Source: Acidovorax delafieldii (lineage in GTDB: Bacteria; Pseudomonadota; Gammaproteobacteria; Burkholderiales; Burkholderiaceae_C). From it: a stretch of 64,000 nt of DNA. Positions 1-64,000 of this stretch are shown piece by piece. Both the position numbers and the translations under genes were made by a program. Numbering within the stretch: position 1 is the first letter of the stretch; each line of letters starts with the position of its first letter. Under the pieces are notes generated by a model, which saw only the letters and a list, made by a program, of their open reading frames with translations, was not told the DNA's origin and did no database searches. The stretch lies in the NCBI RefSeq assembly GCF_007993815.1, contig NZ_VJWE01000014.1, forward strand, positions 310,001-374,000, read 5' to 3'.

Positions 1-150
1 ACTACTCAAGGAATGTGAAGACGATTCCAAGGGCTACGGTAATTCAACGCGGCCCTCAGTGGGCATAGCGCCGGTCCAACACCAACAAATTGATCGGCAG
101 CGCATTTTAGCTAACCGGCCATACAGCCCTTCGCGGGAAAGCAATGCTCT

Positions 151-720
151 CTACTGGGTTGCGGAACTGGTGCAGCTTGAATCGGTGCTCGGCTTACATG
201 TTCTCACGCGCCCGGTCCGGGCCACCACCACGCGCCTGGTTTCCTCCAAAGCACTTGAGGACGACGCATCTGTCCGGGCAATGGTCAAACTCAACGCAAC
301 CGGCGAGGCGCTGTTGTCAATTGAATATCCAGAATTATCAAATTTAATATAAGGTGTGGAGCCCGCTGCAATGCTATTACCTGTTATGTTGAAATAACTC
401 TTCAGAGCATCCTGTGTTTGGACGGCAATGTCAGTGCCGTCTGTGAATGAATTATCACGATTCACATCCACATACACCAGCCACCCACTATTCCAACCAG
501 AGCCCCTCGGCACAACAAAAGCATTTCTGCCGGTTTTCATGGCTTCACCTTTCGCTGCATTGACAGCGGCCAAAAGTGAGTTGGTCAACGACGAAAGCTC
601 TGAATTACGCTGATATTGAATAAAACTAGGCACAGCAAGACTGGCCAACACAGCCGCAATAGCTATGGTGACAATCAGTTCAATAAGCGTGAAACCAGAA
701 CTATGAAATTTCATCATCAT
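151..720 (-). CDS. fimT: FimT/GspH-family minor pseudopilin
   Basis: Predicted minor type IV pilin of 189 aa. A short leader ends in Gly followed by [18 protein letters not shown], which is the class III prepilin signature: cleavage and methylation before Phe, Glu at mature position 5, and a hydrophobic helix that anchors the subunit in the inner membrane and packs into the pilus core. The rest matches the GspH/FimT layout, with a short variable beta-rich C-terminus and two Cys near the end (CKPSTDSSC) that may form a disulfide. Family knowledge: FimT/FimU proteins belong to the tip or priming complex, and some bind DNA during uptake. Its ATG overlaps the pilE stop by four bases, so it is the last gene of the leftward pilin operon. 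In Pseudomonas the fimU-type gene comes first, so this order is different. The 150 bases to its left show no gene. Confidence 0.85.
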
Positions 721-1229
721 GGCCAGCAGAGTTTAGGGTCAGTTGATGCGGATGTGCCTGTACATGACTTTGTCCCAGTGGTAGTCATCTGCAAGGAGCC
801 AACTTTAGGATCAGCTTTGACGGGCGTTGCAATAACTCTGACGCAATCTCCAATTGAGAGAGTGCCAGCCCCGGCTGGGCAAGCATCCGCGCTCAATAGG
901 TAATGCGAATTACTCAAAGTATCACCCGAAAAGGTCTTGAAAGGCACGGACGCCGCCGTAACGCCACCGCACGCTGCACCAGGAGACGTAGCAGTCGCAA
1001 CGCCTGCCGAGTTTGTGGTGAAGCCGAGGTAGCAATTCTGCTGCGTAATATAGCGCTCCTGTTGCTGCAGCAATTGCGCTACCGCAGCCCTGCCCTGTGC
1101 TCTGCGCCCCTTCAGAACTGAGTCAGTGTAGGCAGGGTACGCAACAGCAGCCAAAATACCAACAATTGCCACAACAATCATGAGTTCAATCAGCGTGAAC
1201 CCCGCAGCATATTTTTTAATTTTATTCAT
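717..1229 (-). CDS. pilE: Type IV pilin PilE-like minor pilin
   Basis: A 170-aa type IV pilin-like protein. The leader [10 protein letters not shown] is followed by [21 protein letters not shown], a textbook prepilin peptidase site with Glu5 and the N-terminal assembly helix. [19 protein letters not shown] continues the alpha-helix. Four later Cys residues (CYLG, ACGG, DAC, GDC) and a final CTGT...LCW pair suggest disulfide-stabilised loops. In Pseudomonas, PilE is a minor pilin that joins the PilVWX-PilY1 priming complex to the pilus; its place directly after pilY1 here fits that role better than major pilin. Both ends overlap neighbours by ATGA (pilY1 stop and fimT start), which indicates translational coupling. 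No signal identifies it as the major subunit, which is usually encoded elsewhere. Confidence 0.85.
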
Positions 1230-4200
1230 GGCGCGTTCTTCATATCTTGGTAGTTAAAAATTTGTCGCCAGTTCAAACGCCCAATGGTTTCTTTCGTTGT
1301 GACAGGAGGGGCACTGGTATCGATACCACTCTGGGCCTGAGTGAAGCGACGAAGTGTCGTAGTGCGAACGCGCCTCCCAGTGCTATCCGAAGGTGTGACA
1401 ACTGTTTCCGAATCGTTTGAAAGCAATACCGGAGGGCCAAGCAACCCAAGGCTGGAGGGTACGTACGATCCGGAGCCGGTATTAATGCTCAGAAAATACT
1501 GATTACCGCTACCAAGCGTGTTAGAGCATGAGCCAGCGCCAGCTGAGGTAGAGCCTGGAATTTTGGAATTGATTGCAGCATATAACGTACCCAAATCCAG
1601 TGCCGCTTGATCTATTCTCTCCCCAGAAACGGGCAAATCAAAATACCAACCCGCACGGCTCGTCAGATCCGCGCTGGTTGTCGGCCGCCCCCATTTAAAG
1701 GCACTTACAGTAATGGTCTTTGCTGTTGTATTCACCGTTCCGGCCTGCAAGCGCCCCCGCCCCGTAATTACACTAGCGCTGGCAGGTGAATTATCTGCCG
1801 TTGTGCCCCCATTATCATACACAGCATAAACCGACTGGGTAGTCGTGGAAATATTATCACTGGATTCAAGATATTTTCCCGTTCCAAAGACAATATAGAA
1901 AGATTCCAAACCACTCACAATGGGACCCGCAAAAGGGGTGGGCGCCGCAAAAATAGGTTGGACCTTAGGAGTTGCATCACCCGTTCGAGCGATATATAAA
2001 GGATAAGGAACTGGACTGCCGGCACTGCCTTTATCAAAATACGACAATTTGTCCATATTCCAATCAGTAGGTAATTTTCCGGCAAACTTAAGGCGCCACA
2101 GTGCACCATGGAGATCACCCATATAGATATCTGTCATCTCGCCTTGCGTGCCATACAGGGCGCTAAAGTTGGTAACACCAGTGGCATTAGTTGAAGCAAG
2201 AGATGAATCAGTGGGCACCGAAACCTTGTAATAATTGGTACCTAGCGACCACGCATCTCCAGAAGGCTTGTCGAGGGCTAACAAAAATAGTGCAGGCTTG
2301 CCGGTAGAGCTGAACCTATTGTCAGCATCAGGGACATAATTATTCACTCCGCTCCCGACAACAGCAAACCATCGATAGGTAACCGTTGAGCTTGTTCCAC
2401 TCGTCTTGACCTTTAATATTTTTGGTTCACCAACAACCTGCCCCATATCCTCATCATCCGCACGAGTGAACTCCCACATGACATTGGATGCACTGAAATT
2501 AGCAGGGTTAGACACATCAAGCGCAAACACACCAGACCCACCGCCACCAGTGCCTGACACCAAAACTGTTTTCCAATCCGTGCTTGCGCCAGTGTTGGCT
2601 ACTTGTGCCTCAGAGACTACAGAAGGAGCATCTACATAATTTTGGTGGTTGTTGGCAAAGGTAGGATCTGTCAGCGCCGACAAATTACGCCCCAGCCAAC
2701 TTGGAATATATGCGAACAACTCATCGCCCGTAGTGGCGTTGAATGCGTGCAACATGCCGTCATTAGATCCAGCAAAAACGGCAGGAGTTCGTGAATCGTA
2801 GTCAGCTCGGAAAGCGGTATATCCCGCACCAGTGAAGGCCTTGGAAGGAGCCCCAGAGTACGAAATATTAGAGTTAACAATATCACCCAGCAAAGAACTT
2901 CTCACCCGAAATGGCGTCCCCTCCTTCGTCCGATCGCCACGAAGAAAAGCAAGACGATCTTGACCCAAGCCATCCGCAGCTGCGGCCGGACTAGCTTTAT
3001 CGAGCTGCGCTTTCAATGTTGCATCGATCGCTCCCCATGTGAAGGCGGTGGCGGTGGTGCTTGATGTTGCACCCACGCGTCCCACGAAAATCTTGCGGTT
3101 AGCAGCGGGTGAAATCATGTTGTCCAAGCGCTGAGCAGCACTCCAAAGCTGCGTGCCAATAACTAAATTATTACTTGCATCTTGAGTGATGGGCTCAGCA
3201 ACCACATCTCCACTCCAGTTACTGGTGTCGAATTTAGCAGAATAAGAAACTGAATTACTGGTCACCTTACTGCCGGTGCTCAAACCACCACCGGCAACAC
3301 TTCGGGCACTGGTAGAAGCTCTACTGAAAATCTCATCAAATGCGGTGAGCACCTCGCGGGCCGGCGAAGTTTTTGATGTGTTGTAAACATAATAAGTGCT
3401 TGCCTCGCCGGGCTCAGCAGCTTTTTGCCACACATTATTATTATTTACATTATTTTGATCTTTAAAGGGATTGCCTTTAACATTATACGGCTTTTGCCCT
3501 GGATTGGTTGGATCCGTTTCAAAGCCACCATATTTGGCAGCCATGAAAAACTGGTTTGCCGTACGGCGCGTAGTGTTGTCGTTTTGCGCGCCATATTCAT
3601 TGACGTCAAAAAGAAAAGTCTTCACCCGGAGCCCAGGACGCTGCTTGGCTGTGTCAGCAGTCCAGCCAGAACCTCTGATGTCATGGGTTCTCGCCCAATA
3701 CGCCGAGCCCATTATTTGGCTTGTGCTTGTAGCAGAAGGAACGCTGTTGTTAGGAGTATTTGGATTCGCAATGCTCTGACTAGCTCCCTGTCCATCCACA
3801 TATGTACCAGCAGTGTTCTTCTCAAACTTCTGGACTATACCTCGCCAGTAATTAATGTCCGGAATATTATTGGCAGCACTTGCAGTGGGAAGCCGATTAC
3901 CATCGTGAGTATTGATATCACCGACGACTACAATATTGCTCTTCACACACGAATAATCGCTAGCATTGCTGCGACCATCCCCGTATGGATCGGTCCAAGT
4001 AGTGAAATATGGAAAACCGTCAGCCATCGTGGCCGTAATCGTTCCACTGACGGCATCAGCACTAGGCTGGAGCCCCTGCAAATAGCGAAGCGCCTCGTAG
4101 TGCAGCTCTCCTACCGGATCGTATTTTTTGTACACACCAGGTGTAGGTCCGGTTCGCCCGAATTTGTTTAGATAATTTATAACCCCGCTGATAGCAGGCG

Positions 4201-5641
4201 TTGCGTTTGAATCGGGGTTATCAAGAAATACGCCGGTATTGGCGTTCCATTCCGCCTTTGGGTTCCCCCCCGTCGGAGTGTTGTCTTGGCCATAGATGTT
4301 GTATGTCTTCGCACCCACATACTTCATCGGAGCACGTAAAACGCCACCATACCGACCCCCAGCATTATAACTGGCCGTTTGATCCAACAAATAGCCAAAT
4401 GCTGCCAATCGAATCTGGTCGCTATATTTTTGAATTACGCCGGTGGGCTTATAATTACCGTTAGGATATTGTTTGCAAAAATTATAGTTTCTAGTATCTT
4501 GCAAAGTACCCGATGTGGAGTTACAAGCCTGCACTCGGGCGTAGAAGAATCCATCGGTATTAAAAGTACCCGCGGTAGTCGGAGGAGTCCATGTCCCCGA
4601 ATAGTCGAGTATGTAACACTCTTTGGCCTGCCCCGGATACGGATCTCCAAAAGTTGTCGAATTGCAGCTTACTCCATTGTAGGCAGGCGCAACATACCAA
4701 TTATTGGTAGTCCCATTTTTTTTCCCATACCAAACCATCTTAGTACCCGAAAAAGTACAAAATGTATTCTCTGCAGAACACAACACAGAACTCACTGGGC
4801 GATTTCCAGTTTGCTTGGTGATCGGACCTATAGTGCTACCGAGCCTGTAGCCAGTGTTGTCTGTACAGCTTCCCGTCTGCGACGTACCAAAATAAATCCG
4901 ATTTAACGTGTTGGCCACATAAATATCGCCGCCATTTGCATTAGCGATCATTGACGCCGGCACCGCCCCCCAATAACTACCCGCCCCACCGCCGTCTTTG
5001 GACAGTCGCTTACCAGGGAAGTTTGTAGAGTTCCACATGCAGGTAGGGTCCCCGTTAGGGATAACCGCGCGCTGCAGTATGGTCAATGAAGGCGTGTCAA
5101 TATATCTGTCTCCACCAGACAGCGCCAAACGAAGCATATCGATGGCTGAGTTAGACGCCCAGTTCAAAAAGTTGCCGCTAAATGCATTGGTACATTTGCG
5201 CCCAGTCGCAGCTCCAACGCGATCAAATCTCTTGTAATCAGTCGCTGTTTGGCTAGCAGCGGGGGTTTCGCTGGGTGAATTGTTGTAGGAATAACAACTC
5301 TCCGCATCATAGTATCCAAGATACTCCTTAGCGGTATCATAAGTATTATCCGTGCTACCCCCTGGGGTATATTGAGCACCCACCGTTGGGAACTCCACAG
5401 ACAGGGCAAGAGCCATGGCGGGCTTATCAACCACCACAGCAGCATAGAGAGGCTCGGTGGCAAGGGCAATGGCTGGAATGGAGGGTGGAGTACCGCTACC
5501 AATCGCAACAAATGAAACAGCGATAGCGAGTGGCGCCAATCCCCACGCGGCGTACGCAGCACGTCTACCCTTGAGCAAATTTCGAGATTTTTGAAGTACT
5601 CGCTCGCCAAGAGCGGCTAGATTTTTAGAGAATTTTGACAT
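1226..5641 (-). CDS. pilY1: PilY1/PilC-type pilus tip adhesin and biogenesis protein
   Basis: A very large (1471 aa) predicted secreted protein. A basic N-terminus followed by a hydrophobic stretch ([18 protein letters not shown]) acts as the signal peptide. The C-terminal half has the PilY1 beta-propeller hallmarks, for example [20 protein letters not shown] followed by [28 protein letters not shown] and VGEPKI. An Asp/Gly-rich loop [12 protein letters not shown] in the middle could bind a metal. Family knowledge: PilY1 sits at the pilus tip, counteracts PilT retraction and mediates adhesion or surface sensing. It is longer than the Pseudomonas protein (about 1160 aa); the extra length is in the N-terminal region, which is typically variable. 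It lies between pilX and pilE in the same operon. Its base composition is clearly more A+T rich than the genes right of 8.6 kb. Confidence 0.92.
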
Positions 5642-5655
5642 GTTTATCTCACCGC

Positions 5656-6300
5656 TTAATTTCTATAAATCATCTGGAGCACTCCTTGAGTTTCTCCGTT
5701 GGGGCCAAAGCCCATGGATGTGACCCTGTACACATAAGATGGGCCAGAACCAGCGGTAGGATCGGTAGTCCTGTACGACTTGACCCCATATCGATCAAGA
5801 ATAGGTTCGATAATGTAACGAGGTGGTTTGGCCGGTTGCGTCCCCTTCACGCCTGACGGAAAGTCCCGCCCAGTGTACGTACCCAATTCCACCGCCTTCG
5901 CACCCGTACCCGTTGCAGTGAAATCGACTGTCAACCAAGCCGGTTTTCCGGCATCTTTAAGCGCACATAAGCCAATGCTCTGCCCCGAGTCACCACAGTT
6001 ATCAATGAATTTGGCCAGATCTACATCACCGCGTTTGAATACTACACTTCTCTTATTGGGTGACGCAGCAGGAAGCCCTTCGATATCAAACTCCGCATCT
6101 ATCAATCCAGCCTCGGCCCCTTGCCAGGCAATTTGCATATCTCTGTCATTACGGGTTCCCCGTTCACCCATCATGGAGATTTGTATACCGCCCACTCCTA
6201 AAATTGAAACTACAATGAGTATCAACATCACGATAATCAATGAAAGCCCTTGCTCACTCATTGATGCCGGACGTTTCTGATGTAAGGGTATTTTCATCAT
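5656..6300 (-). CDS. pilX: PilX minor pilin (PilX N-terminal family)
   Basis: A predicted minor pilin of about 214 aa. After a short basic leader, SEQGLSLIIVMLILIVVSILGVGG forms the hydrophobic assembly helix; as is usual for PilX/GspK-type subunits, the Glu at mature position 5 is absent. The downstream motif MGERGTRNDRDMQIAWQGAEAGL is the PilX N-terminal family signature, where an Ala/Glu-rich segment follows the transmembrane helix. I chose the ATG just after the pilW stop because AGGGTGAG lies about 7 bases upstream of it. An upstream GTG at 6312, which would overlap pilW, has no well-spaced ribosome site. The gene is 14 bases from pilY1 and between pilW and pilY1, the order seen in Pseudomonas. 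Expected role: part of the tip priming complex. Confidence 0.85.
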   Translation of the reverse strand: MMKIPLHQKRPASMSEQGLSLIIVMLILIVVSILGVGGIQISMMGERGTRNDRDMQIAWQGAEAGLIDAEFDIEGLPAASPNKRSVVFKRGDVDLAKFIDNCGDSGQSIGLCALKDAGKPAWLTVDFTATGTGAKAVELGTYTGRDFPSGVKGTQPAKPPRYIIEPILDRYGVKSYRTTDPTAGSGPSYVYRVTSMGFGPNGETQGVLQMIYRN

Positions 6301-6301
6301 T

Positions 6302-7351
6302 TCAGTACTCACCCTGAAAATTTCGCAAGTGCACAGTAAATGTGACCACTTGCCTTAAGCGACTATCGACTGTGGGCGTGTAAGCAGTGCCGGGATCTGT
6401 TGAATTGTTGGCAAAACCCGACCCCGGTGTACCGCTTCCCGAGGCTTTGGAAACCCCCAGGGGGTAAAACGTCTGACTTGCATTATCGATAGCTGACCCA
6501 GGTGGCCCGCGTAGCACAACACCAATTCGAATGCTGCGAACGCGCTGCCAGTTGGCATAGGTGGCAGCGTCGTTGCCTGCAACCGTCAGTTGGTCTGCCC
6601 GCAAATATCGCTCGGGAATCGAGTCCGCCGAAGCAGATGGAATAGGAACCGTAGTATTTCCGGGTCCAATACCATCCACTCCGTAAAGCACTTGGAAATT
6701 CTCAACACCAGAAATAATCGGCTGTACGTCATAGGGCGCCGCCCCTGTATCCGACCGCGAACACAGAAGTGCCGGCTCGCCGTCTGATCCCACACCCACG
6801 TGGAGAATACTGACCAGTTTGTCATCCAGCCCCGTGGGGACAGCGGTTGACGCCACGCCGGCACAGTCAATCATGGTTCCATCAGAGCTTGTCGCATCTG
6901 GAGTCGATGAGCTAGTCTGATGTCGCAGCACTAGGATATCGCTGCCATAACCAACTTGCCCCGAGGTACGCACGGTGCCTGCATCCCAGGTCGCAGTGGA
7001 CGTTCGGGACGCATTATTCAATCCAAAAATATTTGGGGGAGGAGCAGTCGCCCCGTAAGATTGGTTGGCCTTGGCAGTCGTATCCGTTGCAAATTTGACA
7101 TCTCTATAACCCGCCTGCACGCCAAGGCGCTGGGTAAGGCTTTGCAGATATCGCCCGTTGTCACGCAACTGCGAAGCTGCATCCACTGCGGCGAACCCTT
7201 GGCGAGAAACCAGCAGGGCAGCAGCAGCAGCAAGCGCAATCAAGAGCCCCAACGCCATTGCCACCATCAACTCAACAAGCGTTACGCCCTTTTGGCGACT
7301 ATCTTGACGTTGCGCGCCACCAGAGGCAAGAAAAGTTGACCATTTCATCAT
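6302..7351 (-). CDS. pilW: PilW minor pilin
   Basis: A 349-aa predicted minor pilin. The leader ends RQKG and is followed by VTLVELMVAMALGLLIALAAAAALL, a class III signal with Glu at mature position 5. The following SRQGFAAVDAASQLRDNGRYLQ segment is typical of PilW, and the conserved ISGVENFQVLYGVD stretch (about residues 210-225) followed by RSIRIGVVLR is characteristic of the PilW family C-terminal domain. Function by family: a subunit of the PilVWX-PilY1 complex that nucleates pilus assembly in the inner membrane and is carried to the tip. The start overlaps the pilV stop by four bases (ATGA), and the stop lies just upstream of the chosen pilX ATG. Its length matches Comamonadaceae and Xanthomonas PilW-like proteins as I recall them. 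Confidence 0.88.
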   Translation of the reverse strand: MMKWSTFLASGGAQRQDSRQKGVTLVELMVAMALGLLIALAAAAALLVSRQGFAAVDAASQLRDNGRYLQSLTQRLGVQAGYRDVKFATDTTAKANQSYGATAPPPNIFGLNNASRTSTATWDAGTVRTSGQVGYGSDILVLRHQTSSSTPDATSSDGTMIDCAGVASTAVPTGLDDKLVSILHVGVGSDGEPALLCSRSDTGAAPYDVQPIISGVENFQVLYGVDGIGPGNTTVPIPSASADSIPERYLRADQLTVAGNDAATYANWQRVRSIRIGVVLRGPPGSAIDNASQTFYPLGVSKASGSGTPGSGFANNSTDPGTAYTPTVDSRLRQVVTFTVHLRNFQGEY

Positions 7352-7998
7352 GTTGCGTTCCCACTAGTCACAGGAACTACGACATAAGGGCGGCTGCCAC
7401 TGTCGTTAGCTCTTTCGAGAGCAGCGCTACCGGTTTGACTCTTGTCTGTCACAGTCCGCGTCCAGCCAATTTTGATGAACACAATTTCGTCAGCACCCGT
7501 TGCATTGCAGTTCCACTGAGGCAGTCCATTGGCGTCATATGGCGCTCCATCGAAACAAACCGTGACACGCGCATCCGGTAGCTCAGCCGCCACGCGAGCC
7601 AACCAATCCGTCATTTCTGCGCTGGCTACATCCAACGTGGATGTACACCCAGTAGATGCATTGGCGACTCTCATGCAGTAGCTTGGCGACGCCATCGTCA
7701 TTGATGTCACCAAATACGGGTTGGCGGCAGCAGTAGTCTTGACCGCAATTTCCTTATTCCCGCGCATCATTTCCGCCAACTCACGCGCAAAGACCACCGC
7801 CTGAGCCTGGAGGCGTGCATCGCGGTTTGCCTGGAGTGCAAATGCCTGCATGCCTACGGTTCCCAACATGCCGAAAGCCAGAATTACGATGGCGACCAAG
7901 ACCTCCACCAAAGTGAAGCCCCGCTCTTCGCGCGATGAATCCACACATTGAGCGGATACTGGTTTGCGTATGTAGCCGAATGAAGATCGATATTTCAT
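7348..7998 (-). CDS. pilV: PilV minor pilin
   Basis: The first gene of the minor pilin operon, 216 aa. The leader is unusually long (about 27 residues) and ends in EERG before FTLVEVLVAIVILAFGMLG, a PilV signature in which Val4/Glu5 and a FGMLG turn follow the membrane helix. LQAQAVVFARELAEMMRGN is the usual PilV helix continuation. The C-terminal half contains Cys pairs (SYCMRV, GCTS, VCFDG, WNCNA). It is expected to be part of the priming and tip complex with PilW, PilX and PilY1. No gene is seen upstream for more than 600 bases, so the operon promoter probably lies in 8000-8150, but I found no convincing -35/-10 pair on this strand. The long leader could mean that a later start is used, but no other in-frame ATG precedes the cleavage site. 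Confidence 0.87.
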   Translation of the reverse strand: MKYRSSFGYIRKPVSAQCVDSSREERGFTLVEVLVAIVILAFGMLGTVGMQAFALQANRDARLQAQAVVFARELAEMMRGNKEIAVKTTAAANPYLVTSMTMASPSYCMRVANASTGCTSTLDVASAEMTDWLARVAAELPDARVTVCFDGAPYDANGLPQWNCNATGADEIVFIKIGWTRTVTDKSQTGSAALERANDSGSRPYVVVPVTSGNAT

Positions 7999-8642
7999 AG
8001 GCTTATCTTACGGAGCATGCCCTCTTAAGGGTAGGTGGCAGCGAGCCGTTTGTGCGTTTGGATTGACCGCCGGGCGCCAAAAAGAAGAACGGCGCTGCTC
8101 AATGAGTGAGTCTCCGCAAACGTCTACACTCCCGCGCTTTTTAATCAACTACCGACGTAACGCGATGGTGAACGTATCTGGATCATTCTGCAGTCCTCGG
8201 ATCTGGACCACGGAGCGTGCGTTCTGATTGCGGTTCCGGTCGGGGGGTTTCCGGACAAGACGGATCGGAACCCAGAACATGATCACGCAGGTGGAGTGAT
8301 GCCAAGCAAGGGATCAGCCACCAAGGGCATTGACCATGACGGCCACCGCAGGGCTTTCCTCGCGGGGTAGATTGGCAAGAATCCTTGACGAATCTTCCTC
8401 TGCCTCTGCACGCCGGATAGCCCCGCCGACAGCCTCTCCAACCCTTATCTCGCAAGCGCTTTATTGGTCTGTGCGTCACAGCGCTGGCCCGGGGCCTATC
8501 GGAAAATCACGGCGCGCGCCAGTCATACTTGCGCATATCCTCAGGAAAACGCAGACAAGTCCCATTGCCGCGTGTCGACCGGGATAAATCAGCCTTGTTT
8601 CTGCTCAAAGCCTGTTTGGTGTTGTCCGCATCTGCAGGGACA
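7999..8642. other. Gene-free interval between pilV and a small membrane protein gene
   Basis: About 640 bases with no ORF that looks like a real protein; open frames on either strand are arginine/proline-rich shadows. It must contain the promoter of the leftward pil operon and of the rightward gene at 8643. A weak inverted repeat GGTTCC...GGAACC lies near 8231-8272. I saw no tRNA, terminator or mobile-element end. Confidence 0.5.
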
Positions 8643-9035
8643 ATGTTGTTCACCATGACCTTTCCGCAAAGCCCAGAAAATCCGCCCCCTGCCGACGCAT
8701 TTGACCCGGATTCCACCCTGGCATTCCAGCGCCGCATGGAGCGCGCGCCGGAGTGGTTTTGTTCTTTTCTCGCGGGCAACAGTCGGGAAAAGAGCCGCTT
8801 GCGCCGCGAGATGGCCACCATGAAAGGCTCGGTGGTCTGGCTGGTGCAGCAGCGCCGCCAGGGCACCTGGAGTGCCGAGGAACGTGCCCACCTGCGGGAT
8901 GTGATGCGGTCTGCCTCTTCGGTCAGCCCTTATCTTTTTATTTGGGTGATCCCCGGCTCGATGCTGCTGCTGCCCTTCATGGCGTGGTTTCTGGACAAGC
9001 AACGCAAACGGCGGGAACGCAAGCTTTTGCGATAG
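8643..9035 (+). CDS. Small membrane protein with LETM1-like C-terminal segment
   Basis: A protein of about 130 aa. The N-terminal 40 residues are Pro/Asp-rich. A basic helix SREKSRLRREMATMKGSVVWLVQQRRQGTWSAEERAHLRDVMR follows, then one strongly hydrophobic segment SPYLFIWVIPGSMLLLPFMAW and a basic tail DKQRKRRERKLLR. The arrangement of a basic helix, a 'PG..LLP' transmembrane segment and a basic tail resembles the membrane region of LETM1-like proteins, but this is a resemblance by eye only. The start is uncertain: ATG at 8643 has AGGGA immediately before it (too close), the ATG at 8655 is better placed, and the frame is open further upstream. The topology suggests a single-span inner membrane protein with a positively charged cytoplasmic C-terminus. 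No functional context is given by the neighbours. Confidence 0.55.
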   Translation: MLFTMTFPQSPENPPPADAFDPDSTLAFQRRMERAPEWFCSFLAGNSREKSRLRREMATMKGSVVWLVQQRRQGTWSAEERAHLRDVMRSASSVSPYLFIWVIPGSMLLLPFMAWFLDKQRKRRERKLLR

Positions 9036-9041
9036 CACTGC

Positions 9042-9083
9042 ACTGGGCTGAAGGATATAGCGCGCTCAAAAAAACAGCCCAGT
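9042..9083. terminator. Inverted repeat between convergent genes
   Basis: ACTGGGCTG (9042-9050) pairs perfectly with CAGCCCAGT (9075-9083), separated by 24 bases. It lies between the stop of the small membrane protein and the stop of the convergent acyltransferase gene, so it may end one or both transcripts. The long loop and the lack of a T-run make this weak. Confidence 0.3.
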
Positions 9084-9113
9084 CGGCCTGCCCCTGCGGT
9101 CTCAGCCTAGGGG

Positions 9114-10232
9114 CTATGCCCAGTTGCTGGTAATGACCACCAGCATACCCGCCCCCACCAGCCCCAGCTGCCAGCGCAAGGCCGTTGACCACGATGGCAC
9201 ATGACGCTCCACTCGCAGATACAACAGACGCCCAGCTGCCAGCGACAGCCCAAACGCCAGGAGCATGCCCACGGCGTTCAGCGCTGGTGATGTAGGCCAG
9301 AGGTGGCTGACCACCGCGTTCACGAGCAAGCACACGGCAAAGTGCACCAGAAACACCGAGTACGACATCTGGCCGAGCTTTACGAGCGGCGACACACCGG
9401 GAAAGCTGCGCATGCGCGCAGAGCGCATCGCCACCACCAGGCACAAGGCCGTGACCGCAGCCACGGCAATGCGTGCCCGGAAATCCACCGCCAGCGCTGC
9501 CCCCACCAGCAGCGCCATGAGGCAGACCCATGCCTGCGCCTGCGGCGCCCGCACCGCCCAGTAGGCCAGCATGCCCAGGCCGTAGGCACCAAAAAAGTAC
9601 AGCGCCCACATGTCCAACCCCGCGATGCGGTTGAAAACCCATAGCGAGGCAGCAGCCACCAACAGCACCAGCCCCTGCGACAAGGCCGCTGCATGGTGCT
9701 GTACCCAGCGCACAGGCAGCGCGCGTACACCGGCCAGCATCAGCACAGTCAGCGCAAAGAGTTGAAAGTCGATGGCCACGTACCACACGCCAGCCGACAA
9801 AGCACCTTCACCCACGATGTCCTGCAGCAGCAAAGCGTTCGCCAACAGTTGTGACAAGGTGGGTTGGTCGGGCACAGAGTGGTGCTCCATCCAAGGCCGC
9901 ACGAGGGCGGCGACCACCACCGCCAGCATCAACGCCACGGCATAAGGCACCACAAGCCGCACGAAGCGTTTGGCAATGGCGGTGCCCGCATGATCGAAAC
10001 GAGCGAAGCCCTGGGGCGCAAGGCTCGCAGCAGCCAGGTACCCACCCAACACCAGAAACACCTGCACCGCCATGCGCCCATAGTCATATAGCCACGCTAT
10101 GAGTGCTGGAGCCAAGGGATGGGCGATGTCGGACATCGGGCCATAGAAGGCCAAGTGGTGCCACACGATGGTGGCGCAAGCCATGCCCTTGATCATGTCG
10201 ATCAAGGGTGTGCGGGATGTAGACGAGGACAT
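9114..10232 (-). CDS. Acyltransferase 3 family membrane protein
   Basis: A polytopic inner membrane protein of about 372 aa. The N-terminal motif IDMIKGMACATIVWHHLAFYGP carries the His pair typical of the acyltransferase-3 (OafA/YrhL/NodX) family, in which a His in the first membrane helix is catalytic. A second family block is FLVLGGYLAA (about residues 60-70). Around ten hydrophobic segments follow, with a conserved MSYSVFLVHFAVCLLVN near the C-terminus, where a His in a late helix is also typical. Members transfer acetyl or other acyl groups to sugars of O-antigen, capsule, peptidoglycan or small metabolites; the substrate cannot be read here. I chose the internal ATG at 10232 because the upstream 39 residues are Arg/Ser/Pro-rich and not membrane-like. 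It appears to be monocistronic. Confidence 0.75.
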   Translation of the reverse strand: MSSSTSRTPLIDMIKGMACATIVWHHLAFYGPMSDIAHPLAPALIAWLYDYGRMAVQVFLVLGGYLAAASLAPQGFARFDHAGTAIAKRFVRLVVPYAVALMLAVVVAALVRPWMEHHSVPDQPTLSQLLANALLLQDIVGEGALSAGVWYVAIDFQLFALTVLMLAGVRALPVRWVQHHAAALSQGLVLLVAAASLWVFNRIAGLDMWALYFFGAYGLGMLAYWAVRAPQAQAWVCLMALLVGAALAVDFRARIAVAAVTALCLVVAMRSARMRSFPGVSPLVKLGQMSYSVFLVHFAVCLLVNAVVSHLWPTSPALNAVGMLLAFGLSLAAGRLLYLRVERHVPSWSTALRWQLGLVGAGMLVVITSNWA

Positions 10233-10472
10233 AGGGCGAGGTGTTGAATCCCTGCGGACAGCGCGCCGCTGGATATCCGGATTCCCTCCGCGCTGATTCG
10301 CCTGCTGCGCAAAGCAGCAAGACGAACTGGACCGAGGATGGAACAACAAAACCCGCTATTGTCCTCCGTTAGAGGATTTTTTGCACAGCTGCACTGTCTC
10401 CCGCTGGTCTGCCATCACCTGCAGCGGGCTCGATGAACGAGAGTCCCCCTACCGCGCGAGGCGTGGAGACCC

Positions 10473-11603
10473 TCAGTAACGCAGACTGCCTTCCGCGTCC
10501 ACGATAGCCAGCTCCACATAGGTCGATCCATTGTGGTTGCGCGGCGAATACTTCACGCTGAAACGACCAAAAGCAATTTCACCCGCGTCCTCCATCGTTT
10601 TGGAGAACGACTCGGTAGTCAGGTTGCGCCCCGTGCGGCGTAGCCCTTCCACCAGCAAGCGTGCGTGGACAAAACCTTCAAACTGCGAAGCCGAGGGTTG
10701 AGCGCCGGGCGACTTGGCACGCAGCAGGCTCAGATATTCGGCCACCACTGGGATAGTGGTGTTGCGCAGCGAAGGCATGATCTGCGCCAGGATGATGCCC
10801 CGCGCCTTGTCCCTGAGTTCGCGCTGGATCACGTCCATGCTGGCCACGGAGAACCCGTAGTAGGCAGGACGCACCGCCGTGGCCTGCACCGCCTTGATGT
10901 AGCTCGTGAAAGTGGTGCCGCCGGTCGCCACGATCACAGCCTGGGGTTGGGCTTTTTCGGTCGCCTGTGCGGCGGCAGCAAAGTCGGGCTGTTTAGGGTC
11001 CACCTTGATCTCGGCCACAAAGGGCAGCTTCTCCTCGTCCGAAGCCTTCTTGAGCTCACCTGCCAGTGTCTTGCCCAGGCCGTCGTCCTGAAAGAACACC
11101 GCCACACGGGTGACGCCTTGCTGGCGCAACTGCGACACGATCTTGCTGGCCTCATTCGCATAACCCGCACGCACATGGAACACATAGGGATTGAACGCCT
11201 CCCGGAACACCGAGGCACCTGTGACGGGGCCAAACAGCACAGTGCGCTGCTCCTTGATCAGCGGCAGGATGGCCGCTGTCTGCGCCGTACCGGTGCTATG
11301 GAAAATCATGAACACCTTGTCGTTCTCCAGCAGCTGGCGCGTGTTTTCCACGGCCTTTTGCGGGTCGAAAGCATCATCGAGTGTGGTGTACCGGATCATG
11401 CGGCCATGTACCCCGCCCTGCGCGTTCACCGCGTCGAACAGCAGTCGCGAGCCCTCGCCGTACTGTGCCGTCTGCGGCCCGAGCGGTCCCGACAGCACGA
11501 CCGAGGCACCCAGCCGGATTTCATCGGCGGTCACGCCTTCATTGCGGGCATGAACCAGGGTGGTGGCGCACACGGCCAGCAGGCACACAAAAGCACGGAA
11601 CAT
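10473..11603 (-). CDS. Periplasmic ABC binding protein, branched-chain amino acid (LivK) type
   Basis: A 376-aa predicted periplasmic protein. Signal peptide MFRAFVCLLAVCATTLVHA, then GVTADEIRLGASVVLSGPLGPQTAQYGEG, the Peripla_BP_6 N-terminal block. Later blocks (HSTGTAQTAAILPLIKEQ, VRAGYANEASKIV, VAVFFQDDGLGKTLAGELK) are the two-lobed type I binding fold typical of LivJ/LivK and amide-binding proteins. The ligand is unknown; such proteins bind amino acids, amides, urea or aromatic acids. The ATG chosen has GAGGGAG eight bases upstream. No permease or ATPase gene is nearby, so it is an orphan that may feed a Liv-type transporter encoded elsewhere or act as a sensor. It is transcribed leftward, alone, 240 bases upstream of the acyltransferase gene. 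Confidence 0.82.
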   Translation of the reverse strand: MFRAFVCLLAVCATTLVHARNEGVTADEIRLGASVVLSGPLGPQTAQYGEGSRLLFDAVNAQGGVHGRMIRYTTLDDAFDPQKAVENTRQLLENDKVFMIFHSTGTAQTAAILPLIKEQRTVLFGPVTGASVFREAFNPYVFHVRAGYANEASKIVSQLRQQGVTRVAVFFQDDGLGKTLAGELKKASDEEKLPFVAEIKVDPKQPDFAAAAQATEKAQPQAVIVATGGTTFTSYIKAVQATAVRPAYYGFSVASMDVIQRELRDKARGIILAQIMPSLRNTTIPVVAEYLSLLRAKSPGAQPSASQFEGFVHARLLVEGLRRTGRNLTTESFSKTMEDAGEIAFGRFSVKYSPRNHNGSTYVELAIVDAEGSLRY

Positions 11604-11768
11604 CAGGCATCTCCCTCGCAACTTGGTGACAAGGCCGGCGAACGTGGCACCGGCATTCGTTGATTATTTTTCATCACCATTATCTGTAGGGGACTTCTCC
11701 TCCTCACGCGGGTTTCCCCTCGGGTGCGTCACCGCAAAGACACCGCTCGAACACCTCCCACAAAGACA

Positions 11769-11803
11769 TTCGCCCGCCTTGTGGGATACACATGGCGGGC
11801 GAA
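11769..11803 (-). terminator. Hairpin downstream of the nitronate monooxygenase gene
   Basis: TTCGCCCGCC (11769-11778) and GGCGGGCGAA (11794-11803) form a perfect 10-bp stem with a 15-base loop. In the leftward sense it follows the nitronate monooxygenase stop by about 80 bases and is followed by TGTCTTTG, only a weak U-tract. Likely a transcript end or stabilising 3' structure. Confidence 0.5.
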
Positions 11804-11884
11804 ACAAATGACGGGGTGAGGTAAGAAAGATGGCCGAATGCCCCCAGAGGCACAAAGCCACCGCCGCTCACACAGAGCGCAGAT

Positions 11885-12838
11885 TCACAGCTTGAGACGG
11901 GCGCGGGCTGCCTCGTACTCACTGCGCAATTTGGCGACCAGTTCGGCGGTGCTGGTCACGGCGCTGATGGAGCCGATGCCCTGGCCGCAGCCCCAAATGT
12001 CCTTCCAGGCCTTCTTGGCGTCGCCGCCAAAGTTCATCTTGCTGGGGTCGGACTCGGGCAGGTTGTCCGGGTCCATGCCGGCCGCGCGGATCGAGGGCGC
12101 CAGGTAGTTGCCATGCACGCCCGTGAACAGGTTGCTGTAGACGATATCGTCCGAGTTGCCGTCCACGATGGCTTGTTTGTAGGCCTCGCTGGCGCGGGCC
12201 TCATGGGTGGCGATGAAGGCCGAACCGATGTAGCCAAAGTCTGCCCCCATGACCTGTGCAGCCAGCACCGCGCCGCCACTGGCAATAGAGCCGCTGAGTG
12301 CCAGCGGGCCGTCGAACCACTGGCGGATTTCCTGGATCAGCGCAAACGGGCTCTTGGTGCCAGCATGACCACCAGCACCGGCCGCCACGGCGATCAGGCC
12401 GTCAGCGCCCTTCTCAATCGCCTTGTGCGCGAACTTGTTGTTGATGATGTCGTGCAGCACCACGCCGCCCCAGGCATGCACGGCCTGGTTCACGTCCTCG
12501 CGCGCACCCAGGCTGGTGATGATGATCGGCACCTTGTACTTGGCGCACACCTGCATGTCGTGCTCCAGCCGGTCGTTGCTCTTGTGCACGATCTGGTTGA
12601 TGGCAAATGGCGCAGCAGGCTTGTCGGGGTTCGCCTTGTTGTAGGCCGCCAAGGTCTCGGTGATCTCGGCCAGCCACTCGTCCAGCAGTTCGGCAGGGCG
12701 GGCATTGAGCGCGGGCATGGAGCCCACCACACCGGCCTTGCACTGCTCGATCACGAGCTTGGGGTTGCTGATGATGAACAGCGGCGAACCGATGACGGGC
12801 AGCGACAGGTTTTGCAACACGGGAGGCAGTTTGGACAT
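11885..12838 (-). CDS. Nitronate monooxygenase (2-nitropropane dioxygenase family)
   Basis: A 317-aa flavoprotein of the NMO/NPD TIM-barrel family, predicted to bind FMN and oxidise alkyl nitronates to carbonyl compounds and nitrite. N-terminal block LPVIGSPLFIISNPKLVIEQCKAG, then a phosphate-binding loop with GADGLIAVAAGAGGHAG containing the usual catalytic-type His, then PLALSGSIASGGAVLAAQVMGADFGYIGSAFIAT for flavin contact, and the C-terminal GCGQGIGSISAV. Length and block order match the family. Such genes in Comamonadaceae often sit beside fatty acid oxidation genes, as here (a DmdC-like dehydrogenase lies upstream), which may mean they act on another acyl or enone substrate; the annotation as NMO is by family only. 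It is separated from that dehydrogenase by a family A repeat and is followed by a hairpin. Confidence 0.85.
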   Translation of the reverse strand: MSKLPPVLQNLSLPVIGSPLFIISNPKLVIEQCKAGVVGSMPALNARPAELLDEWLAEITETLAAYNKANPDKPAAPFAINQIVHKSNDRLEHDMQVCAKYKVPIIITSLGAREDVNQAVHAWGGVVLHDIINNKFAHKAIEKGADGLIAVAAGAGGHAGTKSPFALIQEIRQWFDGPLALSGSIASGGAVLAAQVMGADFGYIGSAFIATHEARASEAYKQAIVDGNSDDIVYSNLFTGVHGNYLAPSIRAAGMDPDNLPESDPSKMNFGGDAKKAWKDIWGCGQGIGSISAVTSTAELVAKLRSEYEAARARLKL

Positions 12839-12869
12839 GGCAACAACTTCCAGAACAAGAATAGGGATG

Positions 12870-12924
12870 GAATAGGCCGGATGCGCTAGTGAATCATGCG
12901 TCCGTAGCTATCATTTTTATATCA
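12870..12924 (-). repeat. Family A repeat, copy 1
   Basis: Read leftward, this contains GATATAAAAATGATAGCT, then a CGCATGATTCACTAGCGC block and GGCC. It matches the other family A copies in the order GCTAT-type arm, ATAGCT, GCGCAT....CACTAGCGC, GGCC. It fills the gap between the acyl-CoA dehydrogenase stop and the nitronate monooxygenase start. Confidence 0.65.
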
Positions 12925-12972
12925 AGCCCCCTGCCCCGCAGGTGGCCTGTCTCCTCACGGCACGCCAGTCCT

Positions 12973-14763
12973 TCAGAAGGCTTCCAGCGCCAGCTCGGTC
13001 ACGCTGGCCGCGCCTTCCACAATGCTGTCGCGCAGGCCGGGGGCCTTCACCAGAATGTGGTCGGCGTAGAACTGGGCCGTGGTTATTTTTGCGCGCATGA
13101 AGGCTTCGTCCTGTCCCTTGTGCAACAGGTCTTGCGCCACCAGCAGGCTGCGCGCCAGTTGCCAGCCCGCCACCACATTGCCCGCCAGCATCAGGTAGGG
13201 CACGCTGCCCGCAAACACGGCGTTGGGCTGGGCCTTGGTGCCACCGGCTACAAAGTCGATCACGTCGAGCAGCGCCTTGCGCGCGGCCGTCAGGCGCTTG
13301 GCCACCGCCAGTGCAGCGGGCGTGCCGCTGGCCAGCAGGTCGGCCTCGGTCTTCTCGATCTGCGCGGCGATGCCCTTGGCCACCTGCCCGCCATCGCGTG
13401 CCGTCTTGCGGCCCACGAGGTCGTTGGCCTGGATGGCGGTGGTGCCTTCGTAGATGGTCAGGATCTTGGCGTCGCGGTAGTACTGCGCGGCGCCGGTTTC
13501 TTCAATGAAGCCCATGCCACCGTGCACCTGCACGCCCAGGCTGGTCACTTCCAGGCTGGTCTCGGTGCTATAGCCCTTGACCAGCGGCACCATGAATTCA
13601 TAGAACGCCTGGTTCTGCTTGCGCGTGTCGGCATCGGGATGGTGGTGTGCGGCATCAAACGCCGCAGCCGCCACCGTGGCCATGGCGCGGCAACCCTCGA
13701 CGGTGGCGCGCATGGTCATGAGCATGCGCTTGACGTCAGGGTGGTGAATGATGGCGGCGCTGGCGTTGATGCTGCCGTCCACAGGGCGGCTCTGCACGCG
13801 GTCTTTCGCGTACTGCACAGCCTTTTGGTAGGCGCGCTCGGAGATCGCGATGCCCTGCATGCCCACTGCGTAGCGGGCCGCATTCATCATGATGAACATG
13901 TACTCCAGGCCCCGGTTCTCCTGGCCCACCAGGTAGCCCACCGCGCCGCCGTGGTCGCCAAACTGCAGCACGGCCGTGGGCGATGCCTTGATGCCCAGCT
14001 TGTGCTCGATGCTCACGCAATGCGCGTCATTCCGCGCGCCCAGGCTTCCGTCCTTGTTGACCATGAACTTGGGCACCACGAACAGGCTGATGCCCTTGAC
14101 GCCCTCCGGCGCGCCCTGCACGCGGGCCAGCACCAGGTGGATGATGTTTTCGGCCATGTCGTGCTCACCGTAGGTGATGAAAATCTTGGTGCCGAAAATC
14201 TTGTAGGTGCCGTCGGGCTGGGGTTCTGCACGCGTGCGCACCAGGGCCAGGTCCGAACCCGCCTGGGGTTCGGTCAGGTTCATGGTGCCAGTCCACTCGC
14301 CGGTCACCAGCTTTTCGAGGTAGGTGGCCTTGAGTTCATCGCTGCCTGCCGTCAGCAGCGCCTCGATGGCGCCGTCAGTCAGCAGCGGGCACAGCGCAAA
14401 GCTCATGTTGGCGCTGTTGGTCATCTCGATGCAGGCGGCGCCGATGGTCTTGGGCAGGCCCTGGCCGCCAAAGTCGGCGGGGTGCTGCAGGCCTTGCCAG
14501 CCGCCTTCGCCATATTGGCGGAAGGCTTCCTTGAAGCCGGGGGTGGTGGTGACCACGCCGTCTTTCCAGCTCGACGGGTTCTTGTCGCCTTCCCAGTTGA
14601 GCGGCGACAACACCCCTTCGTTGAACTTGGCACACTCTTCCAGCACGGCGGCGGCCGTGTCCAGCCCGGCATCTTCAAAACCAGGGATTTGCGCGATCTG
14701 TTCAATGTTGGCCAGGTGCTCGATGGCGAACAGCATGTCCTTGACGGGGGCGGTGTAGCTCAT
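12973..14763 (-). CDS. Acyl-CoA dehydrogenase, long form with C-terminal extension (DmdC-like)
   Basis: A 596-aa FAD-dependent acyl-CoA dehydrogenase. The extended length and the signature ILTIYEGTTAIQANDLVGRK (about residues 430-450, containing the catalytic Glu in YEGT) place it in the 3-methylmercaptopropionyl-CoA dehydrogenase-like group, which has an extra C-terminal helical domain. Other landmarks: LTEPQAGSDLALVRTRA for FAD/substrate binding and GVQVHGGMGFIEETGAAQYYRDAKI. It introduces an alpha-beta double bond in an acyl-CoA and passes electrons to ETF. The etfBA genes lie directly upstream on the same strand, although a strong terminator at 14793-14821 separates them, so it probably has its own promoter or relies on readthrough. 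The start has GGAG about eight bases upstream. The precise acyl chain cannot be told from sequence. Confidence 0.88.
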   Translation of the reverse strand: MSYTAPVKDMLFAIEHLANIEQIAQIPGFEDAGLDTAAAVLEECAKFNEGVLSPLNWEGDKNPSSWKDGVVTTTPGFKEAFRQYGEGGWQGLQHPADFGGQGLPKTIGAACIEMTNSANMSFALCPLLTDGAIEALLTAGSDELKATYLEKLVTGEWTGTMNLTEPQAGSDLALVRTRAEPQPDGTYKIFGTKIFITYGEHDMAENIIHLVLARVQGAPEGVKGISLFVVPKFMVNKDGSLGARNDAHCVSIEHKLGIKASPTAVLQFGDHGGAVGYLVGQENRGLEYMFIMMNAARYAVGMQGIAISERAYQKAVQYAKDRVQSRPVDGSINASAAIIHHPDVKRMLMTMRATVEGCRAMATVAAAAFDAAHHHPDADTRKQNQAFYEFMVPLVKGYSTETSLEVTSLGVQVHGGMGFIEETGAAQYYRDAKILTIYEGTTAIQANDLVGRKTARDGGQVAKGIAAQIEKTEADLLASGTPAALAVAKRLTAARKALLDVIDFVAGGTKAQPNAVFAGSVPYLMLAGNVVAGWQLARSLLVAQDLLHKGQDEAFMRAKITTAQFYADHILVKAPGLRDSIVEGAASVTELALEAF

Positions 14764-14792
14764 GGGTGTCTCCGGGAAAGCGAAATTTCGTC

Positions 14793-14821
14793 AAAAAAAA
14801 GGCATCGCGAGCGATGCCTTT
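14793..14821 (-). terminator. Intrinsic terminator of etfBA
   Basis: GGCATCG (14801-14807) pairs with CGATGCC (14812-14818) around a four-base loop. The stem extends through three A-T pairs, and in the leftward direction it runs into eight consecutive T. This is a textbook rho-independent terminator placed just after etfA and before the acyl-CoA dehydrogenase start. Confidence 0.85.
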
Positions 14822-14839
14822 GTGTGCACAGTGGCGTTC

Positions 14840-15772
14840 TTACAGGGCCTTGACCAGTTCAGGCACAGCCGTGAACAGATCCGCTTCCAGCCCGTAGTCG
14901 GCCACGCTGAAGATCGGTGCCTCAGGGTCCTTGTTGATCGCCACGATCACCTTGGAGTCCTTCATGCCCGCCAAATGCTGGATAGCACCCGAGATACCGG
15001 CGGCCACATACAGCTGGGGCGCCACGATCTTGCCGGTCTGGCCCACCTGCCAGTCGTTGGGCGCGTAGCCTGCGTCCACCGCCGCGCGGCTGGCACCGAG
15101 CGCCGCGCCCAGCTTGTCGGCCAGGGGCGTCATGACTTCGTCGAACTTTTCCTTGCTGCCCAGCGCACGACCACCGGAGACGATGATCTTGGCAGCGGTC
15201 AGCTCGGGGCGGTCGCTCTTGGCGATTTCGCTGCCCATGAAGCTGCTCTTGCCTGCGTCGGCCGTGGCGGCGGCGGTTTCAACAGCGGCAGAGCCACCGG
15301 TGGCGGCTGCGGCGTCAAAGCCGGTGGTGCGCACGGTGATGATCTTGACGGCATCTTGGCTTTGCACGGTGGCAATGGCGTTGCCGGCGTAGATGGGGCG
15401 CTCAAACGTATCGGCAGCGATCACTTTGGTGATGTCGCTGATCTGGGCCACGTCGAGCTTGGCCGCCACGCGGGGGGCCACGTTCTTGCCGCTGGCAGTC
15501 GCGGGGAACAGGATGTGGCTGTAGTTGGATGCGATGGCCAGGACTTGGGCGGCCACGTTTTCTGCCAGGCCGTGTTCCAGGCCAGGGGCGTCTGCGTGGA
15601 TGACCTTGGCAACACCGGCTATTTTGGAGGCGGCTTGTGCAGCAGCTCCGGCGTTGTGGCCGGCCACCAGCACGTGCACGTCGCCGCCGCAGGCCACTGC
15701 GGCCGTGACGGTGTTCAGCGTGGCGCCCTTGATGGACGCGTTGTCGTGTTCAGCAATAACGAGTACCGACAT
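14840..15772 (-). CDS. etfA: Electron transfer flavoprotein alpha subunit
   Basis: A 310-aa ETF alpha subunit. N-terminal [25 protein letters not shown] is the family start. The C-terminal FAD domain has [38 protein letters not shown], the phosphate-binding [27 protein letters not shown] and the final [22 protein letters not shown], all hallmark blocks. With EtfB it forms the soluble heterodimer that carries electrons from acyl-CoA dehydrogenases to ETF:ubiquinone oxidoreductase. Its ATG directly follows the etfB stop (TAAATG), so the two are cotranslated. A strong terminator lies 20 bases beyond its stop. The length is typical. Confidence 0.96.
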
Positions 15773-16522
15773 TTAGATCACCTTCGCTTCGTTCTTGAGT
15801 TTTTCGACCAGGGCGGCCACGTCGGCCACCTTGATGCCTGCGCCGCGCTTGGCGGGTTCGGTCACCTTGAGGGTCTTCAGGCGCGGCGCCACGTCCACAC
15901 CGAGGTCTTCGGGCTTGACGGTATCGAGCTGCTTTTTCTTGGCCTTCATGATGTTGGGCAAGGTGACGTAGCGGGGCTCGTTCAGGCGCAGGTCGGTGGT
16001 GATGACGGCGGGCAGCGTCAGGGCCAGGGTTTCCAGGCCGCCGTCCACTTCGCGGGTCACGCTGACCTTGTCTGCAGCCAGTTCAACCTTGCTGGCGAAC
16101 GTGGCCTGGGGCAGGTCGGCCAGGGCCGCCAGCATCTGGCCGGTCTGGTTGGCGTCGTCGTCGATGGCTTGTTTGCCCAGGATGATGAGCGAGGGTTGCT
16201 CTTTGTCCACCAGGGCCTTCAGGAGCTTGGCCACTGCCAGGGGCTGCAGTTCCACGTCGGTCTCGACCAGGATGGCGCGGTCGGCGCCAATCGCCATGGC
16301 GGTGCGCAGGGTTTCCTGGCACTGGGCCACGCCGCAGGAGACTGCGATGACTTCGGTCACCAGGCCTTTTTCTTTCAGGCGCACGGCCTCTTCAACGGCG
16401 ATTTCGTCAAAGGGGTTCATGCTCATCTTCACGTTGGCGATGTCCACACCCGTGTTGTCCGACTTCACGCGGACCTTCACGTTGTAGTCCACCACGCGCT
16501 TGACAGGGACCAAGACCTTCAT
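15773..16522 (-). CDS. etfB: Electron transfer flavoprotein beta subunit
   Basis: A 249-aa ETF beta subunit. [20 protein letters not shown] and [21 protein letters not shown] are the N-terminal family blocks; the ETF signature region [14 protein letters not shown] and the later [25 protein letters not shown] agree. It binds AMP and forms the electron shuttle with EtfA. It is the first gene of the leftward etfBA operon; TAGGAG lies about nine bases before the ATG. A palindrome TTGACGTTTACGTAAAC about 30 bases upstream of the start looks like an operator and may tie the operon to branched-chain amino acid or fatty acid catabolism. Confidence 0.96.
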
Positions 16523-16550
16523 TGCTGCGGCTCCTAGAGAGTTGGTTGAA

Positions 16551-16567
16551 TTGACGTTTACGTAAAC
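16551..16567. promoter_or_regulatory. Candidate LiuR-like operator upstream of etfBA
   Basis: TTGACGTTTACGTAAAC, containing the palindrome GTTTACGTAAAC, lies 29 bases upstream of the etfB start. It resembles the sites I recall for the MerR-family regulator LiuR, which controls branched-chain amino acid degradation and sometimes etfBA in proteobacteria. The match is from memory, and no liuR gene is in the window. Confidence 0.4.
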
Positions 16568-16746
16568 TAGAACATTCTATGTCGCACTGCAGCGAAAGCG
16601 CTACGGAGCCACCACACAGACTGCACAATCACAAAAAAGAACGATCGTGCTTTTTGTGAATTATAGGCGAGTGAACCCGGACAGTGTCTAGAGTTTGCTG
16701 TCGCCTGCGCTACGGGCACCCGCCGGGGCATCACCCTGCAACCGGA

Positions 16747-18075
16747 TCAGCCCGCCGAAGCCGGTGCTGGCGCGGGCGCCCCGCCCGGCGACATCGCTGC
16801 AGGGACTGCGCCATCGACCTGCACATGCATGACCCGCTGGGGGTAAGGGATTTCGATCTGGTGGGCCCGCAGCGCACTCAGGATGGCCCGGTTGATGTCC
16901 GAGCGCAGTCCCAGGGATCCGTTTTCAGGGTCTGCAATCCAGAAGCCCACGGTGAACTCCAGCCCATCGGCCCCGAAGGCCGACAGCGCGGCGCTGGGGG
17001 CGGGGTCGCGCAGCACGCGCGGGCTGACCAGGGCGGCATCGGTGAGCAACTGGGCCACCTGGTCCACATCGCTCTCATAGGCCACGCTGACCACGGTGGA
17101 CATCCACACGCGCGGGTCTGACAGCGACAGGTTTTCCACCCGCTGGGTGATCAAGAGTTCGTTGGGCACGATGGATTCGCGCCCCGAAGGCGAGCGGATG
17201 ACGGTGTAGCGGGCATTGATTTGCGTGATGCGCCCCTCGAACGTATCGAGCTTGACGTTGTCGCCGATGCGCATGCTGCGCTCGGCCAGGATCACAAAAC
17301 CGCTCACATAGTTGGCCGCCAGCTTCTGCAGGCCAAAGCCAATGCCCACGCCGACCGCACCGCCCAGCACCGACAGCGCAGTCAGGTCGATGCCCACCGA
17401 CGACAAGGCCACCAGCAAGCCCACAAACACCAGCAGCGCCCGCACCGCATTGCTCACCGCCTTGCGCAGCGACAGCTCGGCACCCGTGGCCGAGCGCAGC
17501 AGCCGCGACTCGATGGCCGCCGAGATCCACAGGGCAATCAGCAGCACTGCCGCTGCGGTGACCGCCCCTTCGATGATGGTGCGCACCGACAGCGTCGCCC
17601 CGCCCACTTTCCAGTGGATCTGGTCCAGCTCGTCCAGCACCAGCGGCAGCAGCCCGGTGACCCACAGCACCATGCCCAGCCACGCCATCCAGGAGATGGA
17701 GCGCTCGATGGGCCGCACCCAGGCAGCGTCCGGGTAGGCCACCTGCAGCACCTTCACGCCAATGCGAATGACCACCAGCGCCACCAGCACCGGGATCGCA
17801 ATCTTGAAAGCCGCCAACGCCACCCAATGGTGCAGCAGGGTGCGCGCGATGTAGGCCAGACTCAGCAGCACCAGCGGGAACAGCGCGCCATCCACGATGC
17901 GCACACCAAACAGGATGGAGCGCGGGTCGCCCCGGCGCAGGCCGCGCTGCAGCAGCGCCACCAGCCCCCAGGCCAGGCCCACGCAGACTGCCAAAACAGC
18001 CAGTTCCACCAGCACCGTGGGGCTGAGAAAGGCCTGCACCCACAGGCCCACGTCGTCGAGCATCGGCTTGTCCAT
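16747..18075 (-). CDS. MscS-family mechanosensitive channel
   Basis: A 442-aa membrane protein. About five hydrophobic segments in the first 220 residues are followed by the MscS pore helix and beta domain: LTALSVLGGAVGVGIGFGLQKLAANYVSGFVILAER (Gly/Ala-rich pore-lining TM3), then SMRIGDNVKLDTFEGRITQINARYTVIRSPSGRESIVPNELLI, the highly conserved beta-domain core. The C-terminal alpha/beta vestibule follows, ending in an Ala/Pro-rich tail. MscS channels open under membrane tension and release solutes after hypo-osmotic shock. I chose MDKPML as the start; an ATG five codons earlier would overlap the upstream enoyl-CoA hydratase gene. It is transcribed leftward directly behind that gene, with an 11-base gap, so the two are probably cotranscribed although functionally unrelated. 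Confidence 0.88.
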   Translation of the reverse strand: MDKPMLDDVGLWVQAFLSPTVLVELAVLAVCVGLAWGLVALLQRGLRRGDPRSILFGVRIVDGALFPLVLLSLAYIARTLLHHWVALAAFKIAIPVLVALVVIRIGVKVLQVAYPDAAWVRPIERSISWMAWLGMVLWVTGLLPLVLDELDQIHWKVGGATLSVRTIIEGAVTAAAVLLIALWISAAIESRLLRSATGAELSLRKAVSNAVRALLVFVGLLVALSSVGIDLTALSVLGGAVGVGIGFGLQKLAANYVSGFVILAERSMRIGDNVKLDTFEGRITQINARYTVIRSPSGRESIVPNELLITQRVENLSLSDPRVWMSTVVSVAYESDVDQVAQLLTDAALVSPRVLRDPAPSAALSAFGADGLEFTVGFWIADPENGSLGLRSDINRAILSALRAHQIEIPYPQRVMHVQVDGAVPAAMSPGGAPAPAPASAG

Positions 18076-18086
18076 CGTGCGGTGCC

Positions 18087-18878
18087 TCAACGCTTCCAGG
18101 CGGGCTGGCGTTTTTCGGCAAACGCACGGGCGCCCTCCTGGGCGGCCGCGTCCATCATGTTGGTGGCCATGGTCTGGCCTGCCAGCTGGTAGGCGGCATC
18201 AATGCCCAGCTCGCGCTGCTGGTACACCAGCGCCTTGCCCATGGCCACGGCCACACGGGGCTTTTGCAGGATGGATTGCACCAGTTGCTCGACCTCGGCA
18301 TCCAGCGCATCGGCGGGCACCACCCGGTTCACCAGCCCTTGCGCGAGTGCAGTGGGCGCATCCATGAAGTCGCCGGTGAGCAACATTTCCATCGCCCGCT
18401 TGGCGGGCACATTGCGCACGAGCGGCACGCTCGGCGTGGCACAAAACAGGCCGTAGTGGATGCCACTGGTGGCAAAACTCGCGCTGTCGGCCGCCGCGGC
18501 CAGGTCACACTGCGCCACCAGCTGGCAGCCTGCGGCCGTCGCCATGCCCTGAACCCTGGCGATCACGGGTACTGGCAGCTTGTGGATGGTCAGCATCATG
18601 CGGCTGCATTGCGCAAACAGCTTTTGGTAGTACGCCAGGTCCGGGTTCGCCGCCATGTCCTTGAGGTTGTGCCCGGCACAGAAGGCCTTGCCTGCTGCGG
18701 CCAGCACGACCACGCGCACAGCCTCGTCGCGGCCCGCTTCGTCCAGCGCCTGTTGCAGGGCTGTCAGCATTTCAGAGCCCAACGCATTGAAGCGTGCAGG
18801 GTCGTTCAAAGTGAGGGTGATCACACCGCGCGTATCACGGGTGATCAGCAGCAGCTCGTCAGAATTTGGAATCGTCAT
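18087..18878 (-). CDS. Enoyl-CoA hydratase/isomerase family protein (ECHDC3-like)
   Basis: A 263-aa crotonase-fold protein. GVITLTLNDPARFNALGSEMLTALQQAL begins the fold; AAAGKAFCAGHNLKDM provides the first oxyanion-hole peptide, and PVPVIARVQGMATAAGCQLVAQCDLAAAADSASFATSGIHYGLFC the second. The SGIHYGLFC/TPSVPLVRNV block is what I associate with ECHDC3-type hydratases. The hydration Glu seen in classical enoyl-CoA hydratases is not obvious, so the reaction could be hydration, isomerisation or something else on a CoA thioester. The start ATG has AGGAG at good spacing; the frame is open further upstream but those residues are not conserved-looking. It lies between an HDAC-like gene (separated by a family B repeat) and mscS on the same strand. 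Confidence 0.85.
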   Translation of the reverse strand: MTIPNSDELLLITRDTRGVITLTLNDPARFNALGSEMLTALQQALDEAGRDEAVRVVVLAAAGKAFCAGHNLKDMAANPDLAYYQKLFAQCSRMMLTIHKLPVPVIARVQGMATAAGCQLVAQCDLAAAADSASFATSGIHYGLFCATPSVPLVRNVPAKRAMEMLLTGDFMDAPTALAQGLVNRVVPADALDAEVEQLVQSILQKPRVAVAMGKALVYQQRELGIDAAYQLAGQTMATNMMDAAAQEGARAFAEKRQPAWKR

Positions 18879-18949
18879 GTTGTTTCTCCTGTGCACAGCG
18901 ATGCGAGGGGCGTTTGAAACAGGCGCGCATGAGGCCAGTGCCACCGTGG

Positions 18950-19020
18950 AGCTGGCTCCGCCAGGCCACGGGTGGCGTCCCCCTCAGGGGGGAGACGCCG
19001 CAGGCGGCTCAGGGGGAGTC
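18950..19020 (-). repeat. Family B repeat, copy 5
   Basis: Read leftward it starts within the stop codon of the HDAC-like gene: TGACTCCCCCTGAGCCGCC, then a hairpin with arms GGCGTC...GACGCC (18974-18999) and a GGGGGACGCC block. The same order appears in the four other copies. It lies between the HDAC-like gene and the enoyl-CoA hydratase gene. Confidence 0.7.
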
Positions 19021-19972
19021 AAAGATCAGCCAGAACCCGCAGATGCGCCTCCACGCTGCGCGCCAGCGGCCCCATTACGTAGCCACCCTCCAGGCACGAC
19101 ACGATGCGGCCCTTGGAGTAGCGCCGGGCCACGTCCTTCACGCGCTGGGTTATCCAGGTGTAGTCCTGCTCGGTCAGGCCCAGCTGGCCCATGTCGTCCT
19201 CGCGGTGGCCGTCAAAGCCCGCGCTCACAAAAATCATCTCGGGCTTGAAGGCCTCCAGCCGGGGCATCCACATCATCTCGATGATCTCGCGGATGTCCAT
19301 GCCGCGTGTGTACGCAGGCACCGGCACGTTGACCATGTTGGGGGCGGGATCGTGGTCGCCGCTGTAGGGGTAGAACGGATGCTGGAAGATGCTCACCATC
19401 AGCGCCCGCGGGTCATTGGCCAGGATGTCCTCGGTGCCGTTGCCGTGGTGCACATCAAAGTCCACCACCGCCACGCGCTGCAGGTTGTAGCGCTGCAGCG
19501 CATATTTCACTGCCACCGCCACGTTGTTGAAAAAGCAAAAGCCCATCGCTTTGTCGCGGCAGGCATGGTGCCCCGGGGGGCGCACGGAGCAGAAGGCATT
19601 TTCGACCTCGCCCGCCATCACCGCGTCGGTGGCAGCCAGCGCAGCACCCGCGGCGCGCAGCGAGGCCTTCCAGGTGTGGGCGTTGATGGAGGTGTCGGTG
19701 TCAATCTGCGCATAGCTGGGGCCGCCGGCCATCAGCTCTTCGTTGAGCCGGTCAGACATCCCGCGCAAGGCGGCGATGTGCATGCGGCCATGGGCCAGTT
19801 CGATGTCGGCCAGCGAGGCTTCCGGGGCTTCGTAGCGCTCTAGCGCATCCCCCACGCCAGTGACCAGCAAACGGTCTTCAATCGCATCCAGCCGCTCGGG
19901 GCATTCGGGGTGGCCCGGGCCCATCTCGTGCTTCCAACAATCCCGATGGGTGAAATAGCCCGTCTTGCTCAC
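19019..19972 (-). CDS. Histone deacetylase-family hydrolase (AcuC/HdaH/APAH type)
   Basis: A 317-aa zinc hydrolase of the arginase/deacetylase superfamily. The key blocks are all present: GPGHPECPERLDAI, ENAFCSVRPPGHHAC with the catalytic His pair, VAVVDFDVHHGNGTEDIL with Asp and His zinc ligands, and FVSAGFDGHREDDMGQL with the second Asp ligand, then SCLEGGYV. Family members remove acetyl groups from lysine, polyamines or small amides; GFDGHREDD...QLGLTE is common in bacterial class II-like deacetylases. I chose the GTG at 19972 with GGGGA upstream, because the longer frame would run into the divergent moxR start. Only 53 bases separate it from moxR, so the two share a promoter region. It is followed on the same strand by a family B repeat and the enoyl-CoA hydratase gene. 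Confidence 0.85.
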   Translation of the reverse strand: MSKTGYFTHRDCWKHEMGPGHPECPERLDAIEDRLLVTGVGDALERYEAPEASLADIELAHGRMHIAALRGMSDRLNEELMAGGPSYAQIDTDTSINAHTWKASLRAAGAALAATDAVMAGEVENAFCSVRPPGHHACRDKAMGFCFFNNVAVAVKYALQRYNLQRVAVVDFDVHHGNGTEDILANDPRALMVSIFQHPFYPYSGDHDPAPNMVNVPVPAYTRGMDIREIIEMMWMPRLEAFKPEMIFVSAGFDGHREDDMGQLGLTEQDYTWITQRVKDVARRYSKGRIVSCLEGGYVMGPLARSVEAHLRVLADL

Positions 19973-20025
19973 AGTCTTGTCCCCGCGTCTCGCATTTTTT
20001 GCCGTTTTTCGGATAACGTCGTGCC

Positions 20026-20946
<921 letters not shown>

Positions 20947-20949
20947 TCG

Positions 20950-21993
20950 ATGGAATCCGCCGCCCACCCTTCCCTCACGACGACCACGGGCTGGCGCGGC
21001 CTGGCCGCGCGGCTCAGCCCCGTGGCGCGCCTTCGCAGGCGCTTCCAGCGCTGGTGGCAGGCACGCCTGCCGCTGTCCGACACGCTGCAGCTCACCCAGC
21101 GCAATGTCTACATCCTGCCCACCAGCTCAGGCTGGATGCTGGCGCTCACGCTCGTGGTGCTGCTGGTGGCCTCCATCAACTACCAGCTCAACCTGGGCTA
21201 CCTGCTGACCTTTTTGCTGGCTGGCAGCGCGGTGGTGGGCATGCACATCTGCCACGCCAACCTGCGCGGGCTGACGCTGCACCTGAAGGCCCCCGAGCCA
21301 CATTTTCTGGGCACCAGCACGGCGTTTGAGATCCAGCTGTCCAGTGATCGCAAGTCGCCGCGTTATGGCATTGCCCTGGCCGTGCACGGCACCGGCAAGG
21401 CCGAACACCACTGGGCCTGGACCGATGTGCCCGCCCAGGGCCAGGCCAGCGTGCAGGTGGCCTTCCAGCCCGGGCGCCGGGGGCTGCACCGCGTGCCCAC
21501 ACTGACGGCCGAAACGCGGTTTCCGCTGGGCACCTTCCGCGTGTGGACCTATTGGCGCCCTGCTGCCGAGGTGCTGGTGTACCCCGCGCCCGAGGTGCCG
21601 CCACAACCCCTGCCGCCGGGCGAGCCCCGCGCCGGGGGCACGGGCAACGCGCCGTCGCAGGGCATTGGCGAATTCGACGGGGTGCGGGCCTACCGGCGGG
21701 GCGACCCGCTCAAACTGGTGGTCTGGAAGAAGGCGGCGAAGTCGCTGGCTACAGGCACCGACGACCTGGTGAGCCGTGACGCGCAACAGGCCCAGCGGCA
21801 CGAGCTGTGGCTGGACCTGGCCCACGCCGCCTTGCCCAACCATGAGGCACGCGTGTCGCGCCTGACGGCCTGGGTGCTGCAAGCCGACCGCCTGGGCCTG
21901 GACTACGGCCTGCGCCTGCCCGGCACCGAGATCGCGCCCGACACGGGGGCCGCCCACCGCCGCCGCTGTCTGGAGGCGTTGGCCCTGTGTTGA
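20950..21993 (+). CDS. DUF58 domain protein
   Basis: A 347-aa protein. After a basic N-terminus, two adjacent hydrophobic segments (SGWMLALTLVVLLVASINY and GYLLTFLLAGSAVVGMHIC) anchor it. The DUF58 block is GEFDGVRAYRRGDPLKLVVWKKAAKS (about residues 235-260), containing the family's Y..GD......W pattern. DUF58 proteins are partners of MoxR ATPases, often with a von Willebrand-like fold; no enzymatic activity is known. The start follows the moxR stop by three bases, so translation is probably coupled. Downstream, a family A repeat separates it from the transglutaminase gene. Confidence 0.88.
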   Translation: MESAAHPSLTTTTGWRGLAARLSPVARLRRRFQRWWQARLPLSDTLQLTQRNVYILPTSSGWMLALTLVVLLVASINYQLNLGYLLTFLLAGSAVVGMHICHANLRGLTLHLKAPEPHFLGTSTAFEIQLSSDRKSPRYGIALAVHGTGKAEHHWAWTDVPAQGQASVQVAFQPGRRGLHRVPTLTAETRFPLGTFRVWTYWRPAAEVLVYPAPEVPPQPLPPGEPRAGGTGNAPSQGIGEFDGVRAYRRGDPLKLVVWKKAAKSLATGTDDLVSRDAQQAQRHELWLDLAHAALPNHEARVSRLTAWVLQADRLGLDYGLRLPGTEIAPDTGAAHRRRCLEALALC

Positions 21994-22015
21994 CCTGCCA
22001 CTGCCCATTCCTGCC

Positions 22016-22081
22016 GAATTTGGCCCCTATCGGCTCCAAGCGCATATTCTTATTGCCCGAATAGCTATCAAATAAATAGCA
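22016..22081 (-). repeat. Family A repeat, copy 2
   Basis: Read leftward: GCTATTTATTTGATAGCT, then AATATGCGCTTGGAGCC and GGGGCC. It has the same arm, ATAGCT, GCGC and AGCC order as the other copies, but the middle is longer and the CACTAGCGC block is degraded. It occupies the gap between the DUF58 gene and the transglutaminase gene. Confidence 0.55.
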
Positions 22082-22118
22082 CCATGAAATCCATCTTCCC
22101 CCGTTCCACCGCTCAGCC

Positions 22119-24158
22119 ATGAGCCTGCGTCAGACGCTCAACGCACTGCCGCGCGACGCGCGCGACACGCTGTTCCTGCTCGTCGTGATTGCGTGGGTCA
22201 TCGCCCCGCAGGTCAACGTGTTGCCGGTATGGGCGAGCCTGCTGGCGGCCGGACTGATGCTGTGGCGCGGCTGGCTGGCCTTCAAGGGCCGCCCGCTGCC
22301 GACGCGCTGGGTGCTGGCCGTTCCGCTGGTGATCGCGGTGGCGGGCACGCTGTACACCCACCGCACCATCCTAGGCCGCGATGCCGGGGTGACGCTGATC
22401 GTGATGCTGCTGGCGCTCAAGATGCTGGAACTGCGCGCGCGGCGCGACGCGCTGGTGGTGTTCTTCCTGGGCTTCTTCACGATGCTCAGCAACTTTTTCT
22501 TCTCGCAGTCGCTGTTCACGGCCGCTGCCATGCTGGTGGCGCTGCTGGGGCTGCTCACGGCGCTGGTCAACGCCCACATGCCTGTGGGGCGGCCACCGCT
22601 GTCGCAGGCACTGCGCACCGCAGGCACCATGGCGCTGCTGGGCGCGCCCATCATGGCGGCGCTGTTCATGCTGTTCCCGCGCATGGCGCCCCTGTGGGGC
22701 ATGCCCAGCGACACCATGAGCGGGCGCAGCGGCCTGTCCGGCGTGATGAAGGTGGGCAACATTGCCGAGCTGGCGCTGGACGACACGGTGGCCATGCGCG
22801 TGCGGTTTGACACCCCTGACGGCGCCGCGCCACCGCAGAGCGACCTGTACTTCCGCGGCCCGGTGTTCGGCACCTTTGACGGTGTCGAATGGCATCCGGT
22901 GTCGCCCCGCCCCGGCGATTACTCGCAGGCACGTGCCAGCACCGTCGCCAACCTGCGCGTGCAAGGCCAGCCTGTGCGCTACGAAGTGACGCTGGAGCCC
23001 CACCAGCGCCCCTGGCTGCTGCTGCTGGACGCTGCGGTGGACAAGCCCGCCGTCGCGGGCATGGACACCTTCATGACGCAGGACCTGCAGTGGCTGACGA
23101 CCCGCGCAGTGACCGATGTGGTGCGCTACAAGGCAGAGAGCTACCCACAGTTTGCCCATGGCCCCAGCGCCCCCAACGCCGCCCTGCGCACCTATACCGA
23201 GCTGCCCACCGGCTTCAATCCCCGCACGCTGGCGCTGGCCCAGCAACTGCGCAACGACCCCCAGCTCAACCCCAACCCCGCGCAAGACAACGCCGAGGCC
23301 CTCGTCAATGCCGCCCTGAACCGCCTGCGCACCGGCGGATATGTGTACACGCTGGAGCCCGGCGTGTACGGCCAGCACACGGCCGACGAGTTCTGGTTTG
23401 ACCGCAAGGAAGGGTTTTGTGAACACATCTCCTCGGCCTTTGTGGTGCTGATGCGTGCGCTCGACATTCCGGCCCGCATCGTTACCGGTTACCAGGGCGG
23501 CGACCGCAACCCCGTGGACAAGCTCTGGACCGTGCGCCAGAGCGACGCCCATGCCTGGGCCGAAGTCTGGCTCTCCGGCCGGGGCTGGGTGCGGGTGGAC
23601 CCCACCGGTGCCGTGTCACCCGGCCGCACCGGGGCCTTTCAGCGGCTGCGCGCCCCCCAGGGGGCGTTTGCCACCGCCATGGGCACGGTCATCAGCCCGG
23701 GGCTGGCGCAGAACCTGCGCGCCGTGTGGGAGGCCGTCAACAACAGCTGGAACCAGTGGGTGCTCAACTACACACAAAGCCGCCAGCTGGACCTGCTCAA
23801 GTCCCTGGGCTTTGAGTCGCCCAGCTGGCAGGACCTGACCATGGTGCTGGGCATCCTGATCATCGTTGCCGCCCTTGGGGGCATGGGCTGGAGCCTGTGG
23901 GAGCGCAGCCAGCACGACCCCTGGCTGCGCCTGCTGGCACGCGCCCGCCAGCGCCTGGCCCGCGCCGGGCTGGTGGTGCCCGACACCTTGCCGCCCCGGG
24001 CCATGGCCGAGCGGGTGCAGGCACAATTCGGCGCACCCGCTGCGGCGGTGGCCGACTGGCTGCTGCGGCTGGAGCGCGTGCGCTACGCCCCCCACCCTGA
24101 GGCCGCCCTGGGCGATTTGCGGCGGGAGTTCCGCAGCCTCGCCTGGCCGAAACAGTGA
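22119..24158 (+). CDS. tgpA: TgpA-like membrane transglutaminase (DUF3488-transglutaminase-DUF4129)
   Basis: A 679-aa inner membrane protein. Five or six hydrophobic segments occupy residues 15-190 (DUF3488 region). A periplasmic transglutaminase-like domain follows: the catalytic triad is visible as Cys in KEGFCEHISSAFVVLMRALDIPARIVTGY (Cys near 434), His in SDAHAWAEVWL and Asp in RGWVRVDPTGAV. A further membrane helix (LTMVLGILIIVAALGGMGWSLW) precedes a short cytoplasmic C-terminal domain of DUF4129 type (PRAMAERVQAQFG...). In Pseudomonas, TgpA is an essential periplasmic transglutaminase of unknown substrate encoded with a MoxR and a DUF58 protein, the same set as here. It is the third gene of the cluster, 125 bases behind the DUF58 gene, and is followed directly by a family B repeat. 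Confidence 0.9.
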   Translation: MSLRQTLNALPRDARDTLFLLVVIAWVIAPQVNVLPVWASLLAAGLMLWRGWLAFKGRPLPTRWVLAVPLVIAVAGTLYTHRTILGRDAGVTLIVMLLALKMLELRARRDALVVFFLGFFTMLSNFFFSQSLFTAAAMLVALLGLLTALVNAHMPVGRPPLSQALRTAGTMALLGAPIMAALFMLFPRMAPLWGMPSDTMSGRSGLSGVMKVGNIAELALDDTVAMRVRFDTPDGAAPPQSDLYFRGPVFGTFDGVEWHPVSPRPGDYSQARASTVANLRVQGQPVRYEVTLEPHQRPWLLLLDAAVDKPAVAGMDTFMTQDLQWLTTRAVTDVVRYKAESYPQFAHGPSAPNAALRTYTELPTGFNPRTLALAQQLRNDPQLNPNPAQDNAEALVNAALNRLRTGGYVYTLEPGVYGQHTADEFWFDRKEGFCEHISSAFVVLMRALDIPARIVTGYQGGDRNPVDKLWTVRQSDAHAWAEVWLSGRGWVRVDPTGAVSPGRTGAFQRLRAPQGAFATAMGTVISPGLAQNLRAVWEAVNNSWNQWVLNYTQSRQLDLLKSLGFESPSWQDLTMVLGILIIVAALGGMGWSLWERSQHDPWLRLLARARQRLARAGLVVPDTLPPRAMAERVQAQFGAPAAAVADWLLRLERVRYAPHPEAALGDLRREFRSLAWPKQ

Positions 24159-24162
24159 ATCA

Positions 24163-24240
24163 CCCCCCTGAGCGGCTGCGCCGCTTCCCCCCAGGGGGAC
24201 GATGCCCTCGCTGCGGGACGCCCTTGCTTGGCATCCCTGG
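24163..24240 (+). repeat. Family B repeat, copy 1
   Basis: Starts five bases after the tgpA stop: CCCCCTGAGCGGCTGCGCCG, then CCCCCCAGGGGG in place of the longer nested hairpins of other copies, then GACGATGCCCTCGCTGCGGG and CTTGCTTGGCATCCCTGG. The last two blocks are nearly identical to copy 2 at 45 kb. GGCTGCGCC can fold as a small hairpin. There is no T-run. Confidence 0.75.
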
Positions 24241-24298
24241 TCTTGGAGCGCGCCGGTATCAGACGCTGCAGGGAGCCACAACATGACGAACCATTGAC

Positions 24299-25411
24299 AT
24301 GAAGAAGACAGCACCATGGACCACGGCAGCTATATTTTTGATAGCTGCCTGTGCATTACCCGCTAGCGCAAAGCCCGAAAATCAACCCAAACCGGCGGCC
24401 CAGAAGGCACATGCCAAAGCCGGCCAGGCCCACCAGGGGCGGGCCAGTGCCAAGGCCCCGGTGCTCTACGCATCGCGCCCTGAGGCCATGGACTTTGCCG
24501 ACGACCTGGCCACACGGCGGGACCTGGACCGCGAGTGGGTGCGCCAGGCCATCGGGCAGGCGCATTTCTTGCCACAGGTGCCCCGCCTCATGCTGCCGCC
24601 CGCCAAGGGCACGGCCAAGAACTGGCGCGTGTATCGCAGCCGTTTCATCGACCCCATCCGCATCCGTGCAGGCGTGCGGTTCTGGCAGGAGAACCAGGCC
24701 ATGCTGGAGCGTGCCGAGCGCGAGTTTGGTGTGCCCGCAGAGATCATCGTGGGCATCATCGGAGTGGAGACCATCTACGGCCAGCAGATGGGCACCTTCC
24801 GCGTGATGGACGCGCTGGCCACCCTGGCGTTCGACTTCCCCACTGCACACCCGCGCGCCAAGGAGCGCACCGAATTCTTCCGCCGCGAGCTGGAGCAGTT
24901 CCTGAGCCTCGCCAACCGCAGCAACACCGACCCGTTTGAGCCACGCGGCAGCTATGCCGGCGCCATGGGCCTGGGCCAGTTCATGCCATCGAGCTGGGTG
25001 CGCTACGCGGTGGACTTTGATGGCGACGGCCGCGTGGACCTGTTCAAGAGCCCGGCCGACGCCATCGGCTCGGTGGCCAACTACTTCCGCGGCCACGGCT
25101 GGACGCCCGGCATGCCCACGCATTTTGGCGTGCAGTTCGACAACGCGCGGCTGCAACTGGACGACCTGCTCGCCCCTGACATCCTGCCCACCTTCAGCGC
25201 GGCCAGCATGCTGGCCAAGGGCGCTGTGCTCGATGCCCCGGGTGCCCAGCACACGGGCCCGCTGGCGCTGGTGGAACTGCAAAACGGCAACGATGCACCC
25301 AGCTACGTGGCAGGCACCGAAAACTTCTACGCTATTACGCGCTACAACTGGTCGAGCTACTACGCCATGGCGGTGATCGAGCTGGGGCGCGAGGTGGCGG
25401 CAGCGCGCTGA
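24299..25411 (+). CDS. mltB: Lytic murein transglycosylase B (MltB type)
   Basis: A 370-aa periplasmic peptidoglycan-cleaving enzyme. The GH103/MltB signature is GVPAEIIVGIIGVETIYGQQMG, where Glu of VETIYG (near residue 157) is the catalytic acid; further blocks are YAGAMGLGQFMPSSWVRYAVDFDGDGRVDL and SPADAIGSVANYFRGHGW, and TRYNWSSYYAMAVIELG at the C-terminus. It cuts the MurNAc-GlcNAc bond with 1,6-anhydro formation. The signal peptide has a basic start (MKKTAPW), core AAIFLIAACALPASA and a probable signal peptidase I site after ASA. The Cys in the core is not in a convincing lipobox, so it is probably soluble rather than a lipoprotein. Oddity: residues 10-28, the whole core and cleavage site, are encoded by a family A repeat. 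Confidence 0.9.
   Translation: MKKTAPWTTAAIFLIAACALPASAKPENQPKPAAQKAHAKAGQAHQGRASAKAPVLYASRPEAMDFADDLATRRDLDREWVRQAIGQAHFLPQVPRLMLPPAKGTAKNWRVYRSRFIDPIRIRAGVRFWQENQAMLERAEREFGVPAEIIVGIIGVETIYGQQMGTFRVMDALATLAFDFPTAHPRAKERTEFFRRELEQFLSLANRSNTDPFEPRGSYAGAMGLGQFMPSSWVRYAVDFDGDGRVDLFKSPADAIGSVANYFRGHGWTPGMPTHFGVQFDNARLQLDDLLAPDILPTFSAASMLAKGAVLDAPGAQHTGPLALVELQNGNDAPSYVAGTENFYAITRYNWSSYYAMAVIELGREVAAAR
24328..24382 (+). repeat. Family A repeat, copy 3, inside the mltB signal peptide
   Basis: GCTATATTTTTGATAGCTGC, then GTGCATTACCCGCTAGCGC, AAGCCCGAAAAT. All blocks of the family are present in order. It lies in frame within codons 10-28 of mltB and encodes the hydrophobic core and the Ala-Ser-Ala cleavage site. 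Confidence 0.7.
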
Positions 25412-25586
25412 TGGCGCCTACCGCGCTGCGAACCACGCACCAATCGGCTGAACCCGGAGGTTTCTGCGGGCACGGAGCCCCTGCCCTGCACGCTTGCGCA
25501 AGTCAGTCCACAATGCCCGGCTTCGACCGCTTGCACAGCGGCCCGGCCAAGGCGGCGCGCCCTGGTCCTCCAAGAGAACCTTCCCC

Positions 25587-26575
<989 letters not shown>

Positions 26576-26579
<4 letters not shown>

Positions 26580-27346
26580 CCGGTGTGAACCTGCATGGCG
26601 TGCGCGCCATCTACCGCTTTGAGATGAACCGTGCCTTCCGCACCTGGATGCAGAGCCTCATTGCGCCCGTGCTCACCACCGCGCTGTACTTCATCGTCTT
26701 CGGCTCCGCCATCGGCTCGCGCATGGGCGACATCGGCGGGGTGAGCTATGGCGCCTACATCATCCCCGGCCTGCTCATGCTGTCGCTGCTCTCCGAGAGC
26801 ATCTCCAACTCGGCCTTCGGTATCTACATGCCCAAATGGTCGGGCACCATCTACGAACTGCTGAGCGCGCCGGTCAACTGGGTGGAGGTGCTGCTGGGCT
26901 ACGTGGGCGCGGCAGCCAGCAAGTCGCTGCTGGTGTCGGTGCTCATCCTGTCCACCGCCCGGGTGTTTGTTCCGTACGAGGTGGCGCACCCCGTGTGGAT
27001 GGTGGGCTTTCTGGTGCTTACGGCCGTCACGTTCTGCCTGTTCGGCTTCCTCATTGGCCTGTGGGCGGACAGCTTTCAAAAGCTGCAGGTCATCCCGCTG
27101 CTAGTGATCACGCCGCTCACCTTTCTGGGTGGGGCGTTTTACAGCATCAGCATGCTGCCGCCGTTCTGGCAGACCGTCTCGTTGTTCAATCCGGTGGTCT
27201 ATCTCATCAGCGGGCTGCGCTGGGCGTTCTATGGCCACGCCGACGTGCACATCGCGGTGAGCACCAGCATGACCTTGGTGTTCATGGCCCTGTGCCTCGC
27301 CGTGGTGCGGTGGGTGTTCAAGACGGGCCACCGCATCCGGCGCTGA
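26576..27346 (+). CDS. ABC-2 type transporter permease (YadH-like)
   Basis: A 256-aa integral membrane protein with six predicted helices. The N-terminal [36 protein letters not shown] is the usual ABC-2 amphipathic start and first helix. [45 protein letters not shown] and [25 protein letters not shown] followed by [11 protein letters not shown] are the ABC-2 family landmarks. It forms the membrane pore of the exporter with the ATPase encoded immediately upstream (four-base overlap). The substrate is unknown. Transcription ends before the convergent binding-protein gene, 60 bases away; no clear terminator was seen. Confidence 0.9.
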
Positions 27347-27406
27347 GCGCGATCACCCCGGGCGCCCCGGCCGCCCGGGGCGAATCCACGCATCAGTAAC
27401 GCTGCA

Positions 27407-28750
27407 TCAATAGCGCTGCATCTGGCAGCTGTGCGGTTGCTGCGCCTTGGCCGCCGCAATCTGCCGCACCACGCGGAAGCCGTAGCCCGAGCCTTCCACG
27501 TCGAACTTCACGCCGGGCGCGCCTTTCTTGTCCATCACGCCCACCGCCAGCGCCTGCTGGAACTGGTGGTCGGCCGCACGCATGGTGCCGCCCTGGCCGG
27601 CCAGTTGCACGTTGGCCGACTCCATCTGGCGCGCGACGGCCACCACGTCGGTGCTGCCTGCACGCTCGATGGACTGGGCGAGGGCCTCGACCATCAGCTG
27701 CATGCGCATGTGCACGTAGTCGTCCTGCGGCTTGGGAAAGCGTGTGCGGAAGGATTGGTAGAACGCCTCGCTCTGCGCGCCCGGCACGTTGGGCAGCCAG
27801 TCGGCCACGGCCACCACCTTGCCGATGCCCGCGTCGCCAATCGCGGCGGGAGCGCCCAGCGCGTTGCCATAGAAGGTGTAGAAGCTGCCCTCGTAGCCCA
27901 CGTCCCGCGCGGCCTTGACCAGCAGCGTGAGGTCGTTGCCCCAGTTGCCGGTGACCACGGCCTGCGCGCCGCTGGTCTTGATCTTGACGGCATAGGGCGC
28001 AAAGTCCTTCACGCGGCCGATGGGGTGCAGCTCTTCGCCCACCACGGCCACATCGGGGCGCTGGGCGGCCAGCTGCTTCTTGGCCTCGCGCAGCACGGCC
28101 TGGCCAAAGCTGTAGTCCTGGCCAATGAGGTACACGCTCTTCAAGGCCTTGTCCTCGCGCATCACCTCCATCAGCGCGGCCATGCGCATGTCGGCATGGG
28201 CATCAAAACGGAAGTGCCAGAAGCTGCACTTCTCGTTGGTAAGGATGGGGTCCACCGCCGAGTAGTTGAGGAACAGCACGCGCTTGTTGGGCTCGCGCTC
28301 GTTGTGCTTGTTGATGGCCTCGATCAGCACGGCGGCCGTGGACGACGAATTGCCCTGCAGGATGACCTGCGCACCATCGTCAATCGCGGCGCGCAGGGCA
28401 GACAGGGCTTCTTCGTTCTGGCCCTTGCTGTCGTAGCGCTCCAGCACCAGCGGGCGGGGGCCGCCGCTGCTGGCAGGCAGCTGCACGCCGCCGCGTGCAT
28501 TCACGCGCTCCATGGCCCAGTAGATGTTGCGGTACACAGCCTCGCCCGTGTTGGCAAACGGGCCCGACAGGCTTTCGATGAGCGCCAGCTTGACCGGCCT
28601 GGCCTGGGCCACGCCTGCCGAGGGCGGGGTCTGCGCTTGCGCGGCAGGCGCCAACGCCACGGCGCCTGCAAGGGCCACTGCGGCTGCCCAAACGGTGTGA
28701 CGTAATGCCGCAGCGCCTGATTTCAAGCCCACAGATTGCAATTTATTCAT
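27407..28750 (-). CDS. LivK-type periplasmic binding protein
   Basis: A 447-aa type I periplasmic binding protein. Signal peptide with core HTVWAAAVALAGAVALAPAAQA. The binding fold begins RPVKLALIESLSGPFANTGEAVYRNIYWAMERVNARGGV, then QVILQGNSSSTAAVLIEAINKHN and VYLIGQDYSFGQAVLREAKKQL. It is longer than typical LivK proteins; the insert region KVVAVADWLPN...FRTRFPKPQDDYVHMRMQLMVEALAQSIERAG and a conserved-looking MRAADHQFQQALAVGVM are features of a subgroup of branched-chain-type binding proteins. The ligand is unknown. The ATG has AAGGGA upstream; the open frame continues 71 residues further but those are Arg/Gly-rich. It is an orphan, convergent with the ABC-2 exporter and divergent from the Hsp20 gene. 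Its C-terminal Cys (HSCQMQRY) is odd. Confidence 0.82.
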   Translation of the reverse strand: MNKLQSVGLKSGAAALRHTVWAAAVALAGAVALAPAAQAQTPPSAGVAQARPVKLALIESLSGPFANTGEAVYRNIYWAMERVNARGGVQLPASSGGPRPLVLERYDSKGQNEEALSALRAAIDDGAQVILQGNSSSTAAVLIEAINKHNEREPNKRVLFLNYSAVDPILTNEKCSFWHFRFDAHADMRMAALMEVMREDKALKSVYLIGQDYSFGQAVLREAKKQLAAQRPDVAVVGEELHPIGRVKDFAPYAVKIKTSGAQAVVTGNWGNDLTLLVKAARDVGYEGSFYTFYGNALGAPAAIGDAGIGKVVAVADWLPNVPGAQSEAFYQSFRTRFPKPQDDYVHMRMQLMVEALAQSIERAGSTDVVAVARQMESANVQLAGQGGTMRAADHQFQQALAVGVMDKKGAPGVKFDVEGSGYGFRVVRQIAAAKAQQPHSCQMQRY

Positions 28751-28842
28751 GGCATTTTTCCCTTGAAATGCGGCGTGGCCGCACACACCTCTCTGCCATG
28801 CGGCGACCACGTCGAGAGCCGCGCAGTGTATAGGAGTTACCC

Positions 28843-29241
28843 ATGATCTTCGCCCCCGTGATCCGCCGCGCCGCTTATGCCCAAGCCCCCCGTTCCGCCG
28901 ACCTGGCGCTGCAACGTTTTCTGATGGGCGCGCTGGCTCAGCCTGCATCCGCGGCGGCAGCACCCGCCGCGGGCTGCACCGTGACGCAGGACGAAAAGGC
29001 CACCACCTTGCAGCTGGACGTCCCCGGCCTCGCCCGCGAACAGCTCTCGATCAGCATTGAAGGCCAGGTGGTGCAGGTGCAAAGCGTGGAAGGCGCACCG
29101 CGCAAGGTACAGCGCGCGTGGGAGCTGCCCACCGAGATTGACGCCAGCGCCAGCACCGCCAAGCTGGAAAACGGCGTGTTGACCCTGACGCTGGCCCGCC
29201 TGGAGCCCGTGAGCAAGGCCACCACGCTGACCATTCACTGA
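28843..29241 (+). CDS. Hsp20/alpha-crystallin family small heat shock protein
   Basis: A 132-aa small chaperone. The N-terminal 45 residues are Ala-rich and variable; the alpha-crystallin domain spans about residues 46-128, with DEKATTLQLDVPGLAREQLSISIEGQVVQVQS and the family hallmark ASTAKLENGVLTLTLARL (consensus A...NGVL.L). The final TTLTIH replaces the usual IXI tail motif, so oligomer contacts may differ. Such proteins hold unfolding proteins in soluble form during heat or other stress. ATG at 28843 is preceded by AGGAG. It is a single gene ended by a hairpin with a T-run that lies within a family A repeat. Confidence 0.85.
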   Translation: MIFAPVIRRAAYAQAPRSADLALQRFLMGALAQPASAAAAPAAGCTVTQDEKATTLQLDVPGLAREQLSISIEGQVVQVQSVEGAPRKVQRAWELPTEIDASASTAKLENGVLTLTLARLEPVSKATTLTIH

Positions 29242-29280
29242 AGCGGGCCGTTCCCCAAGCGATGGCGCGTGACGGCCATC

Positions 29281-29336
29281 GCTATATTTTCAATAGCAAT
29301 CAAGGCATGATGCACTAGCGCTTCATGCCTTTTTTG
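29281..29336 (+). repeat. Family A repeat, copy 4
   Basis: GCTATATTTTCAATAGCAAT, then GGCATGATGCACTAGCGCTT and CATGCCTTTTTT. Its right half folds into a terminator for the Hsp20 gene. Confidence 0.7.
29302..29335 (+). terminator. Intrinsic terminator of the Hsp20 gene (inside a family A repeat)
   Basis: AAGGCATGA (29302-29310) pairs with TCATGCCTT (29323-29331) around a 12-base loop, followed by a run of T to 29335. It lies 60 bases after the Hsp20 stop. The left-facing macB-type gene ends at 29370, so it could also serve that transcript. Confidence 0.75.
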
Positions 29337-29369
29337 CTGGTATTTCCGCTCTGAACCCTCTGCAAACCC

Positions 29370-30574
29370 TCACTCATGCCGCAGCGCATCGATGGGGTCC
29401 ATGCGCGCCGCGCGCCGCGCCGGGAAGTAGCCGAACACCACACCAATCCCGGCCGAGAACAGGAACGACAGCAGGTTCACGCCGGGGTTGAAGAGGTAGG
29501 GCACACCCATCAGCCCCGACAGCGCGAGCGACGCGCCCGTGGCCAGCACGATGCCGATGAGCCCGCCCAGCGCGGCCAGCACCACAGCTTCGATCAGAAA
29601 CTGCAGCAGCACCTCGCGCTCCAACGCGCCGATGGCCAGACGCAGACCGATCTCACGCGTGCGCTCGGTCACGCTCACTAGCATGATGTTCATGATGCCG
29701 ATGCCGCCCACCAGCAGGCTCACGGCCGCCACCGCGCCCAGCAGCGTGGTCAGCACCTTGGTGGTGCCCGAGAGCGTATCGGCCAGCTGCTTGGTGTCCA
29801 GCACGTTGAAGTTGTCTTCGTCCGAATCCGACAGCTTGCGCAGTTCGCGCAGCAATTGCGTGAGGCTGGCCTTCACCCGCTCGGGGTCGCTGCCGTCTTT
29901 CATCGACACCAGCAGCGTGTTCACCCGCGTATTGCCGGTGACGCGGCGCTGCAGCGTGCGCAGCGGCACCAGCACGGTGTCGTCCTGGTCGTTGCCAAAC
30001 GCGCCCTGCCCTTTGGACGCGAGAACGCCCACCACCTCGCACGAAAACGCCTTCACGCGCAGCTGGCCGCCCACGGCATCGGCGGTGCCAAAGAGCTCGC
30101 GCCGCACGGTCTCGCCGATCAGGCAGACGGCGGCACCCGCGCGCAATTCAGCGTCGGTAAAGACGCGGCCCGTGCGCACCGTCCAATTGCCGGTCTCCAG
30201 CCAGGCGTTGGTGCTGCCGATCACGCTGGTCGTCCAGTTGCGCCCGCCCACCACCGCCGTGGCGGCGGCACGCGCCTCGGGCGCCACGGCCAGGATGCCG
30301 CCGATCTGCTGCGCGATCACGTCGGCATCGGTGTCCTTGAAGGCCGGGGCGCCCGTGCCGCCGCCGGGCCCCATGCGTTGGCCGGGGCGCACCTGCAGCA
30401 GGTTGGTGCCCAGGCCCGAGATCTGGTTCTGAATGGCCAGCGTGGCGCCGTTGCCCAGCGTGACCATGGTGATCACCGCGCTCACGCCGATCACGATGCC
30501 CAGGATGGTGAGGAAGGAGCGCATGAGATTGCGCCGGATGGAGCGCAGCGCCAGCAGCAGGGTGTTGAGCAACA

Positions 30575-30575
<1 letters not shown>
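29370..30575 (-). CDS. macB: MacB-type ABC transporter permease (FtsX family)
   Basis: A 401-aa permease with the MacB architecture. N-terminal helix FLTILGIVIGVSAVITMVTLGNG, a large periplasmic domain (residues about 50-270, MacB_PCD) and three C-terminal helices with the FtsX block VGGIGIMNIMLVSVTERTREIGLRLAIGA and FPARRAARMDPIDALRHE. In E. coli MacB, the ATPase and permease are one chain; here they are separate genes, as in many bacteria. It uses ATP hydrolysis by the neighbouring subunit to drive the MacA/outer-membrane-factor conduit by mechanotransmission, exporting macrolides, lipopeptides or other substrates from the periplasm. Its ATG overlaps the ATPase stop by one base (TGATG). Last gene of a four-gene leftward operon. 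Confidence 0.9.
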
Positions 30576-31347
<772 letters not shown>

Positions 31348-31351
<4 letters not shown>

Positions 31352-32712
31352 GGCTTGGCCCCTGCCGCGCGCTGGTCGGTGATCACGGCCATGCCGGGCG
31401 TGAGGCCCTCGCCCGTGACCTCGGTATGGCGGCCATCGCTGATGCCCACCTGCACATCGATGGGCTTGGCGGCACCGTCCTGCAGCACCCACACCTGCCG
31501 CGTCTTGCCCGCGCCATCGCCCGCCTCGCCCCCCGCACCCGGCTTGCGTGGGCCCGAGCCAGACCGTGGCATGCGCGGCATGAGCTGCGACATGATGCCG
31601 CCACCACTGCCGCTGCCAGACGCGCCGGGCTTGGCGCCACCCGCCCCGGGTTTCGCATCGGCCCCTGCGGCCTGCGCAGGCGTGAAGCGCAGCGCCGTGT
31701 TGGGTACCAGCAGCACGTCCTTGCGTTCAGTGGAAGTGATGGTGGCAGCGGCCGTCATGCCGGGGCGCAGGCTCATGTCGCTGTTGTTCACCTCCAGCCA
31801 GGTGATGTAGGTGACCACGTTGTCCGTCTTGGTGGAGCCAAACGACACCCGCGTGACCTGGGCCGGGTAGCGGCGCGAGGGATAGGCACTGACCGTGAAG
31901 CTCGCGTCCTGTCCCACCTTGACCGATCCCACGTCGGCCTCGTCCACGCTCACATCCAGCCGCAGCCGCGTGAGGTCTTCGGCCACGGTGAACAGCGTCA
32001 CAGCCTGCAGCGATGCGGCCACCGCGTTGCCGGGCTCCACCGTGCGGGTCAGCACCACGCCGTCGATGGGCGAGCGGATGGAGGCCTTGGACAGGTTGGT
32101 CTCGTCGGTGGACAGCGCGGCGCGTGCGTCTTCCACCGTGGCGCGGGCGCTGGTTTCGTCGGCGCGGGCGCGGTCCAGCGTGGCGCGACCTGCGTCCAGC
32201 TCGGAGGCCGAGGGCACCTTGCCGCCGGACAGGCGGGCCACTTCTTCGAGCCGGCCAAAGTTGGCAATGGCCTCCTTGGTGGTGGCCACGGCCTGGGCCA
32301 GGCGGGCCTGCGCCGACGCCAGCGAGGCGCGCGAGCGCAGCACTTGCGATTCAAGCTTGGCAGTGTCCAGCTCCACCAGCAGCTGCCCCTTCTTGACCTT
32401 GTCGTTCACATCCACCAGCACCTTGCGCACGGTGCCCGACAGCTCGCTGCCAATGGTGACCGAGCGCGTGGGCTGCAGCGTGCCGTTGGCCGACACGGTG
32501 AGTGTGAGATTGCCCCGGCGCAGCTCTTCGGTGACATAGGTGGGTGCAGTGCTGGCGCTCTGGCGCGATTGCCAGGCATACAAGCCACCGCCCACCACCG
32601 CGAGCGCGGCCACCCCTAGCCACACGGTAGTGCGCTGCCACCAGCGGCGGGGACGGTCGGCACCCAGGAGTGCTTCGAGGCTGGAGGGGGGAGAGGAAGG
32701 TTTATCAGTCAT
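31348..32712 (-). CDS. macA: MacA-like periplasmic adaptor (membrane fusion protein)
   Basis: A 454-aa adaptor. A single N-terminal membrane helix (TVWLGVAALAVVGGGLYAW) is followed by a lipoyl-half motif RGNLTLTVSANGTLQPTRSVTIGSELSGTVRKVLVDVNDKVKKGQLLVELD, a long alpha-helical hairpin of about 80 residues (LASAQARLAQAVATTKEAIANF...), the second lipoyl half RSPIDGVVLTRTVEPGN and the beta-barrel and membrane-proximal domains. The segment at residues 330-400 is Gly/Pro/Ala-rich (AKPGAGGAKPGASGSGSGGG) and is an unusual low-complexity insert within the membrane-proximal domain, whose last part is VGISDGRHTEVTGEGLTPGMAVITD. It links the inner membrane ABC complex to the outer membrane channel encoded upstream. 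No strong ribosome site was seen before the ATG. Confidence 0.9.
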
Positions 32713-32769
32713 AAGATCAAATCAGTTACTCATAGCGCATGAAACTGGCGCGGCCAAAGTGCAGGCAGC

Positions 32770-32870
32770 AAGCCAAGGTCCGCCCCGCAGTGAGGGCTGC
32801 GTCCCCCAGCCCGCATTGCGCAGCAATGCGAGAGCGGGGGGAAGGCGCGCAGCGACTCAGGGGGTGCTTC
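32770..32870 (-). repeat. Family B repeat, copy 4
   Basis: Read leftward it begins within the stop codon of the outer membrane factor gene: GAAGCACCCCCTGAGTCGC, then a nested 8-bp hairpin CGCATTGC/GCAATGCG (32812-32819 and 32823-32830), a GGGGGACGCAGCCCTCACTG block and CTGCGGGGCGGACCTTGG. The order is identical to copies 2 and 3. It fills the gap between the outer membrane factor gene and macA. Confidence 0.75.
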
Positions 32871-34320
32871 ATGTCTTCCAGCCGCCGCCCAGCGCCTTGT
32901 AGAGGCGCACATGGTCTGCCGCGACCGCAGCGGTGGTGGTGGCCACGCTCTCTTGCGTGGACAGCAGCGTGCGCTGCGTCTCCAGCACCGCCTGAAAGTC
33001 GATGAGACCACTGCTATAGCGCTGCTGCGCCAGCAGCGCGGCATTGCGGGCGGCGTCTGCAGCGGCCGTCAGTCGCTCCAGTTTTTCCCGGTCGCCACGC
33101 AAGGCCACCAGCGCGTTCTCCACATCCTGCAGCGCCGTGAGCACGGTGGCTTCGTAGGCCACACGGGCCTGCTCCAGCGCGGCAGACTGCACGCGCACCT
33201 GGGCGCGGGCGGCGCCACCATCCAGCAGCGGGATAGACACGCTGCCCAGCAAGGCACTGGTTACCGCACTGCCCCCCGACAACGCGCCCAGCGTGAGGGC
33301 ACGCAGGCCCAACGAGCCACCGAGGGAGAAGCTGGGGTAGCGCGCCGCATCGGCCTGCGACACGCGCGCCAGGGCGGCTGCAATGCGCTGCTCGGCCGCA
33401 CGCACATCGGGGCGTTGGCGCAGCGTCTCGGCCGGGATTGCCAGGGCAAGCTCCGCAGTCGGCTGCGGCACGGGCGCACTAGCGGCCAGGGTAGCGTCGA
33501 GCGCGCCGGGCACCTGGCCTGTCAGCACGGCCAAGCTGTAGCGCGACTGAGCCAGGCTGGCTTCCAGGCTGGGAATCTGCGCGGCGGTCTGCTCGGCCGC
33601 TGCACGGGCCTGCTCGGTGACGAGCGAGGTGGTGAGACCGGCCTGCAGGCGCCACTGGGTGATCTGCAAGGTCTCCTGCTGGCTGGCCAGGTTGCTGCGC
33701 GCAATGGCCAAGCGCTGCTGCAGCCCGCGCAGCTCGATGTAGTTGACGGCCACCTCGGCGGCCAGCGATACCTGCACGTCGGCCAGGCTGGCCTCTGCCG
33801 CGCGGGCATCGGCCTCGCTGGCGCTCACGCCGCTGCGCAGGCGGCCAAACACATCGGGCTCCCAGCTCGCATCAAAACCGGCCTGGAAGGTGTTGCCCGT
33901 GCTGTTGCTGGCCCGGCTGCGCTGCGCCGAAGCCGATGCGCCCACGCTGGGCAGCAGGCCGGCCGATTGCACATCCACCTGCGCACGCGCCTGCTGCAGC
34001 GCGGCCTGGGCGGTGCGCACGCTGGTGTTGGCGCGCAAGGCTTGCTCGACCAGCGAGGTGAGCACAGCATCGTCAAACCGCTGCCACCACTGGGCCAGGG
34101 ACGTAGCCGTAGCCACTTGCGCTGTGCCGTTGCCCCCCGCAGACCATGCCGGGGGAACGGCCACTGCGGGCAATGCGCGATCCGTGGGTGCCAGGCTGGC
34201 ACACCCGGCGGTGGCTAGCGCGCACAACAACAAGGCCGTTTGCCTCCACGGCACAGCACGCAAAGGTTGCGCTGCGCGGGCAGCGGGTGTGCCGGGAGAG
34301 GCCAGTGGGAGAAAACGCAT
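32869..34320 (-). CDS. RND/MacAB-type outer membrane factor lipoprotein (NodT family)
   Basis: A 483-aa outer membrane channel protein. The signal peptide ends in a lipobox LATAGC, so it is acylated at Cys. Two OEP repeats follow: WQRFDDAVLTSLVEQALRANTSVRTAQAALQQARAQV starts the first, and LRQRPDVRAAEQRIAAALARVSQADAARYPSFSLGGSLGL the second, both typical of OprM/NodT/CusC-like channels. YSSGLIDFQAVLETQRTLLSTQ closes the second repeat. It forms a trimeric beta-barrel with a periplasmic alpha-tunnel that docks with the MacA-like adaptor. It is the first gene of the efflux operon; the order outer channel-adaptor-ATPase-permease is complete in itself. I chose ATG at 34320; a TTG two codons earlier is possible. 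Confidence 0.9.
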   Translation of the reverse strand: MRFLPLASPGTPAARAAQPLRAVPWRQTALLLCALATAGCASLAPTDRALPAVAVPPAWSAGGNGTAQVATATSLAQWWQRFDDAVLTSLVEQALRANTSVRTAQAALQQARAQVDVQSAGLLPSVGASASAQRSRASNSTGNTFQAGFDASWEPDVFGRLRSGVSASEADARAAEASLADVQVSLAAEVAVNYIELRGLQQRLAIARSNLASQQETLQITQWRLQAGLTTSLVTEQARAAAEQTAAQIPSLEASLAQSRYSLAVLTGQVPGALDATLAASAPVPQPTAELALAIPAETLRQRPDVRAAEQRIAAALARVSQADAARYPSFSLGGSLGLRALTLGALSGGSAVTSALLGSVSIPLLDGGAARAQVRVQSAALEQARVAYEATVLTALQDVENALVALRGDREKLERLTAAADAARNAALLAQQRYSSGLIDFQAVLETQRTLLSTQESVATTTAAVAADHVRLYKALGGGWKT

Positions 34321-34517
34321 GGGCAATGGCTACGCAGGGGAAAACCCCATTGTGAGCAGCGATTGCGCCAACAACGTACCCACTGGGTCAAGCCCGCGTA
34401 AAGAATTGATGCAAGGCAAAGGTCACGCCGCTGCATGCCGATGCATACGCATGCGTAGAACGGGTGAGCGTGCTTTACCGCGCAGACGGCCCCACACGCA
34501 AGGGGCAGGGGTGCCGC

Positions 34518-35513
34518 TCAGTGCGCGAGCCGCGATTGGTCCCGCAACAGCCCCACCGGCGCCAACGGCCGGGCCCGGTATTCGCTGGGGCTGCAGCCCA
34601 TATGCGAGCGGAACGCGCGGCTGAAATGCGCGCTGTTGCTGAAGCCCCAGGACAGCGCAATGTCAGTGACCGAGCGCTGCGCATGCGCCGGGTGGCGCAG
34701 GTCGCGCAGACAGGCCTCCAGGCGGCGGCGCTGGATCATGGCGGCCAGGGTTTCCTCGTCATCAGCCACCGCGTTGTACAGGTGCCGCTTGCTGCAGTTG
34801 AGCGCCTGGGCCATGCGGTCGATGGTGAGGTCGGGGTCGCCCAGGTGCCGGTCGATGTATTGGCTGATGCGGTCACGCAGGGCCTCGCGCTGCGACAGCA
34901 GGCTTTGCTGCCCGTTTCGCTCCAGCAGCGACAGCTGCACCAGGTGCGTGATCACGTCGGCCACGCCATCGGCGGCGGCGTCGGACATGGTGGGCAGCTC
35001 GGCAAACGCGGCGCGCATGGTGTCCCATGCCAGCCGCGACACGCCGCTGGTGCCCGAGAACCGCTGCACCATCAGATCATCGAGCTTGAGCTTGCGCTCG
35101 GGCAGTTGTTCCTTCGGGATCATCAGCACCATCTGGCGCACGGCCTCGGGGTTGCTAACGGCATAGGCGCGCGTGGTGTCGTACACGCTCCACTCACCCG
35201 GCGACAACCATACCTGGCGACCGTTCTGCTCGAAGCACGCGCGCCCTTCGAGCTGGGCCACCACCTTGATGTAGGCCCGGTCGCTGCCCCGGATGAGGCT
35301 GGGGGTGCGCACCACGCGGTGGCGGCTCACGTCCAGCTGGCACAGGTTCACATAGCCCGCCTGGCCCGAGGTGATGTGGCCTGCAAAGGCATCGTCACCA
35401 AACGCGTCGGACTCCAGCCCGCCAATCAGGCGCCACACCGCATCGCCCCACAGGTGCAGGCGGTCGCGCGCAGGCACGGCGTCGGTGGATACCTCGGTCA
35501 GGGGATGGGCCAT
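34518..35513 (-). CDS. AraC-family transcriptional regulator (FeaR-like)
   Basis: A 331-aa regulator. The N-terminal half (to about residue 190) resembles the AraC-binding-like domain of FeaR/NphR/XylS relatives: HITSGQAGYVNLCQLDVSRHRVVRT, then SLIRGSDRAYIKVVAQLEGRACFEQNGRQVWLSPGEWSVYDTTRAYAV. The C-terminal two-helix-turn-helix domain is RDRISQYIDRHLGDPDLTIDRMAQALNCSKRHLYNAV and SVTDIALSWGFSNSAHFSRAFRSHMGCSPSEYR. FeaR in E. coli activates aromatic amine and phenylacetaldehyde oxidation. Here the gene is divergent from a Liv-type ABC operon that ends in an aldehyde dehydrogenase gene, so it probably controls that set in response to an aromatic compound. ATG at 35513 has GGAG well placed. Confidence 0.87.
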   Translation of the reverse strand: MAHPLTEVSTDAVPARDRLHLWGDAVWRLIGGLESDAFGDDAFAGHITSGQAGYVNLCQLDVSRHRVVRTPSLIRGSDRAYIKVVAQLEGRACFEQNGRQVWLSPGEWSVYDTTRAYAVSNPEAVRQMVLMIPKEQLPERKLKLDDLMVQRFSGTSGVSRLAWDTMRAAFAELPTMSDAAADGVADVITHLVQLSLLERNGQQSLLSQREALRDRISQYIDRHLGDPDLTIDRMAQALNCSKRHLYNAVADDEETLAAMIQRRRLEACLRDLRHPAHAQRSVTDIALSWGFSNSAHFSRAFRSHMGCSPSEYRARPLAPVGLLRDQSRLAH

Positions 35514-35732
35514 GGTGTCTCCAGTGCGGGTTGCGCAAGCCTGATGGTTATGCGGCTGAATTATCGGACGCCCCGTTACCCCGTGCCACCGAGGGAAATC
35601 CGGGTAAACCCGCTGCCGCCTGCACGCTGAGGCAAGCGTTTTGTGCACGCTGAGCGCAGCGCGCATGAACGCGTCTGCCTACGATTCCCGGCACGGCGTG
35701 CACCACGCAGGCCCCATCCGAGGAGACACACA

Positions 35733-36941
35733 ATGACAGCACACCAACCCTCCAAGCGCCAGTGGATCAAGGGCGCCGCCGCAACGGTCGGCACCCTGGC
35801 CGTGGCACCCCAGCTGTGGGCCCAGGGCAGCAGCGCGGCACCCGTGCGCATCGGCTACGCCATCGCCCGCACCGGCCCCTGGGCGGCCGGTGCCCAGGTG
35901 AGCCAGGAGCCCAACTACCTGCTGTGGGCCGAGCAGGTGAACGCAGCGGGTGGCCTGAGCGTGAAGGGCACCAAGCGCCCCATCGAACTCATTGGCTACG
36001 ACGACCGCAGCGAGACCGAAACCTGCGTGCGCACCTACGAAAAGCTCATGGGCAGCGACAAGGTGGACCTGATCCTGCCGCCCTGGGGCTCGGGCGCCAA
36101 CTTCGCCATCGCGCCGCTGGCCAACCGCTTCGGCTACCCGCTGCTGGCGCCCACGGCGCTGTCGCGCAAGCTGATCGACATGAACCTGCCCTACTTCTTC
36201 TCGCTGCTGCAGCAGCCCGACAAGATGATGGGTGCGCTGGTGGACATGCTGGTGGCCAACAACGTCAAGACCATTGCCATCGTCTACATGGACGACCTGT
36301 TTGGCCTGGAGAACTTCGCCGCACTGAACAACGCGCTCAAGAAGACCAGCATCCAGGTGCTGGAGCGCAAGAGCTACCCGCTGGGTGTGAAGGACCTGGC
36401 GCCCGTGCTGCGCGGCATCAAGGACCAGAACCCCGACGCCTTCATCGGCATCACCTACCCGCCCGACACCATTCTGGCCAGCCGCCAGGCGCGCGAGGTG
36501 GGCCTGAACCCCAAGTTCTTCTACGCCTCGGTGGGCACGGCCTTCCAGCTTTACAAGAACGTGATGCAGGCCAACACCGAAGGCGTGATCGGTATGGGCT
36601 CGTGGAGCGTGAAGACCAGCCCCGAGGCCAAGGCGTACTTCGACGCGCACGTGAAGAAGTTCAACAAGGAGCCCGACCGCTGGGCCAGCGGCCATGCCTG
36701 GGCAGGCCTGCAGATCCTGCAGCAGGCCGTGGAGAAGGCGGGCCTGGACCGCAAGGCCCTGCGCGAGCACATCGCCAAGAACGAGTTCCAGACCATCCTG
36801 GGCGGCATCCGCTTCCAGGGCAGCGAGAACGCCTCCATCCCCGGCACCGTGAGCCAGTGGCAGGGAAACGACTTCGAAGTCGTGTGGCCCAAGGACCGAG
36901 CCACCGCGCAGTTGAACACCGCGAAACCAGCCTGGAAATAA
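35733..36941 (+). CDS. LivK-type ABC transporter substrate-binding protein
   Basis: A 402-aa periplasmic binding protein. The signal region SKRQWIKGAAATVGTLAVAPQLWAQ has a KR pair and could be Sec or Tat-like. The fold begins APVRIGYAIARTGPWAAGAQVSQEPNYLLWAEQVNAAGG, with RPIELIGYDDRSETETCVRTYEKLMGSDKVDLILPPWGSGANFAIAPLANRFGYPLLAPTA following. This WGSG...FAI...PLL pattern belongs to the amino-acid/aromatic-acid branch of Peripla_BP_6. It is the first gene of a five-gene transporter operon; GAGGAG precedes the ATG. The adjacent aldehyde dehydrogenase gene and FeaR-like regulator suggest that an aromatic acid, amine or aldehyde-derived compound is the ligand; this is inference from context. Confidence 0.88.
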   Translation: MTAHQPSKRQWIKGAAATVGTLAVAPQLWAQGSSAAPVRIGYAIARTGPWAAGAQVSQEPNYLLWAEQVNAAGGLSVKGTKRPIELIGYDDRSETETCVRTYEKLMGSDKVDLILPPWGSGANFAIAPLANRFGYPLLAPTALSRKLIDMNLPYFFSLLQQPDKMMGALVDMLVANNVKTIAIVYMDDLFGLENFAALNNALKKTSIQVLERKSYPLGVKDLAPVLRGIKDQNPDAFIGITYPPDTILASRQAREVGLNPKFFYASVGTAFQLYKNVMQANTEGVIGMGSWSVKTSPEAKAYFDAHVKKFNKEPDRWASGHAWAGLQILQQAVEKAGLDRKALREHIAKNEFQTILGGIRFQGSENASIPGTVSQWQGNDFEVVWPKDRATAQLNTAKPAWK

Positions 36942-36945
36942 CAAA

Positions 36946-37824
36946 GTGTCTCTGACTTCCTGGGCCGAACTGGTCGCCAGTGGCCTCATTACCGGCGGCA
37001 TCTATGCGCTGGTGGCCATGGGCCTGAACCTGCAGTACGGGCTGATGCGCATCATGAACATCTCGCATGGCGAGTTCCTGATGCTGGGCGCCTTCCTCAC
37101 CTGGTCCGCGCACACCCTGTGGGGCATCTCGCCGCTGCTGCTGATGCCGCTGGCTTTTATCGCATTGTTTGTGTTGGGCGTGGTGGTGCATGCGCTGTGC
37201 TTCAAGCGCCTGGCCGCCCGCGCACCCAATGTGGACGTGTTCGAGGCGCGCAGCCTGATGGTGGGATTTGGCCTCATGTTCCTGGTGCAGAACACCGCGC
37301 TCCTGATCTGGGGTGGTGACCTGCGAGGGTACGAATACCTGGCCGACCCGGTGCAGATTGCGGGCATGCGTTTCACTGAAAACAAGCTGGTGCTGTTTGG
37401 CGTGGCACTGGCGCTGTCGGCCGCGCTGATCGCGCTGCTCAAGCTCACGCTGCTGGGCAAGGCGGTGAGGGCGCTGATGCAGTCGCCCACGGGCGCGCAG
37501 CTAGTAGGTATCAACACGCGGCGCCTGCACCCGATGATGTTTGGCATTGGCCTGGGCCTGTCGGGCGTGGCGGGTGCGCTGCTGTCCATGACGTATGAGA
37601 TTTCTCCGTCGATGGGTGAGCCCTATACCGTGACGGCGCTGATCGTGATCACGCTGGGCGGCTTTGGCAGCCTGGCGGGCAGTCTGGCCGGTGGCTTGCT
37701 GCTCGGCGTGGTCGAGGCGCTGGGCATGCACTTCAGCAGCCCGTCTCTCAAGATGCTGCTGAGCTATGCAGTGTTCATCGGCGTGCTGATCTGGCGCCCC
37801 AACGGACTGTTCTCCAAAAAATGA
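36946..37824 (+). CDS. livH: LivH-type ABC transporter permease
   Basis: A 292-aa inner membrane permease of the branched-chain amino acid (LivH/AmiC) group with about eight helices. ELVASGLITGGIYALVAMGLNLQYGLMRIMNISHGEFLMLGAF is the conserved N-terminal block. MQSPTGAQLVGINTRRLHPMMFGIGLGLSGVAGALLSM is the cytoplasmic coupling loop, and GGFGSLAGSLAGGLLLGVVEALG the C-terminal signature. It starts at GTG four bases after the livK-type stop; no ATG is in a better place. It forms the pore with the LivM-type subunit. The next gene starts inside its stop codon (ATGA). Confidence 0.92.
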   Translation: MSLTSWAELVASGLITGGIYALVAMGLNLQYGLMRIMNISHGEFLMLGAFLTWSAHTLWGISPLLLMPLAFIALFVLGVVVHALCFKRLAARAPNVDVFEARSLMVGFGLMFLVQNTALLIWGGDLRGYEYLADPVQIAGMRFTENKLVLFGVALALSAALIALLKLTLLGKAVRALMQSPTGAQLVGINTRRLHPMMFGIGLGLSGVAGALLSMTYEISPSMGEPYTVTALIVITLGGFGSLAGSLAGGLLLGVVEALGMHFSSPSLKMLLSYAVFIGVLIWRPNGLFSKK

Positions 37825-38753
37825 CTTCCCTTCATTCCAACAAGCCTTGGCTGGCCTTGGCAGCGGGGGTGGCGGTGGTCGCCACCCTGCCCTGGCTGGT
37901 GTCCGAGTTCGCCACCTCGGTGCTGCTCAGCTGCCTGATGTACATCGCGCTGGCCACCAGCTGGTCGCTGTTCTGCGGCGCCACCCGCTACCTGTCGCTG
38001 GCCACATCGGCCTTCTTCGGCATTGGTGCGTACACCAGTGCCACGCTGCTGACAGTACTGCCCTGGCCGCTGGTGATCGTGTCCGGTGCGTTGATTGCCT
38101 CCATCGTGGCGGTCGTGATGGGCGCTGCCGTGCTGCACCTGCGCGGCACCTACTTTGCAGTGCTCACCTTCGGTATGACAGAGCTGATCCGCCACGCGGT
38201 GACCTTTGTCGAAAAACAGGTGTCGGGCACCGTGGGCCGCGTGCTCACGGTGGTGCCCAGTAACGAGACGGTGTACCTCACGGTACTGCTGATCGCGGCG
38301 GCGGCCATTGCCACCGCCATTGCCATCCAGCGCAGCCAGTTTGGCCTCGCACTGGCAGGCATCGGCGCCGACGAGCAGCGCGCCCAGACGCTGGGCGTGG
38401 ACACGCGCCTGGCCAAGATCGCGGGCTTTGGCATCACCGCCGCCTTTGCAGGCGCCGTGGGCGCGGCCATGGCCGTGCGCTGGACCTACATCGAGCCCGC
38501 AGCCGTGTTCAGCCCCTTCATCGGCTTCCAGACGGTGCTGATCGCGCTGATTGGCGGTGCCACCAGCATCGGCGGCCCCATCCTGGCGGCCATCGTGTTC
38601 AGCCTGCTGGCCGAGACGCTGCGCCTGCAGCTGCCTTACGGCTACATGATGGTGCTGGGCCTGCTGCTGATTCTGTGCGTGATGTACTTGCCCAATGGCC
38701 TGGCCACGCTGTGGCAACGGCGCAAGCCTGCTGCGGAGGCGCACCATGGCTGA
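37821..38753 (+). CDS. livM: LivM-type ABC transporter permease
   Basis: A 310-aa permease with about nine helices. Family blocks: YIALATSWSLFCGATRYLSLATSAFFGIGAYTSATLL near the N-terminus, AALHLRGTYFAVLTFGMTELIRH (cytoplasmic side), the coupling loop GIGADEQRAQTLGVDTRLAKIAGFGITAAFAGAVGAAMAVRW, and FQTVLIALIGGATSIGGPILAAIVFSLLAETLR. It is the second membrane subunit of the Liv-type importer. Start overlaps livH by four bases and its end overlaps the livG-type gene by eight bases, so the three are translationally coupled. Confidence 0.92.
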   Translation: MTSLHSNKPWLALAAGVAVVATLPWLVSEFATSVLLSCLMYIALATSWSLFCGATRYLSLATSAFFGIGAYTSATLLTVLPWPLVIVSGALIASIVAVVMGAAVLHLRGTYFAVLTFGMTELIRHAVTFVEKQVSGTVGRVLTVVPSNETVYLTVLLIAAAAIATAIAIQRSQFGLALAGIGADEQRAQTLGVDTRLAKIAGFGITAAFAGAVGAAMAVRWTYIEPAAVFSPFIGFQTVLIALIGGATSIGGPILAAIVFSLLAETLRLQLPYGYMMVLGLLLILCVMYLPNGLATLWQRRKPAAEAHHG

Positions 38754-39507
38754 AGCACTTTTGACCATTGACAGCGTGACCGTGCGCTTTGGCGGCCTGA
38801 CTGCCGTGGATGGCGTGAGCGCCACACTGCACACGGGCGAGCTGATCGGCATCATCGGCCCCAACGGTGCGGGCAAGACCACATTCTTCAACGCCATCTC
38901 GGGCGTGCAACCGCCTACCTCAGGCACGCTGCACTGCGGTGCCGACAACCTGACCGGCAAGGGCCCGCACCACTATGCCGCCCAAGGCATTGCTCGCACC
39001 TTCCAGACGCCGCGCGTGTTCCCCGACATGACGGTACGCGACAACGTGCGCTTTGGCATGCAGTTCGCAGGCCGCCACCGCCAGGGGCCCGAGGGCCTGC
39101 GCAGCGAGGGCGAGATCCTGACCATGCTGGGCCTGGCGCACCTGGCCGACCGCCCCGCTGCCGACGTGACGCCGTCGCAGCAGCGTCTGCTGGAGATCGG
39201 CATGGCGCTGGGCACACGCCCGCGCCTGTTGTTGCTCGACGAGGTGGCCGCGGGCCTGACAGAAGCGGAGGTCGATGCCATGGCCCAGCGCATCCGCCGC
39301 CTGCGCGACGACTGGGGCCTGACCGTGGTGTGGATCGAGCATGCGGTGACCACGCTGCTCCAATACGTGGAGCGCGTGCTGGTGCTACACCAGGGCCGCA
39401 AGATTGCCGACGGCACACCCGCCGAGGTGGTGCGCGACCCACAGGTGATTGAAGCCTATCTGGGTGACGAGATGACCCACAACGCAGAGCAAGGAGCCAC
39501 GGCATGA
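38746..39507 (+). CDS. livG: LivG-type ABC ATPase with a degenerate signature motif
   Basis: A 253-aa ABC ATPase. Walker A is intact (GPNGAGKTT), and the LivG-type insertion GKGPHHYAAQGIARTFQTPRVFPDMTVRDNV is present. However, the signature motif that normally reads L(S/P)xGxQ appears as VTPSQQRLLEIGMALG, and Walker B reads LLLLDEVAAGL with Val in place of the usual Pro after DE. The second change is common in one LivG subgroup as I recall it; the loss of Gly in the signature is less usual. LivG and LivF form a heterodimer, so one degenerate composite site could be tolerated. The final residues NAEQGATA precede the livF-type start, which overlaps by four bases. Confidence 0.88.
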   Translation: MAEALLTIDSVTVRFGGLTAVDGVSATLHTGELIGIIGPNGAGKTTFFNAISGVQPPTSGTLHCGADNLTGKGPHHYAAQGIARTFQTPRVFPDMTVRDNVRFGMQFAGRHRQGPEGLRSEGEILTMLGLAHLADRPAADVTPSQQRLLEIGMALGTRPRLLLLDEVAAGLTEAEVDAMAQRIRRLRDDWGLTVVWIEHAVTTLLQYVERVLVLHQGRKIADGTPAEVVRDPQVIEAYLGDEMTHNAEQGATA

Positions 39508-40214
39508 GCGGCGCACACCTCACCGTGCAGAACCTGACCACGGGCTACCACGGCTTTCAGGTGCTGCAAGACCTGGCACTGGAAGCGGCGCCCGGCATCA
39601 CCGTCATCGTGGGCCCCAACGGCGCGGGCAAGACCACGCTGCTCAAGGCCCTGGCGGGCCTGCTGCCGCGCCAAGGCTCGGTGACGCTCGACGGCCAGGC
39701 CGTGCCTGCGATGAACGCCACGGCCTGCGTGCAACGCGGCCTGGCGCTGGTCGCCGAAGGTCGCCAGCTGTTCCCGCAGATGACGGTGACAGAAAACCTG
39801 GAGCTGGGCGGCTGGCTGGTGCCGTCACGCGTGCGCGCCGAGCGGTTGCACCAGGCGTTTGAAGACTTTCCCCGTCTCAAGGAACGCGCTACACAGCTCG
39901 CCGGCACCATGAGCGGCGGCGAGCAGCAGATGGTGGCCGTGGCCCGCGCCATGATGAGCGGCCCGCACCTCTTGATGCTGGACGAGCCCTCGCTGGGCCT
40001 GGCGCCGCGCATGGTCGATGAGCTGCTGGCCATCGTGCAGCGCATCGCCGCGCAAGGCGTCACCGTGCTCATGGTGGAGCAGAACGTGCGCAAGGCGCTG
40101 CAGATCGCGCAGCGCGGCTATGTGCTGGAGCGCGGACGCATTGTGGCGTCTGGCGAAGCCTCTGACTTGCTGAAGTCCGACGTGGTGCGCCAAGCCTACC
40201 TGGGCGTGGCCTGA
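39504..40214 (+). CDS. livF: LivF-type ABC ATPase
   Basis: A 236-aa ABC ATPase with intact motifs: Walker [11 protein letters not shown]-loop and LivF block RGLALVAEGRQLFPQMTVTENLELGGW, signature TMSGGEQQMVAVARAMMSGP, Walker B LLMLDEPSLGLAPRMV and switch MVEQNVRKALQIAQRGYVLERGRIV. It energises the Liv-type importer with the livG-type subunit, whose stop codon it overlaps (ATGA). It is the last gene of the coupled block; a family B repeat follows after a few bases, and the aldehyde dehydrogenase gene after about 220 bases. Confidence 0.93.
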   Translation: MSGAHLTVQNLTTGYHGFQVLQDLALEAAPGITVIVGPNGAGKTTLLKALAGLLPRQGSVTLDGQAVPAMNATACVQRGLALVAEGRQLFPQMTVTENLELGGWLVPSRVRAERLHQAFEDFPRLKERATQLAGTMSGGEQQMVAVARAMMSGPHLLMLDEPSLGLAPRMVDELLAIVQRIAAQGVTVLMVEQNVRKALQIAQRGYVLERGRIVASGEASDLLKSDVVRQAYLGVA

Positions 40215-40221
40215 AATCTAT

Positions 40222-40320
40222 GAAGCACCCCCTGAGTCGCTTCGCGCCTTCCCCCTCTCCTTCGGGAGGGGAACGCCCCCAGCGCGGCGGGGCTGCCCTT
40301 GCGCGGGGGCACTGGCCTCG
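40222..40320 (+). repeat. Family B repeat, copy 3
   Basis: Lies directly after the livF-type stop: GAAGCACCCCCTGAGTCGC, then a nested hairpin CCCTCTCCTTCGGGAGGGG, then CGCGGCGGGGCTGCCCTTGC. The first 19 bases are the same as in copy 4. No T-run follows. It lies between livF and the aldehyde dehydrogenase gene, both rightward. Confidence 0.7.
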
Positions 40321-40431
40321 GCACCGCCGGTTTCGGGAGCCGTAGGTCATCGCGAAAACCGTGCGGCGTTATCGCCTCCCATCATTTCGATTGCTTCTAT
40401 TTTCTTTTTTGCCATCCAGGAGATTTATTCC

Positions 40432-41883
40432 ATGACTGCCATTGCCATGTTGATCAACGGCGAGCGCGTGCAAGCCACCGGCGGCGCCACGTTTGAGCGT
40501 CGCAACCCGCTCGATGGTTCGGTCGCCACCACGGCACCCGCTGCCAGCGTGGCCGACGCCAAGGCCGCTGCCGACGCGGCTGCCAAGGCCTTCCCGGCCT
40601 GGTCGGCCCTGGGCCCCAACGCGCGCCGCGCGCTGCTGCTCAAGGCGGCACATGCGCTGGAGGCCCGCACGGCCGACTTCGCCGTGGCCATGGCGGCCGA
40701 GACCGGCGCCTCGGGCATGTGGGCGGGCTTTAACGTGCACCTGGCTGCAGGACTGCTGCAAGAAGCCGCCGCGCTGACCACGCAGATTGCGGGCGAGGTG
40801 ATCCCTTCCGACGTGCCCGGCAGCCTGGCCATGGGCGTGCGCCAGGCAGCGGGTGTGGTGCTGGGCATTGCACCGTGGAACGCACCCGTCATCCTGGGCG
40901 TGCGCGCCATTGCCACGCCGCTGGCGTGCGGCAACACGGTGATCCTGAAGGGGTCGGAGTTGTGCCCCGCCACACACGGCCTCATCATCGAGGCGCTGCA
41001 GGAGGCCGGCTTGCCCCCCGGCGTGGTGAACTTTGTGACCAACGCACCCGCCGACGCAGGCGCCGTCGTCGAGGCCATCGTGGCCCACCCGGCAGTGCGC
41101 CGCATCAACTTCACCGGCTCCACCAAGGTGGGCCGCATCATTGCGCAGACCTGCGCCAAGTACCTCAAGCCCGTGGTGCTGGAACTGGGTGGCAAGGCCC
41201 CCCTGCTGGTGCTGGATGACGCGGACATCGACGCCGCTGTCGCAGGCACCGTGTTCGGCGCATTCGCCAACTCGGGCCAGATCTGCATGTCCACCGAACG
41301 CATCATCGTGGACAACGCCGTGGCCGACGAGTTCGTGGCCAAGCTGGGCGCGCGTGCCAAGGCCCTGCCCCTGGGCGACCCGCGCAAGGGCCCGGTGGTG
41401 CTGGGATCGGTGGTGGACATGGCCACGGTGCAGCGCTGCAACGCCCTCATCGACGACGCGCTGGCCAAGGGCGCCAAGCTGGTCTGCGGCGGCAAGAGCG
41501 ACAGCACGCTGATGCAGGCCACGGTGCTCGACCATGTGACGGCCGCGATGGACATCTACCGCGAAGAATCCTTCGGCCCCGTCAAACCCGTGGTGCGCGT
41601 GAATGGTGTGGAGGAAGCCATTGCCTGCGCCAACGACAACGAGTTCGGCCTGTCATCCGCCGTGTTCAGCCGCGATGTAGCCAAGGCCTGGAACGTGGCG
41701 GCACGCATCGAGTCGGGCATCTGCCACGTCAACGGCCCCACGGTGCATGACGAAGGCCAGATGCCTTTTGGCGGCGTGAAAAGTTCGGGCTATGGCCGCT
41801 TTGGCGGCATGGCCGGCGTACGTGAATTCACCGAACTGCGCTGGATCACGGTGCAGACCACGCCGCGCCACTATCCGTTCTGA
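40432..41883 (+). CDS. Aromatic-type aldehyde dehydrogenase (vanillin/salicylaldehyde/benzaldehyde group)
   Basis: A 483-aa NAD(P)-dependent aldehyde dehydrogenase. GIAPWNAPVILGVRAIATPLACGNTVILKGSE is the coenzyme-binding region, INFTGSTKVGRIIAQ the nucleotide loop, VVLELGGKAPLLVL carries the catalytic Glu, and FANSGQICMSTERIIV the catalytic Cys (Cys in GQICMS). The C-terminal part has REESFGPVKPVVRVNGVEEAI and GICHVNGPTVHDEGQMPFGGVKSSGYGRFGG. The GQICMSTERI block is what I associate with NahF/Vdh-type aromatic aldehyde dehydrogenases rather than the more common GQ.C....R types. It follows a Liv-type importer and a FeaR-like regulator, so it may oxidise an imported aromatic aldehyde or one formed from an amine. 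AGGAG precedes the ATG. It ends at a hairpin within a family A repeat. Confidence 0.85.
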   Translation: MTAIAMLINGERVQATGGATFERRNPLDGSVATTAPAASVADAKAAADAAAKAFPAWSALGPNARRALLLKAAHALEARTADFAVAMAAETGASGMWAGFNVHLAAGLLQEAAALTTQIAGEVIPSDVPGSLAMGVRQAAGVVLGIAPWNAPVILGVRAIATPLACGNTVILKGSELCPATHGLIIEALQEAGLPPGVVNFVTNAPADAGAVVEAIVAHPAVRRINFTGSTKVGRIIAQTCAKYLKPVVLELGGKAPLLVLDDADIDAAVAGTVFGAFANSGQICMSTERIIVDNAVADEFVAKLGARAKALPLGDPRKGPVVLGSVVDMATVQRCNALIDDALAKGAKLVCGGKSDSTLMQATVLDHVTAAMDIYREESFGPVKPVVRVNGVEEAIACANDNEFGLSSAVFSRDVAKAWNVAARIESGICHVNGPTVHDEGQMPFGGVKSSGYGRFGGMAGVREFTELRWITVQTTPRHYPF

Positions 41884-41940
41884 ATATCAAAAAAGATAGC
41901 ACCTAGCGCATGATTTACCTGCGCCAGGTGCCACTTTTCT
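41884..41940 (+). repeat. Family A repeat, copy 5
   Basis: ATATCAAAAAAGATAGCAC, then CTAGCGCATGATTTACCTGC and GCCAGGTGCC. It shares the ATAGC, GCGCATGATT and TGCGCC elements with other copies. It begins immediately after the aldehyde dehydrogenase stop and forms a terminator-like hairpin. Confidence 0.6.
41899..41940 (+). terminator. Terminator of the aldehyde dehydrogenase gene (inside a family A repeat)
   Basis: GCACCTAGCGCA (41899-41910) pairs with TGCGCCAGGTGC (41920-41931) with one mismatch around a nine-base loop, followed by CACTTTTCTT. It lies between convergent genes, ALDH and tsaD, and could act in both directions. Confidence 0.65.
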
Positions 41941-41946
41941 TCAAAA

Positions 41947-42987
41947 TCACACGGTGATGGCATCCAGCGGCCAGCGCGGCTTCACGTCAAAGGCGTAGTC
42001 GGTGTTGGCCTGCTGCTGCCCTGCCTGCAGCCGCATGGCCGCTGCCATGGCAATCATGGCGCCGTTGTCGGTGCACAGGTGCAGCTCAGGGTAGTGCACG
42101 CGCACCTTGGCCGCAGCGCAGGCCGCATTGAGTTGCGCACGCAGGTGCCGGTTGGCCCCTACGCCACCGGCGACCACCACACGTTTCAGGCCGGTCTGCT
42201 TGAGCGCGGCCAGCGTCTTCTTCACCAGCACTTCGACAATCGCAGCCTCGGTGCTCGCCGCCAGGTCGGCCTTGCGTGCCTCCAGCTCATCGCCCAGCTT
42301 CTTGGCCTGCGTGAGCACCGCTGTCTTGAGCCCGGCAAAAGAGAAGTCGAGATTGCCGCTGTGCAGCAGCGGGCGTGGCAGCTTGAAGGCCGTGGCATCG
42401 CCCTGCTCAGCCAGGCGCGACAGCGCAGGGCCCCCGGGGTAGCCCAGGCCCATGAGTTTGGCGGACTTGTCGAACGCCTCGCCAGCCGCATCGTCAATGG
42501 TCTCGCCCAGAATCTCGTAACGGCCCACGCCATCCACCCGCATCAGCTGCGTGTGGCCGCCCGAGACGAGCAGGGCCACAAAAGGGAACTCTGGCGGGTC
42601 GGCGCTGAGGAAGGGCGACAGCAGGTGCCCCTCCAGGTGGTGCACGCCCAGCACCGGCTTGTTCAGCGCCGCACCCAGCGCGCAGGCCACGCCAGCGCCT
42701 ACCAGCAGCGCACCCGCCAGGCCCGGGCCGCGCGTGTAGGCCACCACGTCCACATCGGCCAGCGACTGGCCAGACTCGGTAAGCACCTGCGTTGCCAGCG
42801 GCAGCACGCGGCGGATGTGATCACGGCTGGCCAGTTCGGGGACCACGCCGCCATAGGCCTGGTGCATCTCGATCTGGCTGTGCAGCGCGTGCGCCAGCAG
42901 CGTAGGCACGGCATTGCCCGTGGAACGGACCAATGCCACGCCCGTCTCGTCGCACGAAGATTCAATACCCAGGATCAGCAAGCTCAT
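41947..42987 (-). CDS. tsaD: tRNA N6-adenosine threonylcarbamoyltransferase
   Basis: A 346-aa TsaD/Gcp/Kae1 protein. [16 protein letters not shown] starts the ASKHA fold, [23 protein letters not shown] is a family block, and [12 protein letters not shown] carries the two metal-binding His (HxEGH). [19 protein letters not shown] and [17 protein letters not shown] are nucleotide-binding segments. With TsaB and TsaE it transfers the threonylcarbamoyl group to A37 of tRNAs that read ANN codons, giving t6A. The usual proteobacterial neighbour rpsU is not seen here. It is transcribed leftward, convergent with the aldehyde dehydrogenase gene, and begins 45 bases from the stop of a LivK-type lipoprotein gene on the same strand. 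Confidence 0.96.
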
Positions 42988-43031
42988 GCCCCGAGTGTAA
43001 AACCCGGGGCCGATCCGTCCCGGAGGGCTGT

Positions 43032-44192
43032 TTACCAGCGGTCCGACCGCATGCGCAGTTCCCAGTTGCCGCTGCGCAGCTCGTACACACCCACGGCACC
43101 GTAGCGTTGCTCGCCCTTCTCATCCCAGGTCATGGTGCCAATCACCGGGGCATAGCCGTTGATGCTGTGCAGGGCCTTGGTGATTTCCTTGGGGTCGGCG
43201 GACTTGGCTTTCTGGATGGCTGCTGAGAGCACATACGTGCTGTCGTAGCTGTAGTGGCCGCCATAGGCAGGAGGCTTCTTGAAGGCGGCGATGTACTTTT
43301 CCAGGAAGGGCTTGCCGGTGGTGAACTCCTTGGCTTCCAGCACTGGCGAGGTGGCGTACAGCCCCTGCACGATGCCTGCGCCCTTGGTCATGTCGGTGGT
43401 CTTGATGGTGTCGCCACCCAGCAGGCTGACCTTGGTGTGGTCTACCTTCTTGAGCGCTTCGAGCAGCGCCAGGGCCTGGAAGTCGTTGAGGGTAGAAACA
43501 ATCACCTCCACGTTGGCGGCCTTGAGTTCACCGGCCAGCTCGTCGAAGGCCACGGTCTTGTCGTCGAACGACTTGCGCACCACCACTTCCTTTTTCTCGG
43601 TCTTGAGCTGTTCGGCAGCGCCATCGGCCAGGCCCTTGCCGTAAGGGGTGCCGTCGTCCAGCGCGGCGTAGCGGTTGGCGCCCAGCTGCGTGGCCGCAAA
43701 GGAGCCGATGGCGCGCGCCTGCAAGGTGTCGTTGGCCACCATGCGGAACGTGGTGGGAAACCCGAGCTGCGTGAACTTGGGATTGGTGGAGATGGCGATC
43801 TGTGGAATGTCCTTGGCGGCGTAGATGGGGGCGGTCTCAATGCTCACGCCCGAGTTGAGGTGGCCCACCACGGCTACCACGCCCGCATCCACCAGCTGCT
43901 GGGCGACCGCCTTGCCGGTGGTGGCGTCGGCCTTGTCATCCACGGACACGACCTCCAAGGTCACGCGCTTGCCGTCCACGGTGTAGCCGGACTTGTTGAG
44001 TTCCTCCACCGCCAGCTTCACGCCATTGAGCAGATCCTGCCCCAGGGCGCCCAGCGGGCCGCTCAAAGGCTGTGCAACACCAATTTTGATGGTGTCCGGC
44101 ACCTTGCCGCATCCGGTCAGGAGTGCAGCAGTCGCCACTGCGGTCAAGGCCAGGCTGGCCGAGAAGCGGCGCCGGTTCATGTGCTTGTTCAT
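43032..44192 (-). CDS. LivK-type substrate-binding lipoprotein
   Basis: A 386-aa binding protein. The N-terminus [29 protein letters not shown] carries a basic RRR stretch and a lipobox LLTGC, so it is probably anchored as a lipoprotein. The binding fold begins [66 protein letters not shown] is the classical LivJ/LivK hinge block, with Ser/Thr residues that contact the ligand alpha-carboxylate and amine. This is the most canonical branched-chain amino acid binding protein of the four in the window. No permease gene adjoins it. It is separated by about 260 bases from the divergent nasT gene and precedes tsaD on the same strand. Confidence 0.88.
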
Positions 44193-44449
44193 GCAAAAAA
44201 CTCCATTTCAGTGTGTCTGTGTGACCAGATGTATATGCGACGCCCTGCTGGGTGAGCTACCGGGTATGCCCTCCCACGGTGTCAGTATTAGCAACTTTCA
44301 GGCCCCACAACGGGGGCCAGGGCACCCAGGCGTGGCGGGCCTGGGGCGGGTATGGGCCCTGCGTGAAAGCCCATCGCAGCGGCGCTCTGGGGCCGTGCAC
44401 CACCCCGGCGCACCAATTTGTGGCGTAAAAATTGCTTATGCTTACGGGT

Positions 44450-45076
44450 ATGAATGAGGCTTTGCGCATCGTGGTGGTTGCCCCGGATCTGGCAGTCGCC
44501 GACCCTGACGACGAACACGCCGTGGAGCAGGCGGAACGGTCGCGGGCGCTGCGCATCGGGCTGCTGGAGAACAACTTCAACCTGGTGGCCACGCTGCCCG
44601 CCGACGTGTTTCTGAGCGAGCGCATTGCCCAGCTGCAGCCTGACCTGATCATCGTGGACGCCGAGAGCGAGGCCCGCGACGCGCTGGAGCATGTGGTGAT
44701 GGCCACACGCGACGAACGCCGCCCCATCGTGATGTTCACCAACGATGAAGACACCTCGCACGTGAAGGACGCGGTGGCGGCCGGTGTGTCTGCCTATATC
44801 GTGGCAGGCTTGGCACCGCAGCGCATCCGCCCCATTCTGGACGTGGCCATGGCCCGCTTCCAGCACGAACAGGCCTTGCGCGCCGAGCTGGCCGACGCCA
44901 AGACCGAGCTCAAAGACCGCAAGACCATCGACCGCGCCAAGGGCCTGTTGATGCAGCGCCAGGGCCTGACCGAACAGGCCGCCTACGAGAAACTGCGCAA
45001 GACCGCCATGGACAAGGGCCTGAAGCTCGTGGACGTGGCTCAGCGCATGCTGGACGTGATGGATCTGCTGGGGTAA
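44450..45076 (+). CDS. nasT: NasT-like ANTAR-domain antitermination regulator
   Basis: A 208-aa two-domain protein. Residues 1-140 form a receiver-like domain: IIVDAES contains the Asp at the phospho-acceptor position, and IVMFTND the following strand, but the usual invariant Lys near YIVAGL is replaced, so it is a pseudo-receiver. The C-terminal ANTAR domain is TELKDRKTIDRAKGLLMQRQGLTEQAAYEKLRKTAMDKGLKLVDVAQRMLD, with the RAKG(L/I)LM core. ANTAR proteins bind RNA with two hexaloop hairpins and prevent termination. Such a target lies 330 bases downstream, in front of the nitrate transporter genes. In NasS-NasT systems the sensor NasS holds NasT in the absence of nitrate; no nasS is next to this gene. 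Start uncertain: ATG at 44438 and TTG at 44432 are also in frame. Confidence 0.88.
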   Translation: MNEALRIVVVAPDLAVADPDDEHAVEQAERSRALRIGLLENNFNLVATLPADVFLSERIAQLQPDLIIVDAESEARDALEHVVMATRDERRPIVMFTNDEDTSHVKDAVAAGVSAYIVAGLAPQRIRPILDVAMARFQHEQALRAELADAKTELKDRKTIDRAKGLLMQRQGLTEQAAYEKLRKTAMDKGLKLVDVAQRMLDVMDLLG

Positions 45077-45089
45077 AACCAGAGAACAA

Positions 45090-45195
45090 CCCCCTGAGCG
45101 GCTGCGCCGCTTCCCCCTTCTCTCGAATGACTGCGTCATTCGAGAGAAGGGGGACGATGCCCTCGCTGCGGGGCGGCCCTTGCTTGGCATCCCTC
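45090..45195 (+). repeat. Family B repeat, copy 2, with a 19-bp perfect hairpin
   Basis: Begins 13 bases after the nasT stop with CCCCCTGAGCGGCTGCGCCG. The nested arms CCCCCTTCTCTCGAATGAC (45113-45131) and their exact complement (45135-45153) leave a three-base loop. Then come GACGATGCCCTCGCTGCGGG and CTTGCTTGGCATCCCT, nearly identical to copy 1. Confidence 0.8.
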
Positions 45196-45408
45196 GCCTG
45201 GGCCGCGCCCAATTCCAAGGCCCCTCCCAAATGGTGCGCCGCACAAAGGCAGTGCGACCACACTGATCACAACAAGAACATCCCTGCTACAAGCCCCGCA
45301 GGCGTTTAGCGCTTATCAATCAACCGCAGACAGCTATCTATTCCACAGCAACCAACGCTCCAACATGGCGCAGCGCACGCTGGCACGCGCTTTGCATTGC
45401 ACAGTGCA

Positions 45409-45463
45409 AGACCAATGCAGGTCTGACCACTGACAGCACTGACCCAACGGCGGGCCGGTGCTG
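45409..45463 (+). ncRNA. Two-hairpin ANTAR (NasT) target in the nrtA leader
   Basis: Hairpin 1: AGACC (45409-45413), loop AATGCA, GGTCT (45420-45424). Hairpin 2: CAGCACTGACCC (45434-45445), loop AACGGC, GGGCCGGTGCTG (45452-45463), with one G-T pair and one mismatch. Both loops have six bases with A at position 1 and G at position 4, the pattern known for ANTAR-domain targets, and they are nine bases apart. A terminator at 45503-45576 follows before nrtA. Together with nasT upstream this fits transcription antitermination: NasT binding would let RNA polymerase pass into nrtABD when nitrate is present. Confidence 0.75.
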
Positions 45464-45502
45464 GCAAGGAGCCCCGGACCCGTTCCAGGCTCCAACCAGG
45501 AC

Positions 45503-45576
45503 AAAGGCGTCCCCACCCGCTCCCGGCGTTGCTTTGATGCAGCCGGGCGCGGTGTGAGGACGCCTTTTTTGTTTTT
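45503..45576 (+). terminator. Intrinsic terminator/attenuator in the nrtA leader
   Basis: AAAGGCGTCC (45503-45512) pairs with GGACGCCTTT (45558-45567), enclosing an inner CCCGGC/GCCGGG hairpin, and is followed by TTTTTTGTTTTT. It lies 20 bases before the nrtA start codon, upstream of the coding region, so it must be regulated rather than simply ending a gene. It is the probable switch controlled by the ANTAR target. Confidence 0.8.
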
Positions 45577-45596
45577 CACGCCACCAGGGATGCCCC

Positions 45597-46841
45597 ATGA
45601 CCGATCTGTTGAAAACCAGCCTCAACCGCCGCACCGTGCTGCAGGCCGCCACCGTGGGCGCTGTGGGTGTAAGCCCCGCGCTGCGCGCGCTCGTCCACGC
45701 AGCGGGCTCCGACGCCCCCGAGAAGAAGGAAGTCAAGATCGGCTTCATCCCGCTGACCGACTGCGCCAGCGTGGTCATGGCTTCGGTGCTGGGCTTCGAC
45801 AAGAAATACGGCGTGACCATCGTCCCCAACAAGGAAGCCAGCTGGGCCGGCGTGCGTGACAAGCTGGTGAACGGCGAACTGGACTTTGCCCATGTGCTCT
45901 ACGGCCTGGTCTATGGCGTGCATCTTGGCACCGCCGGTCCCAAGAAGGACATGGCCGTGCTGATGAACCTGAACAACAACGGTCAGGCCATCACCCTCTC
46001 CAAGGCCCTGGCCGACAAGGGTGCGGTGGATGGCCCGTCCCTGGCCAAGCTCATGGCCAGCGAGAAGCGTGAATACACATTTGCGGGCACCTTCCCCACC
46101 GGCACCCATGCAATGTGGATGCACTACTGGCTGGCAGCGGCGGGCATCAACCCGCTGTCGGGTGCCAAGCTCATCACCGTGCCCCCGCCGCAGATGGTGG
46201 CCAACATGCGCGTGGGCAACATGGACGGCTTTTGTGTGGGCGAGCCCTGGAACCACCGCGCCATCATGGATGGCATCGGCATCACGGCCAACACCACGCA
46301 GGACATCTGGAAGGACCATCCCGAGAAGGTACTGGGCACCACGGCCGAGTTCGTCAAGAAGTACCCCAACACTACGCGTGCCGTGATGATGGCCGTGCTC
46401 GAAGCCAGCCAGTGGATCGACGCCAGCCTGTCCAACAAGATGAAGATGGCCGAGACCGTGGCCGGCAAGGCGTATGTGAACACGGGCGTGGATGCCATCA
46501 ACCAGCGCATCCTGGGCCGCTACCAGAACGGTCTGGGCAAGACCTGGGACGACCCCAACCACATGAAGTTCTTCAACGACGGCGCGGTGAACTTCCCCTA
46601 CCTGTCGGACGGCATGTGGTTCCTGACCCAGCACAAGCGCTGGGGCTTGCTGAAGAGCCACCCCGACTACCTGGCCGTGGCCAAGGAAGTGAACCAGGTG
46701 GACCTGTACAAGTCGGTCGCCAGCGCCATGAAGATCAGCGTGCCCAAGGATGTGCTGCGCACCAGCAAATTCATCGACGGCGTGGTGTGGGACGGCAAGG
46801 ACCCCGCCAAGTACGCCGACGGCTTCAAGATCAAGGCCTGA
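45597..46841 (+). CDS. nrtA: Nitrate ABC transporter substrate-binding protein (NrtA/CmpA family)
   Basis: A 414-aa NrtA-like protein. The N-terminus SLNRRTVLQAATVGAVGVSPALRAL has a twin-arginine pattern, suggesting Tat export. The binding domain begins EVKIGFIPLTDCASVVMASVLGFDKKYGV and contains VPPPQMVANMRVGNMDGFCVGEPWNHRAI and TRAVMMAVLEASQWID, all NrtA/CmpA blocks. NasS sensors share this fold but lack export signals, so the Tat-like N-terminus argues for a transporter subunit. It captures nitrate (or nitrite; related proteins bind bicarbonate) for import by NrtB and NrtD encoded next. Its long leader carries the ANTAR target and a terminator. AGGGA lies about nine bases before the ATG. 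Confidence 0.9.
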   Translation: MTDLLKTSLNRRTVLQAATVGAVGVSPALRALVHAAGSDAPEKKEVKIGFIPLTDCASVVMASVLGFDKKYGVTIVPNKEASWAGVRDKLVNGELDFAHVLYGLVYGVHLGTAGPKKDMAVLMNLNNNGQAITLSKALADKGAVDGPSLAKLMASEKREYTFAGTFPTGTHAMWMHYWLAAAGINPLSGAKLITVPPPQMVANMRVGNMDGFCVGEPWNHRAIMDGIGITANTTQDIWKDHPEKVLGTTAEFVKKYPNTTRAVMMAVLEASQWIDASLSNKMKMAETVAGKAYVNTGVDAINQRILGRYQNGLGKTWDDPNHMKFFNDGAVNFPYLSDGMWFLTQHKRWGLLKSHPDYLAVAKEVNQVDLYKSVASAMKISVPKDVLRTSKFIDGVVWDGKDPAKYADGFKIKA

Positions 46842-46904
46842 CGGCAACCCTGCCCCAGCGCCCGCCCGGCCACCCCGCAAGCAAGCCCTGCACAGGAGAA
46901 AACC

Positions 46905-47867
46905 ATGGTCAGTGCCGTCTTTCACTCCCCGTTGGATGCAGCCCCCGTGGCCGCACAGAATGCTATGAATACTGTAGCTGCAAGCGCATCATCCACTAGC
47001 GCAAGAAGCCAAAAGGCTGCGATATCTGCCCCCAAGGCACCTGCAACGCCCTCCAGCGTGGCCACTGGCCGCGACTGGTCCGCCCTCTCGCGCAGCTTCT
47101 GGCTGGCCGTGCTGCCGCCGCTGTGTGGCCTGGGCCTGCTCATCGGCCTGTGGGCGGTGGTCTCCACCACCACGGGCGGCAGCATCCCCAGCCCCAAGGA
47201 CACCTGGCTACAGGCGCTGGAAGTGTTCAGCAACCCCTTCTACCGCAACGGCCCCAACGACCAAGGCGTGGGCTGGAATGTGCTGATGAGCCTGCAGCGC
47301 GTGGCCATCGGCTTCGGCATGGCGGCGCTGGTGGGCATTCCGGCGGGGTTTGTGATCGGACGCTTCAACTTCCTGTCGCGCATGTTCAATCCGCTCATCA
47401 GCCTGCTGCGCCCAGTGTCGCCGCTGGCGTGGCTGCCGATCGGTCTGCTGGTCTTCAAGGGCGCCAACCCGGCGGCCATCTGGACCATCTTCATCTGCTC
47501 CATCTGGCCCATGATCATCAACACCGCCGTGGGTGTGCAGCGCGTACCGCAGGACTACATGAACGTAGCGCGCGTGCTCAACCTGAGCGAATGGAAGATC
47601 GCCACCAAGATCCTGTTCCCCTCCGTGCTGCCCTACATGCTGACCGGTGTGCGCCTGGCCGTGGGCACCGCGTGGCTGGTGATCGTGGCGGCCGAGATGC
47701 TGACCGGCGGCGTGGGCATCGGCTTCTGGGTGTGGGACGAGTGGAACAACCTCAACGTCAAGAACATCATCATCGCAATCTTCGTGATCGGCATCGTCGG
47801 GCTGCTGCTGGAGTTTGCACTCATCAAGCTGGCCACCGCATTTACGTTTGAAGAGGTGAAAGCATGA
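46905..47867 (+). CDS. nrtB: Nitrate ABC transporter permease (NrtB type)
   Basis: A 320-aa permease. After an N-terminal cytoplasmic tail of about 70 residues come six helices; WLAVLPPLCGLGLLIGLWAVVSTTTGG begins the membrane part, and MSLQRVAIGFGMAALVGIPAGFVIGRF, FKGANPAAIWTIFICSIWPMIINTAVGVQ and the EAA-type loop VARVLNLSEWKIATKILFPSVLPYMLTGVRLAVGTAWLVIVAAEML are typical of NrtB/SsuC permeases. The tail is Ala/Ser-rich and part of it (residues 19-38) is encoded by a family A repeat, which may have been gained recently. AGGAG precedes the ATG. It overlaps the nrtD start by four bases (ATGA). Confidence 0.9.
   Translation: MVSAVFHSPLDAAPVAAQNAMNTVAASASSTSARSQKAAISAPKAPATPSSVATGRDWSALSRSFWLAVLPPLCGLGLLIGLWAVVSTTTGGSIPSPKDTWLQALEVFSNPFYRNGPNDQGVGWNVLMSLQRVAIGFGMAALVGIPAGFVIGRFNFLSRMFNPLISLLRPVSPLAWLPIGLLVFKGANPAAIWTIFICSIWPMIINTAVGVQRVPQDYMNVARVLNLSEWKIATKILFPSVLPYMLTGVRLAVGTAWLVIVAAEMLTGGVGIGFWVWDEWNNLNVKNIIIAIFVIGIVGLLLEFALIKLATAFTFEEVKA
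46961..47017 (+). repeat. Family A repeat, copy 6, inside nrtB
   Basis: GCTATGAATACTGTAGCTGC, then AAGCGCATCATCCACTAGCGC and AAGAAGCCAAAA. All family blocks are present in order. It is in frame within nrtB codons 19-38 and encodes part of the Ala/Ser-rich cytoplasmic tail. Confidence 0.7.
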
Positions 47868-48697
47868 ACACGACAGCTCCATCCACCCACCCTTCCATGA
47901 GCACCAAGTTCATCGAGATCCACAGGGTCGAGCAGACCTTCAAGACGGCCAAGGGCCTGTTCCCGGCGCTGCGCGACATTCACCTGACGATTGCCAAGGG
48001 CGAGTTCGTGGCGCTCATCGGCCACTCGGGCTGCGGCAAGTCCACCTTGCTCAACCTGATTGCCGGCCTGACCACGCCCACCAACGGCGCGCTGCTGTGC
48101 GCCAACAAGGAGATCAAGGGCCCGGGGCCGGAGCGCGCGGTGGTGTTCCAGAACCACTCGCTGCTGCCCTGGCTCACCTGCTTTGACAACATCTACCTGG
48201 CCGTGGAGCGCGTGTTTGGCGCCAAGGAAACCAAAGCCCAACTCAAGGCCCGCACCGACGCCGCACTGGCGCTGGTGGGCCTGACCCACGCGGGGCAAAA
48301 ACGCCCCGGTGAAATCTCGGGCGGCATGAAGCAGCGCGTGGGCATCGCCCGGGCCCTGAGCATGGAGCCCCAGGTGCTGCTGATGGACGAGCCCTTCGGC
48401 GCGCTCGACGCCCTGACCCGCGCCAAGCTGCAGGACGAGTTGCTGGAGATCGTGGCGCGCACCCAAAGCACCGTGGTGATGGTGACCCACGACGTGGACG
48501 AAGCCGTGCTGCTGTCCGACAAGATCGTGATGATGACCAACGGCCCGGCCGCCACGATTGGCGAGGTGCTGACCGTGGACTTGCCCCGCCCCCGCAAGCG
48601 CGTGGAGCTGGCCGAGGACCCGCAGTATGTGCACTACCGCAAGGCGGTGATCGACTTTTTGTACACCCGGCAGGGGCATGTCGAGAAGGCGGCCTGA
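47864..48697 (+). CDS. nrtD: Nitrate ABC transporter ATPase (NrtD type)
   Basis: A 277-aa ABC ATPase. Walker A GHSGCGKST, Q-loop VVFQNHSLLPWLTCFDNIYLAV, signature EISGGMKQRVGIARALSMEP, Walker B VLLMDEPFGALDALTRAKLQDELLEI and switch VTHDVDEAVLLSDKIVMMTNGPAATIGEV. The LLPWLT and PFGALDALTR blocks are diagnostic of the NrtD/SsuB/TauB group. It energises the NrtAB importer. Unlike cyanobacterial NrtC it has no fused binding domain. Last gene of the nrtABD operon; no clear terminator was seen before the next gene. Confidence 0.92.
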   Translation: MNTTAPSTHPSMSTKFIEIHRVEQTFKTAKGLFPALRDIHLTIAKGEFVALIGHSGCGKSTLLNLIAGLTTPTNGALLCANKEIKGPGPERAVVFQNHSLLPWLTCFDNIYLAVERVFGAKETKAQLKARTDAALALVGLTHAGQKRPGEISGGMKQRVGIARALSMEPQVLLMDEPFGALDALTRAKLQDELLEIVARTQSTVVMVTHDVDEAVLLSDKIVMMTNGPAATIGEVLTVDLPRPRKRVELAEDPQYVHYRKAVIDFLYTRQGHVEKAA

Positions 48698-48824
48698 CCC
48701 CGACCCAAGGCTTGGCTCACTCGCGAATCGGCGTGACCGCCGGTGGTACTGCACAATTCAGCCTCCCGCGCCGCCTGCTTGCGGCGTCCGGTAGCAACTT
48801 TTTTGTGAACCACCGCGTCACACC

Positions 48825-51251
48825 ATGGCATCGCAGTTCCCATTTTTCCCGCGCTCGCCCGCATCAGGCAACAGTTTCAATATCGATCAGGCGTACCAAC
48901 AGGCGCTGGCCTTGCATCGGGGAGGGCAAATTCAGAATGCCGCGAACCTGTATCAGCAGATCCTGCGAAAAAAACCTGAGCATGCGGGCAGCCTGCACAT
49001 GCTGGGAGTGGTCGCACTCTCCAGCAGTGCTTTTGGGAAAGCCAAAGAGCTGCTGACCGAAGCCCGAAGGCTGCTACCCCAGGATGCTGGCGTCCACGTG
49101 AATCTGGCGCTGGCTCTGGCGGAATGTGGCCTCACCGAAGAAGCACTTCAGTGCATCGACCAGGCTTTGGCCTTGAACCCGGCCATGCCGGCAGCACGCG
49201 TCAACCGGTTGGCGTTGCTGGTCATGGCGAGCCGCTATGACATGGCGCTGCAGGATGCGGAGGCCCTGGCTTCGGCAGGCATTGATCATCCGGAAATTCA
49301 GATCAACCGGGGCATAGCCCTGCTGGAGCTCCAGCGCCCTGAAGAGGCGGCCCGTTGCTTCGAAAAAGTATTGCAGGGCACCCCTCAGCATGCCAAGGCC
49401 CACAACAATCTCGCCAAAACCCTGATCGCCCTGGACCAGTTCGACGCGGCCATTGGCCACGCCAATCAGGCGCTGTCGATTCAGCCCCACTACCCCGATG
49501 CGGTGAGTACCAAAGCCCGCGCATTGGTCAAGCAACGCCTGCTCCCCGAAGCAGAGCTGCTACTGAAAAACGCCTCGGAGACCTTCCCGCCAACGCCGGC
49601 ATTGCTTCTGGACCATGCCAACTGCCTGATCGACCTTCGACGGTTCAAGGACGCCATCGCTCAGGTGGAACGCGCACTGGCCGGCGCCCCGGAAAACGCT
49701 GTGGCCTACACGGTGGGCGGCCGCGCTCTCGCCGCCCTGGGCAGGCACGAGGATGCCATTGGAAATTTCGACAAAGCCTTGTCCATCGACCCCGGGCTGC
49801 ATGCTGCGCGTTTTGCAAAAGCAGCATCGGAAATTGATTTGAAGCGGTTTCCCCAGGCCATCGCCAATTTGAAGGCCTGCGACACCGATCCATCCACACT
49901 GCTTCCCATCCAGATGCAGATTTGTGACTGGCAAGATTTTCAGAAGCGCAGGGAGGAACTGGGTGGGATCGCCATCGAAAACCAACGCAATCCTTTCCCG
50001 TTTCTGGCCATGCTGGACAGTCCAGAGACGCATCTGCGGATTGCGCAGGCACACCTCGAACATCTGAATGCACGGCAAGCGCAACTGGTCGATTTTCTCC
50101 GGCGCGCGCCGGGGAAAATCCGTGTCGGCTACTTTTCCGCCGACTATTTTCATCATGCCACCACGCACCTGATGATGGAACTGCTGGACAGCCACGATCG
50201 AGAACGATTCGAGATACATGCTTTCTCCCTGGGACCTCAACGTTATGACGCTGCCAGAGAAAAAGTGGTCCAAAGTGTGGATGGATTTCACGACATCAGC
50301 GGCTTGACGGACAAGGAAGCCGCAGCGCTGAGCAGGTCGCTGAACATTGACATCGCCGTAGATCTCAAGGGATTCACCATGGACGGGCGATTGGGCCTTT
50401 TTGCCGAACGCTGCGCTCCCATCCAGGTCAGCTACCTCGGCTATCCGGGCACCACCGGCGCGGATTACATGGACTACGTCATCGCGGATGAAATCGTCAT
50501 TCCATCAGACAAGCAGCGATTCTTCACGGAAAAGCCGGTCTACATGCCGCACAGCTACCAAGTGAACAACAGCCAGCGGGTGATCTCCTCACGCCAGTTC
50601 ACGCGCACCGAATTGGGCCTGCCAGAGGACGCATTCGTGTTCTGTTGCTTCAACAACAACTACAAGATCCTGCCAGATACCTTCGACAGCTGGATGCGCA
50701 TCCTGCAAGCAGTACCGGGAAGTGTTTTGTGGCTTTTCAAGGACAACGATGCGGCAGCTGAAAATCTGCGTAAGGAAGCAGAGCGCCGAGGCATCAGATC
50801 AGACCGCCTGGTGTTCGCGTCACGCCTACCGGCAGACGAGCATCTGGCCCGCCACGGAGCTGCGGACCTCTTCCTGGACACCCTGCCCTATAACGCTCAC
50901 ACCACTGCCAGCGATGCGTTGTGGGCTGGTTTACCTGTACTGACGCTGGCGGGCCAATCGTTCGCTGCCCGCGTGGCCGCCAGCCTGCTCACCGCCGTGA
51001 ACCTGGACAGCTTGATTACGCAGACGCAGCAAGAATATGAAGCCACAGCCATTCATCTTGCAAACCACCGAGAAGCACTCACGGCGTACCGCACGGTGCT
51101 CCACGCGCAGCGCTCACTGTCACCCCTCTTCGACGGACGGCGATTCACCCATGACCTGGAGACCGCGTATCGCATGATGGTGGAACGCCACGAGTCAGGT
51201 TTACCGGGGGAAACCATTGTGGTACCACCTTGGTCACACACGGGTGGTTGA
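48825..51251 (+). CDS. TPR protein with O-GlcNAc transferase-like (GT41) catalytic domain
   Basis: An 808-aa protein. Residues about 20-370 form some ten tetratricopeptide repeats (for example RPEEAARCFEKVLQGTPQHAKAHNNLAKTLIALDQFDAAIGHANQALSIQP). The C-terminal half is a SPINDLY/OGT-type glycosyltransferase: KIRVGYFSADYFHHATTHLMMELL, ERCAPIQVSYLGYPGTTGADYMDYVIADEIVIP, FVFCCFNNNYKILPDTFDSWMRIL and RHGAADLFLDTLPYNAHTTASDALWAGLPVLTLAG, where the N.HTT and GLPV blocks bind the sugar nucleotide. Bacterial relatives glycosylate flagellin, pilin, adhesins or EF-P-type proteins. The gene has lower G+C than its neighbours and no partner nearby. The type IV pilin operon at the left of the window is a possible but distant target. 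No signal peptide, so it is cytoplasmic. Confidence 0.9.
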   Translation: MASQFPFFPRSPASGNSFNIDQAYQQALALHRGGQIQNAANLYQQILRKKPEHAGSLHMLGVVALSSSAFGKAKELLTEARRLLPQDAGVHVNLALALAECGLTEEALQCIDQALALNPAMPAARVNRLALLVMASRYDMALQDAEALASAGIDHPEIQINRGIALLELQRPEEAARCFEKVLQGTPQHAKAHNNLAKTLIALDQFDAAIGHANQALSIQPHYPDAVSTKARALVKQRLLPEAELLLKNASETFPPTPALLLDHANCLIDLRRFKDAIAQVERALAGAPENAVAYTVGGRALAALGRHEDAIGNFDKALSIDPGLHAARFAKAASEIDLKRFPQAIANLKACDTDPSTLLPIQMQICDWQDFQKRREELGGIAIENQRNPFPFLAMLDSPETHLRIAQAHLEHLNARQAQLVDFLRRAPGKIRVGYFSADYFHHATTHLMMELLDSHDRERFEIHAFSLGPQRYDAAREKVVQSVDGFHDISGLTDKEAAALSRSLNIDIAVDLKGFTMDGRLGLFAERCAPIQVSYLGYPGTTGADYMDYVIADEIVIPSDKQRFFTEKPVYMPHSYQVNNSQRVISSRQFTRTELGLPEDAFVFCCFNNNYKILPDTFDSWMRILQAVPGSVLWLFKDNDAAAENLRKEAERRGIRSDRLVFASRLPADEHLARHGAADLFLDTLPYNAHTTASDALWAGLPVLTLAGQSFAARVAASLLTAVNLDSLITQTQQEYEATAIHLANHREALTAYRTVLHAQRSLSPLFDGRRFTHDLETAYRMMVERHESGLPGETIVVPPWSHTGG

Positions 51252-51306
51252 GTGCCGTGACGGAAGTGGCGTTCTTGGCCCTTTGCGGGAGCTGAGCTGA
51301 ATTCAG

Positions 51307-51744
51307 TCAGTGCCCCCCGGTGATGTAGTTCTCCAACTGCTCAATGATGAATTTCTGCTCGGAGATGATGTCCTTGACCAGGTCGCCAATGGAAATCATG
51401 CCCACCAGCTTGCCGTTGTCCACCACGGGCAGGTGGCGCAGGCGGTTGTTGCTCATGAGCTGCATGCACTGCTCGCTGGTCTGGTCCGGGCGCACAAACA
51501 TCACGGCCGAGGTCATCACATCCTTGACCTGGGTGACGGCTGAAGTGCGCCCCATGAGGGCGATTTTTCGGGCGTAGTCCCGCTCGGTGAAGATGCCGAC
51601 GATGGACGCGCCCTCGGTCACGATGAGCGCGCCAATGCCCTTGTCAGCCATGAGTTGGAGGGCGTCCAGCACGGAAGCAGCAGGGCTGATGGTATGGACG
51701 GTGGCATCGGGTTTGGACTGAAGAATCTTGGCGACTGCGGTCAT
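51307..51744 (-). CDS. CBS domain pair protein
   Basis: A 145-aa protein made almost entirely of two CBS domains: SVLDALQLMADKGIGALIVTEGASIVGIFTERDYARKIAL (first) and VKDVMTSAVMFVRPDQTSEQCMQLMSNNRLRHLPVVDNGKLVGMISIGDLVKDII (second). The tail QKFIIEQLENYITGGH is a common ending of this small family. CBS pairs bind adenine nucleotides or S-adenosylmethionine and act as energy or redox sensors. GAGGGAGG lies well placed before the ATG. It is a single gene, transcribed leftward, convergent with the OGT-like gene; only 55 bases separate the stops. Confidence 0.9.
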   Translation of the reverse strand: MTAVAKILQSKPDATVHTISPAASVLDALQLMADKGIGALIVTEGASIVGIFTERDYARKIALMGRTSAVTQVKDVMTSAVMFVRPDQTSEQCMQLMSNNRLRHLPVVDNGKLVGMISIGDLVKDIISEQKFIIEQLENYITGGH

Positions 51745-52280
51745 GGAAACCTCCCTCGTGAAAACGGAAACGGGCACAGGGAGATTTCAGCCCATAAGCC
51801 CCGTGGGCGCAACCCGCGCAAGCCCCATGTGCGGCGCTTTTTGATCATCTGTTGCACGGCGAATGCAACGGATGTTTCTGCGCAGTTGCATACCGCCTCG
51901 CGCGAAACAAACTGAAAAGAAGCGAAACCGCGGCGAGACGACGCCCCCGGCCTGCCCCGGCACGATGGAGCCCATGTTCAACGCACCGACCACGTTCACC
52001 TCTGCGGCATCTGTTGCCTGCCAGCGCCCGGCGGATTCCATGGCAAACCGCCAGGGTTCCGAGGGCAGGCAGACACGGCAGACGGCCCGGAAGATTGTTT
52101 CCAATACTGGAACAGTTAGTTCGCGACTCAGTGGTTTTTCTCTGAACAGCACCGGCGTACAGTTCATCCCATCGATGAGCCGAACCCGCAAGGCGACTCA
52201 CCGAACCCGGTGCGAAGCGAGTCGTTTCTGATCTTCACCCGGTTTTTTGAGACGCTTTTTTAACTTCAAGGATTTCCATC
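51745..52280. other. Gene-free interval
   Basis: About 535 bases. Open frames on both strands are not protein-like. It must hold the divergent promoters of the CBS gene and the first small exported protein. A TTCCA-N4-TGGAA dyad lies near 52110, and GACTC/GAGTC arms with an inner CACCG/CGGTG lie near 52195-52226 and may form a leader hairpin. Confidence 0.45.
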
Positions 52281-52571
52281 ATGAACAACACCGCACGTTT
52301 CCTGTCTATCGCCGCTGTTGCTGCTTTCGCTTCTTTCGGTGCCCAGGCCGACGAAGCCGACGCTTCGCAGTTCGCCACCCAATTCGAAACCAGCCGCACC
52401 CGCGCCGAAGTGATCGCCGAAGCCGCTACGGCTGTGCAAATGCGCAGCCAAGAGCCCGCAGGCTCCCGCGTGGTGACCTACAAGTCCACGGCTGACCGCG
52501 CTGCCGTGCGTGCCGAAGCTGCCGCACAAGCCATGCGCACTGGCCGCGTGGGCCCTGCTGAAGGCGGTTGA
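52281..52571 (+). CDS. Small exported protein, tandem paralogue 1
   Basis: A 96-aa predicted periplasmic protein. Signal peptide MNNTARFLSIAAVAAFASFGAQA, with the probable cleavage after AQA. The mature part DEADASQFATQFETSRTRAEVIAEAATAVQMRSQEPAGSRVVTYKSTADRAAVRAEAAAQAMRTG is short, charged and Ala-rich, with a TRAEV.AEA motif that resembles DUF4148-like proteins of Burkholderiales; I cannot confirm that. Function unknown. AAGGA precedes the ATG. It is followed 84 bases later by a close paralogue. Confidence 0.7.
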   Translation: MNNTARFLSIAAVAAFASFGAQADEADASQFATQFETSRTRAEVIAEAATAVQMRSQEPAGSRVVTYKSTADRAAVRAEAAAQAMRTGRVGPAEGG

Positions 52572-52655
52572 TTCAATTTTTTGAATCCACAGCTTCACCC
52601 ACCGCGTATTCCAGACACCTCGTTCCCATTTTTCGAATTTCATAGGAGTTTCATC

Positions 52656-52949
52656 ATGAACAAGACTGCCCGTTTCCTCTCCATCGCTGCTGTTGCTGCT
52701 TTCGCCTCTTTTGGTGCCCAGGCTGACGAAGCCGATGCTTCGCAATTCGCCACCAAGTTCGAAACCAACCGCACCCGCGCTGAAGTGCAAGCCGAAGCCG
52801 CTACCGTGGCTCAAACACGCAGCATTGAACCCGCTGGTTCGCGTGTGGTGACCTACAAGTCCACCGCTGACCGTGCTGCTGTGCGTGCCCAGGCTGCTGA
52901 AGCTGTGCGCACTGGCCAGATCTCTTCCGGCGAAATCGGCTCCCTGTAA
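52656..52949 (+). CDS. Small exported protein, tandem paralogue 2
   Basis: A 97-aa paralogue of the preceding protein, with the same signal peptide (NKTARFLSIAAVAAFASFGA, cleavage after AQA) and nearly the same mature segment (FETNRTRAEVQAEAATVAQTRSIEPAGS and VVTYKSTADRAAVRAQAAEAVRTG). Many differences at the DNA level are synonymous, which suggests that the protein sequence is kept by selection. AGGAG precedes the ATG. It ends in ISSGEIGSL, unlike copy 1. It is closed by one of the strongest terminators in the window. High abundance is plausible from the strong ribosome site and codon use but not shown. Confidence 0.72.
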   Translation: MNKTARFLSIAAVAAFASFGAQADEADASQFATKFETNRTRAEVQAEAATVAQTRSIEPAGSRVVTYKSTADRAAVRAQAAEAVRTGQISSGEIGSL

Positions 52950-52994
52950 TTGGACCGGCCTGCACTTCGGTGCAGATGAAAGATTGCAAATGCC

Positions 52995-53031
52995 AAAAGG
53001 CCGAGGCCCCAACAGGGGCCTCGGCCTTTTT
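52995..53031. terminator. Strong bidirectional intrinsic terminator
   Basis: AAAAGGCCGAGGCCCC (52995-53010) and its exact complement (53015-53030) enclose a four-base loop AACA, with a T-run on the right and A's on the left. The 16-bp perfect stem serves the rightward small-protein genes and, in reverse, the leftward dct/gntK operon. Confidence 0.92.
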
Positions 53032-53108
53032 CATGGCGCTTCGCGACACGGAGAGGTTCGAAGCCTGCCATCGACAGCTCAAAGGCTGCCAATGGCGTCC
53101 ACCCCGAT

Positions 53109-54128
53109 TTACTTGCCAGCGCGCGCCTGGGCCACGGCCCCTTGCACTTCCTTCCACAAGCCCTCGCCCACGTTGGCGGCAATGCTGGCGTTCACGGCGC
53201 TGAGCTTTTCGCGCATGCGGTTGGCTTCGGCGGCGGGCAGTTCGTTGACCTGCATGCCCTTGCCCTTGAGGTCGGCCAGCGCCTTGTCGGCCTCGGCACG
53301 CGTGTCCTGGCGCTCGAAGTCGCGGCTCTTCTTGGCGGCGTCGAGCAGCACCTTCTGCTCAGCCTTCGACAGGCCATCCCAGTACTTCTTGCTGACCAGC
53401 ACGATCCAGGGGCTGTAGACGTGGTTGGTCACCGTGAGGTACTTCTGCACCTCATAGAACTTGCTCGACAGGATGGTGTTGTAGGGGTTCTCCTGGCCGT
53501 CCACCGTCTTGGTTTCCAGCGCGGTAAAGAGTTCGGAGAACGGCAGCGGCACAGCGTTGGCACCCAGGGTCTTGAAGCTGTCGAGGAACACGTTGTTCTG
53601 CATCACGCGCAGCTTGATGCCGTCCATGTCTTCGAGCTTGTTGACCGGGCGCTTGCTGTTGGTGAGGTTGCGGAAACCGTTCTCCCAGTACACCAGGCCC
53701 ACCAGGCCCTTTTCCTGCAGCTTGTCCATCACCTTCTGGCCCACGGGGCCATCGAGCACCACGTCGGCTTCCTTGGCGTTGTTGAACAGGAACGGCGTGT
53801 CCCAGATCGCCATTTCCTTGGTGATGCCCACCAGCGTGGCCGTGGAGCCCACCATCATCTCCTGCGCGCCGCCGATCAGGGCCTGCTGCATCTGCACGTC
53901 AGAGCCCAGCGCAGCAGCACCTATGGCGCGAATCTTCATCTTGCCGCCCGAGGCCTTTTCCACTTCCTGGGCAAACAGTTTGGTGGCCCGGCCCTGGTTG
54001 GAGTCCTCGTTGAGGCCGTAGCCAAAACGGATGATGCGCGGCTTGAAGTCTTGGGCTGCGGCCTGGAACGAGCAGGTGATGGCAGCGACCGACAGGGCGG
54101 CCAGCAGGGTGCGACGGAAAGTTTTCAT
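53109..54128 (-). CDS. dctP: TRAP transporter solute-binding protein (DctP family)
   Basis: A 339-aa periplasmic binding protein. Signal peptide MKTFRRTLLAALSVAAITCSFQAAA. TRAP SBP landmarks: RFGYGLNEDSNQGRATKLFAQEVEKASGGKMKIRAIGAAALGSDVQMQQALIGGAQEM, then NLTNSKRPVNKLEDMDGIKLRVMQNNVFLDSFKTLGANAVPLPFSELFTALETKTVDGQENP, where the Arg of KLRVMQ binds the ligand carboxylate. The substrate is therefore an organic or sugar acid; gluconate is suggested by the gluconokinase gene in the same operon. GGAG is well placed before the ATG. It is downstream of dctM on the same strand. Confidence 0.9.
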   Translation of the reverse strand: MKTFRRTLLAALSVAAITCSFQAAAQDFKPRIIRFGYGLNEDSNQGRATKLFAQEVEKASGGKMKIRAIGAAALGSDVQMQQALIGGAQEMMVGSTATLVGITKEMAIWDTPFLFNNAKEADVVLDGPVGQKVMDKLQEKGLVGLVYWENGFRNLTNSKRPVNKLEDMDGIKLRVMQNNVFLDSFKTLGANAVPLPFSELFTALETKTVDGQENPYNTILSSKFYEVQKYLTVTNHVYSPWIVLVSKKYWDGLSKAEQKVLLDAAKKSRDFERQDTRAEADKALADLKGKGMQVNELPAAEANRMREKLSAVNASIAANVGEGLWKEVQGAVAQARAGK

Positions 54129-54176
54129 GGTTGTCTCCATTGGCAAGAAAAACGGGGAAGAGGAGCAGGCAAACGG

Positions 54177-55469
54177 CTAGCGCAGCCAGACGACGGGCGC
54201 AGTCACGATCTGCGGGAAGACCACCAGCAGCGCCAGGATCAGCACGTAGGTGATAAGAAACGGGTTCACGCCCTTGATGACGCTGTGCATCGAGATGCGC
54301 CCCACCCCGGCCACCACGTTGAGCACCGTGCCCACCGGCGGGGTGATGAGGCCGATGGCGCCGTTGAGCACGAACATCAGGCCGAAATACACCGGGTCAA
54401 TCCCCGCCTTGACGGCGATGGGCAGCATCACGGGCGCAAAGATCAGGATGGTGGGCGTGAGGTCCAGCGCCGTGCCGATGAGCACCAGCACGATCATCAT
54501 CACAGCCATCAAGAGGCGCGGGTTCTCCACCAGCGGGCCCAGCCAGTTCGTCAGCACATTGGGCAGGTCGGCCAGCGTGATCATGTAGCTGGCCACTTGG
54601 GCACCAGCACACAAAAACATCACGATGGAGGTCGTCTTGGCCGCCCGCACCAGCACGCCGTAGATGTCGGCAAGCTTCATCTCGCGGTGGATGAACAAGG
54701 CCACCACCAGCGCATAGAACGCAGCCACCACGGCGGCCTCGGTGGGCGTGAACACGCCGGTCTTCATACCGCCGATGATGATGAGCGGCATCAGCATCGC
54801 CCAGAAGGCGCGCACGGTGGCCCGCAAGCGGTCCTGGATGGGCAGGGGCTCGCCCTTTGGCAGGTCCATGTCGCGCAACACCCAGCGCCAGGCAAAGATG
54901 AGACCCACGCCCATCATCAGCCCCGGCACGATGCCCGACACGAACAGCGCCGAGATCGAGGTGTTGGTCGTCACACCGTAGATCACAAAGGGCATGGACG
55001 GCGGAATGATCGGCGCGATGATGCCGCCCGAGGCAATCAGCCCGGCAGACGTGTTCATGGGGTAGCCCTGCTGGCGCATCATGGGCAGCAGGATGGTGGC
55101 CAGCGCGGCGGTGTCGGCCAGGGCCGACCCGCTCATGCTCGCCATCAGCACCGCAGCACCAATGGCCACATAGCCCAGCCCGCCCCGGATGTGCCCCACC
55201 CAGGCCTGCGCCATGTCGATGATGCGGCGGCTGATGCCGCCTGAGTTCATCAACTCACCCGCCAGGATGAAGAAGGGCACGGCCAGGAGCGGAAAGCTGT
55301 CCACCCCGGCCACCAGGTTCTGTGCGAGCAACTGCGCATCCCAGAAGTCGAGCACCCAGGCCATGCCTGCGCCCGTGAGCACCAGGGCGAGGCCCATGTT
55401 CATGCCGGTGCCCATCAGCACCAGCATGCCCAGCGAAAAAACAAGAAAAGCCTGCGCTTCGGGTCCCAT
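54177..55469 (-). CDS. dctM: TRAP transporter large permease (DctM)
   Basis: A 430-aa membrane protein with about 12 helices. The family blocks are MLVLMGTGMNMGLALVLTGAGMAWVL, FILAGELMNSGGISRRIIDMAQAWVGHIRGGLGYVAIGAAVLMASMSGSALADTAALATILLPMMRQQGY and GIIAPIIPPSMPFVIYG, the DctM core that forms the sodium-coupled transport pathway. MFVLNGAIGLITPPVGTVLNVVAGVG is the C-terminal hallmark. With DctQ and DctP it imports an organic or sugar acid using the sodium gradient. I chose the ATG at 55469 because GGAG lies just before it and dctQ stops three bases upstream; an overlapping GTG is also possible. Confidence 0.93.
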   Translation of the reverse strand: MGPEAQAFLVFSLGMLVLMGTGMNMGLALVLTGAGMAWVLDFWDAQLLAQNLVAGVDSFPLLAVPFFILAGELMNSGGISRRIIDMAQAWVGHIRGGLGYVAIGAAVLMASMSGSALADTAALATILLPMMRQQGYPMNTSAGLIASGGIIAPIIPPSMPFVIYGVTTNTSISALFVSGIVPGLMMGVGLIFAWRWVLRDMDLPKGEPLPIQDRLRATVRAFWAMLMPLIIIGGMKTGVFTPTEAAVVAAFYALVVALFIHREMKLADIYGVLVRAAKTTSIVMFLCAGAQVASYMITLADLPNVLTNWLGPLVENPRLLMAVMMIVLVLIGTALDLTPTILIFAPVMLPIAVKAGIDPVYFGLMFVLNGAIGLITPPVGTVLNVVAGVGRISMHSVIKGVNPFLITYVLILALLVVFPQIVTAPVVWLR

Positions 55470-55471
55470 GG

Positions 55472-55984
55472 TCACTCCACCTCAGCGCCATGACCGAGGT
55501 CCAGCGGCTTGCGTTGAATCAATTCGACGGTTGCCATCACACCAATGGCCACCGCGCACAAAAAGGCCGGCAGCGGCAGCAGCGCAGCGGGGTAGGCCAT
55601 GACGACCGAGCGGCTGCCCATGCCCACCACCACCTGCTGCCAGGCACCCCAGGCCAGCATCGCGCTGGCGGTGATCACCAGCAGCCGGATCACGGCGGTC
55701 AGCAGGCCAAAGGCCACCGGGCGCTTAGCCAGCAGGCCTGCCAGGCTGGTGAAGGCCATGTGTTCGCCTGCCGGATAGGCCGCTGCGGCACCGATGAACA
55801 CCATCCAGACGAACAACAGGCGCGACAGTTCTTCACTGGCTGCCACGCCGCTGCCAAAGCCGTAGCGCAGCACCACGTTGATGAACACGGCCACGGCCAT
55901 CACACCCAGGCAGCTGGCCATGAGCACCTGGGAGATCCGCGCAAAGCGGCTCTGCGGCACGGCTTGTTGTGCGGGGGAACTCAT
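55472..55984 (-). CDS. dctQ: TRAP transporter small permease (DctQ)
   Basis: A 170-aa membrane protein with four helices. RISQVLMASCLGVMAVAVFINVVLRYGFGSGVAASEELSRLLFVWMVFIGAAAAYPAGEHMAFTSL is the DctQ signature: helix, then N.VLRY and the conserved EE..R and W..F.GA segments. It scaffolds the DctM subunit and is required for transport. Its start overlaps the gluconokinase stop by four bases (ATGA), and its stop is three bases from the dctM start. The C-terminal LIQRKPLDLGHGAEVE is cytoplasmic. Confidence 0.9.
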   Translation of the reverse strand: MSSPAQQAVPQSRFARISQVLMASCLGVMAVAVFINVVLRYGFGSGVAASEELSRLLFVWMVFIGAAAAYPAGEHMAFTSLAGLLAKRPVAFGLLTAVIRLLVITASAMLAWGAWQQVVVGMGSRSVVMAYPAALLPLPAFLCAVAIGVMATVELIQRKPLDLGHGAEVE

Positions 55985-56502
55985 GCGGTCTCCTTCGTGG
56001 CCAGCCAGGCCGAGGCTTGCTGTTGCAGCGTGGGCAGGTCCAGCAATGCATCCAGGCGCAGCACGCCCGCCTCGCCCACGGGGGATTCCAGCGTGGCGAA
56101 CTGGCTGTCCACCAAGGCGCTGGAGAAAAAGTGGGTGCCCGCACGGGCGGCCACGCGTTGGCCTGCGCTCGCGCGGTCGATCTCCAGAAAGACGAAACGC
56201 AGCCCGGGGCACGCGTTGCGCAAGCGGTCCCGGTAGACCTTCTTGAGCGCCGAGCAGGTCAACACCGCGCCCTGGGGCTGGGCTTGCAGCAGTTGCCCCA
56301 AGGTGGTCAGCCAGCCTTCCCGGTCTGCATCGGTCAGTGCAATGCCTTGGCGCATCTTTTCGCGGCTCGTGGGGCTGTGGTGGTCGTCCCCTTCGATCAG
56401 GGGCAGGCTCTCGGCCTGTGCCAGGGCAGAACCCAGGCTCGACTTGCCGCAGCCCGCCACGCCCATGACGACCACAAAAGCGGGTGACGCTTGAAAACTC
56501 AT
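55981..56502 (-). CDS. gntK: Gluconokinase
   Basis: A 173-aa kinase of the GntK family. P-loop GVAGCGKSSLG at the start of the fold; GDDHHSPTSREKMRQGIALTDADREGWLTTLG is the gluconate-binding and lid block (compare GD..H...N..KM..G.PL.D.DR..WL in other GntK), and CSALKKVYRDRLRNACPGLRFVFLEID completes it. It phosphorylates gluconate to 6-phosphogluconate for the Entner-Doudoroff or pentose phosphate pathway. It heads the leftward operon gntK-dctQ-dctM-dctP; its ATG is two bases from a LacI-type operator sequence. The length equals E. coli GntK. That it is co-operonic with a TRAP transporter suggests gluconate import by TRAP rather than by GntP permeases. Confidence 0.92.
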   Translation of the reverse strand: MSFQASPAFVVVMGVAGCGKSSLGSALAQAESLPLIEGDDHHSPTSREKMRQGIALTDADREGWLTTLGQLLQAQPQGAVLTCSALKKVYRDRLRNACPGLRFVFLEIDRASAGQRVAARAGTHFFSSALVDSQFATLESPVGEAGVLRLDALLDLPTLQQQASAWLATKETA

Positions 56503-56503
56503 A

Positions 56504-56520
56504 TTGGTAGCGCTATCCAA
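56504..56520. promoter_or_regulatory. LacI-type operator, site 1 (gntK side)
   Basis: TTGGTAGCGCTATCCAA, a palindrome centred on AGCGCT, immediately upstream of the gntK start. It shares AGCGCTATCC with site 2. It fits an operator of the divergent LacI/GntR-type repressor; binding here would block gntK-dctQMP transcription. Confidence 0.6.
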
Positions 56521-56617
56521 ACAATCCATAAAAAAGGCACCCGGTCTGGATGCCGCACAAACTGTGGCAAGCTGAGCAACTTGATCCCAAATGGCTGGCG
56601 TTGCCTTGCCCAAGAGT

Positions 56618-56636
56618 TTGGACAGCGCTATCCTAA
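56618..56636. promoter_or_regulatory. LacI-type operator, site 2 (regulator side)
   Basis: TTGGACAGCGCTATCCTAA, near-palindromic around AGCGCT, 35 bases before the regulator start. With site 1 it gives the consensus TTGGAtAGCGCTATCCAA. The site spacing of about 115 bases would allow looping, and the position suggests autoregulation. Confidence 0.6.
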
Positions 56637-56670
56637 CCAGATCCATCCCCAGCCCCGTGAGGGTTAACCC

Positions 56671-57708
56671 TTGAACAAACCCGAGACAAAACCCGACGCC
56701 AAACGCCGCTCCAGCGGCCGCATCACGCTGAGCGACGTGGCCAAGGCCGCCGAGGTCAGCCCCATCACTGCCTCCCGCGCCCTGCGGGGAGAACGCGGCG
56801 TGGCGCAAGAACTGGTGCAGCGCGTAAAAGTCGCCGCTGAGCAATTGGGCTATGTGCCCGACCCCGCAGCGCGCGCACTCGCTTCACAGCGCAGCGTGCA
56901 GGTGCCTGTGCTGGTGCCGCTGCTGTCCAACGCGCTGTTTGTGGACGTGCTGGAGGCCGTGCATCGCACGCTGTTCCCGCAGGGCTACCAGGCGCTGATC
57001 GGCGTCACGCACTACGACCCGCAAGAGGAGGAGCAGCTGCTGCGCACCTACCTCGCGCACCGTCCGGCCGGGCTGCTGGTCACCGGCTTTGACCGCACCG
57101 AGGCCGCGCGCCACCTGATTGCCGCCAGCGGCGTGCCCTGCGTGCACCTGATGGAGATGACCTCGGCCCCCGGCGTGTTCTGCGTGGGGTTTTCGCAGCA
57201 GGATGCAGGCCACAGCATGACGGACCACCTGCTGGCGCGTGGCTACCAAAAGATCGCTTTTGTAGCCGCCCAGCTGGACCCCCGCACCATGCAGCGCGCA
57301 GAGGGCTACCGCCGCTGTCTGCGCGAAGCCGGCCTGTACGACCCCAAGCTGGAGCTGCTGAGCCCGCAGCCCTCATCGATGCGGCTGGGTGGCGAACTGC
57401 TGGAAGAGCTGCTGCGCACCCGCCCCGGTGTCGATGCCGTGTTCTTCTGCAATGACGACTTGGCCCAGGGCGGCCTGCTGGCCGCGCAGCGCCTGGGTCT
57501 GTCGGTGCCCGGCCAAGTGGCCATTGCGGGCTTCAACGACCTGGCAGGCAGCGACCAGATGCTGCCGCCGCTGACCACGGTCCACACGCCACGCTCCGCC
57601 GTGGGCGAGGCCAGCGCACGCATGCTGCTGACGCTGATGCGCGGCGAGGTGCCAGAGTACAACTCGGTGAATCTGGGGTTTGAGCTGACGGTGCGCGAGA
57701 GCACCTGA
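56671..57708 (+). CDS. LacI-family transcriptional regulator (GntR type)
   Basis: A 345-aa LacI-family regulator. The N-terminal helix-turn-helix is RITLSDVAKAAEVSPITASRALRGERGVAQELVQRV (about residues 17-52), with the hinge AAEQLGYVPDPAARALASQRS. The effector domain follows: VPVLVPLLSNALFVDVLEAVHRTLFPQGYQALIGVTHYD and HSMTDHLLARGYQKIAFVAAQLDPRTMQRAEGYRRCL, ending AIAGFNDLAGSDQMLPPLTTVHTPR. It is divergent from gntK-dctQMP and resembles GntR (gluconate repressor); gluconate or a derivative is the likely inducer. The start is TTG at 56671 with GAGGG eight bases upstream; no in-frame ATG lies closer. Two operator-like palindromes lie between the two transcripts. Confidence 0.87.
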   Translation: MNKPETKPDAKRRSSGRITLSDVAKAAEVSPITASRALRGERGVAQELVQRVKVAAEQLGYVPDPAARALASQRSVQVPVLVPLLSNALFVDVLEAVHRTLFPQGYQALIGVTHYDPQEEEQLLRTYLAHRPAGLLVTGFDRTEAARHLIAASGVPCVHLMEMTSAPGVFCVGFSQQDAGHSMTDHLLARGYQKIAFVAAQLDPRTMQRAEGYRRCLREAGLYDPKLELLSPQPSSMRLGGELLEELLRTRPGVDAVFFCNDDLAQGGLLAAQRLGLSVPGQVAIAGFNDLAGSDQMLPPLTTVHTPRSAVGEASARMLLTLMRGEVPEYNSVNLGFELTVREST

Positions 57709-58144
57709 CCCCTCTCTCCGCGGCGCCCACCGGAAGCCACAGCGCCGCCCAGACCTACGCCAAGACCCGGCGGCAACACGGTCGCTCGTCTCGCGCAGAC
57801 AACCCACTCCCTCACTATCGCTCAGGCCAGGGTGAGCGCCGTCGCACGCCACAACCGTCGCGTGCGCACCCCCCACTTTGCCCACCTTTGAGCTCACGCC
57901 TCCTACCGGCCCTGCAGACGGGACGAGACCCTGACAGTCACGCAGCGCACGCCGTCGCGGCGGTACCTCCTACCCAGCATGCGACTCGGAGTCAGCGCAC
58001 AGAGCTCTCACTCCAATTTAAGACAATATATTTTCACAAAGGCAACAAAAATTTTTTATCAAAGGTGCTCTTATCTACCGATAAATCTATCGATTTCTGG
58101 GAAAAATTCGGGTTAACACTTACCTCGCCACAAACGACAACTGT
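57709..58144. other. Gene-free interval upstream of the bad/ali operon
   Basis: About 435 bases without a protein-like frame. The first 300 bases have the usual G+C; from about 58010 the sequence becomes markedly A+T-rich, as befits a regulatory region. A CGAT-N6-ATCG dyad lies near 58080. No regulator gene is present here. Confidence 0.5.
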
Positions 58145-58173
58145 TTGACACATTCAATTTGCATCATTACGAT
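58145..58173 (+). promoter_or_regulatory. Sigma70-type promoter of the bad/ali operon
   Basis: TTGACA (58145-58150) and TACGAT (58168-58173) are separated by 17 bases: a perfect -35, a good -10 and ideal spacing. It lies about 75 bases before the badH start in an A+T-rich stretch and predicts a leader of about 65-70 bases. Confidence 0.7.
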
Positions 58174-58181
58174 AAGCAAAT
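58157..58181. promoter_or_regulatory. Candidate repressor operator over the -10 box
   Basis: ATTTGC (58157-58162) and GCAAAT (58176-58181) form an inverted repeat with a 13-base spacer that covers the -10 element. A MarR-type repressor (as BadR controls the homologous genes in Rhodopseudomonas) would fit such a site; no such gene is in the window. Confidence 0.4.
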
Positions 58182-58247
58182 ATGTTGTCTTAATTGCCTT
58201 CTGCTGTTGTAGCAGGGGGTGTGCCCCGAACTACTCAGGAGAGAACC

Positions 58248-59015
58248 ATGCGCAATCTGAATGGAAAGACCGTGATCGTGACCGGCGGCGGCGGCGGCAT
58301 TGGTGGGGCCACCAGCCGCCGCTTTGCCGAAGAAGGTGCCAAGGTGGCTGTGTTCGACATGAACCTGGAGGCTGCGCAGAAAGTGGCCGAAGGCATCCAG
58401 GCTGCAGGGGGCGTGGCCCAGGCCTTCCAGTGCAATATCACCCAGCGCACCCAGGTAGATACCGCCGTGGCAGCGGCCGAAGCTGCCCTGGGACCCATCG
58501 ATGTACTGGTCAACAACGCCGGCTGGGATGTGTTCAAGCCTTTCACCAAGACCGTGCCTGCCGAGTGGGACAAGCTCATTGCCATCAACCTGACGGGCGC
58601 CCTGCACATGCTGCACGCCGTGCTGCCCGGCATGGCAGAGCGCAAGAAGGGCCGCATCGTCAACATCGCGTCCGATGCGGCGCGCGGTGGTTCGTCCGGC
58701 GAGGCGGTGTACTCCGCGTGCAAGGGAGGGCTGGTGGCCTTGTCCAAGACGCTGGCCCGGGAGCACGCCCGCCAGAACATCACCGTCAACGTGGTCTGCC
58801 CCGGCCCCACCGACACCGCACTGCTGGCCGGTGTGGCTGAAGGCGCCCGCGACCCCGCCAAGCTGCTGGAAGCGTTTCGCAGCGCCATCCCCCTGGGCCG
58901 CCTGGGCCAGCCCGATGACCTGGCCAGCGCCATTGCCTTCTTTGGCAGCGATGACGCGGGCTTCATCACCGGCCAGGTCATCAGCGTGTCGGGCGGCCTG
59001 ACCATGCACGGTTGA
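58248..59015 (+). CDS. badH: 2-hydroxycyclohexanecarboxyl-CoA dehydrogenase (BadH-like SDR)
   Basis: A 255-aa short-chain dehydrogenase. NAD-binding TGGGGGIGGATSRRF, the structural NNAGWD block, catalytic Ser and the YSACKGG Tyr-Lys pair, and PGPTDTALL; the C-terminus has ITGQVISVSGGLTMHG. By itself it could be any SDR, but it is directly followed by badI- and aliBA-like genes, the exact set for cyclohexanecarboxylate oxidation in Rhodopseudomonas palustris, where BadH oxidises 2-hydroxycyclohexanecarboxyl-CoA to the 2-keto compound. CAGGAG precedes the ATG. First gene of the operon behind a strong promoter. Confidence 0.88.
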   Translation: MRNLNGKTVIVTGGGGGIGGATSRRFAEEGAKVAVFDMNLEAAQKVAEGIQAAGGVAQAFQCNITQRTQVDTAVAAAEAALGPIDVLVNNAGWDVFKPFTKTVPAEWDKLIAINLTGALHMLHAVLPGMAERKKGRIVNIASDAARGGSSGEAVYSACKGGLVALSKTLAREHARQNITVNVVCPGPTDTALLAGVAEGARDPAKLLEAFRSAIPLGRLGQPDDLASAIAFFGSDDAGFITGQVISVSGGLTMHG

Positions 59016-59052
59016 TCCCCGGATACCTCCTTACCTTTACCGAGAGAACACC

Positions 59053-59835
59053 ATGAATTTCGAAGACATCCTGTACGAAGTGCGCAACGGCGTGGCCTGG
59101 ATCACCATCAACCGGCCCGACAAGATGAACGCCTTTCGCGGTCAGACCTGCGACGAAATCATCAAGGCGCTGAACAAGGCCGGCTATGACCGTGATGTGG
59201 GTGCCATCGTGCTGGCCGGCGCTGGCGATCGCGCCTTCTGCACTGGCGGCGACCAATCGGCCCACAGCGGCAACTACGACGGCCGCGGCACCATTGGGCT
59301 GCCTATGGAAGAGCTGCACACCGCCATCCGCGACGTGCCCAAGCCCGTGATCGCCCGCGTGCAAGGTTTTGCGATCGGCGGCGGCAACGTGCTGGCCACC
59401 ATCTGTGACCTGACCATCTGCTCCGACAAGGCGCAGTTCGGTCAAGTCGGTCCCAAGATGGGCTCAGTGGACCCCGGCTACGGCACGGCTTTCCTGGCCC
59501 GGGTCGTCGGAGAAAAGAAAGCGCGCGAGATCTGGTACCTCAACCGCCGCTACAGCGGCGCCGAGGCCGTGGCCATGGGCCTTGCCAACTTCTGCTTCCC
59601 GCACGAAGAGCTGGATGCAGAAGTGCAAAAAATTGGTGAAGAGCTGTGCGAGCGCAGCCCCACCGCGCTGGCCATTGCAAAGCGCAGCTTCAACGCAGAC
59701 ACCGCCCACCAGGCCGGCATTGCGGGCCTGGGCATGTATGCGCTCAAGCTGTACTACGACACCGAAGAGTCGCGAGAAGGCGTGAACGCTTTGAAAGAGA
59801 AGCGCAAGCCCGAATTCCGCAAGTACGTGAAGTAA
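59053..59835 (+). CDS. badI: 2-ketocyclohexanecarboxyl-CoA hydrolase (BadI)
   Basis: A 260-aa crotonase-fold enzyme. It matches the BadI sequence as I recall it over nearly its whole length: FEDILYEVRNGVAWITINRPDKMNAF, GAGDRAFCTGGDQS, GLPMEELHTAIRDVPKPVIARVQG, VGPKMGSVDPGYGTAFLARVVGEKKAREIWYL and SPTALAIAKRSFNADTAHQAGIAGLGMYALKLYYDT. Its reaction opens the ring of 2-ketocyclohexanecarboxyl-CoA by hydration and C-C cleavage, giving pimeloyl-CoA. The relatives MenB (naphthoate synthase) share the fold and the mechanism in reverse. It is the most diagnostic gene of the cluster. It lies 37 bases after badH with its own ribosome site. Confidence 0.95.
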   Translation: MNFEDILYEVRNGVAWITINRPDKMNAFRGQTCDEIIKALNKAGYDRDVGAIVLAGAGDRAFCTGGDQSAHSGNYDGRGTIGLPMEELHTAIRDVPKPVIARVQGFAIGGGNVLATICDLTICSDKAQFGQVGPKMGSVDPGYGTAFLARVVGEKKAREIWYLNRRYSGAEAVAMGLANFCFPHEELDAEVQKIGEELCERSPTALAIAKRSFNADTAHQAGIAGLGMYALKLYYDTEESREGVNALKEKRKPEFRKYVK

Positions 59836-59855
59836 GCAACCGCCGGAGAAGAACG

Positions 59856-61013
59856 ATGAACCCGAACCCGTACATCAACGAAGACCTGCAGGCCCTGGCT
59901 GAAACGGTGCGCCGCTTTGCGCAGGAGAAGGTCGCACCTGGCTTTTTGGAGCGCGACAAGACCCGGGTGCTGGACCGCGCCCTGCTGCGTGAAATGGGCT
60001 CGCTCGGGTTCATCGTGCCGGAGTTGCCCGAGCAGTTCGGCGGACTGGGCATGGGGTGTCTGGCTGCGGGCGTGATCCACGAAGAGATTGCCCGCGCCGA
60101 CCTGAGCTTCTCGTACCTGAATCTGCTGGCATCGCTCAACGCGCAGATCCTGTCCAAGTATGGCAACCCTGACGTGGTCGGCCCCTGGCTGCAGAAACTT
60201 ATTCAAGGCGAAGCGATCTGCGCCATCGCCCTGACCGAGCCGCGTGGCGGCTCCGACGCCGCCAACCTGCGCCTGAAGATCGACCGCGATGGCGACCATT
60301 ACGTCATCAACGGTGAAAAGACCTCCATCTCCGCCGCCGACCAGGCTGACATCACCGTGGTGTTTGGTCGCACCGGCACACCCGAGCAGGCCGCGCATGG
60401 GGTGACCGCCGTGCTGGTGCCCATGGATACACCTGGCATCACCACCAACCGCTTTGACTGCCATGGCCAACGCGCCATTGGCCGCGGCTCGATCTTTTTC
60501 GAGAACGTGCGCGTGCCCATCAGCCACCGCCTGGGCGACGAGAACAAGGGCTTCGTGCAGGTAATGCACGGCTTTGACTTCTCGCGCTCGCTCATCGGTC
60601 TGCAATGCCTGGCCGTGGCGCGCGTGGCACTGGAGGAAACCTGGGAATACATCACCCAGCGCCAGGCCTTCGGCCAGCCGCTGTCGGCGTTCCAGGGCGT
60701 GACGCATCCTCTGGCGCAGTACGACACCGAGGTCGAAGGCGCTCGCCTGCTGTGCCTGCAGGGCCTGTGGCTCAAGGACAAGGGCCTGCCGCACACCGCA
60801 GAAGCCGGCATGGCCAAGTGGTGGGGCCCCAAGCTGGCCTACGACGTGATCCACCAATGCCTGCTGTGCTTTGGCCACGGCGGCTACGACCGCGGACTGA
60901 TGGAGCAGCGCCTGCGCGACGTGCTGGGCTTCCAGATCGGAGACGGCACGGCGCAGATCATGAAAACCATCATCGCCCGCGCCCGAGCCGGCCGCAAGTT
61001 TGTGCCTGCCTGA
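59856..61013 (+). CDS. aliB: Cyclohexanecarboxyl-CoA dehydrogenase (AliB-like acyl-CoA dehydrogenase)
   Basis: A 385-aa acyl-CoA dehydrogenase. LTEPRGGSDAANLRLKIDRDGDHYVINGEKTSIS binds FAD and substrate, and ITQRQAFGQPLSAFQGVTHPLAQYDTEVEGARLL is the classical C-terminal helix block. In the usual YEGT motif that carries the catalytic Glu, this protein has IGDGTAQIM, so Asp363 replaces Glu. Expected role from context: oxidation of cyclohexanecarboxyl-CoA to cyclohex-1-ene-1-carboxyl-CoA, electrons going to ETF (etfBA lies 42 kb away in this window). GGAG precedes the ATG, 20 bases after badI. Third gene of the operon. Confidence 0.9.
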   Translation: MNPNPYINEDLQALAETVRRFAQEKVAPGFLERDKTRVLDRALLREMGSLGFIVPELPEQFGGLGMGCLAAGVIHEEIARADLSFSYLNLLASLNAQILSKYGNPDVVGPWLQKLIQGEAICAIALTEPRGGSDAANLRLKIDRDGDHYVINGEKTSISAADQADITVVFGRTGTPEQAAHGVTAVLVPMDTPGITTNRFDCHGQRAIGRGSIFFENVRVPISHRLGDENKGFVQVMHGFDFSRSLIGLQCLAVARVALEETWEYITQRQAFGQPLSAFQGVTHPLAQYDTEVEGARLLCLQGLWLKDKGLPHTAEAGMAKWWGPKLAYDVIHQCLLCFGHGGYDRGLMEQRLRDVLGFQIGDGTAQIMKTIIARARAGRKFVPA

Positions 61014-61083
61014 GCGCCCCCCCAAGTCACCACAGCTCACCGCAGGCCACGGATCACCCACAACAACACCAGGAGACAAGACC

Positions 61084-62727
61084 ATGGAATTTGACGCTGT
61101 ACTGCTCCCCCCGCGCCGCACGCAGCGGGTGGCCGAAGGCCACTGGCGTGACCGCACCATCAACGATGCGCTGGACGCCTGCGTGGCCACCTGCCCCGAC
61201 AAGCTGGCGCTGACCGCGCTGCAAGTGGAAACGGGAGCCACCACCCGCTTTACCTACCGCGAGTTGGCACGCATGGCTGATCGCATTGCCGTGGGCCTAT
61301 CGCGCCTGGGCGTGGGCCGGGGCGACGTCGTGGCGTGCCAGTTGCCCAATTGGTGGCAGTTCACGCTGACCTACCTGGCCTGCTCGCGCATCGGTGCCGT
61401 AATGAACCCGCTGATGCACATCTTTCGCGAGCGCGAACTCTCGTTCATGCTGCAACATGGCGAGGCCAAGGTGGTGATTGCGCCCCAAACCTTTCGGGGC
61501 TTTGATTTTGAGCAAATGATCACCGCCCTTCAGCCCGCCATGCCGCACCTCAAGCATGTGGTGGTGGTCGGTGGCAGTGGTGCCAACAGCTTTGACGCCC
61601 TGCTCAGCGCTCCCGAATGGGAACAGCAGCCCGATGCGCAAGCCATCCTGACCGCCCACCGCCCCGGCCCCGACGAAGTCACCCAGCTCATCTACACGTC
61701 GGGCACCACGGGCGAGCCCAAGGGCGTTATGCACTCGGCCAACACCGTGATGGCCAACATCATCCCGTACGCCGAGCGCTTGCACCTGGGTGCCGACGAC
61801 GTGGTGTTGATGGCCTCGCCCATGGCACACCAGACGGGCTTCATGTACGGCCTGATCATGCCCATCCTCCTACAGGCCAGTGCAGTGCTACAGGACGTGT
61901 GGGAGCCCACCAAGGCCATTGCACTGATCAATGCAGAGAAGGCCAGCTTCACCATGGCCTCCACGCCGTTCCTCACCGATCTGGCGCGTACGGTGGCCGA
62001 CAGCGGCGTAGCCGTACCCAGCCTGCGCACCTTTTTGTGCGCTGGCGCGCCCATCCCTGGTCCGCTGGTGGAACAGGCGCGCAAGGCGCTGGGCGCCAAG
62101 ATCGTCTCGGCTTGGGGCATGACCGAGAACGGCGCTGTCACGCTCACCCGTCTGGAGGACGACGATGAACGCTCTTTCAACACCGATGGCTGCCCACTGC
62201 CTGGCGTGGAGATCAAGGTGGTGGATGTGGACGGCAACGCCCTGCCGCCGGGCGAGCCCGGCAAGCTGCTGCTGCGCTCATGCTCCAACTTTGGCGGCTA
62301 CCTGCACCGCGCGCATCTGAACGCCACCGACGCCGACGACTGGTTCGACACCGGCGACCTAGCCCGCATCGACGAGCGCGGCTACCTGCGCATCACGGGC
62401 CGCAGCAAGGACGTGATCATCCGCGGCGGCGAGAACATTCCAGTGGTTGAAGTCGAGTCGCTGCTCTACCGCCACCCCGCCATCGCCATGGCGGCCATCG
62501 TGGCCTACCCCGACGAGCGCCTGGGCGAGCGGGCCTGCGCCGTGGTGGTGCCCAAGCCCGGGCAGACCATCGACCTGCCAAGCCTGGTGCAGTTCCTCAA
62601 GGACCAGAAGATTGCCGTGCAGTACATCCCCGAGCGCCTGATCGTGCGAGACGTGATGCCAGCCACACCGTCCGGAAAGATCCAGAAGTTCAAGCTGCGC
62701 GAAATGCTGCGCGAACAGGTTGCCTGA
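61084..62727 (+). CDS. aliA: Cyclohexanecarboxylate-CoA ligase (AliA-like)
   Basis: A 547-aa AMP-forming acyl-CoA synthetase. TQLIYTSGTTGEPKGVMHSA is the P-loop-like motif, SAWGMTENGAVTLTRL the A5 motif, DWFDTGDLARIDERGYLRITGRSKDVIIRGGENIPVVEVESLLYRHP the hinge and C-terminal-domain core, and MPATPSGKIQKFKL holds the lysine that catalyses adenylate formation. In the homologous Rhodopseudomonas cluster AliA activates cyclohexanecarboxylate to its CoA thioester using ATP. The substrate is assigned from the neighbouring badH, badI and aliB genes; the sequence alone would fit other medium-chain or cyclic acids. AGGAG precedes the ATG. Confidence 0.88.
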   Translation: MEFDAVLLPPRRTQRVAEGHWRDRTINDALDACVATCPDKLALTALQVETGATTRFTYRELARMADRIAVGLSRLGVGRGDVVACQLPNWWQFTLTYLACSRIGAVMNPLMHIFRERELSFMLQHGEAKVVIAPQTFRGFDFEQMITALQPAMPHLKHVVVVGGSGANSFDALLSAPEWEQQPDAQAILTAHRPGPDEVTQLIYTSGTTGEPKGVMHSANTVMANIIPYAERLHLGADDVVLMASPMAHQTGFMYGLIMPILLQASAVLQDVWEPTKAIALINAEKASFTMASTPFLTDLARTVADSGVAVPSLRTFLCAGAPIPGPLVEQARKALGAKIVSAWGMTENGAVTLTRLEDDDERSFNTDGCPLPGVEIKVVDVDGNALPPGEPGKLLLRSCSNFGGYLHRAHLNATDADDWFDTGDLARIDERGYLRITGRSKDVIIRGGENIPVVEVESLLYRHPAIAMAAIVAYPDERLGERACAVVVPKPGQTIDLPSLVQFLKDQKIAVQYIPERLIVRDVMPATPSGKIQKFKLREMLREQVA

Positions 62728-62787
62728 AGGTTGCCACCGTTTTCCCGTCAATCACTATTACACAACAAACCAGCAGGAGACAACGAC

Positions 62788-63780
62788 ATGCTTACACGCC
62801 AACCTTCCCCCATCCGCAGACGCCTCATCCAGTCTGCCGCCCTGGCACTCTGTGTCCTGGGCGCCATCGGCACGGCGCATGCGCAGGCCTGGCCCACCAA
62901 GCCAGTCAAGATCGTGGTCGGCTTTGCCCCAGGCGGCACCACCGATGTGATGGCACGCGTCATGGCCCAGTCGCTCACCGAAGCACTGGGCCAGCCCGTT
63001 GTGGTGGACAACAAACCTGGCGCCAGCGGCAACGTGGCAGCGGCCGAAGTGATTCGCGCACCTGCAGACGGCCACACCTTCCTGATTGCGCCTACTTCGT
63101 TCGAAACGGCCAACCCTTTCCTCTTCAAGCAGAGCATTGCCCCGGCCAAGGACCTCACGCCCATCGCGGGCGTGGGCCGCAGCCAGATGTACTTGGTGGT
63201 CAAGCCCCAGTCCACCTTCAAGGACGCCAGGGAGTTTGTGGCCTATGCCCGCGCCAACCCGGGCAAACTGTCGTACTCCTCCGCAGGCCCCGGCACGCCA
63301 CCGCACCTGGCGGGCGAGTTGTTCAAGAAGGTCACCGGCGTGTTTGCAACGCACATCCCTTACCGGGGCGCAGCGCCTGCATTGCAGGATGTGATGGCCA
63401 ACCAGGCGGACTATGTCTTTGACCCAGGCATTGCGTTCCCGCACGTGCGCGCAGGCAAGGTACGCATGCTGGCAGTGGCGGGGGCCAAGCGGTCGTCGTT
63501 CTTCCCGGATGTACCCACGCTGGCAGAGCTCGGCTTCAAGGGTGCGGAGCTGGACATCTGGTTTGGCATGTGGGCCCCCAATGGCACGCCTGCAGACGTC
63601 ACGGCCCGCATGGCCCGGGAGATCGCCAAGGTGCTGGCCCTGCCCAGCACCAAGAACCGCTATGAATCGCTGGGCGCCGAGCCCGTGGGCCTGGACAACG
63701 CCGAGTTCCGCACCCTTCTGACCGAAGAGACCAAGCTGCTGTCTGGCCTGATCCAGGAAGCCAAGATCAACATCGACTGA
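62788..63780 (+). CDS. Bug/TctC-family periplasmic binding protein
   Basis: A 330-aa binding protein. Signal peptide IRRRLIQSAALALCVLGAIGTAHA, followed by WPTKPVKIVVGFAPGGTTDVMARVMAQSLTEALGQPVVVDNKPGASGNVAAAEVIRAPADGHTFLIA, the Bug-family signature. HIPYRGAAPALQDVMANQADYVFDPGIAFPHVRAGKVRMLAVA is another family block. Bug proteins are very numerous in Comamonadaceae and bind small carboxylates; some work with TctAB permeases and others act as sensors. No permease gene is adjacent. Its place within the bad/ali operon suggests that it captures cyclohexanecarboxylate or a related acid. CAGGAG precedes the ATG. Confidence 0.9.
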   Translation: MLTRQPSPIRRRLIQSAALALCVLGAIGTAHAQAWPTKPVKIVVGFAPGGTTDVMARVMAQSLTEALGQPVVVDNKPGASGNVAAAEVIRAPADGHTFLIAPTSFETANPFLFKQSIAPAKDLTPIAGVGRSQMYLVVKPQSTFKDAREFVAYARANPGKLSYSSAGPGTPPHLAGELFKKVTGVFATHIPYRGAAPALQDVMANQADYVFDPGIAFPHVRAGKVRMLAVAGAKRSSFFPDVPTLAELGFKGAELDIWFGMWAPNGTPADVTARMAREIAKVLALPSTKNRYESLGAEPVGLDNAEFRTLLTEETKLLSGLIQEAKINID

Positions 63781-63803
63781 CCCGGCCACCCGCCACACCC
63801 ACC

Positions 63804-64000
63804 ATGAATGATGCTTTGGTACTGACGGAAACCCGGGGCCGGGTGGGCGTGATCACGCTCCACAGGCCCCAGCAGCTCAACGCACTCAACGACACCCTGA
63901 TGGACCAGCTGGGCGCCGCCCTGCTGGCCTTCGATGCGGAAGACGATGTCGGCGCCATCGTCCTCACCGGCAGCACCAAGGCATTTGCGGCCGGTGCCGA
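63804..64000 (+). CDS. badK: Enoyl-CoA hydratase family protein, BadK-like (partial, runs off the window)
   Basis: Only the first 65 residues are visible: MNDALVLTETRGRVGVITLHRPQQLNALND, then a helix and DDVGAIVLTGSTKAFAAGA, the crotonase oxyanion-hole block. It begins 24 bases after the tctC-like stop, in the same direction. By context it should be the cyclohex-1-ene-1-carboxyl-CoA hydratase (BadK), which would supply the missing step between AliB and BadH. The visible part cannot distinguish it from any other enoyl-CoA hydratase. Confidence 0.7.
   Translation, partial: MNDALVLTETRGRVGVITLHRPQQLNALNDTLMDQLGAALLAFDAEDDVGAIVLTGSTKAFAAGA

Follow-up and report, generated by a model that had tools for sequence, protein, structure and literature searches.

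The question raised by this locus is how the nitrate transport genes nrtABD are controlled through the RNA that precedes them, and which elements of this RNA form the switch. In the window (the whole stretch of 64,000 nucleotides of Acidovorax delafieldii DNA that was analysed), the gene order is nasT, then nrtA, nrtB and nrtD. For the leader between nasT and nrtA, a first-pass annotation had described two hairpins nine nucleotides apart, both with six-base loops that carry A at position 1 and G at position 4 (A1/G4 hexaloops), an intrinsic terminator with a T-run 20 nucleotides before nrtA, and a GGAGCC...GGCTCC hairpin. All of these elements were read directly in the sequence (Table 1), but the inventory was incomplete, as a third A1/G4 hexaloop hairpin, H3, had been overlooked. 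We hold it to be highly probable that the nrtABD leader acts as an antitermination switch of the ANTAR type, with three hexaloops and NasT as its regulator. Judged from the sequence, the core pair is most likely formed by H2 and H3, which would correspond to P1 and P2 of known ANTAR RNAs, with H1 as an extra hexaloop at the 5' terminus.

Table 1. Features of the nasT-nrtABD region, in positions of the window
Feature	Position	Strand	Description
nasT	44450..45076	+	receiver-like and ANTAR antiterminator protein, 208 aa
NtrC-like palindrome GCAC-N7-GTGC	45241..45255	+	putative activator site 5' of the sigma-54 promoter
sigma-54-type (-24/-12) promoter TGGCAC-GCGCT-TTGC	45381..45395	+	sequence pattern
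H1 hexaloop hairpin AGACC-AATGCA-GGTCT	45409..45424	+	5'-terminal in the predicted transcript; additional hexaloop
H2 long hexaloop hairpin (P1/recruitment)	45434..45463	+	loop AACGGC, 45446-45451
Spacer hairpin GGAGCC...GGCTCC	45468..45493	+	folded H2-H3 linker, non-hexaloop
H3 hexaloop hairpin GGAC-AAAGGC-GTCC (P2/antiterminator)	45499..45512	+	conserved across relatives
Intrinsic terminator	45503..45576	+	5' arm AAAGGCGTCC, 45503-45512; 3' arm GGACGCCTTT, 45558-45567
nrtA	45597..46841	+	nitrate-type substrate-binding protein; Pfam NMT1_2, E 7.9e-100
nrtB	46905..47867	+	nitrate ABC transporter permease; NCBIfam ntrB above cut-off
nrtD	47864..48697	+	nitrate ABC transporter ATPase; NCBIfam ntrCD above cut-off

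In a profile search, the ANTAR domain of NasT was matched with a Pfam E of 1.6e-20, and the Response_reg match fell under the cut-off. The sequence relatives of NasT with structures include 1s8n, the EutV-type protein 6wsh, NasR (4akk) and AmiR (1qo0). Its receiver lacks the usual lysine (AYIVAGL, as compared to AYLVKPF in the protein used for comparison) and is pseudo-receiver-like. The identical protein is encoded by a metagenome-assembled genome of Acidovorax, and NasT of A. temperans shares 99.5% identity with it. Its gene, which adjoins the leader, was the sole ANTAR gene found in the source genome (5.0 Mb). NrtA, the first product of the operon, carries at its N-terminus an RR (Tat-like) signal sequence, as judged by eye. 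We also noticed, between nasT and the sigma-54-type site, a perfect inverted repeat with 19-base arms and a 3-base loop (45113-45153, CCCCCTTCTCTCGAATGAC...), possibly the terminator of nasT or a repeated element.

For comparison, relatives were gathered by NasT similarity and their nasT-nrtA gaps were scanned. This yielded 66 leaders, namely the window and 65 relatives; since the relatives share ancestry, counts over these 66 are not counts of independent events. The relatives were drawn from 80 loci, of which 15 gave no leader: 14 had no nrtA match and one, L056, had an incomplete nrtA start. A covariance model of the leader, R1, recovers it in L056 and in another of the dropped loci, L020, and in 4 of the 15 the sequence ends less than 0.9 kb past nasT. 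For nine relatives (L026, L032, L034, L037, L041, L043, L044, L045 and L061), 3.8-6 kb of sequence follows nasT, and neither nrtA nor the leader was found near it there; these count against the universality of the arrangement. One of them, L034, has a SulP-like transporter frame 3' of nasT (by eye). Among the 65 relatives used, nasT and nrtA are separated by more than 1 kb in five (L046, L053, L066, L070 and L076), and the nrtA start of L069 does not read as ATG.

Of the three hexaloops, H3 shows the strongest conservation. Its 4-bp stem is present in 66/66 leaders; in its loop, G4 is kept in all of them and A1 in 63, with G in the first place in the other three. Loops that begin with G and keep G4 (GAAGGC, GTTGGC) were observed in L073, L077, L082, L093 and L095. 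In the EutV complex, as described in the accessible parts of the study, A1 makes no specific contact, which is compatible with G-first H3 loops (PMC8934654). The loop and 3' arm of H3 double as the 5' arm of the terminator (45503-45512), in which GGACGCC (45558-45564) is followed by the U-run TTTTTTGTTTTT (45565-45576), the nrtA start at 45597 lying 20 nucleotides further on. Since the GTCC strand is common to H3 and the terminator, the two pairings are mutually exclusive. Both pairings are kept in every one of the 66 leaders, at 4/4 positions for H3 and 7/7 for the terminator, with G-U counted as a pair. In eight leaders, each of them labelled Polaromonas, the H3 stem is GAAC/GTTC and the terminator arm reads GAGCGCC (five), GAACGCC (two) or GGACGCC (one); pairing is exact in two of these and includes a G-U in the other six. 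The H3 stem is otherwise nearly invariant, and its covariation support comes from few events. It had been suggested at first pass that the mutual exclusion may not be a simple overlap. This doubt arose because H3 was missed, and the overlap of H3 with the terminator in all the leaders speaks against it.

The competition between the two pairings was also seen in the predicted folds. In prefix folding, H3 is predicted to be closed at 45512 and to be displaced once 45562-45566 have been made. At full length, the fold with H3 forced was predicted at -75.4 as compared to -90.1, that is, at a cost of 14.7 kcal/mol. As the H3 state is weaker by this amount, something must stabilise H3, and this modelled folding pattern is what a switch that requires a stabilising protein should look like.

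Upstream of H3, the stem of H2 is formed by 45434-45445 and 45452-45463, with one A.C mismatch, and the gap between H1 and H2 is 9 nt. In the minimum-free-energy fold of 45380-45600, H1 and H2 are formed together with the spacer hairpin and the terminator (z = -5.9; 0/200 shuffles were as stable). H2 was found in 66/66 leaders by the loose rule of our script and in 64 by eye, the loops of L036 and L064 being non-canonical. H1 was scored as canonical where an A1/G4 hexaloop with a stem of at least 4 bp occurred in a 7-position slot. By this rule it is present in 49/66 leaders, as compared to 0.8% of 13,200 dinucleotide shuffles; in shuffles, a hairpin of at least 3 bp in the H2 slot occurred in 10.7%, H1 and H2 jointly in 0.08%, and three hexaloops with at least 4 bp each in 0 of 13,200. 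A test for any hairpin near the 5' end (at least 4 bp, loop of 3-8 nt) was discarded, as 62/66 leaders passed it but so did 60% of shuffles. All three hexaloops are canonical by the script's rule in 46/66 leaders. This count includes L036, whose H2 is a 3-bp match due to chance, and misses L063, where H1 is shifted. The slot rule leaves 17 leaders in which H1 is non-canonical or absent, with L063 and L064 among them carrying a shifted H1. On the NasT tree, the H1 label changes 10 times (bootstrap 8-11), of which well-supported branches force 3. In five Polaromonas leaders, only 44-49 nt separate +1 from H3; these leaders lack H1 but retain H2 and H3.

Covariation was examined in alignment A2, which holds 21 leaders picked for H1 and H2 and for the lack of a spacer, so that its counts lean towards structure; L076 (misaligned), L035 and L080 were excluded. 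Over the three stems, 95.2% of cells were paired and 8/14 pairs had changed on both sides. The covariation score was 0.429, as compared to 0.164 in shuffled alignments (0/500) and at most 0.148 in slid ones. Of five covariation measures one, further pair types, was not above shuffles (17 vs 16.8). Relatedness by itself can beat shuffles, and the slid control is therefore the weightier one. Folding and covariation across relatives had been named at first pass as the way to check the leader, and both came out in its favour. The accompanying expectation that homologous leaders keep the two hexaloops and the terminator was borne out for the terminator and, in nearly all leaders, for H2, but only in part for H1.

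The GGAGCC...GGCTCC hairpin appears to have a different role from the one first proposed for it. Such a spacer occurs in 23/66 leaders, mostly labelled Acidovorax, and every one folds as a hairpin, although the sequences diverge (GGAGCC/GGCTCC, CAAAGCCC/GGGCTTTG, TGCCAGGC/GCTTGGCA, CAAAACCC/GGGTTTTG and others); in L069, a longer segment folds differently from the spacer alone. Fifteen of 19 distinct spacers beat 99% of single-base shuffles, and four fail the test (fractions 0.04, 0.04, 0.08 and 0.3). In the window, the linker between H2 and H3 has 35 nt (45464-45498), of which 26 are folded as the hairpin and 4+5 are unpaired. The distance between the H2 and H3 loops is 26-37 nt in leaders without the spacer and 45-57 nt in those with it, the window standing at 57. 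The ANTAR RNA definition, in the part of the source that was available, gives an inter-hairpin linker of 2-25 nt (PMC8164766), so the H1-H2 gap falls inside this range and the bare H2-H3 linker outside it. For EutV, the addition of 20 linker nucleotides is described as abolishing antitermination in vitro (PMC8934654, available in part). The long H2-H3 linker of the window would then be tolerated only if its effective length is reduced by the spacer hairpin, and a linker kept short through folding fits the reported spacing constraint. The first-pass suggestion that this hairpin is the antiterminator link was given up: it is neither an ANTAR hexaloop nor an antiterminator arm but a spacer, absent from 43/66 leaders and divergent in sequence where present.

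The promoter ahead of the leader was assigned by its resemblance to the sigma-54 (-24/-12) consensus, and the position of +1 deduced from it is about 45407, two bases 5' of H1. With the pattern slightly relaxed, a site TGGCAC-N5-TTGC lies ahead of the hairpins in 66/66 leaders; in those scored for both elements, it stands 17-21 nt 5' of the loop of H1. A search of 45000-45700 for a sigma-70-like site found none. Further upstream, the palindrome GCAC-N7-GTGC is read as a putative activator site on the basis of its resemblance to the NtrC consensus; it occurs no more than 250 nt 5' of +1 in 61/66 leaders, a count that has no shuffle baseline.

Related leaders were found beyond nrtA as well. Model R1 was built from the 21 relatives of alignment A2, with no sequence of the source genome included. 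In that genome it matched the leader of nirB (C4:380932-381002, E 3.3e-6), the nrtA leader (E 8.5e-6) and, as a third site, the leader of a NarK-family transporter (C4:377408-377476, E 1.5e-4), the next-best match having an E of 5.9; matches with E >5 (L096, L097) contain no hexaloops and were regarded as chance. Both sister leaders lie outside the window, past its end, and the genes behind them were identified as nirB (NCBIfam E 5.6e-278) and a transporter with a TIGR00886 match under the cut-off (E 1.6e-66). They are less canonical than the nrtA leader: the script finds one A1/G4 hexaloop in each (H2 for nirB, H1 for the transporter), both H3 loops start with G, and the nirB leader has a four-base loop at H1 (by eye). 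The nirB site is unlisted in the multi-genome R1 runs, which used stricter filters. Matches to R1 were obtained in 90/250 family genomes and 21/274 class genomes; a NasT homologue (E <= 1e-20) is present in 17/21 R1-positive class genomes as compared to 61/274 overall (Fisher p 3e-9). Three hexaloops were counted by hand in 21 of the 30 best-scoring family matches, a set biased to triples. Distant three-hexaloop leaders (L110, L115) precede NrtA-like proteins (by eye), and one match in the class sample (L116) was judged by eye to be spurious.

In the neighbourhood beyond the window, between nirB and a nasA-type nitrate reductase, we noticed a 270-aa protein (L118:9565-10377) with two PilJ stretches (PF13675, E 2.4e-25) and what looks like a signal peptide. 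Nitrate is a ligand of PilJ domains in certain receptors, and this protein might be a nitrate-linked sensor. A second frame (L118:15855-16688), which follows cobA where the nirB-nasA cluster ends, gave MCP-signal and PilJ matches, both below the Pfam cut-offs.

An Rfam search of the whole window at gathering thresholds returned no match. In a permissive scan, the leader matched the narK RNA (RF03032) at 19 bits, below the gathering score of 43.2, so it is not a filed member of that family, although it resembles it and probably works in a similar way; other permissive matches (microRNA, prion-pseudoknot, SAM-IV) were judged to be chance. A gathering-level scan of 20 loci, including the three leaders of the source genome, likewise gave no narK match; the same scan returned a TPP riboswitch, which is unrelated. 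RF03032 is, as we understand it, an orphan cis-regulatory family. Its consensus consists of GGCaCAgcucUUGC, then CC-AACGGC-GG in the lone annotated helix, then CGAC-AAAGAC-GUCG, the equivalent of H3, which the structure line of Rfam leaves unpaired. As far as can be read from the sequence, this consensus, with GGCaC-N5-UUGC first, would represent a sigma-54-like promoter followed by H2 and H3. The window matches it in the same order, with GGCAC...TTGC (45382-45395), an AACGGC-type hairpin (45434-45463) and an AAAGNC hairpin (45499-45512), and adds H1 and the spacer, both of which are missing from the Rfam model.

Over the 250 family genomes, the RF03032 model gave 26 matches at E <= 1e-3, none above the Rfam threshold, and 15 of them coincide with R1 matches. 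Both hexaloops (first base A or G) were found by script in 23/26, and H3 was found by eye in the other three; a third hexaloop before H2 and H3 occurs in one (L202). In all 26 genomes the leader is immediately preceded by a NasT/ANTAR gene, which is encoded on the same strand and lies within 200 nt of it. All six proteins picked for their long frame contain NIT and ANTAR domains, i.e. are NasR-like. Such NIT-ANTAR genes stand directly 5' of narK-type leaders in L222-L227, and NasT genes do so elsewhere in the family; this alternation amounts to an exchange of regulators acting on one kind of RNA. In the class, 15/369 genomes match RF03032. Two of these pass the Rfam threshold, both with both hexaloops, and their leaders precede NarK-family transporters (TIGR00886, E 1.6e-93, over the cut-off, and 9e-78, under it); both genomes carry NasT, which in one of them ends 154 nt upstream of the leader. 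A few weaker class matches look spurious (L216, L220), and in another narK-model match, L215, H2 is present and H3 absent. The narK RNA is thus very probably an ANTAR leader, and the sequence comparison gives it a likely class of regulator, NasT or the NIT-ANTAR protein NasR. It also suggests that the RF03032 model mixes a DNA promoter signal with an unannotated hairpin. The literature searched, which did not cover the family-defining paper, contains no mention of "narK RNA" or "RF03032".

We propose that the switch would operate as follows. RNA polymerase with sigma-54, probably activated by NtrC and so under nitrogen limitation, would start at about 45407. The RNA would thus open with H1 at its very 5' terminus, and H2, the folded spacer and H3 would emerge after it. 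When active NasT is absent, the terminator GGAC would capture the GTCC arm of H3 and transcription would stop before nrtA. Active NasT, with nitrate as its activating signal by analogy, would bind the hexaloops in order, H1 and/or H2 serving for recruitment and H3 as the antiterminator hairpin; by holding H3 closed, it would allow nrtABD to be read through. NasT binding, the signal, the binding order and the role of H1 are what we infer in this scheme, in which H1 could lengthen the time window for NasT loading. The antitermination mechanism has been established with EutV, and there is support for it in the case of NasR (PMC3369931, PMC8934654, PMC7496416); in known ANTAR RNAs P2 overlaps the terminator (PMC3369931, PMC7496416). 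For EutV, it is argued that the dimer engages a single hexaloop at any one time, P1 serving to recruit it and P2 to antiterminate (PMC8934654).

Three other explanations were weighed against this scheme. It could be argued that there is no switch, and that a plain terminator, certainly strong and situated between nasT and nrtA, deals with readthrough from nasT while the hexaloops are coincidental. We find this scarcely credible, as each of the 66 leaders has its sigma-54-type site downstream of nasT and upstream of the terminator, so that a transcript begun there must pass the terminator, the hexaloops covary, and related leaders precede NarK-family genes and nirB, with R1 matching in more than a third of the family genomes. 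The first-pass annotation had recognised an ANTAR-type leader with nasT adjacent, and this holds, with nasT as the only ANTAR gene and 65 relatives in support; its choice of H1 and H2 as the operative pair does not. With that pair, the GGAGCC hairpin or some other element would have to relay the signal to a terminator that does not overlap it. The two A1/G4 hairpins are indeed just 9 nt apart in the window, and they are the closer pair in spacer-bearing leaders. Yet this arrangement is very unlikely: H1 is non-canonical or absent in 17/66 leaders, with 10 state changes, the Polaromonas leaders with the short +1-to-H3 distance do without it, most leaders have no spacer hairpin, and a third hexaloop is seen in just 1/26 RF03032 matches. 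H1 is left out of the core pair because it is canonical in 49/66 leaders and changes repeatedly, while the H3 stem is found in 66/66.

The same variability of H1, together with its lack in most narK-model matches and the four-base loop at its place in the nirB leader of the same genome, may alternatively indicate that NasT binds H2 and H3 alone, whereas H1 protects or shapes the RNA and its A1/G4 loop is inherited but unused. This is a possibility that we take seriously, though we are inclined to doubt it. A mere 5' hairpin needs no A1/G4 loop, and such a loop is kept in 49/66 leaders, far above the 0.8% in shuffles, with compensatory changes in its stem. We retain the switch with three hexaloops, in which H2 and H3 would form the core and H1 would be an additional site.

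In other bacteria, NasS keeps hold of NasT up to the point at which nitrate is bound (PMC3795266). In the source genome, whose assembly was scored 100% complete, NasS, an NrtA-like protein with no signal peptide, was not found with an NrtA query or with a NasS-like query from another genome. Both queries return only NrtA and one other homologue (C1:536532-537638), which has a signal sequence by eye, and these two are also the only strong matches in a family profile search; the homologue sits beside a NarL-like regulator frame. As a positive control, nine NasS-like neighbours of nasT elsewhere, signal-less by eye and 34-55% identical to NrtA, were found with NrtA as the query. The failure to find NasS weighs against nitrate as the input in the scheme above, and the leader points to NasT regulators that would lack the known nitrate sensor. 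A speculative solution, which we regard as improbable, would be a three-step ANTAR relay from H1 to H2 to H3, with NasT loaded at the 5' end and gated by the Tat-type precursor of NrtA instead of NasS. Our guess is that this precursor would reach its folded state in the cytoplasm, prior to export; the identity between NrtA and the NasS-like proteins of other genomes reaches 55%. If this were true, the first product of the operon would report nitrate to its own leader.

With respect to known systems, an ANTAR target RNA is defined, in the available portions of the sources, by at least two hexaloop hairpins with A1/G4 and stems of at least 3 bp (PMC3369931, PMC8164766). The leader of the window has H1, H2 and H3 of this kind, an overlap of H3 with the terminator and one adjacent ANTAR gene, the only one in the genome. 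It shares with the eutP, nasF and amiE leaders the A1/G4 hexaloops, of which the downstream one overlaps the terminator, and the ANTAR gene (PMC3369931, PMC8934654). It differs from them, as they are described in the sections consulted, in having three hexaloops rather than two, of which the first is 5'-terminal, and a folded spacer between H2 and H3. The Klebsiella nasF/NasR system likewise combines a nitrate assimilation operon with ANTAR attenuation at a two-hairpin motif (PMC7496416, seen in part), whereas the window has three hexaloops and a receiver-ANTAR protein, NasT, without the nitrate-sensing NIT domain. In the NasS-NasT systems of Paracoccus, Azotobacter and Bradyrhizobium, the accessible text has NasT acting on the leaders of nitrate/nitrite genes (PMC3795266, PMC5424462, PMC6759348), as proposed here; the genome of the window has the receiver-like and ANTAR protein NasT, but NasS was not found.

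In the literature searched, parts of PMC8131098 and PMC12316311 among it and an Azotobacter NasT paper and the paper defining the narK RNA outside it, we came across no description of three hexaloops before nitrate genes. Thus the kind of system is known, and what seems to be new, on the evidence of sequence comparison, comprises three hexaloops in one leader, a linker that is folded, the connection with the narK RNA and the missing NasS. How the ANTAR dimer uses the hexaloops is an open issue in the field, and EutV is reported to be sensitive to linker length (PMC8934654, in the part available). With its expendable third hexaloop and a naturally folded linker, the nrtABD leader makes the model of hexaloop use derived from EutV testable with simple mutants.
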